From Histomonas meleagridis (lineage: Eukaryota; Parabasalia; Tritrichomonadida; Dientamoebidae): a stretch of DNA of 64,000 nt. The notes below the pieces were generated by a model. It had not been told where the DNA came from, did no database searches, and saw only the letters and a program-made list of their open reading frames with translations. Location: the NCBI GenBank assembly GCA_020186115.1, contig WSYJ01000134.1, forward strand, positions 62,001-126,000, read 5' to 3'. This document shows, piece after piece, positions 1-64,000 of the stretch (position 1 is its first letter; each line of letters starts with the position of its first letter). A program made the position numbers and the translations under genes.

Positions 1-2
1 GT

Positions 3-656
3 TTATATATCTAGTTGTGAGTGTGCTTTTTCTTTTAAATGCATTTTATAAAGATATGTTAATATCATTATTATTGTGATTCCAATCAGTCCACTCAAAA
101 AGAATATAACCCAAAACAACACATCCCACTTTGAATATTCATTAGTCTTTTGATTGGGTTCTTTGATTTCATTCTTATGTTTCCCTTTGCTTGTATGATT
201 TATATTAACTCGTTTAGTTCTAAAACTATTTTTCTCTTCTCTTCGTTTGAAAACACTTGCACAGTTTTGATCTTTTCCTGGATTAATTTTATTTAAATTT
301 CTTTTGTTGTTTCTAATCAATTTTTTATGAACATATTCTTTGTTTGTTGAAATATTTATTTGCTCTCCATTTTTTGTTGTGTTTTTTATATTAATTTGTT
401 CATTTTCCATACTTGAAGTATCAATTTTTGAGGAGGCTTTATCTACTCTTTTGTCTTTTGATTTAAAAACATCCTCTTTTGTATTTTCTTTGTTTCTTTC
501 TTCATCAAAAGTTTGAATAAGTTTATTCTGGCCTTCTTCTCTTGTCATTTCATTTGTTCTATAATCATCAGGTATATCACCCGCTATCGGATATTGGAAT
601 AATGGGTGGTATAATGGTTGGCTTTTAGTAAAGCAAATTAATAAAGCACTAATCAT
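3..656 (-). CDS. Small single-pass membrane protein, function unknown
   Basis: A complete 217-residue frame with ATG at 656 and stop at 3-5. The N-terminus (MISALLICFTKSQ) is short and hydrophobic like a signal peptide or anchor. The middle (about residues 35-175) is strongly charged, rich in Lys, Asn, Glu and Thr, and looks disordered. Residues about 178-203 form one clear hydrophobic transmembrane segment, followed by a short basic tail. This fits a type I membrane protein with a low-complexity lumenal or extracellular part. I do not recognise the family. It is divergent from the Hsp70 gene, with about 200 bp between the two starts. The full frame and clear TM make it a likely real gene. 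Confidence 0.6.
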   Translation of the reverse strand: MISALLICFTKSQPLYHPLFQYPIAGDIPDDYRTNEMTREEGQNKLIQTFDEERNKENTKEDVFKSKDKRVDKASSKIDTSSMENEQINIKNTTKNGEQINISTNKEYVHKKLIRNNKRNLNKINPGKDQNCASVFKRREEKNSFRTKRVNINHTSKGKHKNEIKEPNQKTNEYSKWDVLFWVIFFLSGLIGITIIMILTYLYKMHLKEKAHSQLDI

Positions 657-824
657 AATAACAACTCTATTAAATTTTTTTGAAATTATTTTTAAACTTT
701 AAATAAATACATTGCAAGAAATAAAAATACAAAATTTTAATAAAATAATAAACAATAAACATTACATGTTGCCAACAAATAAAATTTTTCATTCAAACAG
801 AGTTAATTCAATTCTTTTTTATCG

Positions 825-835
825 TCACTTTCATT
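825..835 (+). promoter_or_regulatory. Initiator-type core promoter of the Hsp70 gene
   Basis: TCACTTTCATT lies 25-35 bp upstream of the Hsp70 ATG. It resembles the trichomonad initiator (TCA+1Y followed by T-rich sequence), which normally sits within a few tens of bases of the start codon. The predicted leader is about 33 nt. Confidence 0.6.
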
Positions 836-859
836 TTCAGCGGTTAATGCGACCACAAA

Positions 860-2737
860 ATGCTTCATTCTCTAGCTAAGCATTCATTCAGTCGATTTTT
901 TGCTAGCACTGCGAAAGAAATGCCAATTATTGGCATTGATCTCGGAACGACTAACTCATGTGTTGCAATTGTTGAAGGTGGTTCACCAAAAGTTCTTCAA
1001 AATGCAGAAGGTGCACGTACTACACCTTCAATTGTTGCTTTCACTAAAGATGGACAACGTCTTATTGGTGAGCATGCCAAACGTCAAATGGTAACTAATA
1101 CTAAATCAACATTTTTTGCAACTAAAAGACTTATTGGTCGACGCATAGATGATGAAATGGTTGAACGTTCTCGTAAAATGGTTCCATACGAAATTGTTAA
1201 AGCACAAAATGGGGAAGCTTGGGTTCGTGATGAAAAATCAAATATTTATTCACCAGCACAAATCGGTGCCTTTGTTTTAGAAAAGATGAAAGAAACAGCT
1301 GAAGCTTATATTGGTAGCACAGTTAAAAAAGCAGTCATCACAGTTCCTGCATATTTCAATGATTCTCAAAGACAAGCAACCAAAGATGCAGGTAAGATAG
1401 CGGGTCTCGATGTTCAACGTATTGTCAACGAGCCAACAGCTGCAGCTCTTGCTTATGGAGTTGAGCGAAAACAAGGCCAAACGGTCGCCGTCTTTGATCT
1501 TGGTGGCGGAACATTTGATATTTCCATTCTTGAGATCAGCAAAGATGGAGTATTCGAAGTCAAAGCCACAAATGGTGACACATTTCTTGGTGGTGAAGAT
1601 TTTGATTCAGTATTAATTAATTACATAATTGCCGAATTTAAGAAGTCAGAAAACATTGACTTAACAAATGACTCTATGGCAATGCAACGTGTTAAGGAAG
1701 CCGCTGAGAAGGCCAAATGTGAATTATCGACAATGCTCAAAACCGAAATTAATCTTCCATATATCACAGTCACAGCCGCTGGCCCCAAGCACTTACAAAT
1801 GTCCATAACACGACAAAAGTTTGAAGAATTATCGGCTGATTTAATCAAGCGTACAATTGCACCATGCACGGCATGTCTTAAAGACGCAGGTCTTACTACA
1901 AAGAACATTGACGAAGTCATAATGGTTGGAGGAATGACACGAATGCCCAAAGTCATCAGCAGTGTCCAAGAATTCTTTGGTAAAGATCCATTCCGCGGAG
2001 TCAATCCGGACGAAGTTGTTGCCATTGGCGCCGCAATTCAAGGCTCAATCATCCGCGGCGACATGAAAGACATTGTATTATTAGATGTCACTCCATTATC
2101 TTTAGGCATTGAAACTGTTGGCGGTGTATTTGCTCCATTGATATCGCGTAACACTGTTGTTCCATGCAAGAAGAGCAATGTTTTCTCGACCGCTGAAGAT
2201 GGCCAAACACATGTAAATGTCAGAGTTTTCCAAGGCGAACGTGAAATGGTATCAGGTAATAAGTTACTTGGAGAGTTCACATTAGTCGGTATACCACCAG
2301 CGCCTAAAGGCGTGCCAAAGATTGAAGTAACATTCGAAATCGACGCGAATTCTATTGTACATGTTTCAGCACGTGATAAGTCAAGTGGTAAGGAACAAGA
2401 TATGACAATACAACAACATGGAGGATTAAGCCAAGAAGAAATAGATAAAATGATCGAAGATGCCGAGAAACATGCAAAAGAAGATAAGGAACAAAAGGAA
2501 ATGGTACAAAAGAAATATGATATCGAAGAATATTGTAAACAAACGGAAAAACAAATCAAAGATTATGAAAGTAAATTGCCAAAAGAATTGGTGGAAAAGT
2601 TAAAGAAGAGAATCAACGAAGTGAAAGAACAATTAAATGGTACAGACGTGAAGTTGCTGAATGAAAAGTTCGAATTGTTAAAGACAGAATCAATGGAAAT
2701 GTATAGTGCAATTAATGAGGCTTCCCAGAAAAAATAA
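860..2737 (+). CDS. Mitochondrial-type Hsp70 (hydrogenosomal DnaK-like chaperone)
   Basis: A 625-residue Hsp70 of DnaK/mortalin type. Residues 1-20 (rich in Ser, Arg, Lys, Phe, with no acidic residues until Glu-20) look like an organelle presequence. The nucleotide-binding domain starts at [11 protein letters not shown] (about 24-34). The phosphate-2 motif [12 protein letters not shown] and the adenosine motif [10 protein letters not shown]-like stretch are present, followed by the interdomain linker ([12 protein letters not shown], about 409), a substrate-binding beta domain and a helical lid. There is no EEVD tail, unlike cytosolic Hsp70, and no HDEL/KDEL, unlike BiP. It should be the ATP-driven import motor and matrix folding chaperone of the hydrogenosome, with J-protein and GrpE partners. 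The downstream TAAAA-rich context fits trichomonad UAAA polyadenylation signals. Confidence 0.93.
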
Positions 2738-3055
2738 AACTAAAATAAGCTAATAAAGAAAATTTTTGTTTTTAATGCTTCGAAAAAATGAATTTGGCGT
2801 TAAGTGTCAAATAAGAAAAATTTGATTTGAAAAACTGTTCTTCAATTATAATTAGAAATCACATAATTGGATAACTTATGATTTGCTTTTTTGAAGATTT
2901 TTTTACTCAAACTTAGGACCAAAAATGAGAAGTACGATATAACTTTTTGTATTACAATTTTCACTTGAAACTGATCGTTTTTTCCTTTGAAAATAATTTG
3001 AGTTTATTTTGAACGTCTTCGAAATTGAATGATATATTTTAACGGCTTCTTAAAA
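2738..3055 (+). other. Intergenic region between Hsp70 and LRR gene
   Basis: 318 AT-rich bases in which I see no gene or RNA. An in-frame ATG at 3029 could extend the next CDS by nine residues, but the ATG at 3056 (MSLDDV) looks like the more natural start. Confidence 0.4.
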
Positions 3056-5491
3056 ATGTCTCTCGATGATGTAACTACAGATGAAATCCAAAAGTTGATG
3101 GAAAAAATCTCATCAAAAGAGGAAAAGGCTCAATATGCATCTGAAGCTTTGGTTGTTTATGATGATGATGAAAAACATAAACCAAAAGTACACCATTTGT
3201 TAACAACAGAATGTTGCTTTTACCAATTTGATAAAGACAAAGGACTTGAAGCCGATCCTATTTCTACTGATTCTTTGTTTGAACTAACAGAAATACAGAT
3301 AAAAAATGAAGATTTTATTATCAAATTCAAAACTACTCAATATCATTTATCTCTTAATGAACCATTTAAACTTATGGTAAATATTTATACAAATCATAAA
3401 GCATTGTATTGGGGTGTTCATTCTAATCAAATTCCAAGAAGTTCTTCATCTCTTTTACAAAATAATTTTTACCAAGCAGCAGATATGCCACTCCAGCGCC
3501 CAGAAAACCTTCTTCTTATAAGATATGTAGGTTTATGCGTTGCTAAGCATTTATCTCCCGAACCAGAAATAATACAAATTTTCAAAGACTATCAAGAAAA
3601 TCCAAGACGTATTCTTCATTTATCCAACTTTGATCTCCAAACAGTTACGCCCACAATGTTCTCTCTTTTACTTGAAGGAAATCTCAGAAGTATCACATTA
3701 GACAATTTTGGTGTTCATAACTTCGGGGCTGTTCTAAATTGGATTCTGACAAACCAAAGCAAGCTGATATCTGTTGATCTCAAGAATTATGAAACTGCAA
3801 ATTTCAAAGGCATATCAAACAAACGTTCCAGCTTCAATAATGTTAGTACGATTAGAATTCATGATTGTACCACGCAATTTATTCTTGATTTTTTCACAGC
3901 AATGAAAAGTGTTTATTATAAAATCGATACATTAATTTTTGAAAATATTCGATTTGATGAAACAACCACCGAATTGATTGTTACTAGCTTCCAAACATAT
4001 AACTTCTTTTCATCAATAACATCCTTAGCTTTTATTTCATGCACATGTAATAACATTTCATTTAACGAATTCGCCTCTCAAATAATTCAATCGCTTGAAA
4101 AGCTCTCAAATATTCACATTGAAAATTGTAGCGTTGACGTTTGTGACATGTTAACCGTCATCGCACAAACCGATTCATCGGTTCAAAATATTTGTTTACG
4201 TAAAAACTTCGCAAGTTCAGTTATTAGTCATGAACAACATGTAATACCACAATCAATCCTTTCACTTGATTTCGGTAATTGCGATTTTAATACTGATTCT
4301 TTGATATCATTGATTTCTGGAATTTGTCACAGAACAAGAAGATTACCATTGGCTTTAGCAATTAATGCAATCACTATTGATACAACTTGGGTAGACGTTT
4401 TTGAAAGATTAAGTTCGGAATCTTTACTTCCCGTTTTAACAGAATTAAATATCAGTAACAATGAATTTGATAAAAATGCTTTTAAAGCCTTCCTAAAATT
4501 CCTCGAAACTCAATCACCAATTACATCAAAATCACAACAGATTCTTCAACATTTGAACATATCAAAATGTATACCAGAAAAAAACACCAAATCTTCCATG
4601 GACATGCTTCTAGATTTCCTTTCTTCACGTAAGTTATGGGGTCTTGAAGCTTGTGGGATTAAACCAGACATCAGATATAAAGATATTCCATGTCTTTATT
4701 CACTTAATATTGGTGATAACAAAATGGACGATGAGACGAAGTCGATCATATTTGATATCATCCAACAAGCGCCATCTCTTGCAGAACTTGGCGTCGATTC
4801 CCTCGAATTTTCTGATGTGAAGGAAGCCGTTGAATTTTACAATAACGTTTTGGGGTACCCCAAAATTATATCGTTTGACCAACCGAAAAAGTTGATCGAC
4901 GAGAACATTCGTTACAATGAAGTCAAGCGGATGAAAGAAAGTTTTAACAAAAAGCGCCAATTTAGTACTGTCAATCAACGTCTATCGCTTTATCTAGCTT
5001 TAGCGAGTGAGTTTTCAATTCGAGTACCTCAACCAATATCATTTGTTGATTTTGATGAATCAACTAAGGAAGGTTCTAACGTATCTTTTCTCCTTTCAGA
5101 GTCCAAATTTAATAACCCTATACCATCTCTTTTCACATTGGCCAATATGAATAATGTTGATGTAAGTGTAGATCCAATTGCTGCAATGGTATCAGAATAC
5201 GTGTCAACATCAGGAAGATTTGGAACTATTCCACCAACAGCTCCACCTGTTGAACAAGCTAAAGATAAATTTACATTGCCATCAATATTTGCATCGATGG
5301 AAACCAAAAATGAAATGGAGATGTACTCAGTCGACATAGGCTTCGACGTGAACAGTAAGGAGGTTCTAGAACTCTCTGAGCAATTATCTGATGCATTAGA
5401 AAAGGAAGTAAATGTGAACATCAAGGGCGATACTAAGTTTTGGGGAAAGAGGGCCAACTTTGTAGCGTTCGAAACAATGGATTTGCCTTAA
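3056..5491 (+). CDS. Leucine-rich repeat protein with PH-like N-terminus (CARMIL-like)
   Basis: 811 residues from ATG 3056 (820 from the upstream ATG 3029). Residues about 1-30 are helical and charged. About 40-130 look like a small beta-rich PH-like domain (LTTECCFYQFDKDK..., ending in YWG). Then comes a long run of cytoplasmic RI/CARMIL-type LRRs with recurrent L-x-x-L-x-I/L-x-x-N/C patterns (for example LTELNISNNEFD, LYSLNIGDNKMDD). The C-terminal 130 residues are Ser/Pro-containing and probably flexible. This order resembles CARMIL/LRRC16 proteins, which bind capping protein and regulate actin. I see no recognisable capping-protein-interaction motif, so the function is inferred from architecture only. 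The C-terminal 'WGKRANF' patch is of unknown meaning. Confidence 0.7.
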   Translation: MSLDDVTTDEIQKLMEKISSKEEKAQYASEALVVYDDDEKHKPKVHHLLTTECCFYQFDKDKGLEADPISTDSLFELTEIQIKNEDFIIKFKTTQYHLSLNEPFKLMVNIYTNHKALYWGVHSNQIPRSSSSLLQNNFYQAADMPLQRPENLLLIRYVGLCVAKHLSPEPEIIQIFKDYQENPRRILHLSNFDLQTVTPTMFSLLLEGNLRSITLDNFGVHNFGAVLNWILTNQSKLISVDLKNYETANFKGISNKRSSFNNVSTIRIHDCTTQFILDFFTAMKSVYYKIDTLIFENIRFDETTTELIVTSFQTYNFFSSITSLAFISCTCNNISFNEFASQIIQSLEKLSNIHIENCSVDVCDMLTVIAQTDSSVQNICLRKNFASSVISHEQHVIPQSILSLDFGNCDFNTDSLISLISGICHRTRRLPLALAINAITIDTTWVDVFERLSSESLLPVLTELNISNNEFDKNAFKAFLKFLETQSPITSKSQQILQHLNISKCIPEKNTKSSMDMLLDFLSSRKLWGLEACGIKPDIRYKDIPCLYSLNIGDNKMDDETKSIIFDIIQQAPSLAELGVDSLEFSDVKEAVEFYNNVLGYPKIISFDQPKKLIDENIRYNEVKRMKESFNKKRQFSTVNQRLSLYLALASEFSIRVPQPISFVDFDESTKEGSNVSFLLSESKFNNPIPSLFTLANMNNVDVSVDPIAAMVSEYVSTSGRFGTIPPTAPPVEQAKDKFTLPSIFASMETKNEMEMYSVDIGFDVNSKEVLELSEQLSDALEKEVNVNIKGDTKFWGKRANFVAFETMDLP

Positions 5492-5704
5492 ATAAATTGT
5501 CTTTGCATGTGAATTTATAAAAAGGAATTACTGACGATAGAGTTTTCTATGCAACGATAATACTTTTTCTATTTTAAACGATTATTAACCATTGAATCTC
5601 CTATCGTTAAACTTCAATTATATCGAAATAAAAAATTCAACTTTAGAAACGTATAAAAATATTTTTAACCAAAAAAATATTTATTCAATACCTTCTAATT
5701 ATTA

Positions 5705-7484
5705 TTAAGCTTGCTTAAGTAACTTGATTATTTCTGTCTGTTCTGTTACCATTGCAATATTAAGAGCTGTATAAAACAACTTAAACAATTTCCAAATATT
5801 TTCTTGAAATAAAAAATTCCAAAATTTGATTTTAACTAAAATAAATAAATATTTTTTGCATTAATATCAATTCCTTTTTTATTAATAAGTAATTTGACTA
5901 TTTCAGTATATCCTTTGGTGCATGCAATCATAAGTGCTGTTTCAAAAAAATTAAATAAATTTTAAATAATTTTCAGAATTTTTGATATTATTTTTGATAT
6001 TGACATCAATTCCTTTATGTTCGATAAGTAATTTGGATAATTCTATTTCGTCATTTTTTAATGATATAATAAGTGGCGTATCAAATAATTTAAATAATTT
6101 CCAAATATTATTTTAAAATAAAAAATCATTAAATTAAATACGAAATAAAACAAAAAAATATCTTTCACATTTAAATTAATACCTTCTTGATTAATAAGCA
6201 ATTTAACTATTTCTGTATAACCATTTGTAGCTGCATAGATAAGTGCTGTTATAAATAATATAAAAAATTTCCAAATATTATTTTGAAATATTAAATTATT
6301 AAAATAAATTTTAAATAAAACAAATAAATATCTTTGGCATTTAAATTAATACCTTCTTTTTCAAGAAGTAATTTAACTATTTCTGTATGACCCTTCCAAG
6401 ATGCATAAATAAGTGGTGTAACAAATAATTTAAATAATTTCCAAATATTATTTTGAAATATTAAATTATTAAAATAAATACGAAATAAAACATAAAAATA
6501 TTTTTGGCATTTAAATTAATACCTTTTTGTTCAAGAAGTAATTTAACTATTTCTGTAAAACCATTTGTAGCTGCATAGATAAGCGCTGTTTTAAATAATA
6601 TAAAAAATTTCCAAATATTATTTTGAAATATTAAGTAATTAAAATATATTTTAAATAAAACAAATAAATATCTTTTACATTAATATCAATTCCTTTTTGT
6701 TCAAGAAGTAATTTAACTATTTCTGTAAAACCATTTGTAGCTGCATAGATAAGCGCTGTTTTAAATAACCTAAATAATTTCCAAATATTATTTTGAAATA
6801 CTAAATTATTTAAATAAATTTCAAATAAAATAAATAAATTTCTTTAGCATTAATATCAATTCCTTTTTGTTCAAGAAGTAATTTAACTGTTTCTGTATGA
6901 CCATTTTGAGATGATAAAATAAGTGCTTTAACAAATATTATTTTGATATATAAAATTATTTAAATAAATTCTAAACAAAACATTTAAATATCTTTTACAT
7001 TAATATCAATTCCTTTTTGTTCAAGAAGTAATTTAACTATTTCTGTATAACCATTTGAAGATGCACATATAAGTGCTGTATAAAATAATTTAAATAATTT
7101 CCAAATATTATTTTGAAATACTAAATTATTAAAACAAATTTCAAATAAAATAAATAAATTTCTTTAGCATTAATATCAATTCCTTTTTGTTCAAGAAGCA
7201 ATTTAACTATTTCTGTGAAACCATTTGTAGCTGCATAGATAAGCGCTGTTTTAAATAACCTAAAAAAATTCCAAATATTATTTTTAAATATAAAGTAATT
7301 TAAATAAATTTCAAATAAAATAAATTAATACCTTTAGTATTAATATTACATTTACCTTTTTCAATAATTAATTTGCATATTTCAGTGTTACCATTTTTAG
7401 ATGCTAATATAAGAGGTGTTTCATATCATTTAGATATATTCCTAATTGAATGAAAAAACAAAAACATATTTAAAAAAATTTGAA
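5705..7484 (-). repeat. Ankyrin unit/spacer array downstream of DUF3447 gene (minus strand)
   Basis: Continuation of the 7485-8720 gene. About 11 ankyrin units, each about 31 intact codons (pattern TALxxASxxG...EIVKLLLEQKGIDINAKD), are separated by AT-rich spacers with stops or frame changes. The conserved ACAGC at the start of each unit maps at about 7419, 7249, 7079, 6929, 6759, 6589, 6419, 6249, 6079 (variant), 5940 and 5771. The intervals are almost all 170 bp, with one each of 150, 139 and 169. Spacers carry a conserved AATAATATTTGG near their middle and TTATTTAAATTATTT before each unit. The last unit ends in a clean stop (TAA at 5705-5707), as a real gene 3' end would. The array could be a run of tiny exons with unusual introns, or a silent cassette array. 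No GTATGT or ACTAACACACAG splice signals are visible. Confidence 0.75.
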
Positions 7485-8720
7485 TTAACATAAATAAATA
7501 TTTTTAGCATCAATATCAATTTCATTATTTTCAAGAACATATCTGAATAATTCAATATTCCCAGAAAATGCGCAAGGAAATAAAATATTTTTTGGAATAA
7601 GATGTCCACCAATAAAATATTTTACTAGAAATATATTACCAATATGTGATGATTCATAAATAGCAAATTCATTGAATTTAAAATCTTCTTTTTTCATTAT
7701 ATACAAGAGAAGCTTATATGAATCATATAAAATACATTTCACTCTTAAATCTTTTATATCTAATGTTTTAATAATTTTATTTTCATAAAGATATTTAAAG
7801 ATATCATTTCGATGAAATTCAATTGCTGTTTCATATGATCCATAAAATGATGAATGATTTTGTTCACATAAATGAATGATTTCTTCATTTCCACCTGCAA
7901 CTGCATATTTACCTGTGTTTTCTACTTTTGCACCATTCATAAGTAAATATTTGAAACATTTAACTGATCCAAAAAATGCTGCATAATCAATTAATGTAAC
8001 ATTTTTTTTATTAATAAATGAACACCTTTCATAATGTGATGGTATAATATATTGATTAAAATTGAAATCATTTTGTGATGATATTTCTTGAAGTTTTTCT
8101 ATTTCATCATTTCGAATTATTTTTGTAATTTCATTTGGATTATGTCCTTCTTTAATATATTGCTTATGAAGTTCCCAATCATTTTCTTTGATCTCTGTGA
8201 TATTATCTAAGAACCATTGTTTGGTTCGGGAAAATATATAATACGGTTGGTAAAAATTTGTGAATGAATGAATGATTTTATGCTTAAAATCATCAAAACG
8301 ATCTCTCTTTGGAAGATGGTGAATAAAATATAGTGATCGTAAACTTGGTTTAGTTACAATTTCAACATTAGCCAATTTTTGGTTGATCATATTCTCTAAA
8401 ATATAATCTGATTCTTGCGAATATAATGGTAAAAGATATTTAATAAATATATAAAATATTTTGTAGTTATTTATATCTTGAAATTTCTTATCTATTGCCT
8501 TTAAAAAGTCAAAATATATATTAATGTCTTTTCGTTGTGATATAAATGATGAATAAACTAATCTACATATTATATAAAAAAACGAATAAGGATAATTATG
8601 ATCATATAAATTAAGAATTGATCCTACTGATTCATCAATATTTTCAAATTCTAAAGAAAAAACATTTTTTTCAAGTGTAATTAGCATTGGAAAATATCCA
8701 TTTTGAGTTTGTTTCTGCAT
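7485..8720 (-). CDS. DUF3447-type ankyrin protein, N-terminal exon/ORF
   Basis: 411 residues, ATG at 8720. The N-terminal third is helical (LNLYDHNYPYSFFYIICRLVYSS region). It is followed by the block NDWELHKQYIKEGHNPNEI and IIRNDEIEKLQEISSQ, then ankyrin-like repeats including YAAFFGSVKCFKYLLMNGA, AGGNEEIIHLCEQNHSS and AIEFHRNDIFKYLYENK. This is the DUF3447/ankyrin arrangement expanded in trichomonads. The frame ends (IDIDAKNIYLC) exactly where the unit/spacer array to 5705 begins. The visible ORF is therefore probably only the first part of a longer gene. Function is unknown beyond protein-protein interaction. It is divergent from its close paralogue at 9017, and the two share nearly identical central segments. 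Confidence 0.8.
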   Translation of the reverse strand: MQKQTQNGYFPMLITLEKNVFSLEFENIDESVGSILNLYDHNYPYSFFYIICRLVYSSFISQRKDINIYFDFLKAIDKKFQDINNYKIFYIFIKYLLPLYSQESDYILENMINQKLANVEIVTKPSLRSLYFIHHLPKRDRFDDFKHKIIHSFTNFYQPYYIFSRTKQWFLDNITEIKENDWELHKQYIKEGHNPNEITKIIRNDEIEKLQEISSQNDFNFNQYIIPSHYERCSFINKKNVTLIDYAAFFGSVKCFKYLLMNGAKVENTGKYAVAGGNEEIIHLCEQNHSSFYGSYETAIEFHRNDIFKYLYENKIIKTLDIKDLRVKCILYDSYKLLLYIMKKEDFKFNEFAIYESSHIGNIFLVKYFIGGHLIPKNILFPCAFSGNIELFRYVLENNEIDIDAKNIYLC

Positions 8721-9016
8721 TTTCTAAATTTTAATAATCTTTTTTTTTATACCTCGAGATTTTGATTGACACTTTTTGAATATTCACCTCAAAAAGGAAA
8801 CTGTTTAAAATTCTATAGTCACAGGATTAATCTTTGTTCCATATGCAACCTCTAACAAATACATATATTTTTATTATTGATTTTATTGAGCCTATCCCTG
8901 CGTAAGTGGTATTTTAGTATGCATAATTGGAAATTACTAACTTAACACAAAAAACGCATTCCCACCTGTAAAAACCGTTTATATTGGAGTATTAATACGG
9001 TTATAACAGTTTAAAT

Positions 9017-10321
9017 ATGAACACAAGAACAAAAAGAAATCCCTTGAACACTTCAAAAACGCGTGTATCAATCCCAAAAAATATCAAAAAAGTAAACCAA
9101 AGATCACCATTTATTAGTTCTGGAAAATCAAATTCAAAAAAGAATTCAGCGCCATTACAGACACTTGAAAAAATCATTTTTGAACTAACAGAAAATAACA
9201 TTGAATTATCAGCTCAATCAGCGATTATATTTTTTGATAATAATTTTCCTTATTCATTCAATCTTTTGATTAGTAGATTAATTTATAGTGCATTTATATC
9301 ACAAAGAAACGAAGAAAATTTATATTTAAATTTTTTAAAATATATTGAGTCTAAAGAAAAAGATATTAAAAATTATACAATATTTTATGTTTTAAAGAGA
9401 TATCTAATTCAGTTAAAATCACAAGAATCAAATTATTTACTTTTAAAAATGATTGAACATGAACTCATTCAACCGGATTTTATCAAAGAAAAGAAATCAT
9501 TATATTTTGCAAATTATTATACAATTGAAGAAATTCATACATATAAATTCCAAGAACAATTTCTTTCGAATATTGAAGAACTATCAAAGAATGATTGGAA
9601 ACTTCATAAGCAATATATTAAAGAAGGACATAATCCAAATGAAATTACAAAAATAATTCGAAATGATGAAATAGAAAAACTTCAAGAAATATCATCACAA
9701 ACAAATTTTGATTTTAATCAAAAAATTGAGCCATCAGTTTATGAAAGATGTTCTTTTATCAATAAAAAAAATGTTACATTAATTGATTATGCAGCATTTT
9801 TTGGGTCAGTTAAATGTTTTAAATTTTTACTTATGAATGGTGCAAAAATAGAAAATACAGGTAAATATGCAATTGCAGGTGGAAATGAAGAAATCATTCA
9901 TTTATGTGAACAAAATCATACATCATTTAAAGATGCATACGAAACAGCAATTGAATTTCATCGAAATGATATCTTTAAATATTTTTATGAAAATAAAATT
10001 AATAAAATTAAAGATTTAACAAAACTTGGTATTCTTAGTTTGAAACATAACAATTTCCAAACACTTATATTTTTAAAATCAGTTGGCTTGAAAATAAATC
10101 AAGAGATTTTGGAAAAAGCAATAAAAATTGGGAATTTATTCTTTCTTAAACGATATATTAAAAATCAACAATATTATTCAATCATTTGCAATTCCCCTAA
10201 TTCATCAAAAAATTATGAAATAATTAAATTAACTCTTGAACAAAGCAATTTTGATAATGCATCGAAAAATATTTATAAAATTAATTCAATGTTTGTTTTG
10301 ATCTATTTATGTTTAATATAA
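9017..10321 (+). CDS. DUF3447-type ankyrin protein, N-terminal exon/ORF
   Basis: 434 residues with a basic N-terminus (about 40 residues, not shared with the divergent paralogue). The same DUF3447 blocks follow: NDWKLHKQYIKEGHNPNEI, IIRNDEIEKLQEISSQ, AGGNEEIIHLCEQNH and AIEFHRNDIFKY. The central 35-40 residues are almost identical to the gene at 7485-8720, while the flanks differ. This suggests recent duplication or gene conversion limited to the core. The ORF leaves the ankyrin register at 'ASKNIY' (about 10270) and ends in spacer-derived residues. The ankyrin units then resume downstream out of frame (10322-13200). The true product is probably longer if the spacers are removed. Confidence 0.78.
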   Translation: MNTRTKRNPLNTSKTRVSIPKNIKKVNQRSPFISSGKSNSKKNSAPLQTLEKIIFELTENNIELSAQSAIIFFDNNFPYSFNLLISRLIYSAFISQRNEENLYLNFLKYIESKEKDIKNYTIFYVLKRYLIQLKSQESNYLLLKMIEHELIQPDFIKEKKSLYFANYYTIEEIHTYKFQEQFLSNIEELSKNDWKLHKQYIKEGHNPNEITKIIRNDEIEKLQEISSQTNFDFNQKIEPSVYERCSFINKKNVTLIDYAAFFGSVKCFKFLLMNGAKIENTGKYAIAGGNEEIIHLCEQNHTSFKDAYETAIEFHRNDIFKYFYENKINKIKDLTKLGILSLKHNNFQTLIFLKSVGLKINQEILEKAIKIGNLFFLKRYIKNQQYYSIICNSPNSSKNYEIIKLTLEQSNFDNASKNIYKINSMFVLIYLCLI

Positions 10322-13200
10322 ATCTTCTTAGTTTATTTAAATTATATAATAAACAACTTTTAAATGCATCAGATAAAGGTTACGCAGAAACTGTACAATT
10401 ACTTATTAATCAACGTGGAATTAATGTTAATCAACAAGACATTGTTATCTATTGTATCATTGTGATTTAATTGATCAATCAAAGTTTATTTGATTTGTTT
10501 GAAACAGCACTTCATAAAGCATCTAGAAATAATCATTTTGAAATCGTTAAAATACTTCTTGGAAAAAATGGAATTGATGTTAATGCTAAAGATATTTGTG
10601 TGTTTTATTTGATATTTATTTTAATAATTTGATATTTCAAAAATAATATTTGGAAATTATTTTAATTATTTAATACAGCGCTTATATGGGCATCTAAAAA
10701 AGGTAATACTAAAATAGTTCAATTACTTCTCAAACAAAAAGGAATTGATATTAATGCTAAAGATATTTATTTGTTATATATTATATTTGTTTTAGTAATT
10801 TAATTTTTCTAAATAATATTTGGAAATTATTTAAATTATCTAGAACAGCACTTATTGAAGCATCTTCACGAGGTTATATAGAAATAGTTAAATTACTTCT
10901 TGAACAAAAAGGAATTGATGTTAAAGTTAAAGATATTTATTTGTTTTATTTAAAATTTATTTTAATATTTTGATATTTCAATATAATATTTGGAATTTAT
11001 TTTATTTATTTTATACAGCACTTAATGAAGCAACATCAATAGGTCATATAAAAATAGTTAAATTACTTATTGAACAAAAAGGAATTGATATTAATGATAA
11101 AAATGATATATATTATTATAATTTTATATTTTAAAATAATATTTGGAAATTATTTAAATTATTTGATACAGCACTTATTTGGGCGTCTTATAAAGGTCAT
11201 ACAGATATAGTCAAATTACTTCTTGAACAAGAAGGAATTGATATTAATGCTAAAAATGATATATATTATTATAATTTTATATTTCAAAATAATATTTGGA
11301 AATTATTTAAATTATTTAATACAGCACTTATTGAAGCATCTAAAAAAGGTCAAACAGAAATAGTTAAATTACTTTTTGGGAAAAATGGACTTGATGTTAA
11401 TGTTAAAAATTATATTCAATTTCTTATTTCAATATTAAAAAAATGTATTTAAAAATTATTTAGATTATTTAAAACAGTACTTATGTATGCATCTGAAAAT
11501 GGTTATACAGAAATAGTTAAATTACTTCTTGAACGAAAAGGAATTGATATTAATGCTCAAGACATTCATTTATTTTGATTAAATTTTATATAAATAATTT
11601 TATATTTCAATATAATATTTGGAAATTATTTAAATTATTTAGAACAGCACTGATGTATGCATCTTTGAATTGTAATACAGAAATGGTTAAAATACTTCTT
11701 GAGCAAGAAGGAATTGATATTAATGCTAAAGATATTTATTTGTTTTATTTAAGATTTATTTTAATAATTTGATATTTCAAAATAATATTTGGAAATTATT
11801 TAAATTATTTGAAACAGCACTTATGAAAGCATCTGAAGAAGGTCATACAATTATAGTTAATTTACTTCTTGAACAAGAAGAAATTGATATTAATGCTAAA
11901 GATATTTATTTGTTTTATTTAAGATTTATTTTAATAATTTGATATTTCAAAATAATATTTGGAAATTATTTAAATTATTTAGTACAGCACTTATTTTAGC
12001 GTCTAAAAATGGTCATACAATTATAGTTAAATTACTTCTTGAAAAAAAAGGAATCAATATTAACGCTAAAAATATTTGTTTGTTTTATTTAAAATTTATT
12101 TTAATAATTTAGTATTTCAAAATAATATTTGGAAATTATTTTAATTATTTAATACAGCACTTATGATTGCATCTGAAGAAGGTTGTACGGAAATAGTTAA
12201 ATTACTTCTTGAACAAGAAGGAATTGATATTAATACAAAAAATAATATTAATTTTAATAATATGATATTTAAAGTTAATATTCGGGAATTATTTAAATTA
12301 TTTAATACAGCACTTATTTTGGCATCTAAAAATTATACAGATATAGTAAAATTACTTCTTGAACAAAAAAAAATTGATACCAACATTAAAAATATTATAT
12401 ATTTAAAAAATTTGGTGTTTTGAGAAGGAATTTGGGATTTATTTAATTTGTTTGAAACAGTACTTATGCAAGCAACTTATGATGGTAATATAGAAATAGT
12501 AAAATTAATTCTTGAGCAAAAAAAAATTGATATTAACGATAAAAATATTATTTATTTAAAAAATTTAATCTTTTAAAATAATATCTGGAAATTACTTAAA
12601 GTATTTGATACAGTACTTATTATGGCAACTAAAAAAGGTCACACAAAAATATGTAAAATTCTTTTAAAGCAAAAAGGAATCAACATAAACTTAAAAAATG
12701 TTTAGTTGTTCTTTCTAAAGTATCTACCAATCATTTCATATTTCTATTGAAAACATGGGAATTATTGAATTCGTTTGAAACAGCACTTCTTATTGCATCT
12801 GAAAAAGGTCACAGTGATATAGTTAAATTACTTCTTGAACAAAAAGGAATTAATATAAACGAAAAAAATATTTGAATTTTGAAATTAAAGATTTTTTAAA
12901 CAGTTTAATGTTCCAAAAATTTAATCGGAATTTATTTTGTGAATTAGATACAGCACTTATGATTGCATCTTCAAATGATTATATATCAATCGTTAAATTA
13001 CTTCTTGAACAAAAAGAATATAATGTCAAAGCAAAAAATATTTTTTCACTTGCTTTAAAATAGTGTATATTCATCTTAATTTTAAATTCTTGTTTTGGAA
13101 TTTATGCAAACTATTTCATACAGCTCTTACATATGCAATTTCTAGACATCATTCTAAAATTGTTGAACTTCTTCAAAATCATCTAAATATTAATAAATAA
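10322..13200 (+). repeat. 18-unit ankyrin unit/spacer array with 170/153-bp period
   Basis: I count 18 ankyrin units after the first ORF. Each keeps about 31 codons open (TALxxAS-xx-G-x-x-x-IVKLLLEQ-xGIDINAKD) with normal ankyrin-type variation. Unit starts (ACAGC or a variant) are at about 10505, 10675, 10845, 11015, 11168, 11321, 11474, 11644, 11814, 11984, 12154, 12307, 12457, 12610, 12780, 12950 and 13120; the first unit begins near 10350. Intervals are 170 or 153 bp. The single 150 follows a unit that lost one codon. If the ankyrin period is 34 codons (102 nt), the spacers are 68 or 51 nt. Spacers carry stops and a conserved AATAATATTTGG. The last unit ends in a clean TAA at 13198-13200. 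I see no GT-AG consensus at fixed positions. Confidence 0.8.
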
Positions 13201-13493
13201 AACTATATTAATTCATGATGAATTATTCTTTCTAATTTCCTTCTCCAAAGAATTTTTCTTTACCCTTCGAAGGGTTTATTAATTCTTGATTTATCTAGGA
13301 AACAATTAGAGTTATTGTTTCTCATTTGTTTTTATTGAGTCAATAAAAGAAGCAAAAACATGTATGTTATGAACTTGTTTTAATAACGCTGGATAATAAT
13401 AAGTAAAATTAACCATTTTAACAAAAGCGTTCACGAAACATGTTGAAATATCTTAAAATTAAAACTATCAAATTATCAATTTTGAAATTCTTT

Positions 13494-13533
<40 letters not shown>

Positions 13534-14557
13534 GGTTGATCAGAAAGATCTAGGTCAAAAACACTTGGTATAGTAGAAACAAACAATATTTTGAGTTATT
13601 CAATTTAACAAAATTTTATATTATTAAAATTCAATGAGTCTGCACGAACGATATTAAAATTATTAAAATTTTTTGAAATTAAAAGCATTCGGTTCGCACT
13701 TGATTTAGTGTTTTGATAGTAGATCAAATTAATTTGATAGTAGATCAATTGATAAAGATTTTTAAATCCAATTATTCATAAATCTTTTGAATACGTTATT
13801 TATGATGTCTCCTAATAAATAATTTAATAAATGGAAATATAAAAATATGGCTGATCAACAACATTGGGTATGCTTGATCAAGTCAAGATATCTTGAGATG
13901 AACAACACAATTTCTTCAACATAGCAATAACTTTTTATGTAACCAAACGGTTTTCGATCAATGAATTCTTCCATCGTTAATTTTTATTATTATTTCGAAT
14001 TGACTTAATTAAATTTTTAACAATTGAATTTACCCAAGCCTATTGATCTTGATTATTCTAGATTATCATAACTATGGTGACTTCTATTATCTTTAGTCAC
14101 AATTCATTACTCATGTGAAATTTTATAGTTACTTGTAAATATTTAAATATCAAGATTATTAAATGGAATTTCATTTTCCAATGGATAGTAAAATATATAA
14201 AATTTATCAAATTTTATCAAGCTCAAAAAATATGACAATATTAACAACAGGTTATCTTCCTTAAAATTTACTAACAAAACTATTTCATGATTAAAGAACT
14301 GAAAAAAGTAACAATTGGTTTTATATCAAGCCTCCCTTTTTGTAATTTTTTTCATAGAGAGAAAAACCAAAAATTGTACGTTAAAGACTGTATGCGTCAC
14401 TTTTCAATAAAGTGGTAAAACCACATGAAGACGATTGATTGAGAGAGTCAAATTGCCACTTTTTGAAAAATATTCGTGTAAATCATTCAAATTGCTGACA
14501 TTCCCTCAAAACGTTCAGTGGTAACCTCCGCAAAAAAGTGACAATTACTATTGTTCG
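13201..14557 (+). other. Gene-free AT-rich spacer
   Basis: About 1.36 kb with no ORF I would call. It holds a TA microsatellite at 13497-13526. T-rich initiator-like strings (GTCACTTTTC near 14396, GCCACTTTTT near 14455) lie upstream of the ArfGAP gene and could be its promoter, although both are further away than usual. Confidence 0.5.
13497..13526. repeat. (TA)n microsatellite
   Basis: About 15 uninterrupted TA dinucleotides. Confidence 0.95.
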
Positions 14558-15874
14558 ATGTCAAGACCAACAAAAGAAGCCTTACAGCTAGTTACAAGCT
14601 TAATGTCCCTCCCTGAAAACTCCATTTGTGCTGATTGTCAAAAAAAGGTTGCAAAATGGGCATCATCAACACTCGGTATTTTCATCTGCATTGATTGCAG
14701 TGGAATCCATCGTTCCCTTGGAACTCATATTTCCTTTGTGCGTTCATGTACATTGGATTCATGGACTCCTGAGCAAGCACGTCTTATGCGTCGTGTTGGT
14801 AACAAAGTTGCAAATGAATATTGGGAAGCAAATCTCCCTCCTGACTTTATGCGTCCATCACCATCAGATAGGTATGGAATGGAATGCTTCATTCGTGCAA
14901 AGTATGTCGAAAGAAGATGGGCCGCTCCAGGAGAACCTCCAAGTTCAGTGAATTACAAGAAAACATTATCACCTGCTCGTTCTACTGGAAACATTTATGA
15001 GGGATACTTTGTACATAATCCTGTTCAACAACAGCAACCTCAACATCATTACGTAATGCCTCAACATCATAGCAAATTTGCAAAAACAGAAAATACACAC
15101 TCTGCAAGCCAGCAAACTGGACTTAATCTCCAAGATTTTATGAGCCAACTTAATCCAACATCTGATGAAAACACCAATCAGCAAGAAACTTTTTCATTTA
15201 CCGATGCTGAATCAGTTGAATCTAATAGCGATAGCCAAGGCACTGTCGAACCTACACCAACTGAAAACAGTTCATTTTCATTTATCAATGAGGAAAAGAC
15301 TGTGAAAGAACCTGTTAAAGTTACTCCAAAGCCAGTGGTAGTCAACAAGGCGCCATCAAATAAGGTTTATCAATCAAACCCACAATCAGAGCCAAATTTA
15401 ATTCCAGCATCAACCACAGCTTCCGAAATTATGAAAGGACAAATCAAATGTGTTGGCAATAAGAAGCAAAGGCTATTTAACAAAAAGCCGAAAGGAGTTG
15501 CTCGTTTCATGAAAAAGCCATCAAGCGAAAGTCCTGATGTCGAACAAAGGGGCGCCCCAGAAACCGTTACTCAACCGACCGTATCGTCGCCGCAACCACA
15601 ACCGTTAACGTCTTTCCAACCGTCACCTAGTGAACCGATACAATCTCCTTCAACTCCTTATCAAACACAAACACCTTATGAACCAACGCAAGCAAACTAT
15701 GGCCAAACACAAGCAAACTATGGCCAAACACAAAATTACTTTGACCAAGCGCAAAACGAGCAGTCATCATTTGGAAGTGCAGCTCCACAAAGCGAACAGC
15801 CCCCTCAGAAGCCTTCATATCACTTCTTTAATGTACCAAATCCATTTGCTCATAAAGAACAAGCAAACAATTAA
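14558..15874 (+). CDS. ArfGAP domain protein (SMAP/AGFG-like)
   Basis: 438 residues. Residues about 8-130 are a complete ArfGAP zinc-finger domain. The CxxCx16CxxC finger is visible (CADCQ ... CIDCSGIHR), with the catalytic arginine in GIHRSLGTHISFVRS and the downstream LDSWTPEQ and GNKVANEYWEANLP motifs. The remainder is low-complexity (Gln, Pro, Ser, Thr) and presumably disordered. It includes two FSF-acidic motifs (FSFTDAES, FSFINEEK) and a tandem YGQTQAN repeat near the C-terminus. It should stimulate GTP hydrolysis on Arf GTPases at Golgi or endosomal membranes, with the tail recruiting coat or adaptor proteins. The domain order (N-terminal ArfGAP, long tail) is closest to SMAP/AGFG types. 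I cannot assign a subfamily. Confidence 0.9.
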   Translation: MSRPTKEALQLVTSLMSLPENSICADCQKKVAKWASSTLGIFICIDCSGIHRSLGTHISFVRSCTLDSWTPEQARLMRRVGNKVANEYWEANLPPDFMRPSPSDRYGMECFIRAKYVERRWAAPGEPPSSVNYKKTLSPARSTGNIYEGYFVHNPVQQQQPQHHYVMPQHHSKFAKTENTHSASQQTGLNLQDFMSQLNPTSDENTNQQETFSFTDAESVESNSDSQGTVEPTPTENSSFSFINEEKTVKEPVKVTPKPVVVNKAPSNKVYQSNPQSEPNLIPASTTASEIMKGQIKCVGNKKQRLFNKKPKGVARFMKKPSSESPDVEQRGAPETVTQPTVSSPQPQPLTSFQPSPSEPIQSPSTPYQTQTPYEPTQANYGQTQANYGQTQNYFDQAQNEQSSFGSAAPQSEQPPQKPSYHFFNVPNPFAHKEQANN

Positions 15875-16092
15875 CTTTCAAATTTATGTGTTTATTATAA
15901 ACATATCTTGATTCTGAACATTTAATTTTATAAAATAAAAATTCTATTTTTAATTATTGACTTTTTTTTTTTTTTTTAAATTTAATTACAATTAGTCGTT
16001 TAAAACATGAAATGGCTTCTCGTGTTTAGTTGTAGACCAATTCACATATTTATTGAACAGATTTCAAAAGCATCATCAGAACTTGCATTTAC

Positions 16093-16520
16093 TTGCACAT
16101 GTTAAAAATGATTTTCTTTATTAATCTTGACCTGAAAATTAAAAAAAATTCAAATCAATCAAGATGGATTGACTTTATTGATACACTTTCAATTTATTCA
16201 GCAGTAATAATTGTTGCTATAGTAAAAGCGCAAACAAATTATGTTCAACAGAAGAGTTATATAGAAATAAATCAATTAAATGTAATTAGGATAGGTGAAG
16301 AAATGCAAATTATGAATACAATTTATATGTAGGGATGTTTCTCTAAAAATGGTGTTAGAGTTGCAGCTGATGGAATGAATATAACAGGTCATTCATTTAA
16401 AGATTGATGCATAACAAGAAAATTCACATGTGAAAGTGTTCCTGTTGAAGTAAAATAAAAAAAAAAACCATTTGTTTTACATGTAGGAGGAACCATACAT
16501 ATGACACACGAATTAATTTT
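16093..16520 (+). pseudogene. Relic of a plasma-membrane-type Ca2+-ATPase (P2B)
   Basis: The 79-codon frame 16093-16332 contains a hydrophobic segment followed by YVQQKSYIEINQLN and a VIRIGEEMQI stretch. This corresponds to the M2 helix and start of the actuator domain of PMCA-type pumps (their KEKQF..L and V.R.G...QI region). Beyond the stop the same homology continues with in-frame stops: DGMNITGHSFKD, then CESVPVEVK, then KPFVLHVGGTI, matching the DG..I.G..LK.DES..TGES.P..K and KPFL.GGT blocks. The catalytic TGES glycine and acidic residues are damaged and the rest of the pump is absent. It is a dead fragment, not a gene. Confidence 0.6.
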
Positions 16521-16624
16521 ATTTTATTTTTTTAAATAAGCAACCGACTGTTTGAAACGACATTATTTTGTTTAGTATATGACAATTATTAACGAAATCT
16601 ATTTTATTAATTTTTATAACTGAT

Positions 16625-17776
16625 TTACAACTGAATCGCTGTAGCTATCGCAGCAATAAATCCTTGTATCGGAGAAATAGGGAATCGTAACTCCAATGCA
16701 AATGATCCGTCCTTATTCTTAAAGAAGTTACATATATCTTTCCTGTAATTAGACTCATGGAAAATGGACAAATTGGTCGGGCAGCTGACGGGGAACTTCC
16801 CGTCGAACGTTAAGTCGTAACTCTTTCCGTTTTTCATTGGCATCCGCGTCTTTAAGTGTATTGCCTCCTTCGAAAGCTGGCTAAGTCTGTACATGAGTCC
16901 GGATGATTCGCCAAATTTAATCGGAAGCATTCGACTTCGTCCTTCAATCTTCTTGAGGGCAGGGATAATGAATTCGAAGTTTTTAGGGACTGAATCATTC
17001 GCCACATTCGTAAAGACTGCTGCTGCTGCTTCGTTGGTTCCTTGATCTGTATCAACACCAACATAAAATGTGGAATGTGTGGTAATAGATGAGCGACCAA
17101 TGGGCTTGTCGCCTTGGTAAAGCTGTAGTTTTGGTTTCTCGTGTGGATCTTGAATAATGGCGGTTAATATATTATTACGAGTTGGAGGAACATATAACTT
17201 AAATATGGTTTGAGGCCCATTTTCGTCAACGGAAATTTCAAAGATAACATTGAGTGATGGTGGAATTGGCATAATAAGATAATCATCAGATTTTGTGATG
17301 GTTGAAATGGCATCTTGGTTTTCTTTGCTAACAAATATAGGAGCCTGTAGAGGTTGCAATTCATCTTTAACTAATTTTTGTGGAGTTGATTCAGGAGATT
17401 TAGCAACTTTGACCACAACTTTAGTATCTTGTGATTTAGGTGTTTGATTAACATCTGGTGTATTTTCTTGCTTTTGACGTTTGCGAATTTTTGGTTCTAA
17501 TAAAGGGTCTTGAGTCTTTTTGATAATAGTTTTATTAAGAAGACGCGGTCCAGGGCTTCCATTCTTTTTGGAATTTCCAGTAGGTGTAAGTGTTGGAGAA
17601 GCTTTGCCTCCTTGTTGTAGTGAAGCAGAAGGTCGTAAGGCTTGTTTGATACGTGGGATTGCAAGATGTAATGGTTTTATTTCTGAAGTATTCATAGAAG
17701 GATCCATTAACGTGAAAATGCTATGGAAAGCAGAACAATAATCTTCTAAAAATGGTTCAATTTGTGTTTTGCTCAT
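16625..17776 (-). CDS. Tubby-like protein
   Basis: 383 residues from ATG 17776 (MSKTQIEPF). An in-frame upstream ATG at 17869 would precede the TCACTTTTT initiator at 17819-17827, so it is unlikely to be used. Residues about 1-60 are helical, about 60-185 are disordered and basic or Pro-rich, and about 190-383 look like a C-terminal tubby domain. The evidence is a beta-rich series, then KSYDLTFDGKFPVSCPTNLSIF (the Y.LNF.GRV...S.KNFQI block), and the final hydrophobic helix (PISPIQGFIAAIATAIQL, matching the P.S.LQAFAIALS helix). Tubby domains bind phosphoinositides and often act in membrane or ciliary traffic. The family call rests on the C-terminal pattern only. The 3' half is clearly more GC-rich than the surroundings. 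Confidence 0.65.
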   Translation of the reverse strand: MSKTQIEPFLEDYCSAFHSIFTLMDPSMNTSEIKPLHLAIPRIKQALRPSASLQQGGKASPTLTPTGNSKKNGSPGPRLLNKTIIKKTQDPLLEPKIRKRQKQENTPDVNQTPKSQDTKVVVKVAKSPESTPQKLVKDELQPLQAPIFVSKENQDAISTITKSDDYLIMPIPPSLNVIFEISVDENGPQTIFKLYVPPTRNNILTAIIQDPHEKPKLQLYQGDKPIGRSSITTHSTFYVGVDTDQGTNEAAAAVFTNVANDSVPKNFEFIIPALKKIEGRSRMLPIKFGESSGLMYRLSQLSKEAIHLKTRMPMKNGKSYDLTFDGKFPVSCPTNLSIFHESNYRKDICNFFKNKDGSFALELRFPISPIQGFIAAIATAIQL

Positions 17777-17818
17777 CCTATTTTTTGAAATAACGTTTTT
17801 TATGTGAAACTTATGACA

Positions 17819-17827
17819 AAAAGTGAC
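17819..17827 (-). promoter_or_regulatory. Initiator of the tubby-like gene
   Basis: TCACTTTTT on the minus strand, about 45 nt upstream of ATG 17776. It decides the start codon, because the alternative ATG at 17869 lies upstream of it. Confidence 0.5.
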
Positions 17828-18034
17828 GATGTTTTGGAAAATTTCCTCAATAAAAAAATTATACTTCAATCATTTTCAGTAAAAACATTAATGTCACTCG
17901 CAATAAAATTATTACCTGCAGAATTTTGTTATGTGTGATAATGCATTATAATTACAATTTTTAAAATTTCATGAAATACAATGTTTACATCATCAAAATT
18001 CAAAAAAGTAACATGGTGAAAGCAAAATATTTAT

Positions 18035-19246
18035 TTATATGCCTGTCCTAAATTCATAATTTCCGGCCTGAGTTACATATTTCACGCCTTTAAATACATT
18101 ATAATTCGCATTTTCTATATCCAACCTATCAATCCTAAAACCGGACAGAGTATATCCGATTGTGAAAAATTTGGCTCTGATAACAGGAAATCTTGATCCG
18201 AGATCGAATCCTTGTTCTGTTGATGCACTTCCTCTAAGTACAACAGGGTTTTTGTCAGGTATAAGTCCAATTGTCCAAACTACTTCTCGTGTTATTCCTT
18301 CATATATTGCACGACCAGATGGAACAGAAAGTGCTGGCGAAAGTACGCCTTCTGGAAGTTCGAAACGAATCTCAACATCTTCTAGTTGTCTAGGAACTGT
18401 AGCATCGGCTTTGACTACGATTTCAAATGCAACACTTCCTTTCGTCCATGTAAATCTTGGGGCAACCCAAAGGGGAACGTTTACCTGGGGAGCCGTTTGT
18501 TTGTATTTCATCAAAGTAAATGAACCTTCAGGAGGAACAAATGGTATTACTTTAGCTTCACTTGATTCAATCTGAACACTTCTGTGAAATGTGACATCTT
18601 CATAATGTGATGATGGAGTAAGAATTATCTTACAGAAAGGACTATCAGAAAGATGACAAATGGCTTCAACGGAACCTCTTATATAACAGAACTCCATCCT
18701 TCCAAGATGGTTGACAGAAATATCAACATTTTCTAAAATGTCAAGTAAAACTTCATTTTGAGACCTTTTGATTCCAACAGATCGCCATGGCCTGTTGAGG
18801 TCTAATTGAAGTCGGTTGCCTTTAGAATAATCGGTAGGTGGTCTTGTAAGCAATGTAAAAATTGTATTATTTTCGTCTAAAAAAGGAAATCCATAGTCGA
18901 TTGCATAATCAAGTATTTGATATACTGTAGGATATTCGGACTTAACTGAGTTTTCTGTGGCTCCTTCTTTTAATAATGATGATAAAAGTTTACCTATATG
19001 ATTTAAAAGACTAATAGAAAACAATGCGAATTCATCTCCTTCACAAACACCAACAATCCAAAGTTCGCGTTCATGGTGAAGAATTACTGTTAATTCGCCA
19101 TTCGGAATAATCCCAGGTGGTTCTTGATTTTGATCTCTGATTGCAAGACAAGCGGTATCTATTACTGATCTATTAATCTTTTCTCTATATTGTTTTTCGA
19201 TTAAAATTGTTGCATCCTTGTTAAGAACAAAAACAGCAGAGAGCAT
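18035..19246 (-). CDS. AP-3 adaptor complex mu subunit
   Basis: 403 residues, near the usual length of medium adaptin chains. The N-terminal longin domain (MLSAVFVLNKDATILIEKQYR..., about 1-140) is followed by a linker and a mu-homology domain from about 160. RPWRSVGIKRSQNEVLLDI and FCYIRGSVEAICHLSDSP are the typical mu3-type start of this domain. VTFHRSVQIESSEAKVIPFVPPEGSFTLMKY and the C-terminal YVTQAGNYEFRTGI-type end match AP-3 mu better than AP-1/AP-2 mu, which carry a longer basic PIP2 patch and a C-terminal RC. It should recognise YxxPhi cargo signals in Golgi or endosome to lysosome sorting. It lies head-to-head (142 bp) with the tubby-like gene at 19389, and the other tubby-like gene follows on the same strand. 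Confidence 0.88.
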   Translation of the reverse strand: MLSAVFVLNKDATILIEKQYREKINRSVIDTACLAIRDQNQEPPGIIPNGELTVILHHERELWIVGVCEGDEFALFSISLLNHIGKLLSSLLKEGATENSVKSEYPTVYQILDYAIDYGFPFLDENNTIFTLLTRPPTDYSKGNRLQLDLNRPWRSVGIKRSQNEVLLDILENVDISVNHLGRMEFCYIRGSVEAICHLSDSPFCKIILTPSSHYEDVTFHRSVQIESSEAKVIPFVPPEGSFTLMKYKQTAPQVNVPLWVAPRFTWTKGSVAFEIVVKADATVPRQLEDVEIRFELPEGVLSPALSVPSGRAIYEGITREVVWTIGLIPDKNPVVLRGSASTEQGFDLGSRFPVIRAKFFTIGYTLSGFRIDRLDIENANYNVFKGVKYVTQAGNYEFRTGI

Positions 19247-19388
19247 GTGTTATCCAAACACACTTTGCCAAATATTTACCAGAATGACGATGGTTTTCTT
19301 CTCAATAAAATAACGATAGGTTGATAACGTTTGAGTGCTATCGGCGCAGATCTGACACTGATCGTTATTGAAATAAAAATGGAATAAG

Positions 19389-20144
19389 ATGTTTGAACCA
19401 ATAAGTAATAATATCAGAATTGATCGAGCCAGGTTAAGATCAATCAAAGAATTGCAATATAGCAAACTCACACAGAATAAAAAACCAAAACCAAAAGAAA
19501 ATTGTTTTTCAGATTCTTCTGAAGCATTTAATTCTAATAACACAAATATCACATCTGCATTGCCACCCATGAATACATTTCAATGCACTAAAAAAAAGTC
19601 AACAAATATCCGTGGTTCTCATTTCAAATTTCATTTTATTCAAAATGGTCATATAATTTATTCAGCTAAATTTAAATCAAGCAACTCACGAAAATTTATT
19701 CCTATTGTTGAAGGTCAAAATGTCCATCTTAGATCTAATAATATAAAAAGTGCACTTCTTTTTACTAATAATATGTCTGATTATTCACTTCGCAAAAACA
19801 GTAAATTTGGCGAAGAGGTCCTTTCAATCCAATTTCGTAGGTATAAAGTACAAAATCCAAGATCATTAATTATTTACTTTTTTCAACAGTCAAATTCAAT
19901 TCCTTCCAAACTAATAAGCGCAAACCCACAATTTAATCCAATAAATGGGAAATATATAATAGATCTTGGAAAAGAAGCTTTACCTAGTCCAGTAAATTCA
20001 AGAATCGAAAATGAAAAGGATCATTCTTTATGGGCATATATAAGGAAAATCCAAAAGCACGTGATAGAAATTGAAGCCAGAAGTTGTATTGATAACATTA
20101 GCTTATTTGCAATTGTAATTGCTTCATTTTTATGTAAAAGCTAA
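19389..20144 (+). CDS. Small tubby-like protein
   Basis: 251 residues. Residues 1-75 are basic and Asn/Ser-rich. About 78-251 have the tubby-like order: HFKFHFIQNG and AKFKSSNSRKFIPI, then SALLFTNNMSDYSLRK, then EEVLSIQFRRY, then GKYIIDLGKEALPSPVNSRI (Y.L.F.G...S.KN), and a final hydrophobic helix (CIDNISLFAIVIASFL) matching the buried C-terminal tubby helix. Similarity is weaker than for 16625-17776, and the two are not recent duplicates. It is divergently oriented from AP-3 mu. The likely role, binding phosphoinositides or membranes, is inferred from the fold only. Confidence 0.55.
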   Translation: MFEPISNNIRIDRARLRSIKELQYSKLTQNKKPKPKENCFSDSSEAFNSNNTNITSALPPMNTFQCTKKKSTNIRGSHFKFHFIQNGHIIYSAKFKSSNSRKFIPIVEGQNVHLRSNNIKSALLFTNNMSDYSLRKNSKFGEEVLSIQFRRYKVQNPRSLIIYFFQQSNSIPSKLISANPQFNPINGKYIIDLGKEALPSPVNSRIENEKDHSLWAYIRKIQKHVIEIEARSCIDNISLFAIVIASFLCKS

Positions 20145-20270
20145 GAAAATTTATATTCTTGCTTTGACTTATCGGACTGATTATAAATAAAATACAGATT
20201 TAATTATTAAAATTTCATCTTGAAATAAAAAAAAATCACATTTTGGCACACTTGTAAAAATCAAAAAAAG

Positions 20271-20344
20271 AGCACCGGGAAGACTCGAACTTCCAACCTT
20301 GAGGTTATGAGCCTCACGAACTAAACCAATTGTTCCACGGTGCT
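20271..20344 (-). tRNA. tRNA-Met (CAT)
   Basis: A 74-nt cloverleaf. The acceptor stem is AGCACCG/CGGTGCT, the anticodon loop CTCATAA with a TGAGG/CCTCA stem, and the T-arm GGAAG-TTCGAGT-CTTCC. The first pair is A1-U72, as in eukaryotic initiator tRNAs, but the T-loop is of elongator type (TTCGA), so initiator or elongator identity is open. Confidence 0.92.
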
Positions 20345-20547
20345 TTACATTATCTTTAATTTATAATTTAACTTTATATTTAAATATACATTTTCTCAGA
20401 AATCTGAATTTGTGATAAATTGTTCACTGACAATTATAGTTCAATATGATAATTAAAAGAAATATTTCTTTTCGTCAAATATATATCAAGAACAACTAAT
20501 TTCACAATTTTTTGTGAAACATCTTTATGCCAAAAAAAAAAAATTAT
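20345..20547. other. Spacer between tRNA and reductase gene
   Basis: About 200 AT-rich bases between the 5' end of the tRNA and the 3' end of the reductase gene. No feature is seen. Confidence 0.4.
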
Positions 20548-21261
20548 TTATTTATTATTAACTTTGTACCTAAGCCAAACAGAGCCTCCTTCTAATTTTG
20601 TTATATCCATTAATGAAAAGGTAAATGTTTCTGGTTCCATAAAGTCAGATCTTTCAAACAGAGTAACAGTATTGTTTTCTCCATCTGCGATTGGTGCCAT
20701 AATAAGGCTGAGCTCATCGATCATTCCAGCTTTTAAGAAGGTATAATCCATGTATCCACCACCAGCAACCATTAATGTATCAATATGGAATATTTCCTTC
20801 AGCTTCTTGCATGCAAGTGCACAGTCAAGATGTTCCTTTCCTGCAAATATGTATGAAATTTCAAGTTTTCGGAGAAATGCAAGATATGAATTTGATACTT
20901 TCTCACTAAGTACTTCAATAATGTGTGCTTCTGGACGGCCGTTATACTTAAGTGTATTGCTCTTCCATCCAACACGACCTGATGTATCGACAGAAACATA
21001 ATACATTTCACAATTGTCTTTGACGATAAAATCACCTTCAGGAACTTTTGGAGCATTCTCATCAAGATCAGGCTTCTCGTGATGTGAGAAGCTGCCTTCA
21101 GTTGTGACACGTCCACATAACCAAGCATTAAGTTTGTACTTATTGCGTAAATCTTCATAATGTTGACATGGTAACTTTGCAGCAGGATCCATTAAATATG
21201 GACCTGTTACTTTACCATCGAGTGCAGTTAACATATGGCATACAACATAAGGTTTGCTCAT
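20548..21261 (-). CDS. RibD C-terminal/DHFR-fold reductase-like protein
   Basis: 237 residues from ATG 21261 (MSKPYVVCHMLTALDGKV). The N-terminal strand with S/T-x-DGK-V/I, the LCGRVTTEG loop, GRPEAHIIEVLSEKVSNSYL, and the LMVAGGGYMDYTFLKAGMIDELSLIMAPIADG segment match the RibD C-terminal domain (5-amino-6-(5-phosphoribosylamino)uracil reductase) within the dihydrofolate reductase-like superfamily. GGG..NG-type motifs in that family bind NADPH. Trichomonads are not expected to make riboflavin, so it may be a stand-alone bacterial-type pyrimidine reductase or oxidoreductase acquired by transfer. The substrate is unknown. An initiator (TCACATTTT, 21271-21279) lies about 15 nt before the start. 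Confidence 0.8.
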   Translation of the reverse strand: MSKPYVVCHMLTALDGKVTGPYLMDPAAKLPCQHYEDLRNKYKLNAWLCGRVTTEGSFSHHEKPDLDENAPKVPEGDFIVKDNCEMYYVSVDTSGRVGWKSNTLKYNGRPEAHIIEVLSEKVSNSYLAFLRKLEISYIFAGKEHLDCALACKKLKEIFHIDTLMVAGGGYMDYTFLKAGMIDELSLIMAPIADGENNTVTLFERSDFMEPETFTFSLMDITKLEGGSVWLRYKVNNK

Positions 21262-21270
21262 TCGCAAATA

Positions 21271-21279
21271 AAAATGTGA
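21271..21279 (-). promoter_or_regulatory. Initiator of the reductase gene
   Basis: TCACATTTT on the minus strand, ending about 10 nt upstream of ATG 21261. It supports that ATG and a very short leader. Confidence 0.5.
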
Positions 21280-21940
21280 TTTTTATTACGATAAATTTTG
21301 AATTGTTACAATAAAATTGAGATAATAATTACGGTTATGTTTTTTTTGGTTTGAAATACGATTAAATATTTCACAATTTTTGATAAACCGAATTTGGCAG
21401 AAAATTTTTTACTTTTAAGAGCTCTAAGCATGTGATCTCTGTCGGCAAAGAAGATAAGTATGATTTTATTCATATTTAAAACAAATAACAGTGTTTTCAA
21501 AACATAATTGAAAAACAAAGATCATTTTTTAATAAAATTTGTATGTGTGCAAAATCTTTCAGAAGCAAAAACAAGCATTTATTTATTGATTTTTTGGTTT
21601 GGGTTTCAGCAAATTTATTTGATTGCTGTAATGAGAACGTTAATTATATGGTTTTGTTTCATCGCAATAAAAATAAATGTCTTCAAGTTTTCTCTGATCC
21701 ATAAGTATTTCATTGTAGTAAAAAAGGAAAGTAAAAATATATGCTTAGAGAATTACATAGTTATACAAGCAGTAGTAAATCAATAAATTTCTTTAAAAGG
21801 GAAAAACTAATATTTTGCGACAAATAATCCAGCACAAGATAGTGAAGTTAGTAACAATTAATATCCAGTTGGGGGAACTGAACCTAAATTTACTTCTGCA
21901 GTTAGGTTTTGTCAAGAGATGAAAAAAATAAAATTTTGCT
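21280..21940. other. Intergenic flank of the retroelement
   Basis: About 660 AT-rich bases with only short, non-convincing frames. It is the original 3' flank of the tRNA-Met gene now at 27153-27224. A T-run suitable as a Pol III terminator lies just outside the target duplication (on the minus strand, about 21921-21938). Confidence 0.5.
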
Positions 21941-21957
21941 TGCTTTGGATGGGGCTC
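21941..21957. repeat. Target site duplication, copy at the 3' end of the retroelement
   Basis: TGCTTTGGATGGGGCTC is identical to 27152-27168, the T-arm/acceptor 3' end of tRNA-Met. One further T on the left may belong to the duplication. Confidence 0.88.
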
Positions 21958-21999
21958 TTTATTTATTTATATGATCCTTCGAGGTTATTATGTTTTCTT

Positions 22000-22870
22000 C
22001 TATTCGTTAGCAACTCTTCCTTCCGCAGGAACGAGATTACTATGTTTTCTTCGACTTCTTTTCCTTCTTCGTTTTCTGGGACTTTTCGGTTGGCTTATTT
22101 CTTGATGTACCTCTTCTGATTTCTCTTCTTCTTCCACGTCTGTTTGGTTATTCGGGATTTCTCCTTGAAAGCTTTCTTCTTCGATACTGTCTTCAATTTC
22201 TGTTGATGTTAATGATTCTTCGCCTTCACTTTCATCGGTCTGGACGCCTCTACCTTCATTCACGTTACGATTCCTTGGTTGTGGGTTGATAGCATTCCAG
22301 AAAATTTTCATAGAATGAATTAATGTACATTCACTGCATCTTTTACATGTTTCTGAAGTAATGATTTCATTATTATTACATAATTTTAAGATATCCGAAT
22401 AAGTTTCGAATGGTATTGCTCCAAGAGATGAAATAACAATGATATAGTATTTAACTTTAATTTGATAAGTGTCAGTAATATCTTGAATCAAAGTTTCATA
22501 TTTCTTATTTTTAATGTAACGACTATAATTTAATGAGTTGGAAATCTCTTCGTCTGGTAATGTGTTAATGTTCGAGATTTCACCATAAGGTATAGTTATT
22601 TCGATTATATTAAGATTACCTTTTTTGTCATCCAAATACCATATGTCTGGTTTAAGTCTTTTAGATCTATCAGGTAAATGAAAGTCATTAATTTTAACTT
22701 CTTGTGATCTATGGAAAATAAATTTAGATTTATTTGATTTTTCGATAGATTTAATAATAATTTCACCAACATCATTGTGTCTTCGAGTATATTTGGAGTA
22801 TTGAGGAACACAATGATTTAGAATATGTTTCAGTGATTCAATCTCGTTTTGGTTTCTACAATATGGGCAA
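22000..22870 (-). pseudogene. Retroelement C-terminal part: CCHC finger and restriction-like endonuclease
   Basis: The open frame runs from about 22870 to the stop at 22000. It begins with a CCHC finger (CPYC-x10-H-x4-C). Then follow TRRHNDVGEIIIKSIEK, the endonuclease core LKPDIWYLDD...LNIIEITIPYG (PD ... E), and the VISSLGAIPFETYSDILKL helix-strand region. These are the conserved blocks of R2-type endonucleases, which nick the target DNA to prime reverse transcription. The last 90 residues are acidic, then strongly basic (PRKRRRKRSRRK). It is separated from the RT frame by disruptions. Confidence 0.75.
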
Positions 22871-23061
22871 ATTTTGGACGTATTTGGATTCTTTTTACTT
22901 AAAATTTCCTTAGTAGGTAAGTTATTACATCTTGCATTGATACAAAAACGTTGAATACTATCTGAAGTTTTTCTTGTATAGGTACCGAAAAAAGAGTTAG
23001 AGTATTTAGAGTTTTCAAGAGTAAAAAAGAGTGACCATGAAGTTTAAATTCTTGAAGTTTA

Positions 23062-23586
23062 TTAAGATGACGTTTTTTGAAGTAACGTAATTAACGATCT
23101 GTTAAAATTATTGATCGAGTTACATTCAATAATTTCATCATTATCAAGATTCTTCATGGAAAGAGAGTTATTATTAAAGTTGATACCTATATTTAATTTA
23201 CGTGATGCATCGATTGCTCGAATGAATAAATTATTAGTTTTATTCTCTGATTCTTGTGCTATTTGGTTTTCATATTCAGTGATATTGTTAAATCTTTGAG
23301 GAACTTCTGAGATAATTATTCTTCTAAAATTAATTTCATCTTCTGCCATTTGTTGTATGAAGTGTTTAACTGTTTCATTTTTCGAGTAAAATAAAGATAA
23401 ATAAGTTTTAATTTGTAAATAGAGATATCTTTCTTTAAGAGAAGGAATTCCAAGTCCTCCATCTTTCCAATTACAATAAAAGAAATGTTTAGGTGTACTA
23501 TTGCTTTTGATATGATTATTAATTAAGTTTCGAATTATTTGATCTAAGTGTTTAAGTTTTGTAAGACTAATTTGTCCATTTATCAT
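23062..23586 (-). pseudogene. Retroelement RT thumb/linker segment
   Basis: 174 codons in a frame different from the RT frame. CNWKDGGLGIPSLKERYLYLQ is the conserved 'W...GGLGIP' post-RT block of R2-type elements. It lies between the RT core and the CCHC finger and belongs to the same broken ORF. Confidence 0.7.
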
Positions 23587-23920
23587 AATAAAATCTAATT
23601 GTGGAATTATAAATCGTTTAAGAGCATCTAATTTTTGATTTAATCTTAGTTTTGATTCACCAATTAATTCGATTTTTCCTTATAACTTCATTAATAGTTC
23701 GATCTGCGAATTTCATACGTTGTCTTTTTAGTAACTGAAATTGCTGAACCTAGATATTGAATATTAGCTAAAACATCATTATTTTGGATTGGGACATTAT
23801 TTATAATCAAAGGTTCTTGTAAAGGAATTCTACGATAAACATATAAAATGTATGAATTTGATTGGTATTTTTTGTGGTGCTAATTGAATTTTAGCATAAT
23901 TACAATATTTTGTTGTAGTA

Positions 23921-26900
23921 TTAATTAATTCTTCCATTTTTTTCTCGTTCATCTGAAATTAACATTACATCATCTGCATATACTTGGATTCCCATGTTAA
24001 TATTATCATTTAATTCTTGAATATAGATATCTGTTCCTTTTCGTTCTTCATTAATCTTTCTAATTAGAGGTTCGAGACAAAGATTAAATAAAAGAGGCGA
24101 TAGAGGGCATCCTTGTCTAACTCCTCTTCTTATTCTAATATCATTTGATTTGATTCCATTGATAACAATGTTTGTGGAAATATTTTGATACATAGAATGA
24201 ATAATTTCGATTATATTATTGTTAAAGCCTAATTGTTTCATATTATTAAAGATAAATTTATGTGGAATTGAACCGAATGCATTAGCAAAGTCTAGAGTTG
24301 TAATAATAATATTCCTATTTTTCCTATAAGCATCAGATATTAATTCATTGGCTGTGACTGTATGTTCAGTGCAACCATTACAACCTTTAATGAATCCTTT
24401 TTGTTGTGGTGAGAAAATATGTTTTGATTTGTTTACTATTTGAATACTATCTGCTAATAATGTAGTAAAAATTCTGTAAATTGTATCTGAAATACTTATT
24501 GGTCTCCAATTCTTTGGTATTGATGGGTCATCTTTTTTGAATATTAAAATAGTTTTGGATTGTTTCCATTGTTCTGGTATTTTTTGAAATTTAATAATGT
24601 TTTTAATAATTAGAGATAATAAAATTGCTGTATTTTTTGGATTACTTTTCCAAACAGAATTAGGAATTCCATCTGGACCACATGCAGATAAATTGTCTTT
24701 AATTTTAATTGTATTAATGATATTCTTTTCATCTGTAATATAATCAATAATAAATTTGTTGTCTTCATTAGATAAAAGTTTAGGTAGATACCATGTATCA
24801 TCTTCTATAATATGTTCTTTATTAGCCCATTCATTATTAAAATGTTTTTCAAGTTGTTCGATTGGTATATTACATGAAGGTGTTGTATTGGCTAAAAGTT
24901 TCCATCGGATACATCTTTTAGGATCTTCATCATAAAATTTACGTAGTTTTTCACTTCCTTTTATATCATTTGGGTTTAATTTATCAATATAATTTCTAAG
25001 TATTGTTCTAATCCATTTAAATCTTTCTTCACGATGTTCTTCGTCTTCATTAATTAAATTATCTATATCTTCAACTGATCGGATATTAAATATGTTTTTT
25101 AAATCATCTTCACTAAATTTACTTAATGATTTGATTAAACCTTCTTTAATATTAGCAATAGCATTTAATGCGTTTTGGTTATTGTTTAAATCTTCTTGAT
25201 GTGCATTAATAATATCTATAATTTTATAAATGTAATCAATAATTTTATCGATTTCAATAATTTTATTTTGATATAAGTATAGTTTTTCTTTTCTTATGAT
25301 TTGTTTCTCATCGAATTTAATATTTATTTGATTGAGATTGGGGAATGTATTTGTTAATAGCTTTTGAATTCTATGTGTTGTTTTAATTAAAAATCCATCC
25401 ATAATGTTCCATGTAATGTTATCTTTGTCTAATAAGAATTTAGCTTCTTTGATAATAATATTTTTAAATAATTCATTGATTTTCGGCTGAATAGATTTTC
25501 GCTGTGCTTTGTTTAATCTTTTGAAACTAACGTTTTGATTTCGATATTTATTTCTCCATTTGTTACATTTGTCATTATAAAATTGAAGTTGGTTATTGTT
25601 TAACATTTTAACTGTGTTTTTGGCATTATGATTTAGTTGTTTTTCTTCTTCAATTACTGATGAATTAGATTCTTCCCTGTTTTGAGTTTCGATGTTTAAT
25701 GGATGCAATTCTTCGACTTCTTGAGTTTCTGATTCTTGTTGACTAGTTTCTGTTATGTCTTTAGTCTCTTCTTGATTTATAGTTATATGCTCATTATCTG
25801 AAGAAGATTCACTTTGTTGTTTTTCAATAGAGCTATCTTCTGAATCTTTATAATTTTGGCTATTTGCGATTTCAATTTCTTTTAGTGAACCATTGATTAT
25901 TTGAATTTCTTGGATATTATTTGGTCTAGAACCTCTTATTGTTTGTCTTGAATTGATATGAGTTTGGGAATTATGAAGTCTCATAGCTTGGACTGAACTA
26001 ACTATTGTTCCACATATTGTACATTTAAAACAATCTCTAGGTCTTAATAATTCATAAATTGTGAGTAATGTAGTATTTTCTTTAACATAACTCATAATTA
26101 ACCCCCAAAAAGGGCCTGCATCTTTCCGCCATTTGAGGTAGGTTTTATGTTGCTTTTTATAGTGATCATATGCAGATCCTGTTTTGGTTGTAACATAATT
26201 ACAGTTATTTATTAAACAAATATTTATTTGTCCTAATTTGTTATAAGTATTATTTGTATGATCATATTCATACCACTCAGTATCTTTTTCTAATAAATAT
26301 CCAATGATTTCTGATGATAGACAATTGTGTTTTTGATATTGTTCTTGATGAGTATTGAATAAATGTGAATCAATTTGTTGGTGATGGTTGGTTCCATAAT
26401 TGCAGTTATGATATTTACAACAATAAATATAAGGTTGTGGGAACCAGTTCCTCAGAATCATAAGCTGAATTAAATTAAGTTCCATTATATCAAAATCTGA
26501 ATAGTTGTCAAAAACTGATTGGTTGAGCGTATCAATGTATTCTTTAAGTTGTTTGGTATCTGTGATTGTTTTGAGCTTGTTAATAACTTTATTTGAAATA
26601 TCTTCTTGTTCATTGACTTTATCGACTGTCTGAATGTTAACATTAAATTGAATCGGGTTTTCATCGTCGTCGTCTTCTGGATTTCTAAGAAATTTATCCG
26701 TAGATTCTGAAAATTGATCGTTTTGTGGCTGAATCTCGCTGCTATCCGTCTCCTCAAAAGAAAATTCAGAGGAATCATCGGAATCTTCAGAATTTATAAG
26801 ATCAGGGTCAGAAATTTCCGGTTTTCTAAGAAAAAGTCCTTTGAATAGTCTCACATTTGGAAGGTTTTTGAGATGGTCAAAAGCGGTTTTATCAGCGGCG

Positions 26901-27118
26901 TAGATGATGTCTTCTTCCAAAGCTTCGGGGCTAAGTTTTGGAGATATCGAAGCTCCTAAGGGTGTAGAATGTGCGGGAGAAGGAGTAGAGTCAACTGGGG
27001 TAGGTAAAGTCAAAAGATCTTCTGAATCATTGAGATGATAATCGATCGCGTGGATGTAAAATTCGTAGCCCTCCTGGCTGAGGACTTCTGTTTCCTTCCT
27101 GCGAGCACGTAGCTGCAT
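23921..27118 (-). pseudogene. Retroelement ORF: zinc fingers and reverse transcriptase (frameshifted)
   Basis: 1065 residues from ATG 27118. The acidic N-terminus (about 1-225) is followed by three C2H2 fingers at about 230-390 (CCKYHNCNY..H..H; CLINNCNYVT..H..H; CTICGTIVSS..H..H). A charged linker leads to a reverse transcriptase core from about 750: NWRPISISDTIYRIF, TLDFANAFGSIPH, GVRQGCPLSPLLFNL and QVYADDVMLIS (catalytic YADD). The frame is lost just after the YADD motif in a run of seven A (minus strand, about 23935). Dropping one A in the reading would continue the conserved RT downstream. The fingers presumably gave target recognition. Confidence 0.85.
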
Positions 27119-27151
27119 TTTCAGGGGAAAAAAACAAAAAATGATCCATTT

Positions 27152-27168
27152 TGCTTTGGATGGGGCTC
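27152..27168. repeat. Target site duplication, copy within tRNA-Met
   Basis: TGCTTTGGATGGGGCTC overlaps the 3' T-arm and acceptor strand of the tRNA at 27153-27224. It is identical to 21941-21957. Confidence 0.88.
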
Positions 27169-27224
27169 GAACCCACGACCTCAGGATTATGAGACCTGCG
27201 CTCTGCCGATTGAGCTACCAAAGC
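27153..27224 (-). tRNA. tRNA-Met (CAT), elongator type
   Basis: A 72-nt cloverleaf. The acceptor is GCTTTGG/CCAAAGC, the D-stem GCTC/GAGC, the anticodon loop CTCATAA, and the T-arm GTGGG-TTCGAGC-CCCAT. The T31/T39 apposition beside CTCATAA is also seen in eukaryotic elongator tRNA-Met. The gene is intact despite the retroelement inserted at its 3' end. The element supplies new T-runs (about 27125-27143) that could serve as a Pol III terminator. Confidence 0.93.
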
Positions 27225-27560
27225 TTACATTTCTTTCTTATATTTATTAAATTTATTTATTAAATTTATTTATAATTAAAATATATTTTGTTCTGTGATA
27301 ATGTCTCAAGTTTGGAATATCAGATAATTTATTTTTTATTTTTTCCATCTTATTTTTTTCACTCCAATTCATCATCTTTAACCACGAAAAAGCTTTGTGT
27401 TGATTTAAATTATTTTGAGAACATCAATATATTTATATTTGTTAATACACAAATAATTTTTTTTAATTTCCCAATATTTCCATACTTACATTTTAAAAAA
27501 TATTATTATTATTGATGATGATATATTTATTGTTTAAAATTTGTATTCAACAGACAGAGT
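27225..27560. other. AT-rich intergenic region
   Basis: 336 bases upstream of the tRNA. It contains an ATTTATTAA direct repeat near 27241-27270 and otherwise nothing I can name. Confidence 0.4.
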
Positions 27561-29309
27561 TCATTGATCAATTTTTGAGATTACATATTTCTGGTTTCGA
27601 AACACTTCGTTTTTCTTAAATGAGAAATTAAATCCATTTGATGGCTCTTCTATGATATAGTCGACTCCAGCATCATTCCAAATTTGTTTTGTTGTGTTTT
27701 CATTTAATAAAAAGTCCAAATGATCGAGTTTAGAATTTAAGTTAAATCCGCAATTCCAAATTAAAGACTTATCTCCTAAGAACATTTGTCTGCCGGTAAA
27801 TATCAATGGATGTAATTTTCTGGAGTTGATCAAAAACACTGATTTCTTCTTATATTTCTTTGTTGATATGATTTCATTGACAAGTTCAAAATCGTCATTA
27901 TCAAATGATTCCTTTTCAAAATAAGAACTTCGTTTCATGCAAACAAATCCGCCAAATAATAAAAATGCAATTGTAAATGTGATTATAAATAATGCGCATC
28001 CTTGATATTCTTCATCTTTAGGATATTTACTAAACCTAACAAGAATCTCAGTGAAAATACACATTATAATTGGAATAAAAGTGGCCATAAATGATAAAGA
28101 ATTGCTGTAATAATCTCTTCCTTCCCTGAAAAATTGAAGAAGCAAAAATGGACATAAAGCTGCCAAAAAGTGGTAAAGAAAACGGTTTTTCGGAATTTTC
28201 CAAATGAATAGAGAAACAACTACAAAAACAGGCCCTAACGCAATAAACCAGATGACAAAAGGTGAGTAGAAGGTACCACGCATTTGTGCTTCTCTGAAAA
28301 GTGGTTTGTACGTAAATACAAATGGATAAATCTTCAATATAAACGAAACTGCAAAAGCTCCAAGATATTTGATGTCATTGGAAATGCCGAATAAAACAAA
28401 GAAGGTAGAAATTGTAGTGGTTGCGCTTGGAATAAAGGCTGCGAAAACTGCACTTGCAATGGATGGATTCCAAAGAACAGCAAAAAGAGATAATGCAATG
28501 GAATAAGAAGATGACTTAGAAACAGAAAGGAAGAATCCTACGTTATGGTACCAAATTGAAACATGGTTTTTGCTAATTTGATGAACTAAATCATTTCTCA
28601 TATCCATACGATGACTTCCACGGAAATATAGAAATGCTGCCCAACTTCCTGAAAAAAGATAAAGCAATGATGAAATTAATGGCCATCCAGTGATTTTATT
28701 TGATATATAAAAAATTGCAACAGCAACACAAACAGTATTCAAAAAGCAAATGATCATTGATGCTTTTTCGTATGAAGCACCAAGTGTCATTGATGTGGCT
28801 GTGAATAATAAAGGAATTGCATATCCTTGATATTTACGATTCGAAATTCTGGGATTGGAAAAATAAATTGGATTAAGTCTTCGTCTGTTACAACCTCTTA
28901 GTAATGAGTATATGAATGAAATTTCATCTTCATAAACAGGAATCATTATTTCTGGAATTGACCTGGAACCTGATTTATACATTGATGATAAATATTTTAA
29001 AGAAACACCGGCTGTAAGCAATATCAAAAAAATAAATAATGGATTGCTATGTCCCATTAATTTTGATTTCTTTGATTTCTTCATTAAAATAATTCCGCCT
29101 AAAATATTACCTGCTAAAAGTAAGAGAGAATGAATTATGCTTACTGGAATAATATAACTTGTAATATAAAGAACGAATCCATTTAAAACAGATCCAAGAA
29201 GCCATCCAGAACAAAGACGAGGAATAAATTCCATATGTGTAACCTTGAGGTAGCCAAAAACTATATAACCAAAGAAAGTAACTGAACAGAAATATAGCAA
29301 CCAAAACAT
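27561..29309 (-). CDS. Polytopic membrane protein, possibly GT-C-type glycosyltransferase-like
   Basis: 582 residues with at least 10 hydrophobic segments spread from residue 1 to about 450, followed by a soluble C-terminal domain of about 120 residues. The first lumenal loop after the early helices has acidic residues (MIPVYEDEISFIY), as in GT-C enzymes. The C-terminal domain contains HPLIFTGRQMFLGDKSLIWN and DAGVDYIIEEP, similar in pattern to the C-terminal domains of large bacterial-type membrane glycosyltransferase-like proteins (GR...G..G..W ... VDYIV). This suggests a dolichol- or lipid-linked sugar transferase in the ER. I cannot identify a specific enzyme. Confidence 0.6.
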   Translation of the reverse strand: MFWLLYFCSVTFFGYIVFGYLKVTHMEFIPRLCSGWLLGSVLNGFVLYITSYIIPVSIIHSLLLLAGNILGGIILMKKSKKSKLMGHSNPLFIFLILLTAGVSLKYLSSMYKSGSRSIPEIMIPVYEDEISFIYSLLRGCNRRRLNPIYFSNPRISNRKYQGYAIPLLFTATSMTLGASYEKASMIICFLNTVCVAVAIFYISNKITGWPLISSLLYLFSGSWAAFLYFRGSHRMDMRNDLVHQISKNHVSIWYHNVGFFLSVSKSSSYSIALSLFAVLWNPSIASAVFAAFIPSATTTISTFFVLFGISNDIKYLGAFAVSFILKIYPFVFTYKPLFREAQMRGTFYSPFVIWFIALGPVFVVVSLFIWKIPKNRFLYHFLAALCPFLLLQFFREGRDYYSNSLSFMATFIPIIMCIFTEILVRFSKYPKDEEYQGCALFIITFTIAFLLFGGFVCMKRSSYFEKESFDNDDFELVNEIISTKKYKKKSVFLINSRKLHPLIFTGRQMFLGDKSLIWNCGFNLNSKLDHLDFLLNENTTKQIWNDAGVDYIIEEPSNGFNFSFKKNEVFRNQKYVISKIDQ

Positions 29310-29546
29310 AATTTTTAATGAAACCGTTTATAAACGTGCAATTTTAGACATAAAAATTCATTCTGCAACATTCGATGAGTAAAAAGCAAAATATTGCAAT
29401 CAAAATTACCTTTAATAAGAAATAGAAGTTGCTCATTTATGATGATTTCTTTTATTCCATGTAAAAAAATGACTTTTAAATAATTGAAGGCCGTTTACAT
29501 TTTATAATAAACGTCCTCTTGTTTGGGGGGACCTGTTTTGCGCCAA

Positions 29547-29807
29547 ATGGAAGAAATCATCAAAATCCAACAAAATTTTTTACATGAACTTGATCAACGT
29601 GTTCAAGTGACAAAAGATTTTTATGAGTTTAGGAGTGGTTCTTCTTCTACATTTCAAAACATTGTAAGAAAGTTCAATAAGAATATTGCTGATTTTATTC
29701 AAGCTATGCTTGATGAATTGCAAAATTACTCATCTGAAAATGTTGCATTAGTTGCTTCAAATGAATATTTTCATCAACTTTATGAAACATTTTCGACTTT
29801 CTTATAA
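29547..29807 (+). CDS. 5' part of an interrupted coiled-coil protein gene
   Basis: 86 residues from ATG 29547 (MEEIIKIQQNFLHELDQ), all helical. The frame stops at 29805-29807. Helical coding resumes in another frame before ATG 29885, open at least from about 29843. A GTAAGT...ATCACAG segment of 28 nt (29815-29842) looks like a trichomonad mini-intron, but removing it does not by itself join the frames. A frameshift or a different 5' structure is therefore also needed. Confidence 0.45.
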   Translation: MEEIIKIQQNFLHELDQRVQVTKDFYEFRSGSSSTFQNIVRKFNKNIADFIQAMLDELQNYSSENVALVASNEYFHQLYETFSTFL

Positions 29808-29884
29808 CAATCTTGTAAGTAATATTAATACAATTATCACAGATTATACAACAACTCGACATAATTTTTAATGAAGTTACTAAA

Positions 29885-30592
29885 ATGCTTATTGAAAGTG
29901 ATTCAGAAAATCAACGACTTCAGAAAGAAAACCAAAATCTTCGTTTAAGTCTCCAACAGTATAAATCTGCAGTTGAGCGTTATGATCAACGGGAAGCATC
30001 CATTATTTCATATTTTAAGAATCTTTTTCAATATCAAGTTCAAATTGAAGAAACGACACAAATGTTTACAGAACTTCGTGAGTTACTTATAAAACGTTCA
30101 GAGAACAATTCCGAATTATCCGAACTTAGTAATCAACTTACAGATGCGCAGCAGACTCTTTCGTTACTTCAAAGCGAAGTTTCTTTACTTCGTGAGCAAA
30201 ACTCATCACTTGCAGCAGAAAAAGAAGAACTCAGCACGCGCTCAGAGCTTATGCACTTAAAGCTTCAAAGCACTAATACAGAGAGTGGCGAACTGCAGCA
30301 AAAGCTTCAAGAAACGGAAGAGAAATGTCTTCGAATGTCGCAAAGCATGAACGCGCTGCAAAGCGAAATCAATAAATTCCGAGCGGAGAATAACGAACTA
30401 CGAAAAAAGAATCAAATTCTCAATGCAGAACTTAAAACGGCGCAAGACGAAAAGCAGAAGTTCATCGATGCCGCACGTGGGTGGCACGACAGGTACAAGA
30501 AGCTGCTGCAGCACTACAACGAAAGAATTGAAGCGAACGAAAACGAAAACGAAAACGAAAAATGCGAAAGAAAGCGAAAACGAGAAAATTGA
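29885..30592 (+). CDS. Coiled-coil protein, main frame
   Basis: 235 residues from the first ATG in frame, with the open frame extending upstream to about 29843. It is almost entirely heptad-patterned coiled coil (SENQRLQKENQNLRLSLQQY..., later ELQQKLQETEEKCLRMSQSM). The frame ends in a hexamer-rich tract (GAAAAC repeats, about 30537-30565) in residues NENENEKCERKRK. The acidic reading that follows in a different frame (30540-30887) looks like the natural C-terminus. Function is unknown; structural or tethering roles are typical for such proteins. The gene becomes markedly GC-rich towards its 3' end. Confidence 0.55.
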   Translation: MLIESDSENQRLQKENQNLRLSLQQYKSAVERYDQREASIISYFKNLFQYQVQIEETTQMFTELRELLIKRSENNSELSELSNQLTDAQQTLSLLQSEVSLLREQNSSLAAEKEELSTRSELMHLKLQSTNTESGELQQKLQETEEKCLRMSQSMNALQSEINKFRAENNELRKKNQILNAELKTAQDEKQKFIDAARGWHDRYKKLLQHYNERIEANENENENEKCERKRKREN

Positions 30593-30887
30593 CGAAGTTG
30601 ATGAAAGCGAAAACGAAAATGAAAATGAAAACGAGGACGAGCACCGCGAGCCGCCGCCAGTGCCCGAGCCGACACTTGACGAGACGCGCGAAGTTGTAAG
30701 TGACGAAAGCGACGCACAGCACACAGAAGAAGAGGAAAATGCTGCGGAAGAAGAAAAAGTCGAAGAAAATAACGAAACGAAATCAGAGCACGAAAGCAAT
30801 AACGAAGAAGCAGAAGAAGTCGGCAGCGAACATGCAAACGATGCAAGCGAAGATTCCAATATGCACAACGATGATGCAACAGAATAA
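30540..30887 (+). CDS. Acidic C-terminal tail of the coiled-coil gene, in a shifted frame
   Basis: This is the 3' part of the frame ending at 30885-30887. It is low-complexity acidic (ESENENENENED, then PPPVPEP, then a Glu/Asn/Ser-rich tail). It is offset from the 29885-30592 frame by a shift at the GAAAAC-repeat tract. It is best read as the continuation of that gene after a repeat-length change or a sequence error, not as an independent gene. Confidence 0.45.
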   Translation, partial: KTKTKTKNAKESENEKIDEVDESENENENENEDEHREPPPVPEPTLDETREVVSDESDAQHTEEEENAAEEEKVEENNETKSEHESNNEEAEEVGSEHANDASEDSNMHNDDATE

Positions 30888-31383
30888 TGTCAGTAAATAA
30901 TATAAAATTTTATATATTTTGTAAATGTTTTTGATTATAAATATTTTGATACTGTCAAATGCTTTTATTCAATGTCTGAAGATTACTTTCTTTCGTTTAA
31001 GTTAAATTATTTTTTTATGTTGGAGCAAAAACATAAATATTATTGAAAACAAATAAATATGATTTATCATTTTGAAATATTCAAATTATTTAATATTATA
31101 TTTCAATATAGACAAATAAAATGTCGCTACCAAATATTTCAGTTTCCATCTTTAACTTACTATAAAACACTACTCAAAATATTTACTCTATTTTCACAAG
31201 CAATTGTCTTAAGTTTTACTAAAGAACAACAAAGCATCGAAAGACATTTTCGGGTTCTGCATTCCACGCAAATTCGCAGCGCTTTCGCTGATTTAATTTG
31301 TTTTTCGTTTTAAAATTAAATTTTGCATTTATAATATTTTACAATTTATTTAAATTTATACATTTGAAACAATTTACATCACA
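30888..31383. other. AT-rich region between convergent genes
   Basis: About 500 bases between the 3' ends of the coiled-coil gene and the DnaJ gene. No credible ORF or RNA is visible. Confidence 0.45.
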
Positions 31384-31905
31384 TTACATAACTCCGCACG
31401 AACGTTCTTCGTCACTTTCGCTGTCTGTTGTGTAATATGTTTCGTTTCGTCTTCTGTATTCGCTCCGGTGACTTCCGAATGTTTCCTCTTCGTCCGGATC
31501 TCTCATTTGCGCTGCGAACGCTTCTTCGTCGTCAGCTTGTACACTTTCGTTATGCCTCCGCACGTTTATGCTGTTTAACGCCTCAATAAGTTCCGTCGTA
31601 ATTTGTTCGTAAATTGGAAATATTACATTAAATCGAATGTACAAATTTCCCTTTTGAAGTTCGTTGTTATGTTTCGGCATTCCTTCGCCTTCAATGCACA
31701 TTACGCAGTTCGGTGTAATGACTTTGTCCTCCGGCGTGTGCGCAATGATTATCCGATCGTCCAAATGCCGGATTGCAAACGCAGCGCCAAGAAGCGCTTC
31801 GCTGAGTTGCACATCTTTCTCATACAAAAGATTGGAATAACTCCGTTTGAAGTATTCGTGTTCCGCCTCTTCAACGACAACAACCAAATCGCCGGCTTTC
31901 AACAT
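31384..31905 (-). CDS. Type I DnaJ, C-terminal part (frameshifted from N-terminal part)
   Basis: 173 residues that continue the substrate-binding domain of the J-protein at 31871-32623. KAGDLVVVVEEAEHEYFKR is the conserved '.PGD..FV...H..F.R' block, and EGEGMPKHNNELQKGNLYIRFNVIFP is the conserved second beta domain. The tail is acidic and ends in CGVM, a CaaX-type prenylation box as in cytosolic Ydj1/DNAJA proteins. The frame joins the upstream part by a one-base shift near 31905. The first in-frame ATG is internal, so this is not an independent gene. Confidence 0.75.
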   Translation of the reverse strand: MLKAGDLVVVVEEAEHEYFKRSYSNLLYEKDVQLSEALLGAAFAIRHLDDRIIIAHTPEDKVITPNCVMCIEGEGMPKHNNELQKGNLYIRFNVIFPIYEQITTELIEALNSINVRRHNESVQADDEEAFAAQMRDPDEEETFGSHRSEYRRRNETYYTTDSESDEERSCGVM

Positions 31906-32623
31906 TCGGCGCTTCGTCTGATTCGCCTTTAAAGATTATCGTTTCGCCATTCTCCATACCGCGCTTGATGTCGACTTTAATATATTTCGCAGTTTCAACG
32001 GTGCACTCGCCATTGCATTCTGTGCATACGTCCCGCGCCTCTATGACTTCGCCGCTGCCGTTGCATTTGGAGCACGTGTTGATCTCGCGCGTCGCCGCTG
32101 ATCCCTGACGATGCGCGCGGACTGTGCTGCCTTTGCCTTGGCAGACGGGACACTTACGGCGATAGCGCCCATCTTTGGTACCGTTGCCATGGCATTTGCT
32201 GCAGATTCGCTGGCGTTTAATGCGGAGTTTAATCGTGCGGCCGTTATAAAGATCTTCTAAAGAAACTTGAACTGGATAAGTTATATCTTCTGAACGACGA
32301 ATATGACTGTAATTATGAACATCATCAAAACTACTGAAACCAAAATGCTTCGTAAAGATATCAAAAAGATCGTTATCATTATTCCCAAAATCGAAATCAA
32401 CACCTTGAAGACCAAATTGATCATAACTTCGTCGTTTCTTTGGATCTTTAAGAATTTCATACGCTTCATTTATCTCTTGAAATTGTTCCGTTGAACTTGG
32501 ATCATCATGATTTTTGTCTGGATGAAGTTCACGTGCTTTTTGTTGAAATGCCCGTTTGATTTGACGCTGGCTTGCATCTGGACTGACACCAAGAATGTCA
32601 TATAGCCTCGTGTCGACAACCAT
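31871..32623 (-). CDS. Type I DnaJ (DNAJA/Ydj1-like), N-terminal part
   Basis: The start is ATG 32623 (MVVDTRLYDILGV); the upstream in-frame codons precede the initiator. The J-domain (about 1-68) has HPD in ARELHPDKNH. A Gly/Phe-Asp linker follows. The four zinc-binding repeats are CSKCHGNG, CPVCQGKG, CSKCNGSG and CTECNGEC, the last lacking the final Gly. The frame then leaves the family after GESDEAPN, within the substrate-binding domain, where a one-base shift leads into 31384-31905. A joined product of about 400 residues would match the family. It should be an Hsp70 co-chaperone of cytosolic type, not the partner of the hydrogenosomal Hsp70. The 3' half is GC-rich and the 5' half AT-rich. 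Confidence 0.82.
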   Translation of the reverse strand: MVVDTRLYDILGVSPDASQRQIKRAFQQKARELHPDKNHDDPSSTEQFQEINEAYEILKDPKKRRSYDQFGLQGVDFDFGNNDNDLFDIFTKHFGFSSFDDVHNYSHIRRSEDITYPVQVSLEDLYNGRTIKLRIKRQRICSKCHGNGTKDGRYRRKCPVCQGKGSTVRAHRQGSAATREINTCSKCNGSGEVIEARDVCTECNGECTVETAKYIKVDIKRGMENGETIIFKGESDEAPNVESRRFGCCR

Positions 32624-32643
32624 TTGCAATGCTCGACCATTTA

Positions 32644-32654
32644 TAAAAAGTGGC
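32644..32654 (-). promoter_or_regulatory. Initiator-like element of the DnaJ gene
   Basis: GCCACTTTTTA on the minus strand, about 21-31 nt upstream of ATG 32623. It is nearly the same as the element before the syntaxin gene (GCCACTTTTTG). Confidence 0.45.
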
Positions 32655-32743
32655 AAAATGTTGTTTATGAATAAAAAAAATAGAAAATTAAATAAAATTA
32701 ATAATATTAAATATAAATATATGATATTAACAAAAAATAAAAG

Positions 32744-33175
32744 TTATTGATTAAGTAATGATGAAATAATAATATGTTCAAACTCTTCAAATGTGTGTGA
32801 ATTTGAAGTAGGATTCAATTTTTTTAATTCTGCTTTAACATCTTCACGATATGGCTTAAGTGGATCTCCAAGTTTATGTTCTGCTTCTTTAATATTTAAC
32901 TCGTCAATCATATCTTTTCGTTTTTGTGAGATTTGTTCTTTAATCGAATTTGTGGCTTCTTTTAATTCAAGTTCTTTATCATATGATGCTCGAAGACTTT
33001 CACTACTTAATACTGAATATGCATCAACAATCTCTAAAAATTTTTGTGTCGTAACTGGATTAACTTCTGTTTGTTTATCTGGATGATATTTCTTAGCCAT
33101 TAATCGGTATCCTTTTTTAATCTCTGAAAGCGTTGCATCACGAGAAACACCTAAAACTTCATAGAGATTACTCAT
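32744..33175 (-). CDS. Small J-domain protein (type III)
   Basis: 143 residues. The J-domain spans about 2-70 ([28 protein letters not shown] with intact HPD, and [21 protein letters not shown]). A helical charged tail (about 70-143) follows, without Gly/Phe or zinc regions. It stimulates an Hsp70 at an unknown location; no signal or membrane anchor is visible. It lies 120 bp upstream of the type I DnaJ gene on the same strand. An initiator TCACTTTTC is at 33192-33200, giving a leader of about 20 nt. Confidence 0.88.
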
Positions 33176-33191
33176 TCCAATTTAAACGGCC

Positions 33192-33200
33192 GAAAAGTGA
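33192..33200 (-). promoter_or_regulatory. Initiator of the small J-protein gene
   Basis: TCACTTTTC on the minus strand, 17-25 nt upstream of ATG 33175. Confidence 0.55.
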
Positions 33201-33266
33201 ACTCAAAAAATGAAAAAATTAAAAAATTTCATTATTTAATATACAAACATTTATTTATTTAAATAT

Positions 33267-34679
33267 TCATTCGGAATAATAATGGTCAATTAAATAACGA
33301 GCATTAGATGAAATTTCACAATCTGAATCAAATGCAAATTGATTTAAAAGATCTTCACCAATCCCTTCAATGATTTCTTCTTTAACACTTTCAAAATATT
33401 CGGTCGATGATAATTTATCCAAAATACTTGAAAATCCATTTAAAATTATTCCAATATGAATATCTTCAACATATAATAAATCAAAAAATACATCAAAAAT
33501 GTTATGAACAATTTCAAATATTTTAATTAAATCACTTTGAGCACAACTTTGAAGAAGTGCACAAAACATTTCAATTATATTAACTTTAATCACAATTGAA
33601 CAATTTTGAAGAATTTGGATACATTTATCCAAAAGATTTGATGAAAGAATTTCTTCATGATATTCATAATTTTCACAATATATAATTAAAATTTGAATTG
33701 ATTCTTCTTGAATACCAGGATCAAAATATGCTTCAAATATTATATTTAATCGACAAAAAAGTTCTTTCATATTAATATATGAAATATTCATCGTAATAAT
33801 TTTTGAGATAGTAATAAGTGAATTATAAATTAATGAAACATCATTAAATTTTAATGATTTCATTAATATTTCATTAAAATTATTTGGCGCTGAAAATTCA
33901 AAAAAAAATTCATTTTGATATTCAATTAATTTATATAAACAATTAATAATTACATGATTGTGTTTAATATTTACTTGATCAAATGATTGATATAATAATA
34001 TATAAAGATTTTTAATGTCATCTTCATTGATATTTGAAAGATCGCGTTGAAGAAATCCTGAAATAGATACAAAAGTTGGAAATAATAATAAATTTTTTAA
34101 AACAAAATTTTCATTTATAAGTTGAAATGAAATTTCAAGAATTCGATGAAAACATTTCGTTTCATGAAGAAGTAAATCATAATTCGGTTCTTTATAAAGA
34201 AGAATTGATACAAAATAAAGACATGAAATAAGTAATTCGAAATTATTATTATTTATTGTGATATAATTACAAATATTTAGAATAATTTCATTAGATAGAA
34301 AATTTGTGATATTTTCTTCTGGTGAATGATGTTCAATAAATGTGGAAATACATTCTATTAATGAAACTGTATAATGTTGAAGTCCATTCATAATCAATGT
34401 TTGAAAAAATTGAAATATTTGACATGTTGAAACAAAAAAAGAATAATTTATTTCTGATTCTGAAACAAGGTTACGAATAGTATCAATAATATCAACTAAA
34501 TAAATAGGATCTGTAATTGTGATTAATTGTTGATATTTTTCATAACAAAGTTGTCTTTGTGATTCAGCATTTTCTTCTTCTTCTTTAAGTGAATCTTCTG
34601 AACCAAAAAATAATTTAGTTGCTCTTCCTATTAATCTTGAAACTCTTGGACTTTGTTTGTAATCAATTGAAGAAATCAT
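33267..34679 (-). CDS. Helical-repeat (ARM/HEAT-like) protein
   Basis: 470 residues, ATG 34679. After a short basic N-terminus (YKQSPRVSRLIGRATKLFFG) the rest is all-helical with repeated hydrophobic helices of about 40-residue spacing (for example LISCLYFVSILLYKEPNYD, VSLIYNSLITISKIIT, INIIEMFCALLQSC-like). This matches the armadillo/HEAT solenoid pattern. The N-terminus faintly resembles an importin-alpha IBB-like basic start, but there are no canonical ARM tryptophan/asparagine NLS-binding ladders. Trichomonads have many such proteins. The role is unknown, probably scaffold or transport. Confidence 0.65.
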   Translation of the reverse strand: MISSIDYKQSPRVSRLIGRATKLFFGSEDSLKEEEENAESQRQLCYEKYQQLITITDPIYLVDIIDTIRNLVSESEINYSFFVSTCQIFQFFQTLIMNGLQHYTVSLIECISTFIEHHSPEENITNFLSNEIILNICNYITINNNNFELLISCLYFVSILLYKEPNYDLLLHETKCFHRILEISFQLINENFVLKNLLLFPTFVSISGFLQRDLSNINEDDIKNLYILLYQSFDQVNIKHNHVIINCLYKLIEYQNEFFFEFSAPNNFNEILMKSLKFNDVSLIYNSLITISKIITMNISYINMKELFCRLNIIFEAYFDPGIQEESIQILIIYCENYEYHEEILSSNLLDKCIQILQNCSIVIKVNIIEMFCALLQSCAQSDLIKIFEIVHNIFDVFFDLLYVEDIHIGIILNGFSSILDKLSSTEYFESVKEEIIEGIGEDLLNQFAFDSDCEISSNARYLIDHYYSE

Positions 34680-34978
34680 TTTATTTTCTGAAGAGGACGT
34701 TTAAAATTAATCAAATAGAAACAAAAAATCAAAATATGTACAAACTACAATACAAAGAAAAGGCTAAAAGTTATACTAAAGTAAGCTTTTCTTTTTCTAA
34801 AAAAAGTTTTTTGTTGATATATCTGTAAATGATTTTAAAATTTTTAGAGAACTATGTTTAAAACATATCATACTAATTTTATGTCATATATATGAATGAT
34901 ATATTTGGTAATTATTAACATAGTTGTGTTGCATTCATAAAAAATGTGATTTTTTTTTAGCTGTCACTTTTTTATTTT
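34680..34978. other. Bidirectional promoter region
   Basis: About 300 AT-rich bases between the divergent ARM-like gene and the third DUF3447 gene. It holds the initiator of the latter. The 69-codon frame here is not convincing. Confidence 0.4.
34964..34973 (+). promoter_or_regulatory. Initiator of the third DUF3447 gene
   Basis: TCACTTTTTT lies 6-15 nt upstream of ATG 34979. The leader would be only about 13 nt. It suggests this locus keeps a working promoter. Confidence 0.55.
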
Positions 34979-36166
34979 ATGGAAACGCAAAAGACAAGTA
35001 ACTGGGAAATATGTACAAATATTCAGCAAATAATTTTTAATCTAAAAAGTGAAAATTTATCCCAAACAGTATTTTCGTTAGCTAAAATATTTGATATTAA
35101 TTTTTCTTATACTTTTAATTTAATCATTTCCGAAGATATTTATTTATCATTTGCTATCCAAAAAAATGATATAAATTTATATTTAAATTTAATAAAAGAA
35201 ATCAATAAATTTGAAGAAGCTTATAAAAATAAATCAAAATTGGTTTATGTTTTCAAAAAATATTTACTTAAGAATGAGACGCAAGAGTCAAATTATTTTA
35301 TTGAGAACTTGATTCAACAAAATTTAATAGACCCTAAAATTATTAAAAATAAAAGGAAACCATATTTTGTGCATTATATGTCAGAAAAAGAAATTAAAAC
35401 AATTGGAAAATCTGATTTTTTGAATCAAATTATGGAAAATTATGATGAACTTTCAAAGAATGATTGGGAACTTCATAAAAAATTAATTAAAAAAGGACAT
35501 AATCCGAATGAAATTGCAAAATTAATTCGAAATGATGATATCGAAAAACTTCAAGAAGTGTCTTCACAAAATGAATTTGATTATAATCAAACAATTGAAC
35601 CATCACTTTATGAAAAATATTCATTCATTAATAAAGAAAATGTTGCATTAATTGATTATGCAGCATTTTTTTCTTCAATTAAATGTTTTAAATATTTACT
35701 TATGAATGGTGCAAATGTAAATAATGCAGGTAAATATGCAGTTGCAGGTGGAAATGAAGAAATTATTCATTTATGTGAACAAAATCATTCATCATTTGAA
35801 AATGCATATGAAACAGCAATTAAGTTTCATAGAAACGATATCTTTAAATATCTTTATGAAAATAAAAATGATAAATTTAAGAATTTAGAAGAATTGGGAA
35901 TTATATGTATTTTATATCATGACTATGAAATATTTACATTTTTAATTGAAAAAGGTATGAAAATTGATGATAATATTATTAATGAATCAGCAAGAAATGG
36001 AAACATATTTCTCACAAAATATTTTCTTGAAGAAAATCAAATACCTAAAAATATTTTAGTGTTCTCTTCATTATCAGGAAATGAAGAACTTGTTGAATAT
36101 ATTCTCGAACTAAAAAGGATTAATATCAATTTCAAAGTTGTTTTTTTTTCTTTATTAAAAGTTTGA
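34979..36166 (+). CDS. DUF3447-type ankyrin protein, N-terminal exon/ORF
   Basis: 395 residues. The same blocks as in the 7485 and 9017 genes are present (NDWELHKKLIKKGHNPNEI, LIRNDDIEKLQEVSSQ, AGGNEEIIHLCEQNHSS, FHRNDIFKYLYENK) but with clear divergence. This is therefore an older paralogue. A helical N-terminal domain is followed by about five degenerate and regular ankyrin repeats. The ORF leaves the ankyrin register after 'ELKRININFK' (about 36135) and ends in spacer sequence, exactly as at the other two loci. Seven further ankyrin units follow out of frame. The promoter-proximal initiator suggests expression. Confidence 0.78.
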   Translation: METQKTSNWEICTNIQQIIFNLKSENLSQTVFSLAKIFDINFSYTFNLIISEDIYLSFAIQKNDINLYLNLIKEINKFEEAYKNKSKLVYVFKKYLLKNETQESNYFIENLIQQNLIDPKIIKNKRKPYFVHYMSEKEIKTIGKSDFLNQIMENYDELSKNDWELHKKLIKKGHNPNEIAKLIRNDDIEKLQEVSSQNEFDYNQTIEPSLYEKYSFINKENVALIDYAAFFSSIKCFKYLLMNGANVNNAGKYAVAGGNEEIIHLCEQNHSSFENAYETAIKFHRNDIFKYLYENKNDKFKNLEELGIICILYHDYEIFTFLIEKGMKIDDNIINESARNGNIFLTKYFLEENQIPKNILVFSSLSGNEELVEYILELKRININFKVVFFSLLKV

Positions 36167-37299
36167 TTTAATTTCCTTTTATTTAAAATTAATATTTGGA
36201 ATTCATATATAGTATTTAGAACAGCATTGATAAATGCATCTATAAATGGTCATACAGAAATAGTTAAATTACTTCTTAAGCAAAAAGGAATATTTATAAT
36301 GTTATAGATATTTCTTTGTTTATTTTATTATTTATTATAATATTTTTATGTTTCAAAACAATAATCGGAATTTGTCTATAACATTTAGAACTGCATTTAT
36401 GAATGCATCTGATAAAGGTCATGGAAAAATTGTCAAATTACTTCTAGTTCAAGAAGGAATTAATATCAATGAAAAGGACATTTATATATTTCACTTAGTA
36501 TTTATGGAAATATTTTAGTCTTTCAGAATAATATTTGGATTTTATACGATACATTTAAAACAGCACTTATCTTATCATCTTTAAACGGACATACAAAAAT
36601 AGTTAAATTACTTCTCAAACAAGAAGGAATTGATATCAACTCTAAAGATATTTACATATATCACTTAATATTTATAGTAATATTTTGATATTTACTAATA
36701 ATATTTGGTGATTACTCATAGTATTTAAAACCTCACTCATGTACACAGCAAAATATGGGAATCTAGAAATTGTTAAATTACTTCTAGAAAAAGAAGGAAT
36801 TGATATTAATACTAGGGATATTTTTTCTTAAAATTTAATATTTGTTTTATAAATTTAATAATTTAAATTTTTTTTAAAAAATTATTTAAATTATTTAAAA
36901 CAGCACTTCTGATTGCATCTGAGCATAGTCATACCAAAATAGTTAAATTACTTCTTGAACAAAAAGGAATTGATATTAATGCTAGAGATATCACATTATA
37001 TTATTTGAAATATGTATCAATAATTTGATATTTCAAAATGTTATTTGATATTTAATCATTGAATTTAAAACAGCTCTTATGATTGCATCAGAAAGAGGTT
37101 ATTCAAAAATAGTTAAATTACTTCTTGAACAAAAAGGAATTGAAATTAATGCTAAAGATGTTAATATATTTTATTTTGGTTTTGCTTTAACTAATTCAAA
37201 TTTTTACAAAATATTTGGAATTTAACCAAATTGTTTAAAACAGCTTTTATGATTGCATCAGAAAGAGGTCGCAAAGAAATTGTTGATTTACTAGTTTAA
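36167..37299 (+). repeat. Ankyrin unit/spacer array, third locus (170-bp period)
   Basis: Seven ankyrin units. The unit-start motif (ACAGC or variants) is at 36221, 36390, 36560, 36730, 36900, 37070 and 37240. The spacing is 169 once and then exactly 170 five times. Spacer sequences are diverged from those at 5.7-13.2 kb (shared parts are mainly AATAATATTTGG-like and TTTAAAACAGC), yet the period is the same. The last unit ends in a clean stop (GATTTACTAGTTTAA, ending 37299). One unit (about 36221) lacks the usual IDINAKD end. This array supports conservation of spacing rather than mere recent copying. Confidence 0.75.
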
Positions 37300-37859
37300 A
37301 ATGAAAAATGTTAAAAAAAATAGAAACTCAAAATGAAAATTACATATTAGTGTGAACTTGAAAGCTTTTCATAATTACATGCAAAAAAATTTAGTTGATA
37401 AAATCTGGTTCTCAAATTATATTTCAAGCATTAGGAAATCATAATGTTACCGCTACCAAAAATTTTTCCAAAAGCGATTCTATATGTGGGTCTCCTTACT
37501 TGAAGTTCCTTGTTTCTCTTGATCGAATCATATTTAACTGAAGAAAATTTTTAAAAATCTTTGCAACAAACAAAATTATTCGACTTAAGTTTTCCATCCT
37601 CATTTAATGTTGTTGTCAGTAAAACTGTTTTTTCTGCATCTTTTAATAATTTGGTATATGTTTTAAAAATTTCATGTTTTTTCAAAAGTATTGTGTTTGT
37701 TTTGATGATTTTTAGTTTTACTAATAATTCGTAGTTTATTTTATTAATTTGCTGTTTGTTTTAATTATTTAGAATTCAAAAAGGTATTCCTTTTTTACTT
37801 TTTATGTTTATATACAAAATTTGAAATAATTTAAATCATTTGGAATTCATTATAAAAAT
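37300..37859. other. AT-rich spacer
   Basis: 560 bases with no gene seen. Confidence 0.4.
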
Positions 37860-38085
37860 TTAAAACACCTCTTCATATAGCAGTTGAAAACGATAATAAA
37901 GAAATCGTTAAATTACTTTTGGAGCTAAAAGGAATTGATGTTAATGCGATAAAAATTTATTTTAAAGATATAACTACTTAAACATCATCTTTAAAAAAGA
38001 TATCTAGACAGCATCTATGTGTGCATCTTAGAAGGGTTATATAGAAATTGCTGATTTAATCAACAGCAAATGTAAATCAGTAAGA
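37860..38085 (+). pseudogene. Decayed ankyrin units
   Basis: One recognisable unit (TPLHIAVENDNKEIVKLLLE, then IDVNA) is followed by a second with an in-frame stop (MCAS*KGYIEIADLI). The first is separated from the preceding array by about 560 bp. The 170-bp spacing is lost and stops lie inside the units, in contrast to the intact arrays. Confidence 0.6.
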
Positions 38086-38387
38086 TAAACAAATTCTGTT
38101 CATTAATAAAAATAAATTTTTATTTTCGCATGGAAAATATGTGTGAAATTGTATTAACATATATGATTTATATTATATTTTTAAAATTATTGTTTTACGA
38201 AAATGATTATTTTAGGATTTTTTTTAAATTTAAATGCATAAATAAATTCTAAAATCAAAATTAATTGAAAGATTTGTTTTTCTTTTCAGCTTTTTTTTTT
38301 TAATATTTCTTACAATAAAAAACTGTTTTTTTTCTGATGTAAAAGATAAATTTTTTATGATTAAACCACTTAACAATCAATTTAAGT

Positions 38388-39461
38388 ATGGCTGATTTAC
38401 CGCCTTTACCGGAAGATTTATCAAATGGATTACCGCCACCTCCACCACTTGGTGATATACTTCCTCCTCCTCCAATTAAAGGATTTAATGATGTTCCACC
38501 TCCACCATCACCAATTCCTAAGCAAAGAAGAGAACGCCAAGTCAAGCCTGGACCAGATCCAGCTCTCCTTCATCATTGTTCAATTTGCAAAGAATCATGT
38601 TCTGAGATATTTTATGTTGCATGTGGGGAATATTTTCACCCAAATTGCTTTAAATGTGAAATATGTCATTGTCATCTTAAGCCACCAAACTGTGTTTCAT
38701 TTCGTGGACATTTCTTATGTTTTCAATGTTCTGAAGATAAAGGAAATCTAAAACAATGTAATATTTGTGAGCAGTTTTTATATGATTATGAAGAAAAAGT
38801 TAAAATTCCTGGAAAAGAATACAGCATTCATGCATCATGTTTTGTTTGTTATGAATGTTCAGAACCATTAAAAATGGACACATTCACTCTTATAGAAGAT
38901 AAGCTTTTATGTGCAAAGTGCATAGCAATTTTCGAAAAGAGGAAATGCGCGAATTGTAACAAATTCATTTTTGGAAGATATATTCAATGTAGAGGAAAAT
39001 TCTTTCATCCAGAACACTTCCTATGTTGTGAATGTAATGAAATATTATGTGGTAATTGTTATGTTGTTCATCATGATAAATATTATTGTCCACTTGATGG
39101 ACAATATTTTACTGGTAGATGTAGTTATTGCAAAAAAGAAATTGATAATATTGAAGGAAGTAAAGTTGACTGGCATAATAAAGTTTATCACAAAAGATGC
39201 TTTGTTTGTAGAGTATGCGGTGCGAGGTGTGACCCAGAAAATTGTAAATCTTTCCATGAAAGACCACATTGCGATGAATGTTATAAAAAGAGAATAATTG
39301 AAGAAAAAAAGAATGCAAACAAACACAATCCTAATGAAAGTTCAAAAAGAAGGAAAAACTTTAAGGATTATTTTGATAAGAAAGAATTCGTTCTACCAAT
39401 ATACTCAAAAGACACTGATGTTAATGAAACTGTAAAGTCTCCAAAGAAAAAGAAAAAATAA
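38388..39461 (+). CDS. Four-LIM-domain protein with proline-rich N-terminus
   Basis: 357 residues. Residues 1-50 are proline-rich (LPPPPPLGDILPPPP, then VPPPPSPIPK), a potential profilin or SH3/EVH1 ligand. Four LIM zinc domains follow at about 64-118, 123-178, 185-237 and 243-301 (for example CSICKESC..H..CFKCEIC; CANCNKF..H..FLCCECN; CSYCKKE..H..CFVCRVC). The C-terminus is basic and ends in polylysine. The layout resembles paxillin/zyxin-type cytoskeletal adaptors at actin-rich adhesion sites; the role is inferred. In the third LIM domain a His replaces a Cys (FHPEHFLC), which is an allowed zinc ligand. Confidence 0.92.
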   Translation: MADLPPLPEDLSNGLPPPPPLGDILPPPPIKGFNDVPPPPSPIPKQRRERQVKPGPDPALLHHCSICKESCSEIFYVACGEYFHPNCFKCEICHCHLKPPNCVSFRGHFLCFQCSEDKGNLKQCNICEQFLYDYEEKVKIPGKEYSIHASCFVCYECSEPLKMDTFTLIEDKLLCAKCIAIFEKRKCANCNKFIFGRYIQCRGKFFHPEHFLCCECNEILCGNCYVVHHDKYYCPLDGQYFTGRCSYCKKEIDNIEGSKVDWHNKVYHKRCFVCRVCGARCDPENCKSFHERPHCDECYKKRIIEEKKNANKHNPNESSKRRKNFKDYFDKKEFVLPIYSKDTDVNETVKSPKKKKK

Positions 39462-39612
39462 AAATATTTCCTGAATATATAAAATGGGATGTTTTTTGTG
39501 ACAAAAGAAAGTTTTTGTTTGTGAGTTGGAAAATAATTCAATCTGAACTTTTTCATAAAAATTGAAAACGTATTTAATTTTGAATATTTTATTTTTAAGA
39601 TAAACATTTATT

Positions 39613-40728
39613 TCATTTAAGTTTCTTTTCAAGATTTTCTAGCTCTTCCACGCCAAGTCTTTTCAAATAATTAATATTACCATCAGTACATGCGGCAGGT
39701 GTGGCAAAAATAGATTCATAATAACAAATATTTGGTTCCTTAAATTCAAGTAATTTGTTATCTTTCCAACAAATAAGTTTAATTTTTGCAGTTCGATTTG
39801 CTTTTACAACATCGCAGTAATCGCCGCCATCGAAGTACATTGAATCATTTTCGAACTTAGTAAATTTTCCAACAGTAATTTTTCCTTGTTTTAATTCGTT
39901 CATCAATTGAAGTTTGTAAATACCATTCGAAAACTCTTTATTATACATAGGAATATACGAAGATGTTGCATTGTCCATTTTAAGTATATTCTGAAGTGAA
40001 GTGATGTTAGAAAGAATTATTGATTCACAATTTGAAATTTCTGTTTCATTGGGCGCTTGGGCTGCACCGGGGTTACAGTGTTGTTTGAACCATTCAAGAT
40101 GATATTTTTCAGTGTATAATGTGGCATTTTGTGTCGATATTTCAATGGTTGGATTAATCGAGTTTTCAGCTGGAATGTCTACATTAGATAGATTGGCTGT
40201 TTCGGAGAATAGTGGTTTGTTTTGAAGAGCTATTTTAAGTGATTCAATTTGATTAAGATAATTTTGTTTGAATTTACTTGATTCAGAAACAAGCTTTGAA
40301 TATTCCTTTTGTCCAGATTTAATTGGTTTTTCGAATTTGCGGAAGACTTTTAACCTTAGCTTTTCAAATTGGCTACATGTGTCTTGACATTTGATATGTG
40401 AATTAAACATTTCATCGCTTCCATCACAGCAATCACAAATACCATCTCCAACACTCCAGCGTGGAATTTCAATTGGAATAAAACCTGAATTTTTACAAGT
40501 AAATGTTTCGTTTTGAGGTCCTACACCTGTACCTGGCTCGTCAGAGCAATCATTACAATCACAATAATTATCATTAAGTTTTGATAATGGAATTGTTTTT
40601 TTTCCATCAAAGCATGTAAATGTTTCTTTTTCTTCATTTATTAGAGAGGCATATTTTTTGAGCTTTTCTTCTGAAACACCTATTATGTCAAGTGAATAAG
40701 AAGAGAGATAAAACACAAGAACAAACAT
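39613..40728 (-). CDS. Glucosidase II beta subunit-like protein
   Basis: 371 residues with a hydrophobic signal peptide (about 1-14). Two LDL-receptor-A-like cysteine modules follow at about 37-75 and 80-110 (NYCDCNDCSDEPGT; ICDCCDGSDE, Ca2+-binding acidic signature). Next come a helical linker and a C-terminal MRH (mannose-6-phosphate receptor homology) domain from about 275 (GKFTKFENDSMYFDGGDYCD, then ATPAAC). This is the order of PRKCSH/GTB1, the non-catalytic partner of ER alpha-glucosidase II that reads N-glycan mannose. It is shorter than animal homologues (about 520). It ends in LEKKLK without an HDEL-type signal, so ER retention may depend on the alpha subunit. Confidence 0.88.
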   Translation of the reverse strand: MFVLVFYLSSYSLDIIGVSEEKLKKYASLINEEKETFTCFDGKKTIPLSKLNDNYCDCNDCSDEPGTGVGPQNETFTCKNSGFIPIEIPRWSVGDGICDCCDGSDEMFNSHIKCQDTCSQFEKLRLKVFRKFEKPIKSGQKEYSKLVSESSKFKQNYLNQIESLKIALQNKPLFSETANLSNVDIPAENSINPTIEISTQNATLYTEKYHLEWFKQHCNPGAAQAPNETEISNCESIILSNITSLQNILKMDNATSSYIPMYNKEFSNGIYKLQLMNELKQGKITVGKFTKFENDSMYFDGGDYCDVVKANRTAKIKLICWKDNKLLEFKEPNICYYESIFATPAACTDGNINYLKRLGVEELENLEKKLK

Positions 40729-40810
40729 GGACAGCTTATCGTAAACCGCCGATTATCTGGCCGAATATTATCGTTACGCTTTGAAAAAGTCAACATGAAA
40801 CACAACGTAA

Positions 40811-41884
40811 ATGCGAACAAATATCCGAAACCAAAATATTTCTACTGATAAATGCCAACTTAAAACTATGGAACAGGCTATTTTTGGCTTAAAAGAAGAT
40901 AACATGGAAACGTCTGTAATTGAAGCTATGAATTTATTTGACTCCAAATATCAATATTCATTTAATCTTGTTGTTTGTAGATTTGTCTACACTGCATTTA
41001 TTTCGAAAAAACAAGGAGAAAATTTATATTTTGAATTTTTAAAAAATATTGAATTGAGAGAACAACAGGTTATTCAGACTGCACATGGTCCAGTAGAACT
41101 CTTTAGCAAGTTTTTGTTTTGCCAAGAATCACAAGAGTCATTTTATCTTCTTGAAAGAATGATAGAAAACGGATTAACCGATCCTATTTTTGGCAAGAAC
41201 AAAAGAAGCTTATATTTTTCTCATTACAAGACACTTGATGAAGTTAAAGCGTTAAAATGGAAACCTTTTTGGTTTGAGTTTTTCAATAATCTTCCAAGAC
41301 TTTCACGAAATGATTGGAAACTTCATCGCAAATTTGTATCTGATGGTGTTAATCCATCCACTGTATCCAAAGTTATACGTAATGATGATATTGAACGACT
41401 TCAATTACTTTCATCGAGTTTATTTTTTAATTTTAACATGAAAATTAAGCCATCATTATATGAGAGATTTTCTTTTATTAATGAGAAGCCTGTAAATCTT
41501 ATTGAATTCAGTGCATTTTTTGGCGCTGTTAAATGTTTTAAATTTTTGTTATTAAATGGCGGAATAGTAAAATATGCCGGAAAGTTTGCAGTCGCAGGCG
41601 GGAATCTCGAAATTATACATTTGTGCGAGCAAAATCATGCGTCATTTGATATGGGATTCGAAATTGCGATAAAGTTCCATCAAAATGATGTTTTTAAATA
41701 TCTTTATGAGAACCATTTAACTAAAGATAAAGGACTGGTGTACATGGGCACAAAATGTATCGATTGTAATAATTATGAACTGTTGGCATTCTTGGAACGC
41801 GAAGGGCTGAGAATCGATGAAAGAATAATTAGTGAGTCAGCAAGAATCGTTTTCACGAAGTTAAGCAGTACAAAATTTAATTAA
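40811..41884 (+). CDS. DUF3447-type ankyrin protein, truncated copy
   Basis: 357 residues. It is the most diverged of the four DUF3447 genes here (NDWKLHRKFVSDGVNPSTV, VIRNDDIERLQLLSS, AGGNLEIIHLCEQNHAS, KFHQNDVFKYLYENH). After SESARI the sequence leaves the family and stops (VFTKLSSTKFN), and no ankyrin unit/spacer array follows. It is probably 3'-truncated, either by deletion or by the arrival of the decayed gene at 41.96 kb. It is divergent (about 80 bp) from the glucosidase II beta gene. Confidence 0.7.
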   Translation: MRTNIRNQNISTDKCQLKTMEQAIFGLKEDNMETSVIEAMNLFDSKYQYSFNLVVCRFVYTAFISKKQGENLYFEFLKNIELREQQVIQTAHGPVELFSKFLFCQESQESFYLLERMIENGLTDPIFGKNKRSLYFSHYKTLDEVKALKWKPFWFEFFNNLPRLSRNDWKLHRKFVSDGVNPSTVSKVIRNDDIERLQLLSSSLFFNFNMKIKPSLYERFSFINEKPVNLIEFSAFFGAVKCFKFLLLNGGIVKYAGKFAVAGGNLEIIHLCEQNHASFDMGFEIAIKFHQNDVFKYLYENHLTKDKGLVYMGTKCIDCNNYELLAFLEREGLRIDERIISESARIVFTKLSSTKFN

Positions 41885-41961
41885 TGTTTGTAAACACCAT
41901 GAATATGAATCATTTTTATGTTAACATAAAAGAGTAAAAAATTTTTAATTATTAAAACAGT

Positions 41962-43272
41962 TTCATTCGAGTTCATTCCATTAACATACGATGATGGAAC
42001 AACTCTATCACAATTAGATGTTTCCGATATTCCAATCGAACCTTTTCTTGATTCCGAGTTAAAACCGTCGCTTCAACCTCCGCCACATTCAAATTTGATC
42101 TCGACCGATGGCGAACTCCTTGGTATCATTAATTTTTTAGTGTGGATGTTATGGCACAAAAGGGCATGAAATCCAATATCCAGAATTTGTTTTTCAAAAT
42201 AATATTAAAGAAGAAGATATAAAAATCGCTGAACTACTCTTTACTACTTATAAAGAATTTCGTAAATTATCAAAAACTAGTTTCGAACCACGTTATGAAT
42301 TAGCCAATCGTTATCGTGCTGTTCATAAACAAGAAATTATATTAAGCGAATTACAAAAACGATTCTTAAGAACAATTATAATTTCACCTGTACCAGGACG
42401 AGAAAGTCTTTTTCTTTTTACATATAGTTTTGATACTGATGAAGAAGAAACAATAATTTATATTAACACTAATGATGAACATTTAAGGCTAATCAAAAGA
42501 GTTAATTCTAATAATTATAATTGTTATGAAAATCCATTTTCAATTGAACGAAATTAAGAAATCGAATTTAATCAAGATTCAAATATTTCTGATATTGAAC
42601 GCTTTCATTTGATTACTAATGATAAAATTATTCTTCAACCGAATGAAGAATTAAATCTTTTATGGAACAACACATAAAATAATACAATTGCATATTGATA
42701 TATTAACTTCTGAAGTTTTAAGTATTGGCGATAAATTAAAATTAGAATTAAAACAATATAAAGGTAATAAAATTTGTTGTAGAACTAATGATTATCGAAT
42801 CGTAGAATTCTTAAATTATTTTAATCCTGAAAAACTTAAAAATATTAGCATTTGTATGGAATTTGACATTAAAAAAAGTTATCGGAAAAATTATTATTAA
42901 AATTAAAGATAAAAGAATTAATAATAAACGGAAACAAAAATGTATCGGCAAATCAGAAATTTCTTTGGTTAACGGAGAAAGTGCCAAAAGAACTTACCTT
43001 ATGTAAATAAAGATAATAAATCTAAGAAAATTAAGTTAACTACAACACATCCAGATTTGATTATGTTCGATCCAACACATTATATTGTAGGGCCATTGGA
43101 AACAATTAAAATTAGAGCGCTGTTTTTGCCTAATGATAGTGTGGGAGATGTAAAAATTAGAGTATTCGTACATGAAATTGGATTAAATGCTGATCCAGCT
43201 GAATACTTGAAAATTTTAGTGCATTATAAGAAAGAAGAAAATTTAAAACTTTTGTTTATAAATAAAATATAA
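41962..43272 (+). pseudogene. Decayed gene, possibly nephrocystin-4-like
   Basis: Coding-like sequence in several frames. A first segment (FEFIPLTYDDGTTLSQLD, then PPPHSN) is followed by a long open stretch 42160-42556 (AELLFTTYKEFRKLSK, then PGRESLFLFTYSFD). A stop comes at 42556, then ERFHLITNDKIILQPNEELNL. The last frame, 43057-43272 (FDPTHYIVGPLETIKIRALF, then RVFVHEIGLNADP), has the Ig-like '.FDP..I.V.P.....I...F.P' and V.V.Y pattern. The Ig-like repeats and order recall nephrocystin-4, a basal-body/transition-zone protein, but I cannot confirm this. At least three frame breaks show that it is dead. It has no start codon and abuts the truncated DUF3447 gene. Confidence 0.45.
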
Positions 43273-43772
43273 TGTTTCTTAAAATTATTAAAAATATTAA
43301 CAATCACTAAATAGCACCATATGATTTAAGTGTTGTTTTATATCTGAAAACATATTTAAATATTGAATAGATTGATAATTTTGCAAGAGATAAATATTAG
43401 CATTCAATTTTTCAAAAAGATTATTTTGTAAATTGTGTACATTAGAAATACCATGTGTTCCTTTGTGACTCTCAATTTTTTTTTTCTAATTATAAAACAT
43501 CATGCTTCGAATTTTTCAATATATTTTTTGTTCTTAATTTTAATATAATATCATACATTCCAGATTCATTCTATGTCAGTTAATATCATTTTTGTATAAT
43601 CCTATTAGAAATTATAAGGGTGCCCACAATTTTTACGTATAAATATTTGAGGCTCAAAATGGCATAATTCTATATATGACCATTTATAAAGCCAAAAAAC
43701 AGAAGGGTTTTTTGACATTGGTAGGTATATAATGCGGTCGGGACTGACCCCGACCTTAAGTTTTCACTGGGA
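43273..43772. other. Gene-free flank left of the Maverick relic
   Basis: About 500 AT-rich bases with no credible frame. Confidence 0.4.
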
Positions 43773-43824
43773 GGATTGGAGGTGCCCTTCGGACCCCTCC
43801 GGAGGCCGAAGACCCCTCCAATCC
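43773..43824. repeat. GC-rich hairpin just outside the Maverick
   Basis: An inverted repeat with arms GGATTGGAGG and CCTCCAATCC, nested arms CTTCGG and CCGAAG, and a palindromic centre (CCTCCGGAGG). It is strikingly GC-rich in an AT-rich setting. It lies 60 bp left of the terminal inverted repeat. Whether it is part of another element or of the host is unclear. Confidence 0.7.
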
Positions 43825-43882
43825 CCCGAGTGTGCTCGCTACAAAAATCATTTTGATTTTTGTGAGCCATACAATTCGTCTA

Positions 43883-44074
43883 AAAATTTGAATGCACATT
43901 CAATTTTGAGAGAACGGGAAACTTTTTGATAGGAACGATAGCACTTTTAGCACCACTTTCCGCATAAACCTATTAAAAATATCGCATAATCAACACGAAT
44001 TGACCCCGGTTATGTTTGGTCGGACATTTATCCTATTCAATTTATCTTTGGTCGGAGGTTAGTAGTCGAAAAGC
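43883..44074. repeat. Left terminal inverted repeat of the Maverick relic
   Basis: About 192 bp, matching the reverse complement of 49642-49836 with scattered differences. Shared landmarks are AATGCACATTCAATTTTGAG, GATAGGAACGATAGCACTTT and GGTCGGACATTTATCCTAT. No obvious 6-bp target duplication flanks the pair. Confidence 0.88.
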
Positions 44075-44263
44075 GACGGTTATCGTTTGGTCGCATGGCA
44101 AACTTGATTTTTATAAATGCTTAAACCTGTGTCTAAAACGTATTTTTTTATTTCGCAAAATGAAAACCGTTTTCCGCCTGAATTTGTTGATTCTCAAAAT
44201 CCTAGATATATAGTAGTACAACAATGTAAGTGTAAATTTAAGGATTATTTAGTATCTGATGTT

Positions 44264-44902
44264 TCAATGCATGCTGATTTCATTGAACGTGACCATTATG
44301 AAGATTATTTTTGATAGTTTTTGATAAACTGAATAAATTTGATCTTTAATATAAGGCAATGGTATTTGAGCTATCATATAACTTAATTGTTGTTTAGAGA
44401 AATTAGGAAATATAAATATAGTACTTACATTAGCTTTAACTTCAGCAGGTAAAGATTTCCAAAATTGAACAGCGAAAAATACAGAACATTGAATATGAGC
44501 TAATTTAGTAAATAATTGATTAAAATAACTAGTAGGTTTTTTAAATAAAGGACTATTAGCACAATCTTCAAAAAATATTATAGTATGTAAAGTTAAATTA
44601 TTAAAATTATTAATATATAATTTTTCAAATAATTCAATTATTTGATTATCTACTATTTTATTTTCCCAATGATTATTTTTAATTTCATTATAAAATTGTT
44701 TCCATTTTAATATATCTTTAACTATATCTTCTGCTTGATTTTCAGCTACATATAAAATTGGGATTTTAATTAAAGGTTTTAATGATTCAAATGTAGGATC
44801 ATTTTTTAATCCATTTTTATTAATATAAATTAATAAATGAGTTCTAGGACTAATATTACTAATTTTAATAATTTCTCTAATTATACATTGAGTTTTTCCC
44901 AC
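44264..44902 (-). pseudogene. Maverick DNA-packaging ATPase, main part (frameshifted)
   Basis: 212 codons. The frame opens with MGKTQCIIREI, which is the second half of the P-loop, and continues with a FtsK/HerA-type core. TIIFFEDCANSPLFKKP is a Walker B-like strand (IIFFED), and FFAVQFWKSLPAEVKANVSTIF is the following sensor region. This is the conserved A32-like packaging ATPase of Mavericks and related viruses. The N-terminal part and first half of the P-loop lie in the other frame (44877-45059). A one-base shift in GTGGGAAAAAC (minus strand) separates them. Confidence 0.75.
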
Positions 44903-45059
44903 TTCTTTGTCTACCTACTGCTATATTTAAAGAATTATAAGGTACATTCACTTCTGGATGAATTTCACTTATTAATTCTTCATTTAATTTAGGTTTATTT
45001 TTATATAAACAATAATCAATCATATTATCCATGACATCAATATTAATATCGTTTTCCAT
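44877..45059 (-). pseudogene. Maverick packaging ATPase, N-terminal part
   Basis: 60 codons from ATG 45059 (MENDINIDVMDNMIDYCLYK), ending in VGRQRSGKNSMYN. The GRQRSGK is the start of a Walker A motif that continues correctly only in the overlapping frame (44264-44902). It is part of the same broken gene. Confidence 0.7.
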
Positions 45060-45098
45060 AAAATAAATTAATCTTATAAAATCATTTCATTATTATTA

Positions 45099-45491
45099 AT
45101 GGAAGCTCTTTATACATGTTTTGCACAAGAGTTTAAAGATTGTGATTTTACTGCTATAAATATTAAACCTTCATTTTCTATCGTTAAAAATAAAAATGTA
45201 ATAACATTAACTGTAACTGTGTATAATAAATATCATAATTTATTAAGAAAACAAATTTATAAATTTATAGATGAAAAATATCATTTAACTATTAAAAATC
45301 CTCTACAAAATATAACACCTGAACAATTAGATCAAGCTTATCAAATATCTAAAATGGAATTATTAAATCAAATATTTAATGATGATTTTAACAAATATAA
45401 TGCTTATGTAAATAAATTAAATGTTTTACAAAATTATGCGATCTCAATAATGCCTCAAAATCATAATGATCAAGCTCGTGGTGTTTTATAA
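45099..45491 (+). CDS. Maverick-associated protein, unknown
   Basis: 130 residues, complete, divergent from the ATPase (about 40 bp apart). The first half is beta-strand-like with alternating hydrophobics (NVITLTVTVYNKYHNLL) and the second half is helical. I do not recognise the family. Its position between ATPase and capsid genes suggests a virion or packaging accessory protein. Confidence 0.6.
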   Translation: MEALYTCFAQEFKDCDFTAINIKPSFSIVKNKNVITLTVTVYNKYHNLLRKQIYKFIDEKYHLTIKNPLQNITPEQLDQAYQISKMELLNQIFNDDFNKYNAYVNKLNVLQNYAISIMPQNHNDQARGVL

Positions 45492-46094
45492 ATAAAAACT
45501 TAATGTCATTTATATTTTCTAACGTTCGAAAAGTGACACATTTGAATGAATAAATGTATAATGATTAATATGTAATTTTTATTTACAAATAATCAGTGTT
45601 AAAAAAATGAATTGATTTTGATCGTATTTTCCCACTTTTTAATTGACGATAGATTCAATTTTTGCAGTTATGTACTAACTTAGGATATAAATTAATTTTC
45701 GATATCATGGAAAACGATCAGTAAACTATTTAAACATAAAATATCTGATAGTACAGTCTTTATTAAGTTCAAAAAGTCATTGTGATCAAAACTCTCAGAA
45801 AACGACATTATCGCGATTCAATTTTATGATCGTATATTTCGACAAAAACTATGATCGTAGTAACTTTGGATCTTACAGTCATTTTGGCATTTTTTATCGT
45901 TAACGTTCATCTATCGTACTATTCAAAAATTACTTTTATCATAAACCATTGAAATAAATTGAATAGTTTACTAAGGAGTACCTATCGATTGAATAGTTTA
46001 TTGATCGGTATTTTCCGGATGAAAATGAAGATGCAAAGATTAAATTCATTTTTTAGACACAAAACAATGAAAAAAAAATGTTGTTTGAGGTTGT
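45492..46094. other. Gene-free stretch inside the Maverick
   Basis: About 600 AT-rich bases with no ORF. A short direct repeat (ATTGAATAGTTTA, near 45957 and 45990) is present. This is a likely site where the missing genes were deleted. Confidence 0.4.
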
Positions 46095-46319
46095 TTACTC
46101 AATGAATTGGAGGATTCCTCGTACTTGATCTAATTTGTCCTCCCTGAGTAGCTCCATTAGGTAATCTCGGATAAGATCACGGCAATTGGTGAGGCAATTT
46201 GATGGTTCCGCCGTGATCGACTCGTCCTCCCACAGCAACACGAAGTAGAGGACTTTGTCGTCGCCTTCCATACGGAAGTAGTGGTCAAGGATGCATTGGA
46301 CCGGGTACTCTTGTTCCAT
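46095..46319 (-). CDS. Stand-alone chromodomain-like protein
   Basis: 74 residues from ATG 46319. The whole ORF fits one chromodomain: EYPVQCILDHYF (strand 1, '.Y.VE.IL..R'), VLYFVLLWEDES ('.YLVKW.G'), ITAEPSNCL ('..WEP..NL', with Trp replaced by Ala), and a C-terminal helix CRDLIRDYLMELL. One cage tryptophan (LLW) is kept. The ORF is much more GC-rich than the flanking Maverick genes. Chromodomains occur at the C-terminus of Maverick and chromovirus integrases, so this could be a leftover integrase end, or a host or other-element fragment. It reads histone methyl-lysine in other families, but binding here is unproven. Confidence 0.6.
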   Translation of the reverse strand: MEQEYPVQCILDHYFRMEGDDKVLYFVLLWEDESITAEPSNCLTNCRDLIRDYLMELLREDKLDQVRGILQFIE

Positions 46320-46457
46320 TGTCAAATGAATTTAGGGTACCCTAATATAAACTATTCAAATATAATGATTTATTTAAAACTATTATGATGTTTTTTGAAT
46401 CATTTCAAGTTCATTTGGTATATGTTAATATGATTTTTTAAAATAATTACTTTTTAT

Positions 46458-47720
46458 TTAATAACCATCAGGAGTACCATTAGCATAATATTTCAATCCA
46501 TTATGTAAATCTAATGTGAAATAAGTATCACGACAAATGAATAATTGAGGGGGAGGTGGATGATTTCCAGCATCATCAACATTATAATAAGTATCGTTAG
46601 CTTGAGTATATATAGGTTGCCCCTTAATTTGTATCGGGATGTTTTGACCGTTAGAGTCTAAGCCGTCGAATACGTAACCACCACGCGAACGTTCACATTG
46701 TATATTAAGCATAAAAGAAGTAGCATCACTTAATGTATTATTATATCTTGTACCATTAGAAGCATTTCTATCCATAGTTAAAGAATCTTCGAATTCTTTA
46801 GTACATTGTATACCACCATCTAAATCAGAAGCAACTAATTGATATTGTAAAAATCTTGCACCTAAAGTAGGAATAGGTTCATCAGGATAATTTTGACCTG
46901 CAATAGTTAATTGTACATTATTATAAATAGGATTATCAAAACAAGTATAATCATTAGCATGTTTTGGAAATACAACTGTAATAGTTGTGACATTAAATAA
47001 AGGCATATTAATAGTAGATTGTATACCAGATTCTGTAGCAGCTAACGCAAATGCATTATAATCTAATTGTTGAGAAGGAATTATTAAACCTCCAGGTTGT
47101 TGAAGTATTTGAGCTATTTGATTTAAAGTTTCTTCTTTAACTCCAAATCCAAACATATTAGATTTACATGAAAGTACAGTTAAACCTGTACAATATAAAG
47201 AAACATTCTCAGTTGCAGTATCAATAGTATGATTAGTTTCAGTATCACATTTAAATGTAGTAGTTATATTAGCTGAATTACCTATTTGAGCAAAACCATG
47301 AGTAAATAAAGGTAAATTATTAAATGTAGCATTAATAGAAGAATCTTCTAAAAATTCTTTAACTTCTTTAATTTTACGTGGATCTACTTGACACCATACT
47401 AAACCATTTTGTTTAACATAAAACTTTAATTCAATATCACCAACTAATCTATTTGGATATAAATCAAATGCTTGTAAAGCTAATATATCTTCGAATGGAA
47501 GATTCATTTCAAATTCAATATCATGTTTATTTCCATCTGCAATTGTATTTAAATCAACATAAGTACCACAAACAGATTGAGAATATTCTGAAACATTTTC
47601 ATATAAAAAATGTGTATATTTTCTAGTTTTCTTTTCAGCATATAGTTTAATTGTAGAATAACAATAACCTTCACAACAATATTCATTTTGTTGATAACCA
47701 GTAGAAATATAATTAGACAT
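46458..47720 (-). CDS. Maverick major capsid-like protein, main part
   Basis: 420 residues, beta-rich (STIKLYAEKK, DIEFEMNLPFEDILALQAFDLYPNRLVGDIELKFYV, TTITVVFPKHANDYTCF). The size, composition and place in the element fit the double-jelly-roll major capsid protein of Mavericks. The frame continues upstream through a single in-frame TGA (47727-47729) into 47727-48083. Without that stop the protein would be about 541 residues, close to known capsid lengths. The first ATG after the stop is 47720, so this part may still be translated, but lacking the first strands. Confidence 0.65.
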   Translation of the reverse strand: MSNYISTGYQQNEYCCEGYCYSTIKLYAEKKTRKYTHFLYENVSEYSQSVCGTYVDLNTIADGNKHDIEFEMNLPFEDILALQAFDLYPNRLVGDIELKFYVKQNGLVWCQVDPRKIKEVKEFLEDSSINATFNNLPLFTHGFAQIGNSANITTTFKCDTETNHTIDTATENVSLYCTGLTVLSCKSNMFGFGVKEETLNQIAQILQQPGGLIIPSQQLDYNAFALAATESGIQSTINMPLFNVTTITVVFPKHANDYTCFDNPIYNNVQLTIAGQNYPDEPIPTLGARFLQYQLVASDLDGGIQCTKEFEDSLTMDRNASNGTRYNNTLSDATSFMLNIQCERSRGGYVFDGLDSNGQNIPIQIKGQPIYTQANDTYYNVDDAGNHPPPPQLFICRDTYFTLDLHNGLKYYANGTPDGY

Positions 47721-47726
47721 AATTTG

Positions 47727-48083
47727 TCATTGATCTAATAATTGATTAGAACTCTTAAAACCTATAAATATTTTAGCTAAATTTTCTGGATCTGTCAAAT
47801 TACTAGAATTAATAGCTTTTGATAATTGTACATTTATTCTAATTTTAAAATTAATAAAACCTTCAGTTATTTGTGAAACCATATGATCACCATGAGTAAT
47901 TCTTAATCTAGTTTCTTGTGATTGATTAAAAGGTGCATTTTGATCATGACAATCTTCAGTTCTTAAAATAATAGAACGAGTACCATCATTTTTAGCAATT
48001 AAATCTTTAAGACGATCAAAATAAGCTCCTACATTACCTTGATCATCTTGTTCATTTTTAGATTGCGTATTATTATAATACAT
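47727..48083 (-). CDS. Maverick capsid-like protein, N-terminal part (ends at in-frame TGA)
   Basis: 118 residues from ATG 48083, in the same frame as 46458-47720. It contains SIILRTEDCHDQNAP and a beta-rich ITEGFINFKIRINVQLSK, the first strands of a jelly-roll, then ends KSSNQLLDQ-TGA. Two codons later the next ATG opens the main part. It is most simply a nonsense mutation in one gene. Confidence 0.6.
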   Translation of the reverse strand: MYYNNTQSKNEQDDQGNVGAYFDRLKDLIAKNDGTRSIILRTEDCHDQNAPFNQSQETRLRITHGDHMVSQITEGFINFKIRINVQLSKAINSSNLTDPENLAKIFIGFKSSNQLLDQ

Positions 48084-48117
48084 TAATAAAAATGAAAAAT
48101 ATTTTTCATAATTTTTA

Positions 48118-48390
48118 ATGGCGTGGGGGTTGTGGAATAAATTTAAATCAAATATAAAGAAAATAGGACCTTTACTTATAAAAGTGAAAGAAGGCTTCGC
48201 AAAAATTAGTCCCCATATTGCGAAAGGTTATGAATTTGCTAAACAACATAAAGAAGACATTAAAAAAATAAATTGTCTTAAAAAGTTATTTGTGGATAAA
48301 ATATTTGAAACCGGTGATAAAATAATATCATTATTCCAAAATATAGGAAATGAAGCAAATGACAAGATCCATCCTATATTTTATAAATAA
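48118..48390 (+). CDS. Small amphipathic Maverick protein 1
   Basis: 90 residues. It begins MAWGLWNKFKSNIKKI, a Trp-rich basic amphipathic segment, followed by a helical basic middle (KEGFAKISPHIAKGYEFAKQ). Its N-terminus matches that of the next gene (M-[AV]-W-G-[LF]-W-N-K-[FI]-K), so the two are paralogues. It could be a minor capsid or membrane-disrupting protein by analogy with small amphipathic virion proteins; this is inference. Confidence 0.6.
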   Translation: MAWGLWNKFKSNIKKIGPLLIKVKEGFAKISPHIAKGYEFAKQHKEDIKKINCLKKLFVDKIFETGDKIISLFQNIGNEANDKIHPIFYK

Positions 48391-48424
48391 AAAAAGAATT
48401 AATAATTTATTTTTATTATTATTT

Positions 48425-48694
48425 ATGGTCTGGGGTTTTTGGAACAAAATTAAAAACGGATTTAAAAAAGCTGGTGCTTGGATTAAAAATAAAATTATTA
48501 AACCAGTCGGAAGATTTATTGGTAATGTATGGAATAAAGTAGCTAAACCTGTTGTAAATACAGTAGGTAAAATACCTGGAATTGAAAATTTACCTGGTCA
48601 TGCAGGTGCTATTGCGAAAGGAATTAAAATAGCAGATAAATTATCACCTGTTATAGATGGTGTAGCAAATGCACTAGTTGGTCAAAAGAAATAA
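48425..48694 (+). CDS. Small amphipathic Maverick protein 2
   Basis: 89 residues from ATG 48425 (MVWGFWNKIKNGFKKAGAW), chosen because it aligns with the start of the preceding paralogue; an in-frame ATG at 48350 overlaps that gene. Basic and Gly/Ala-rich, with repeated K-P-V-x-x-x-I/V patterns (IIKPVGRFIGNVWNKVAKPV) and a GHAGAIAKGIKIADKL helix. It is tandem with the first copy and probably serves a similar virion role. Confidence 0.62.
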   Translation: MVWGFWNKIKNGFKKAGAWIKNKIIKPVGRFIGNVWNKVAKPVVNTVGKIPGIENLPGHAGAIAKGIKIADKLSPVIDGVANALVGQKK

Positions 48695-48734
48695 TAAAAT
48701 ATTATATATATTGATTTGAATTTTTTAAACCAAA

Positions 48735-48784
48735 CTATGCCAAATCCCGAGCGTCCAAGGACGCCTGCGTCCCATTTGTCATAG
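48735..48784. terminator. Hairpin between Maverick genes
   Basis: Imperfect inverted repeat. CTATG-C-CAAAT pairs with ATTTG-T-CATAG, with inner arms GCGTCC/GGACGC. It lies 40 bp after the amphipathic gene 2. It may mark transcript ends on either strand; the terminator role is a guess. Confidence 0.45.
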
Positions 48785-48833
48785 TTCATTCTCAAAAATT
48801 CATTGTAATTTGGGAAAATTTTCACATTTATTA

Positions 48834-49067
48834 ATGTCTGATAGCACGAGAGTGATCAAGACTTATTATGACAAAGAGCCAACAAATTTACCAACAATAG
48901 AAGAATAATCTGATTTAATAGATCCTTCTATTCAGTATATAAAGTTACCAAAACTAACTATTAATAATGCAATTTATTTTGAAAAATTATCAAATTATCC
49001 AATTGAAAGACAAAATAGTAGAATATATTCATCACCTTCTGATTTTTTATGGAATCAAAATAAATAA
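48834..49067 (+). pseudogene. Small Maverick ORF with in-frame stop
   Basis: 78 codons from ATG 48834 (MSDSTRVIKTYYDKEP...). A TAA follows NLPTIEE, after which the same frame stays open (SDLIDPSIQYIKLPKLTINN) to a stop at 49065-49067. One nonsense change would explain it. Family unknown. Confidence 0.45.
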
Positions 49068-49093
49068 AAAAATTAAAATCATTTTATTTTATT

Positions 49094-49561
49094 TTAGGCA
49101 CTCTTGAAAAGATCCTGCTTTAAATCAAAAGCAGATTGATGAGTTTTGTCTTTATGTTGACTATTAACGATTACATTATCTAGTAATGTACGATTAATTT
49201 CATCATTATATGACTCATAGATATATGGCGCATATAATCGTCCAAATTTACATTTCAATGGAAATAAGTCTATTTCTAAATAATGAACATTTTGATTTAT
49301 AAGTGGTTTCTTATTTTCAGTAATTGGAATTGATATGAATATTGGATTGTCAAAGAATTCTATTATTTCTCTTTGAATAAAATAAAAATCGGAAGAATTA
49401 CTATGTTTTATTATCATCCCAATTGGATTGATAATAAAATTGTTGTAATTTCCCATTTTATTATATTTAGGATCAAAGGATATTGCAACATCAATAGCAT
49501 CAAGATCCTTATTTTTGATATTATCTGCAATTTGAGCAATGGAAAAAATATTCGCATACAT
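49094..49561 (-). CDS. Maverick-associated protein, unknown
   Basis: 155 residues, complete. Mixed alpha/beta (DLDAIDVAISFDPKYNKMG, FIINPIGMIIKHSNSSDFYFIQ, HYLEIDLFPLKCKFGRLYAPYI), with no signal or TM. It lies inside the right terminal inverted repeat and converges with 48834-49067. I do not recognise the family; a minor capsid (penton-like) role is possible from its position but unsupported. Confidence 0.55.
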   Translation of the reverse strand: MYANIFSIAQIADNIKNKDLDAIDVAISFDPKYNKMGNYNNFIINPIGMIIKHSNSSDFYFIQREIIEFFDNPIFISIPITENKKPLINQNVHYLEIDLFPLKCKFGRLYAPYIYESYNDEINRTLLDNVIVNSQHKDKTHQSAFDLKQDLFKSA

Positions 49562-49641
49562 GAAGAAAAAATGAAGTGTTAATTTATAACAGTTATTTAC
49601 TATTTAAAATAAAGTTTGCCATGCATTCAAACAATATTCGT

Positions 49642-49836
49642 CGCTTTTTTTGACTATTAACCTCCTGGCAAAGATAAATTGTATAGGATAAATGTCCGAC
49701 CAAAGATAACCGGGGACAATTTGTGCTGGATATACGGGGTTTTTGATAGGTTTATGCGAAAAGTGGTGCTAAAAGTGCTATCGTTCCTATCAAAAAGTAA
49801 CGCGTTCTCTCAAAATTGAATGTGCATTCAAATTTT
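49642..49836. repeat. Right terminal inverted repeat of the Maverick relic
   Basis: Reverse complement of 43883-44074 over about 195 bp with small differences. The outer end is at CATTCAAATTTT. Confidence 0.88.
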
Positions 49837-50685
49837 CAGGGCAAAAAAAATATCCCAAAATCATTTGAGATTTCTGTAAACAAAAAATGTGATGTGTCAA
49901 AAAACGTTAATGATATTTACAAATATTTTTTCAATAAAAAATTTAAATATTTTATTAGTATATAACACTAGATATGTAACATTTAAAAACATTGTTTCAA
50001 AATGTTTTAATATATTATAATATATTAAGATATTTTGAATTTTTTTTTTTGATTTTTAATTCAATAGTTTATGTGATTTTTGAGTATAAAATGATCGACT
50101 TCTTTCAAATATATCTTTTAATATCTATAGGGAAATATGTTTTAATTTGTATAATTTTGATAACTATAATATCAAGTAATGATGTAATTTTAAAATTATG
50201 TATTGGCCCTTAAAATTTTTGAAATGCCAAATCCAAAATTTATAATTATGAAATGATTAAATCTGATAATTTTTTGATGCCATTTTTAATTTAAACATAC
50301 TAATTTTGGCATGAATGTCATATGTCATTCGTTTTGTTTAAATTAATTAGTATAATAAGACGAGTGCTACAGGTAATTCGTTTGGTGGTACGATGGTACA
50401 TTACAATATCATTCAATTGACCCATATCGTTACCCAAGTTGTTCGTATCGTTGCCCAAAACGGTTATATTCAGAAAATCATGTACGATATGGGTAAAACC
50501 GCTTTTATGTTGGGCTATCGTTACCCAAGGTGGTTTCATTCAGAAAATCATGTCCGATACAGGAAAAACCGCTTTTAGGTTATCTTTGGTTTTTAATTAA
50601 AATAAAAAGTGAATTTATTCAAACAGTAAAATTTTGGTGAGATGACTTCATTTTTGATATAAAGTATTGAATTCGGCTTTACCAA
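49837..50685. other. AT-rich flank with a tandem repeat
   Basis: No gene seen. It contains the 70-bp repeat at 50425-50577 and a GGGTTGGGTTGGGTT string near 50690. Confidence 0.45.
50425..50577. repeat. 70-bp tandem repeat (two copies plus a partial)
   Basis: Two copies share TATCGTT[AG]CCCAA, then ATTCAGAAAATCATGT and AAAACCGCTTTT. They start at 50446 and 50516. A partial TATCGTTACCCAAG precedes them at 50425. Confidence 0.8.
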
Positions 50686-51318
50686 TTGGTTGGGTTGGGT
50701 TGGGTTTTCATTATCCCTGTAGAATTGGGAAAGACTAGCATCATTACACTAGCTAACACATTGTCATTATCAAAAATCGAAACATTATCAAATTCATTTA
50801 TAAATATTTTATCTAAAATTTTAACGCAAATTTATATCATAGAAACAACAAATTCTTATGCAAATGCTGATCTAACAATTTCGAAAATTCTTCAGTATAA
50901 AATTAAAATTGTAAAATCATTTTCATTATATAAGTCATATACCTCTGATTCATACATGTTATCTGAATTTGGAACAAGTTATTTCTACACATTAACAAAA
51001 TTTGTATTTTATGAATATACTTTTCTGGTGTTTTCAACATATTATAGTTATTATTCCGATTTTTTCTTTATAAGTTCTAATAATAACTAAATTTATGACA
51101 AGCAATTTGATAATAATTTACTTATAGGTATCATATGTTGCGCAGTAGTTGTCGTGTTGCTAATCGTAGGCAATGTGGTGTTTCTATTTCGTAATAAACA
51201 AAACAAACTAAAAGAATCGAAAAAAAATGATTTACCAAGTGAAAATGATATGGAAATGGAAGAAATAGCACCACAACTTGCACAATTCACAAATAAAGAC
51301 AATGATCGATGGATTTGA
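50686..51318 (+). pseudogene. 3' end of a surface membrane protein gene
   Basis: The 50686-51090 frame is Ser/Thr/Tyr-rich extracellular-type sequence and ends in TAA. The same frame then continues with a strong transmembrane helix (LLIGIICCAVVVVLLIVGNV), a basic stop-transfer (RNKQNKLKESKK) and an acidic cytoplasmic tail to a stop at 51316-51318. This is the usual 3' architecture of trichomonad BspA- or Pmp-like type I surface proteins. The N-terminal repeats and signal peptide are missing and one stop interrupts the frame, so it is a relic. Confidence 0.6.
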
Positions 51319-51503
51319 TAAAAGATAAATATAATTTATGTAATCATTTTGATGGTAACATATGTTTTAATAAAAAAAATTTGCGTTTTTTAAATTGCGT
51401 TTTACATACAAATTTGCACTGCTGATGAAACTGTTTAAATATTCTTTCCATTTAATGACCAAGCATAGCTCAACATATTGTTTAGGGAATGTTGGGTTTG
51501 TAA

Positions 51504-51586
51504 AACTATTTTTATGTAACCATTTTTAGATGCTTTCATAAGTGATATATAATATTATTTTCAAAATATTAAATTAAACATTTTAT
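51504..51586 (-). pseudogene. Isolated ankyrin unit/spacer relic
   Basis: The minus strand reads TTTTGAAAATAATATT, then ATCACTTATGAAAGCATC and AAAAATGGTTACATAAAAATAG. These are the spacer motif followed by the first half of an ankyrin unit (LMKASKNGYIKI) like those at 5.7-13.2 kb. Part of the spacer and the second half of the unit are deleted. No DUF3447 gene is nearby. Confidence 0.65.
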
Positions 51587-51774
51587 AAGGCACAACATGT
51601 GAATTTTTTCAAAGCTTCTTTCATTTTACAATAAATATATAACTATTTAAATTTATTGGTGACTTCGATCAATCAGATTGAAAATAATGTAAAATATCCA
51701 TGAATAAGTTTCTAATTGATAAAACAGAGACACATACATACAAACATAATTTTGTTCTTTTTAATTAAATTAAT

Positions 51775-52635
51775 TTACAAATGCGTTCGATTATTTTTGA
51801 TTTGCGTTAATACCAAAATTAACGAAAGAAACAAAATAAAAAGTGAAATCATAAAATGTTCTTTTTTTGCTCTTTTTGTCGCTTTGTCGACTTCGCTTAT
51901 TCCGACTTCGTAGTTTGTAGAGGCTTTCTCAACTTCTTCTCTGATGACTCGGATTTTCTCGTTTTGCTCGCCGATCAGTGTATTGAATAGTTTATTCATT
52001 TGAGCGATTTCCTCCGCAACTCTTTCGGTCTGTGTGACAGTGTCGTGGAACTGCAGCATGTCGTCAACCACCGACTGATGCTCTAGGGCAAGTTTTCGTT
52101 TGAAGTCTGATGATATTTTTGGTTTTTCTTGTTCAATTCGAGTAAAATTATTTGTGGTGATAATCGGTAGTTTTTCATCAAGCTCTCTGTACTTAGTAAG
52201 ATACACCTGACGTTGGTTTTGCATGTAAGCAAAGTCTTTCCTAACTTTGTTAAGTGAATAATCAAGATATTGAAAAACACCAGAGCTATGTGTGATGGCA
52301 TCTCCTTTTATTCCAAGCTTGCCGGAATTTACGTCTTTAGCTAATTCGGTTATGAGCATTTCAACTTTTGAAATGGAATCTGATATTTGATTTGTGAAAA
52401 TTGTACGACTTTCATCTGTCATTGATGATTTAAGTGCAAGAACTGAACTATATTTGTCAACGTATGCATCAAAATTTTCTTCAATTGAGGAAGAAATTGA
52501 TGTTATGATTTCAGTGATCTTAAATGCGGCTTCATGAAAGTAATTACATGTTGACTTTTTTAAAGTTCTGGTAGCAGAGCCAACTGAGTCAAATTCGGAA
52601 AGATAGTGGTAGAATTCATTTGTTCTTTCAACCAT
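51775..52635 (-). CDS. Qa-SNARE (syntaxin-like)
   Basis: 286 residues. The N-terminal part (about 1-175) is helical, as in syntaxin Habc-type regions. The SNARE motif (about 195-255) has heptad hydrophobics and a central glutamine in LFNTLIGEQNEKIRVI, consistent with a Q-SNARE zero layer. A basic juxtamembrane stretch (KRAKKEHF) precedes a C-terminal transmembrane anchor (MISLFILFLSLILVL) and a short lumenal tail. It may be of the ER-Golgi syntaxin 18/Ufe1 type, but the subfamily is uncertain. It mediates membrane fusion with R- and Qbc-SNAREs. A GCCACTTTTTG initiator-like sequence lies about 15-25 nt before the ATG. Confidence 0.82.
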   Translation of the reverse strand: MVERTNEFYHYLSEFDSVGSATRTLKKSTCNYFHEAAFKITEIITSISSSIEENFDAYVDKYSSVLALKSSMTDESRTIFTNQISDSISKVEMLITELAKDVNSGKLGIKGDAITHSSGVFQYLDYSLNKVRKDFAYMQNQRQVYLTKYRELDEKLPIITTNNFTRIEQEKPKISSDFKRKLALEHQSVVDDMLQFHDTVTQTERVAEEIAQMNKLFNTLIGEQNEKIRVIREEVEKASTNYEVGISEVDKATKRAKKEHFMISLFILFLSLILVLTQIKNNRTHL

Positions 52636-52931
52636 TAATTAAAATTTACAAAAAGTGGCAAATTTTACTGCAAATATTAAAACGAATTTAATTATATTAA
52701 CTAATCATGATGTAATTGTTTTTTTTTTTTAACATAATTGTATTACTTTTGTTTCTTGTAAAAAATGTGAACCAATTACTATTTGTTTCTAAAATGTTCG
52801 AAATATCTATCAATTTGCAACATAAAAATTAATTTCAACAATTTTACACTTGTACGAATGGCTATTAAAAAGGCGTTGGTTACAATACATTCTTTTTATT
52901 CATTTTAAAACAAAACTTAGTTATAATTATT

Positions 52932-53237
52932 TCAGAAATAATTATCTGACCATGGTGATGATTCTTCAAAATCAAACGAAAAATCACATAAAGCTGGCCA
53001 ATCAACACAATCTGCATCATTTTCGTCATAATGAACCTGAGTGTCATCTTTTTCATAAAATGAAAGAGCATCATTCATACTTGGAGTTTGTGCATATTCA
53101 GGCTTGTTTATATTGTTGTTGACAGGCTCATTAATGAATGACATCTCATTTTTCTTATTTTGTCTTCTTTTTCTTATCATCTTAGCTCTCCTGACGTTGT
53201 ATGGTTGATCTGTTTCAATTATCTTTGATATCTCTTC
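52932..53237 (-). CDS. Unknown protein, C-terminal part (frameshifted gene)
   Basis: About 100 residues in the frame ending at 52932. The only available start is non-ATG (TTG near 53240), so the real start lies in the overlapping upstream frame (53215-53379). Basic (RRAKMIRKRRQNKK), then acidic, ending FSFDFEESSPWSDNYF. It shares an F-x-F-acidic motif with the ArfGAP and the UVR coiled-coil protein in this window. Confidence 0.4.
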   Translation of the reverse strand, partial: EEISKIIETDQPYNVRRAKMIRKRRQNKKNEMSFINEPVNNNINKPEYAQTPSMNDALSFYEKDDTQVHYDENDADCVDWPALCDFSFDFEESSPWSDNYF

Positions 53238-53379
53238 CAAGACTTAAGTAAGCTTCTTTTGTGAAACTTCCATGTTTTATGTTCATCACATAGGTTTTAT
53301 CATTAACTTGGAATGTAAGTGTGGATGGTTTTACATAATTTTGAAATCTTCTTCCCATGTATGCAGAAAGTGAGATCAT
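53215..53379 (-). CDS. Unknown protein, N-terminal part (frameshifted gene)
   Basis: 54 residues from ATG 53379 (MISLSAYMGRRFQNYVK, then TLTFQVNDKTYVMNIKHG). The pattern is of two beta strands and a helix (SFTKEAYLSLGRDI). The next 15 bases overlap the frame of 52932-53237, where DI-SKIIETDQPYN would continue. A one-base shift probably splits one gene of about 150 codons. Family unknown. Confidence 0.4.
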   Translation of the reverse strand: MISLSAYMGRRFQNYVKPSTLTFQVNDKTYVMNIKHGSFTKEAYLSLGRDIKDN

Positions 53380-54628
53380 ATTTTTATTTTGTCAAACTCA
53401 TACAACGTTTTAAAAATTTATATTTTGACAGTACCTATTTGCAAATTGGAACAAAATATTGATACGCAGAATATTTCCTTTCAGAAGAGCATTAAATTTG
53501 ACGTACCAAAAATCTGGTCCAAATCTTTTGACGCGTCAAAACCCAAAAAATGTCGACCTAAGATTAGATTATTCGAAATTAAGCGTCAACTCGTTCATTA
53601 GTATGATTGCAATTATCCAATTATTAAAGAAAACATTTTAAATTATGTTATCATTGATATTATATAGTTGATCATCTGATCTTGGAAATATGATATATCA
53701 ATATAAATTAAAAGACAAGTAATCCAAAAATGAAATTATAAATCTTTAAATAATTTCGGAAATTATTAATTCATATTACCTCATATTGATTCAATATTAT
53801 AATATATGTTAAATATCGCATATTGTTTTGTTAAAAATTTCAATTTTCCTGCTCGTTACTGAATAATATAGGAGAAATTATTTAAAAGATATCTTTCGTT
53901 GGTCACATGATTTTTGATCAAAAGATTCATAACTTTTTCTTAATAGTCATCAAAAAACCGTAAAATGGTCAGAAGTTTCTAAAATTCTGGGCTGAAATTT
54001 GAATTAGTTTCAATAATTTAAATGTGAGACATGTAAAATCACTTCACATTTTTATGTTTTTTTGAGCTTTACGAAGGATAAAGGCTAAAGAATGTGACGT
54101 TTTAGAAAACTTGCTTATAATTGATGAAGAAAAGTTGTAATAAGGATTTAGTGAAATTCGATCATCTCAAGTTAAAATTTTCATAAGAAACGCTTAATTA
54201 TCAATAAAAAAATGCGTATTTGGAATTTCCCGATTAAGTACATCATGAAACAAAACAATTATATGATGCCAAAAGAAAGAACATTTGCTGCTACGAATCT
54301 AATTTTGTTAACAATGAACTAAAGTAATTGGAATTATGAATCGCCAAGGCGAATAAGAGAATTTTTAATAAAGGTTACCGTTCTTATAGATATAAATGTA
54401 AAAAATAATTTGTATGAAATGATCAAGCATAAATAACTGTATGAAGTGTGAACTTAGACGTCTAATTCTAATGCGCATGCACTGTCACCCAATTTCACCA
54501 ACGCGGCATATATTTATATATATTTATGCCACATCACTGTCCGAAAGTTTTTTAGAATTTCCATAATAAGTCACATCACTTTTAATGTGTTAAAATTTGA
54601 ATGAAAAACGTTTGTGTATTTAAGGACT
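53380..54628. other. Long AT-rich gene-free region
   Basis: About 1.25 kb. The only frames over 60 codons (near 53389-53641) have no family features and are probably chance. No repeat or RNA is recognised. Confidence 0.45.
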
Positions 54629-55873
54629 TTACTTAGTCATCTTAACGTGCTTCGCGAATACATCCTTCATCTTCTTGTCGCTTCTGGATTGTACGTATTC
54701 AACGATCGTTTGCTTTTGATCCTTAGCCTTCATGTATGGGTCAGCACCATTTGTTAACATCCAATCAATAACAGTGTACATCTTTTTAATTGTTGATACG
54801 AAAGTCATTAACAAGGACTCTGTTGGCTTACCGCCAAATGTAGCAACCTTGTTCAAGTTGAAGCCCTTCTCAACTAACATTTCCATGATTTGTATAACCA
54901 CTTTTTCATCTGGACAATATACTAAATTTGTGGGTCCTAACTTTCCATCTTTATCGAATCTGTTAACATTTATGTTCTTGGTGAGTACAATACGGATAAT
55001 TTCGGGGTTGTTTGACATACATGCGTAATGTATTAATCCCATTCCATTTTGATTAGGATCAAGGTCAACAACTTGCATCTTTTCGCATAAGAGTCGAACT
55101 GTTTCGACACTGCGTTGGAAACATGCAAGGAAAAGAGCACTTTTGCCATCTGGTGCAAAATATTCTGGATTTTCTCCTGAGTCAAGAAGAATTGGAACAG
55201 CTTCGAATTGGTTATTGGTGATGGCAAGCATTAATGGTGTATAATTACGCTGATCTTTTGTTTCTTTGGATCCTTTTTGGATGAGAATTCTGAGGCACTC
55301 GATGTTCTTCTTCTTAATGGCTTGGTTAATACTGTTGTTGCGTTTGTTGGGTTCGGCATTAATATCAGCACCATTTGCAAATATGAGATTGAGAATTTCA
55401 GGATCACCGGCTTCGGATGCAAGGTAAATGAAATGCCAATCAACTGATGGGGTTTGAGCTGCTTCGGCTGGGTCAATAGAAAGAATATAAAAGGCAACTT
55501 CATAAGCGGCTGAACAACATGCATAGTGAAGTGGATGATAAGAAGCGGCACTTGCTGTACGTGTGTTGAACTTGTCTTTGTGAAGATTACATAAGAAAAT
55601 GAAGACTTCAAGGGAATCACAATATGCGGCTATGTGAAGAAGTGTGAGTTGGTTAATAGGAAGGGAAAGACCATAGTTGTTGTTGCCACTGGAATTAGTA
55701 GGATCATCGCAAAAGAGGTTACGAGGAAAGGCATAGTTAGATCCGGTATATTCATTAGGTTTCATTCCTTGAATAATACTCTTAAGACCATTGACATTGT
55801 TGTTTATGACGGCTTCTACGATTTTAGTTTGCCTAGGATCAGTTTGTTGGTTTCTATTTCCGTAGTAGCTCAT
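54629..55873 (-). CDS. Ankyrin repeat protein (uninterrupted)
   Basis: 414 residues with about 9 ankyrin repeats from about 70 to 400 (LTLLHIAAYCDSLEVFIFLC; HPLHYACCSAAYEVAFYIL; YTPLMLAITNNQFEAVPILLDSG; KSALFLACFQRSVETVRLLCE; MGLIHYACMSNNPEIIRIVL). The N-terminal 60 residues are helical. Unlike the DUF3447 loci, all repeats are in one frame with no spacers. It is also more GC-rich, so it belongs to a different ankyrin lineage. A general protein-interaction scaffold; the partner is unknown. Confidence 0.88.
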   Translation of the reverse strand: MSYYGNRNQQTDPRQTKIVEAVINNNVNGLKSIIQGMKPNEYTGSNYAFPRNLFCDDPTNSSGNNNYGLSLPINQLTLLHIAAYCDSLEVFIFLCNLHKDKFNTRTASAASYHPLHYACCSAAYEVAFYILSIDPAEAAQTPSVDWHFIYLASEAGDPEILNLIFANGADINAEPNKRNNSINQAIKKKNIECLRILIQKGSKETKDQRNYTPLMLAITNNQFEAVPILLDSGENPEYFAPDGKSALFLACFQRSVETVRLLCEKMQVVDLDPNQNGMGLIHYACMSNNPEIIRIVLTKNINVNRFDKDGKLGPTNLVYCPDEKVVIQIMEMLVEKGFNLNKVATFGGKPTESLLMTFVSTIKKMYTVIDWMLTNGADPYMKAKDQKQTIVEYVQSRSDKKMKDVFAKHVKMTK

Positions 55874-56401
55874 TGCAAAAATGGCAGGCGAACGTTAAAC
55901 AAAATTGTCAAAATTATGTGCAAATTGATAAATTTACAACGGCGGTTTGTTGGAACTAAAAAGTTGATGATAACCGTTAAATGTCGGCATATTTTGGTTG
56001 ATACTTTTCAAGGATTTAATTTCCCAATTTTCTCTTATAAACTTATAAGGTAAAATTGAACATTAAATATACTTTAATTGTTTTTTACAGATATACCAAA
56101 TTCTGAAAATCTGTTATGATATCGTCAAATCAATTCCATTTTAACAATGCTTAAATTTAGATCTATATTTTTGTTTATTATATAATTTTATTCTACTAAG
56201 AAAAAAATCGATTTATATGTTTTGCGAGAAACATTTGGAAAATAACTAAAAGCCAAATATTTTAAACTTTTTCCTTCAATTTTGTTATGTTATTAAACAA
56301 TGAATCGTAAAAAAATCAATTAGAAACAATAAAAAAAATCATTTTTTTGATTCTTACAACATTTCCAAAAACAAAAAACCACAATAATTCATTTTAACTA
56401 T
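55874..56401. other. Intergenic region
   Basis: 528 bases between the divergent ankyrin and tetraspanin genes. AT-rich, and nothing specific is seen. Confidence 0.4.
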
Positions 56402-56992
56402 ATGAGTACCGATTTATATTTAAGACTTATCATTGGGATATCAAATGGTATTATCATTCTTGTTGCTGTTGTTGGAGGATTCATCGCCTACAATAAATTT
56501 AAAGATGATGATTGGATAAATCTTTTTATTAATGATACGTTACTTCATGTTATTCTTGGCGTTGCTTCATTTAAAGTTATTGTTTGCATTGTTGGGTTTT
56601 TCTTAATTTGTTATGACAGCTTTAGCTGGAAATTATCATATCTTATACTTCTTATAGCTGTTGTACTTCTTGAAATTTCTCTCATAATTGTTACATGTCT
56701 TAATAAAAGATATTTTTTTGAAATTGTAAGAAAAAATTGGACCAACAATAATTTTGCTGATTTTGTTTTATCATTTGAGGATTATTTTAAATGTTGTGGA
56801 TTAGGTACTTTTCAAATTGGAGAAAGATGTGGATATAAATATAAAGTTACTATACCTCAAAAATGTAAGAAACCAATTGAAGACTTAATAAATACTAACT
56901 CTACTTCAACTTTAATTGGAATTTCCCTTCTGGTTGTGTTTGAAATAATTATTTTATTTTGTTCAATAATTCTTCTTCATTCGAATAGATAA
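56402..56992 (+). CDS. Tetraspanin
   Basis: 196 residues with four transmembrane helices (about 8-30, 46-70, 78-101, 171-193). The large extracellular loop lies between TM3 and TM4. It contains the diagnostic CCG (FKCCGLG), followed by a further Cys (ERCGY) and a Cys before TM4 (PQKCKKP), giving the four-cysteine tetraspanin pattern. Tetraspanins organise membrane microdomains, and in trichomonads they are linked to contact and exosomes. This one is short but complete. Confidence 0.85.
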   Translation: MSTDLYLRLIIGISNGIIILVAVVGGFIAYNKFKDDDWINLFINDTLLHVILGVASFKVIVCIVGFFLICYDSFSWKLSYLILLIAVVLLEISLIIVTCLNKRYFFEIVRKNWTNNNFADFVLSFEDYFKCCGLGTFQIGERCGYKYKVTIPQKCKKPIEDLINTNSTSTLIGISLLVVFEIIILFCSIILLHSNR

Positions 56993-57348
56993 TTAATTTA
57001 CCAAGTTTATTTTCATATCTAGTTTAAATTTTAACTTTATAAACATTTTTCAAAAAAATAGTTTTATTTAATGAACATATTTGCAAATCATTTTTCGTAT
57101 TTATAATAAATATAAAAGAAATGACAAATAAATATAATTTTTATTGGCAATTTGAATGATTATTTCATTGAATCAGAAATAAGTAATTATGTAATGATAA
57201 CTAAAACATATGGAATTCAAATATTGGAATAGCGGCCTTTAATCAAAACTATTTTACATATTTCATCTCACATTCTATACATATATTAATGTTAAACTGC
57301 ATCCAATACAGTGGTTAACCTATGAACAAAAAGTCAAACCACTCCCGC
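56993..57348. other. AT-rich spacer before the satellite
   Basis: 356 bases with no gene or RNA seen. Confidence 0.4.
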
Positions 57349-57594
57349 TTTTTGATCATTATTTAATCGTCCTGCTTCTGACTTTTTGATCATTATTTAA
57401 TCGTCCTACTCCTAACTTTTTGATCGCTATTTAATCGTCCTACTCCTAACTTTTTGATCATCATTTAATCGTCCTACTCCTAACTTTTTGATCATCATTT
57501 AATCGTCCTGCTCCTAACTTTTTGATCATCATTTAATCGTCATGCTCCTAACTTTTTGATCATTATTTAATCGTCCTGTTCCTAACTTTTTGAT
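57349..57594. repeat. 34-bp tandem satellite, about 7 copies
   Basis: Unit CTTTTTGATCATTATTTAAT plus CGTCCTGCTCCTAA. Copies differ by a few bases (CATTATT, CGCTATT, CATCATT; CTGC, CTAC, ATGC). It is located just 3' of the minus-strand UVR coiled-coil gene. Confidence 0.92.
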
Positions 57595-57690
57595 TCACTT
57601 GGCATTGAATACGTTTCTTAATTTTCAATTCACTTACACAAAAGTGCGCATAATACAAAAGCGACATCAACAGTAATGTTTACATTGTAT

Positions 57691-59856
57691 TTAATGTGTT
57701 AATTTTGCACTTAGTTCATCTATTTGCTTTTGCAATCTCTCTGCTTCCTCGTAGTCCTCCTTTTCTATTGCCATATCCAATTGTTTCGACAACGCGTCAA
57801 TCTTTTGTTGTATTGACTCCTTGTTCAGCTTCGGCGGCTGCTCCAGGTACAGCACCGCGTGCAGCATTATCGCCTGCAGAGGCTTCAGCAGCTTCGTTGC
57901 GTACGGCGACAACTCAAAGAGGCCGTCGAGAACTGCAATTGTTGATTCGAAGTATGAATAATTGGAGTCCAAAATTGTGAACTTTGCGTCTTCGATATCT
58001 TCTTTTGCTTGATCCAATTGCGCCGCTTGTTCTGAGTTCTCTAAGACAATTGTATTAATTTTGTTATTCGTTTCTTTCATTATTGCTTCGTTCGCATTAA
58101 TTTGTTCTTGTGTTTCTTTGATGTTTTGCGTTAATGTCTTCGCTTGCATGAAGTTCTTTGTTTGGATTGCATTCTTTTTACTTGCTTCAAGTTGATTTAG
58201 TTTTTGCTTGAGCATTGTTAACGTTTCATTAGTTGTCGCAACTTTACTTCGGAGTAATGGTAATTCAGCAGTGTTCGGATTCGTGAAATTCTCCAATTCT
58301 TCTAATGTCTTTTTGGCGCGTTCTAATTTCTCTTTGGCTAAGTTTCGCTTCTCAACAACTGAGACGTGATTCTTGCACATATTCTCGATGATTTGTGCCG
58401 CCGGCTCTGATTGTACTGCATCAATTTGAATGTCGGACATTTGTTTCTTATAATCGTTAAGTTGTTCCTTAAGAATTTCGATCTTTTTAGTGCGACGATT
58501 AACATTATCTAATAATGATTGATATGGTGCTTCGATTTGTTTGATCTTTGATTCACATTGCGCACGTTCAATGGAAATTGTTCGTTCTTCAGCTTCAAGT
58601 TTAGTTTTCTCAGTAGAAAACTTGTTCTCCATTTCTTCATATTCCATACATTTTTCTTCATATTCTTTGTCTAATGCTGCAATTCGTTGTTTATGTTCTT
58701 CGATTTGTTTTAATAATGAAGTTATCTTTTCTTCAAGGTCAGACTTCTCTTCTTCAATTGCTGCTAAGCGTGTTGCTAATGGTTCTGTGGAATCATTTTC
58801 CATCATTTCAAGTTGTTTACGTCGCATGTTAAGTTGCGATTGTTTAGTATCAACATTTTTACGAATGGAATCAATAGAAGCTGAATTTTGCATACGATAT
58901 GATTTAACATTTTGTTCATCTTTAAGTTGTTGTTGCTCTAAATCATGAAGACGTTGTTCAGTATCAGTTTGATGTTGTTTAATATCATTAATGATACTGG
59001 AAATGTTTGTGTGTCGTTCTTCTAATGCTTCGGCTGCTTTGTTGGCAATGAACATGGCTTGATCTAATAATGAGATAAGATTAGAATGTGATTTTTCAAA
59101 CTTTTGCTGAAGCATTTCATTGTTTATGCCACCTGATGAACGAAGTGCTTTACGATCTTCATCAACAGCTCTGGTGGCCTCATTAACAGCTCGTTGAAGT
59201 GCGTCATAATTAACGGTCTCATTTGATGTGATTTCAAACGGTTTCAACGATTCGGACTCAGATTCACTGCGAAGTTCAGATGATTCATGTTGCTGCCCTG
59301 GACCACTTGACACAAAGGCAAAAGCAAACGAATTTTCTTCTGTGGGTGGTGATTGAGTTGTTTCTTTTTCATTGGACTCATTTGTAAATGAAAATGAATT
59401 ATCATTTGATTGTTCTGTTGTTTTGGTGGCTCCAAATGAAAATTCCGATTGAGCACTGGAGTCAAGGGGTTGACTTTCTGAGGCAAAGTCAAAAGCATAG
59501 ACTTCATTGTCATTTTCTGGTTTGGTTGGTGAGTCTGATTGATAATTCGAAGAAACGTTTTCTTCTGACTCTGAAGTAAAATTAAATGAAGGAACTGGTA
59601 TTTGATTATTTTGATCAGGAGTGGCGATTGTTACTGATTTTTTGGCAAATTTTGGTTTTTTAGGATCAGCCTTTTTGGCTTCTTTTTTTACTCCAATAAC
59701 ACGAGGTGTAAAACCTTTCTTTACTCTTCTCATTTGGATATCATTATCAAGAGGAGTTTGATTAGCACGCTCATTCATTGAAACCATAAACTTGGCAAGG
59801 TCGTTTTTGGATCTGTTAGGATTTTCCAAGGATTGACGATGCTTTCTTTCAGTCAT
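57691..59856 (-). CDS. Long coiled-coil protein with C-terminal UVR motif
   Basis: 721 residues from ATG 59856 (MTERKHRQS). The N-terminal 220 residues are disordered and Ser/Glu/Asn-rich, with at least five Phe-x-Phe acidic motifs (FNFTSESEE, FDFASES, FSFGATK, FSFTNESNE, FAFAFVS). Residues about 225-640 are continuous coiled coil. The last 40 residues form a UVR (UvrB/C-like) helical hairpin (LDMAIEKEDYEEAERLQKQIDEL), and a second similar hairpin is at about 575 (KKNAIQTKNFMQAKTLTQNI). UVR motifs in eukaryotes are used for protein contacts, not DNA repair. A tether or cytoskeletal scaffold is plausible. The 3' end is notably GC-rich. Confidence 0.75.
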   Translation of the reverse strand: MTERKHRQSLENPNRSKNDLAKFMVSMNERANQTPLDNDIQMRRVKKGFTPRVIGVKKEAKKADPKKPKFAKKSVTIATPDQNNQIPVPSFNFTSESEENVSSNYQSDSPTKPENDNEVYAFDFASESQPLDSSAQSEFSFGATKTTEQSNDNSFSFTNESNEKETTQSPPTEENSFAFAFVSSGPGQQHESSELRSESESESLKPFEITSNETVNYDALQRAVNEATRAVDEDRKALRSSGGINNEMLQQKFEKSHSNLISLLDQAMFIANKAAEALEERHTNISSIINDIKQHQTDTEQRLHDLEQQQLKDEQNVKSYRMQNSASIDSIRKNVDTKQSQLNMRRKQLEMMENDSTEPLATRLAAIEEEKSDLEEKITSLLKQIEEHKQRIAALDKEYEEKCMEYEEMENKFSTEKTKLEAEERTISIERAQCESKIKQIEAPYQSLLDNVNRRTKKIEILKEQLNDYKKQMSDIQIDAVQSEPAAQIIENMCKNHVSVVEKRNLAKEKLERAKKTLEELENFTNPNTAELPLLRSKVATTNETLTMLKQKLNQLEASKKNAIQTKNFMQAKTLTQNIKETQEQINANEAIMKETNNKINTIVLENSEQAAQLDQAKEDIEDAKFTILDSNYSYFESTIAVLDGLFELSPYATKLLKPLQAIMLHAVLYLEQPPKLNKESIQQKIDALSKQLDMAIEKEDYEEAERLQKQIDELSAKLTH

Positions 59857-60439
59857 TTTGATCAAAGAATTTTTCCCAAATAATTGCCGATCAATATCGT
59901 GTCAAATTTAATGAACAAGACGATAGGTCCGATTTTCAATGAAAGCGGTCACCATTAGAAAAAGCATGCGATCAGAAATAACGCCCTGCTTCACAGCAAA
60001 TGGAAAATATAAAGAATTGCTAATGTAAATTTGATACTATAAATATGTTGTTATTCAATATTGTTTTTTTAATTTATGCATATAACAGTAATGATGTCTT
60101 ATCATTGTGATTTTAATGAATGTAATAATTGAATCAAAACTTATCAGTTTTTATAGATAAAAATAATGTAACAGTATTGTTCAGAAAAAATTAACCGCGT
60201 GCGTTTTACATCATATATCAAAGAACAGAAAGATATATTACAATTGTAACATTCATTGAATTTTCTTGTTGATTTGGATGATTTTTTTAATAGAACATTT
60301 TCGGTCAATATATTCAAAAAGTAGTTTGGTTCAAAAAACGAATAAAATATTCAAATTTTTGGTGTTTGTAAAGGAATAGTCAAAATTGCCTGAGAATGGC
60401 ATTTATTTTAATTTATTTAAATTCAGGCAAAACAAGCCG
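59857..60439. other. Intergenic region
   Basis: 583 AT-rich bases between divergent genes, with no specific signal identified. Confidence 0.4.
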
Positions 60440-60628
60440 ATGATATCAATAATATTAGCTATCTTTTTTATTGATACATGCCAAGAATTTGATAGTACAT
60501 CGAAGACACTTGTGATTTCCACAACTGAGGATTTCAATGATGATTATAAAAATGAAACAGTACATGTTATCATTAAAGATGAATTAAAGAAGTACCTTCA
60601 AGTGCCTTTTCAAATTGGAAATTGCTGA
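60440..60628 (+). CDS. BspA-like protein, N-terminal signal part (frameshifted)
   Basis: The start is ATG 60440 (MISIILAIFFIDTCQEF), whose N-terminus looks like a signal peptide; an upstream in-frame ATG (60386) would precede it with polar residues. The following VISTTEDFN and VHVIIKDELK lead towards the first LRR, but the frame stops at 60626-60628. The LRR reading resumes from 60583 in another frame. A one-base change near 60585-60592 (GAATTAAAGAAG) probably splits one gene. Confidence 0.55.
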   Translation: MISIILAIFFIDTCQEFDSTSKTLVISTTEDFNDDYKNETVHVIIKDELKKYLQVPFQIGNC

Positions 60629-63600
60629 CTACAGTTACAATTGAGTCTACTTCATTTTCATCATTTTATAAATACGCTTTTTCTAATTGCACATCTTTAA
60701 TCAAGATTGCATTTCCTGATACACTTACAACAATTAATGAAGGTTCTTTTGAATATTGTTCTTCATTAGAAAGTATTACCATTCCAAATTCTGTTAATTA
60801 TTTAGGTGATTTTTGTTTTCAATATTGCACAAAATTAGAAACATTATTTATTGGAGAAAACGCAAATGAAGGTTTGTATCCTTTTTTCGAGACTCCTGTT
60901 AAATATTTGACTTCTTTCACTCCAAATGTTTCTATTTACTATTTTGATGATAATTTAATATCAGTCAGATTAGGTGAAAAAATCACATCAATTCGAGAAA
61001 ACAATTTTGGGAGCGCTTTAAAATTAGAGATCGTTATTCTTCCAAAAAAACTTGTGACAATTAATTCTCGTGCATTTCGCGATTGCATCAATTTAAAAAA
61101 TATTACATTGCCAAATTCATTAAAATCAATTGCAGCATATGCATTTTTTAATTGCAGATCCATCGAAAATATTACTGTTCCAGATTCAGTCGAAACAATT
61201 GGAGCATATGCATTTGATGGTTGCAAAAAACTTACTTACTTAAAACTATCTAATTCCATTACTTTAATTGATACTGGTACTGTCCAGAGATGCTCTTCAT
61301 TAAAAAGTATAATAATTCCTCCTTCTGTTAATGAAATTAAAAATAGTGTATTTGAAAATTGTTATTCATTAGAAAACGTTTCACTTCCAGATTCAATTAC
61401 TGTAATTCCAACTAAAGCGTTCTTAAATTGTTATTCATTAAGAAGTTTTGTAGTTTCTAATTTTGTTACTCAAATTTTGAGTGAATCATTCAGAAATTGT
61501 TCTTTTGAAACATTTGTACTTGGAGAAAATGTAAATGATATTAAAAACTCAGCTTTTGAATCATGTAAAATAAAAAATTTAACATTTCTTCCTCCAAATA
61601 TTTCTATGAAAGAATTTGTAAGTGAATTTGAAGATGTTCTTAAATGTATAATCATTGGTGATAAAATAACATCAATTGAAAGGGAGACATTCAATTTATT
61701 TCGATCATTAACAAATGTAACAATCGGAAATTCTGTTCAATCAATTGGTTATGGTGCATTTGAAAGTTGTAATATGGAAAGCATAATAATTCCAAATTCA
61801 GTAACTTCAATGGGAAGTTACGTATTTAGAGATTGTGATAGTTTACTTTCAATTGAAATACCTGATAATGTTATTTCATTAAGTTCATCTGCGTTTTATC
61901 ATTGTTCTTCATTGAAGACCGTAAAATTAGGAAATAGTATTACTTCGATCAAAAAGTCCACATTTAAAGATTGCCGTTCATTAAATAATATTGAAATTGA
62001 TAAATCAGTTAAATCGATAGGATCATCTGCATTTCTAAATTGTATTTCATTATCAAATATTATAATTCCAGATTTAGTTACTGAAATTAATGAATCTGCA
62101 TTCCAAAATTGTGCATTAGTTGATTTAATTATTCCAAATAATGTTGAAACAATTGGTGAAAACGCTTTTTATTTATGTTCTAAATTAGTGTTTCTAGAAA
62201 CACTTATTATTGGAGAAAATGTTAAAACAGTTGGTAAAAATGCATTTAACTCTTGTTCAATTACAAATTTAACAATTAATGGATTAAATGTGCCAGTAGC
62301 CAATATTACAAAAGATATTCGTTCAACATTAATTTCTATTAAAATTAATGATTTGTTTACGTCAATTCCTTCTCATGCATTTATGAAATGTAAGAAGTTA
62401 AGAAGTATTCCGCTTCCGAAATCAATACAAACGATTGAAGATTATTCATTTTATGAATGTATTTCATTAGAAAATTTCACAATTCCAGATACTGTTACAT
62501 TAATTGGTGAATATGCATTTAAATATTGTTTATTTACTAGTATAATAATTCCTAATTCAGTAACTACTATAGGAAAATATGCATTTAGTGAATGTCCAAA
62601 TTTAAAAACTGCTATTGTTGGTGAAGGTTTAACTTCCAAACTTTCCATATTTTCATCATCTCCATTAGAGAATATTACATTTCTTTGTCCAATAGTATCT
62701 AATATCTTTCATAATTTATCTTTAATCAATGTACAATTTGGTGATAAAGTTCAATCTATTGAAGCTGAGGTATTTAGAAAATGTAAATCAACACGAAAAA
62801 TAGTAATACCAAATTCAGTTATTTCAATTGGTGATAATGCTTTTAGAGAATGTACAGGATTAAATACTTTTGTTCTTGGTGAAGGTGTAACAACAATTGG
62901 AAAAGATGTATTTCTTGATACTGCTATTGAAGTTTTAACAATTTTAAGTCCTAATGTTTCTATTCCAACAATATCAAAACCTATTATGTCAACATTATAC
63001 TATGTAACTATTGGTGGTAAAATAACAACAATTGAAGATTCATCATTCAAAGATTGTGAAGAATTAGAAACCGTAATAATTGAAGATTCAGTTTTATCGA
63101 TTGGTAATGATGCATTTTATAACTGTTATTATTTAAAAAATGTTAGAATGTCAAAATCTATTAATTCAATTGGTACTTATGCATTTTATAACTGTAGATA
63201 TTTAGATACATTAGATATTCCAAAGAATGTTACTGAAATTAAAGAAGGAACTTTCCAATTATGTTCTTCGTTGGAAATAATACTTTCAGATTCAATTGTT
63301 TCAATTGGAGATTTTGCTTTTTTTAGAGTAGCTAGTCGTAGTTCTTTTATAATACCAAATAGTGTTACGTATATTGGATCTAATGCATTTGAACATAATT
63401 ATAATTTAAAGTCATTAACAATTGGAAATTCTGTTAAATCTATTGGATCGAAAGCATTTTATAATTGTTTAGCCCTGAAAAATTTAGTAATTGGTAATTC
63501 ACTTACTTCTTTTGAAACTGATACATTTAAATATTGTAGGAATTTAATTAATGTAACATTCGGTACATCACTTCAAACAATTGGTCCTGGTACATTTTGT

Positions 63601-64000
63601 AACTGTACAAGTTTAGAAAATGTTACTATCTCAAATACAGTTACAAAAATTGATTCAGAAGCATTTTGTAATTGTAGTATGTTAATTAGTGTTATAATTG
63701 GAGATTCAGTTACTTCAATTGGATCTTTTGCTTTTTGTAACTGTACTTCATTGCCTTATATTGAAATATCATCTAGTGTTAAAACAATTGATCAAAAAGC
63801 TTTTTCGAGGTGTATGGGGTTAAAAGAAGTTATTATTGGAATTAATGTAAAAACTGTTTCAGAGGATGCATTTGAAAAATGTAAAATTACTAATATTACT
63901 TTACTTAATGCAAACGCTGCTTATTCAATTACAAGAGATATATGCAGTTATTTAAAAAATGTTATTATTGGAGATGATGTCATTGCAATTCCTGATAAAG
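60583..64000 (+). CDS. BspA-like leucine-rich repeat surface protein (partial, runs off window)
   Basis: An open frame of about 1139 codons to the window end with no start of its own; it continues the signal part at 60440. More than 40 units of the LRR_5/BspA type (about 23 residues: L-x-x-I-x-IPNSVxxIGxxAFxxC-x-S-L) run from 60595 on, for example SITLPNSLKSIAAYAFFNC, NVTIGNSVQSIGYGAFES and SVIIGDSVTSIGSFAFCNC. Some units carry longer inserts (about 60870-60960, 62270-62340). BspA-like proteins are the largest trichomonad surface family, implicated in adhesion. A C-terminal TM and tail, if present, lie beyond the window. Confidence 0.85.
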   Translation, partial: MKEVPSSAFSNWKLLTTVTIESTSFSSFYKYAFSNCTSLIKIAFPDTLTTINEGSFEYCSSLESITIPNSVNYLGDFCFQYCTKLETLFIGENANEGLYPFFETPVKYLTSFTPNVSIYYFDDNLISVRLGEKITSIRENNFGSALKLEIVILPKKLVTINSRAFRDCINLKNITLPNSLKSIAAYAFFNCRSIENITVPDSVETIGAYAFDGCKKLTYLKLSNSITLIDTGTVQRCSSLKSIIIPPSVNEIKNSVFENCYSLENVSLPDSITVIPTKAFLNCYSLRSFVVSNFVTQILSESFRNCSFETFVLGENVNDIKNSAFESCKIKNLTFLPPNISMKEFVSEFEDVLKCIIIGDKITSIERETFNLFRSLTNVTIGNSVQSIGYGAFESCNMESIIIPNSVTSMGSYVFRDCDSLLSIEIPDNVISLSSSAFYHCSSLKTVKLGNSITSIKKSTFKDCRSLNNIEIDKSVKSIGSSAFLNCISLSNIIIPDLVTEINESAFQNCALVDLIIPNNVETIGENAFYLCSKLVFLETLIIGENVKTVGKNAFNSCSITNLTINGLNVPVANITKDIRSTLISIKINDLFTSIPSHAFMKCKKLRSIPLPKSIQTIEDYSFYECISLENFTIPDTVTLIGEYAFKYCLFTSIIIPNSVTTIGKYAFSECPNLKTAIVGEGLTSKLSIFSSSPLENITFLCPIVSNIFHNLSLINVQFGDKVQSIEAEVFRKCKSTRKIVIPNSVISIGDNAFRECTGLNTFVLGEGVTTIGKDVFLDTAIEVLTILSPNVSIPTISKPIMSTLYYVTIGGKITTIEDSSFKDCEELETVIIEDSVLSIGNDAFYNCYYLKNVRMSKSINSIGTYAFYNCRYLDTLDIPKNVTEIKEGTFQLCSSLEIILSDSIVSIGDFAFFRVASRSSFIIPNSVTYIGSNAFEHNYNLKSLTIGNSVKSIGSKAFYNCLALKNLVIGNSLTSFETDTFKYCRNLINVTFGTSLQTIGPGTFCNCTSLENVTISNTVTKIDSEAFCNCSMLISVIIGDSVTSIGSFAFCNCTSLPYIEISSSVKTIDQKAFSRCMGLKEVIIGINVKTVSEDAFEKCKITNITLLNANAAYSITRDICSYLKNVIIGDDVIAIPDK

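Follow-up and report, generated by a model that had tools for sequence, protein, structure and literature searches.

Ankyrin genes of Histomonas meleagridis in single-repeat units separated by stop-bearing spacers

A DUF3447 gene of Histomonas meleagridis is followed by a row of single ankyrin units set apart by spacers that carry stop codons, and the same arrangement recurs throughout the genome. The units are constrained as code, canonical splice signals are absent from the spacers, and the places at which neighbouring units could be joined are limited by the reading frame. This split-array pattern is real, widespread and unexplained by the known introns of the lineage. The array is probably the remainder of the DUF3447 gene, with spacers that are taken out, most likely at the RNA level, by a non-GT..AG route. 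We infer all three elements of this reading, namely the removal, its RNA level and its machinery, from the DNA sequence. A large gene family in one-repeat pieces suggests an unusual route of sequence removal before protein.

H. meleagridis is regarded as having almost no introns. Removal of the spacers would mean that this poultry parasite has thousands of introns missed by annotation, which neither follow GT..AG nor show the end pairing of the euglenozoan cases, and these would be abundant, near-repetitive natural substrates for learning how non-GT..AG introns are recognised. It would further reveal an extensive family of long, receptor-like ankyrin proteins with variable contact positions, a family hidden because most such genes appear to stop after exon 1.

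The window gene and its family

The window is the whole 64,000-nucleotide stretch of DNA that was analysed (C71:62001-126000). Its array was read directly over 8400-14400 and scanned for units with a profile. Both confirmed the original prediction of 18 open units with stop-bearing spacers between them: 18 single ankyrin units lie between 10348 and 13200 on the plus strand, 17 of them open across 29-31 codons, and unit 18 ends, as claimed, on a clean stop. Each unit in the following list rests on sequence and profile.

9017..10270, plus strand: exon 1, DUF3447-type N-terminal region with an ankyrin-like unit at its end (Pfam PF11929, E 4.7e-09)
10271..10347, plus strand: spacer 1, 77 nt (80 including the next variable codon; from sequence and the 20-nt register)
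10271..13116, plus strand: 18 spacers from exon 1 to the terminal unit, between the listed units (from sequence)
10348..10440, plus strand: unit 1, variable codon and 30 codons
10501..10593, plus strand: unit 2, with an 81-nt spacer after it
10672..10764, plus strand: unit 3
10842..10934, plus strand: unit 4
11012..11104, plus strand: unit 5, then one extra codon ahead of the spacer
11165..11257, plus strand: unit 6
11318..11410, plus strand: unit 7
11471..11563, plus strand: unit 8
11641..11733, plus strand: unit 9
11811..11903, plus strand: unit 10
11981..12073, plus strand: unit 11
12151..12243, plus strand: unit 12
12304..12393, plus strand: unit 13, shorter by one codon
12454..12546, plus strand: unit 14
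12607..12699, plus strand: unit 15
12777..12869, plus strand: unit 16
12947..13039, plus strand: unit 17
13117..13200, plus strand: unit 18, terminal cap with TAA at 13198-13200; no later unit detected

The T codons of TAL lie at 10351, 10504, 10675, 10845, 11015, 11168, 11321, 11474 and 11644 in units 1-9, and at 11814, 11984, 12154, 12307, 12457, 12610, 12780, 12950 and 13120 in units 10-18. The predicted spacings of 170 and 153, and the single 150 that follows from the codon missing in unit 13, hold; one spacing of 171 (10504 to 10675) had been overlooked and comes from one added base in an A run of the spacer. The array had been taken to begin at 10322. Its first unit starts at about 10348, and the exon-1 ORF (9017-10321, stop 10319-10321) already extends into spacer 1 and stops there. 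When exon 1 was compared with Pfam, DUF3447 was the sole match; NACHT and NB-ARC were not found.

Two further genes of this kind lie in the window.

5700..8720, minus strand: second such gene (DUF3447 ORF 8720-7485; units from 7419 to 5770, the final one closed by a stop)
34979..37330, plus strand: third such gene (DUF3447 ORF 34979-36166; units from 36221 to 37240, the final one closed by a stop)

The second gene is head to head with the gene at 9017, their ORF starts about 300 bases apart. Past the terminal stop of the third are two more unit-like stretches on the plus strand, at 37865 and 38008. The window also holds a DUF3447 ORF at 40811-41884, where no array was detected, and on the minus strand at 23921-27118 a 1065-aa ORF with a reverse transcriptase domain (PF00078).

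The genome was searched over 43,276,120 bases in 121 contigs. A strict unit-spacer-unit pattern with a gap of 56-86 nt gave 2,680 matches, against 0 in the reversed control, and the proposal of one gene of tiny exons, with spacers to remove and no GT..AG pair at a fixed phase, is thereby supported and extended genome-wide. With a gap of 3-33 nt the same pattern gave 5 matches, against 1 in the control. By eye, these are three other, uninterrupted ankyrin genes, one unrelated sequence and one deletion copy (C86:303266) whose frame is left broken; no intact uninterrupted copy of this array is among the five, in a search whose strict pattern divergent recipients could escape. Viral contigs gave 223 pattern matches, with no relative among them. 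A DUF3447 profile search found 98 matches in 97 scored candidates of 2,432, and 30 of the 97 loci were fetched for gene anatomy. At least one further single unit follows exon 1 in 28 of the 30 (L068 shows none, and L044 leaves the examined sequence). In 26 of the 30, the stop of the exon-1 ORF lies within the first spacer or, out of frame, shortly after it; exon 1 of L043 and L064 reads through the first spacer, which counts against removal. The terminal unit in many fetched loci lacks the GIDINAKD tail and is closed by a stop, and first and last units have a specialised sequence of their own. No description of such split ankyrin arrays was found in the literature searched, in which subscription papers are thinly covered.

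The main rival to removal of the spacers is a silent repeat reservoir, in which exon 1 alone is translated and the units are a stock from which conversion or unequal crossing over supplies expressed genes. The early end of the exon-1 ORF in most fetched loci is in keeping with this, as are the likeness of loci in both unit and spacer (81-91% identity among the matches listed) and the frameshifted units of some arrays (C72). The search, however, revealed no uninterrupted recipient array (five short-gap matches, none intact, against 2,680 with a spacer under the strict pattern), and specialised first and last units also speak against a stock. The silent-cassette alternative of the original prediction is weakened by these two results, and we regard it as unlikely.

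Relatives of the family offer further points in favour of spacer removal. A protein search gave 47 hits, four of them named Histomonas, and the first 23 proteins were examined. P0001-P0017 are 39-60% identical to fetched loci, and none of 95 scored places in the genome exceeds 60% identity to P0006; because of these low identities, most of the hits not named Histomonas probably belong to another parabasalid. Such relatives of apparent other species carry the same first exon. Seven of the 23 (P0001, P0004, P0005, P0007, P0010, P0013 and P0017) end right at the exon boundary, after ..KDI/KGI/QDI/KDV, the end being a stop or a contig end, while P0008 and P0015 continue into a spacer that is alike in sequence and length. 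A search covering 298-947 aa shows no joined protein of the family among the matches listed (120 of 1,728, top identity 54%), which counts against removal. In metagenomic P0026 and in P0037 of Tritrichomonas musculus, the reading frame appears to run on from an ankyrin repeat through a similar spacer. The contig CALUSQ010000040.1 (L087), filed under a Gastranaerophilales MAG, carries the apparent first part of P0001, a parabasalid-like DUF3447 gene, and is a probable contamination of that bacterial MAG.

Coding constraint and spacer register

Stop codons are nearly excluded from the units. In 249 distinct 30-codon units one stop was observed, against 128.4 expected from independent columns; 96 of those expected fall on codons 10 and 13, where none was seen. 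The 80-nt spacers show nothing comparable in any frame (observed/expected stops 168/194, 822/794 and 92/120). A search of the fetched loci gave 481 unit hits, of which 22 partial and 2 edge hits were dropped, and 433 of the remaining 457 full-length hits are intact. At least 9 of the 24 disrupted units are the last detected unit of their array, closed by a stop. A silent stock should tolerate more broken units than these 24. All such unit and spacer counts are non-independent, because the copies are related.

A decaying repeat array was rejected as a general explanation, given the single stop against 128.4 expected and the 433 of 457 intact units. One array, at C72:131515-136556, does show 1-nt frameshifts in several units, together with repeated blocks, and looks like a decaying array.

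Coding starts at the codon just before TAL, which adjoins the conserved TTT of the spacer, because this codon never holds a stop in 248 cases, where 22.9 would be expected, and it varies strongly: mid-distance pairs differ at its three positions in fractions of 0.65, 0.44 and 0.63, compared with means of 0.19, 0.12 and 0.18 for unit codons. Within the unit, replacement difference is 0.30 at codons 9, 10, 13, 14, 16 and 17 and 0.04 at the other 24, the six having been picked in one variation analysis and the differences counted in a second. These six and the codon before TAL are the usual ankyrin contact positions. Distant unit pairs differ by 0.175 at second codon positions, against 0.345 at first positions, 0.333 at third positions and 0.337 in spacers. 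In close pairs, spacers differ by 0.072 and the three unit positions by 0.10, 0.08 and 0.09, which counts against removal; since close-pair spacers are as alike as units, the spacer letters must be constrained or homogenised. The dN/dS comparison between units that had been proposed gave a divided answer, 1.5-1.7 for the closest pairs and 0.46-0.78 for distant pairs (random 35% of pairs). A per-codon count found no excess of replacement at the variable codons (0.93 vs 0.85), and no claim of positive selection on the units is made.

The spacers follow a register of 20 nt. Counted between the final codon of a unit and the TAL that follows, their lengths are mostly 40, 60, 80, 100 nt and higher multiples, reaching 460 nt in L058; 80 is 4x20, and 63 is 3x20 plus one extra codon. 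These multiples replace the two fixed spacer classes of 68 and 51 nt first proposed. A 17-nt quantum (170-153) was also ruled out: the interval minus the unit (87 or 90 nt) is a multiple of 20 in 17 of 17 single intervals of L055, L058, L066 and L067, a double interval of L066 being omitted. By eye the spacers of these four loci are tandem 20-nt repeats, and in L058 a period of 20 is also called by Tandem Repeats Finder, with rows such as 2685-2760 (3.8 copies) and 2853-3750 (44.5 copies, a unit included). The 80-nt spacer of the main family is read as four diverged 20-nt segments. Among the first 100 genome-wide matches listed, 94 fall on 60, 63, 66, 80 or 83 nt (range searched 56-86), and the others are 64, 64, 68, 79, 81 and 81 nt. 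Off-register lengths do occur, 81 nt being the commonest and often reflecting one base in an A run; the spacer is therefore not read as code.

For the analyses below, 248 of 297 unique spacers were retained as on-register by length modulo 20 and 49 off-register ones dropped; the set includes a few false intervals (such as C77 at 2675, L055 at 201 and C114 at 2849). A set of 34 spacers less than 72% alike, which also contains those false intervals, has in common a 5' (A/G/T)TTTATTT, a 3' ATTT, and a TTTGGAA about 20-26 nt before the unit, whose two G occur in 24/34 and 22/34. A micro-exon TTTGGAAAT ('FGN') within the spacer, flanked by two introns, was ruled out, since the 40-nt spacer of L067 and some C86 spacers lack it.

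The ribosome might instead pass the spacers by frameshifting, bypass or read-through. Some 60-nt spacers are open in frame, for example the first spacers of L072-L074, which count against removal; in L070, L072, L073 and L074 the first spacer is short or in-frame open and exon 1 continues into unit 1. Spacer lengths of 20n, however, fall in all three frames, 60-nt spacers are not clearly more often open than 80-nt ones (17/27 vs 89/194, Fisher p 0.10), and a TAA stands shortly before the unit in spacers of L055, L058, L066 and L067. Translation through the spacer or by a fixed -1 shift is ruled out by the lengths and by openness that is not clearly raised, and ribosomal passage in general is very improbable.

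Joins, splice signals and routes of removal

Removal of the spacers was explored by scanning all in-frame joins 0-12 bases from each end of the 248 spacers. Seven joins are left with no more than one stop, the next two have 5, and the rest at least 12; the sole stop among the seven is in a false interval beyond an array end. The seven use at most 4 bases of the 5' end of the spacer and at most 3 of the 3' end, and they give 31, 32 or 33 residues per repeat. Certain spacer-free sequences count against such joins. L069 (C63:50200-51000) and P0006, apparently from two species, lack the first spacer and have the linker VLFE or VMFE in its place; L071 likewise has a four-residue linker where the first spacer is missing, and three uninterrupted ankyrin junctions in other genes have a four-codon linker with glycine. 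A 34-residue join, taking three codons from the spacer flanks as in L069 and P0006, was tried and is disfavoured because even its better versions leave 12-30 stops in the 248 spacers.

No conserved splice dinucleotide was found at the spacer ends, which counts against removal. GT..AG, the canonical U2 signal, occurs in 0 of 248 spacers at each of the seven best joins, and 28 of the 248 have no GT ahead of the last 10 bases. The original prediction that trichomonad signals are absent needs softening to near-absent: in 233 distinct spacers the type A/B searches found GYAYGY 3 times (GTATGT once), CTAAC twice and RCTAACACAYAG not at all. U12-type introns carry the motifs ATATCC and CCTTAAC. Each was found in 0 of 233 spacers, and AT..AC in at most 1 of 248 per join. 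Self-splicing group I/II introns gave no Rfam match, two tRNAs being the only hits in the window at the gathering threshold. Pairing of the spacer ends (12+12 nt, 247 spacers) is 0.09 against 0.27 in shuffles at join 0,0, which counts against removal, and 0.21 against 0.30 at join 3,3. Whole-spacer folds, for 60 sampled from the 248, have a mean z of -1.0 (sd 1.6).

Ordinary splicing does exist in this genome. At C21:116564-116588 (L088) there is a clear 25-nt GTATGT..CTAACACATAG intron resembling trichomonad type B, between two 99-codon open stretches that both reach the edge of the fetched piece and that by eye read like one protein kinase. L089 is a plausible candidate (phase 0, open on both sides for 100 and 48 codons); L090 is not plausible. 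The sequence CTAACACACAG occurs 11 times in the genome, against 4 in the reversed control, with a GTATGT-like site upstream in 7 of the 11 (2.0 expected from shuffles) and an exact GTATGT in 6 (0.7 expected); a looser intron search has no overall enrichment, because it gave 63 matches against 380 in the control. A U6 with an ACAGAG box lies at C36 (43.7 bits, just below the family cut-off of 44), and a U1 search had no match while its controls were silent as well. Because ordinary GT..AG introns exist in the same genome, the spacers differ from the introns alongside them. At most one intron per gene is reported in the published H. meleagridis annotation (PMC8529796), which counts against removal.

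Given U6 and these ordinary introns, a U2 spliceosome might remove the spacers through highly divergent sites, such as are reported for the chordate Fritillaria (cited in PMC12621601). The shared 5', internal and 3' spacer motifs could serve such sites. GT is present somewhere in 206 of 233 distinct spacers, yet GT..AG falls at none of the seven best joins, any in-frame stop-free GT..AG exists in only 47 of 248, and CTAAC is as rare as noted above; this explanation seems rather doubtful. Removal from DNA in an expressed copy, as with the internal eliminated sequences of ciliates, would suit the AT-rich composition and quantised length of the spacers and the short direct repeat ATTT at both ends. 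No second nuclear genome is known in trichomonads, and C86:303266 shows that a simple ATTT-to-ATTT deletion leaves a broken frame. The chance that removal takes place on DNA appears very small.

Removal from RNA is the simplest reading, because the units are constrained and the spacer frames are not, the end units are specialised, and uninterrupted copies were not found. Each unit would be a phase-0 exon encoding one ankyrin repeat, the last unit would be a cap exon carrying the stop codon, and the AT-rich, 20-nt-register spacers would be intervening sequences cut from the transcript. The cuts would fall no more than about 4 nt past the final codon of one unit and no more than 3 nt before the opening codon of the next, and joining would yield 31- to 33-residue repeats in a long ankyrin solenoid. 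Removal would rely neither on GT..AG nor on the 5' and branch/3' signals of trichomonads, nor on paired spacer ends, and a deviant or spliceosome-independent route acting on RNA seems most likely; candidate features by which the spacer might be recognised are its 20-nt register, the internal TTTGGAA and the T-rich sequence at the 5' and 3' ends. More tentatively, the spacers could form a new class of intron: thousands of AT-rich sequences that have neither splice dinucleotides nor paired ends, lengthen and shorten by 20-nt tandem steps, and are removed from RNA by an undescribed machinery.

Comparison with known systems

The internal eliminated sequences of ciliates are AT-rich, quantised in length and bounded by short direct repeats, and are removed from DNA in organisms with a somatic nucleus. 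The spacers resemble them in composition, quantised length and direct repeats, and differ in that no somatic nucleus is known in this lineage.

The canonical type A and B introns of trichomonads are marked by GT..AG, by GYAYGY and by a CTAAC signal in which branch and 3' site are fused (PMC12316389). Like the spacers, they are intervening sequences (23-196 nt) in parabasalid protein genes, L088 being the clear case here; the spacers lack those signals and are many per gene. The nonconventional introns of euglenids and diplonemids are described as lacking GT..AG, coexisting with canonical introns and a spliceosome, and having short direct repeats at ends that base pairing brings together (PMC12621601; PMC6221363). 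The spacers share the lack of GT..AG, the ordinary introns alongside and the end repeats. Unlike the euglenozoan introns, they have ends that pair less than shuffles do, they occupy one position per ankyrin repeat, and they keep a 20-nt register. Because end pairing was not found, we describe the spacers as working like nonconventional introns and not as members of that class.

As to the proteins, fungal NLR proteins whose ANK, WD or TPR repeats show high internal conservation are reported to form large families of near-identical repeats that vary at contact positions and evolve in concert (PMC4986451). The window gene differs from these in that its exon 1 is DUF3447, with no NACHT or NB-ARC, and each repeat here is set off by a spacer. 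The split ankyrin genes share with the fungal proteins their large families, near-identical repeats, variable contact positions and concerted evolution.
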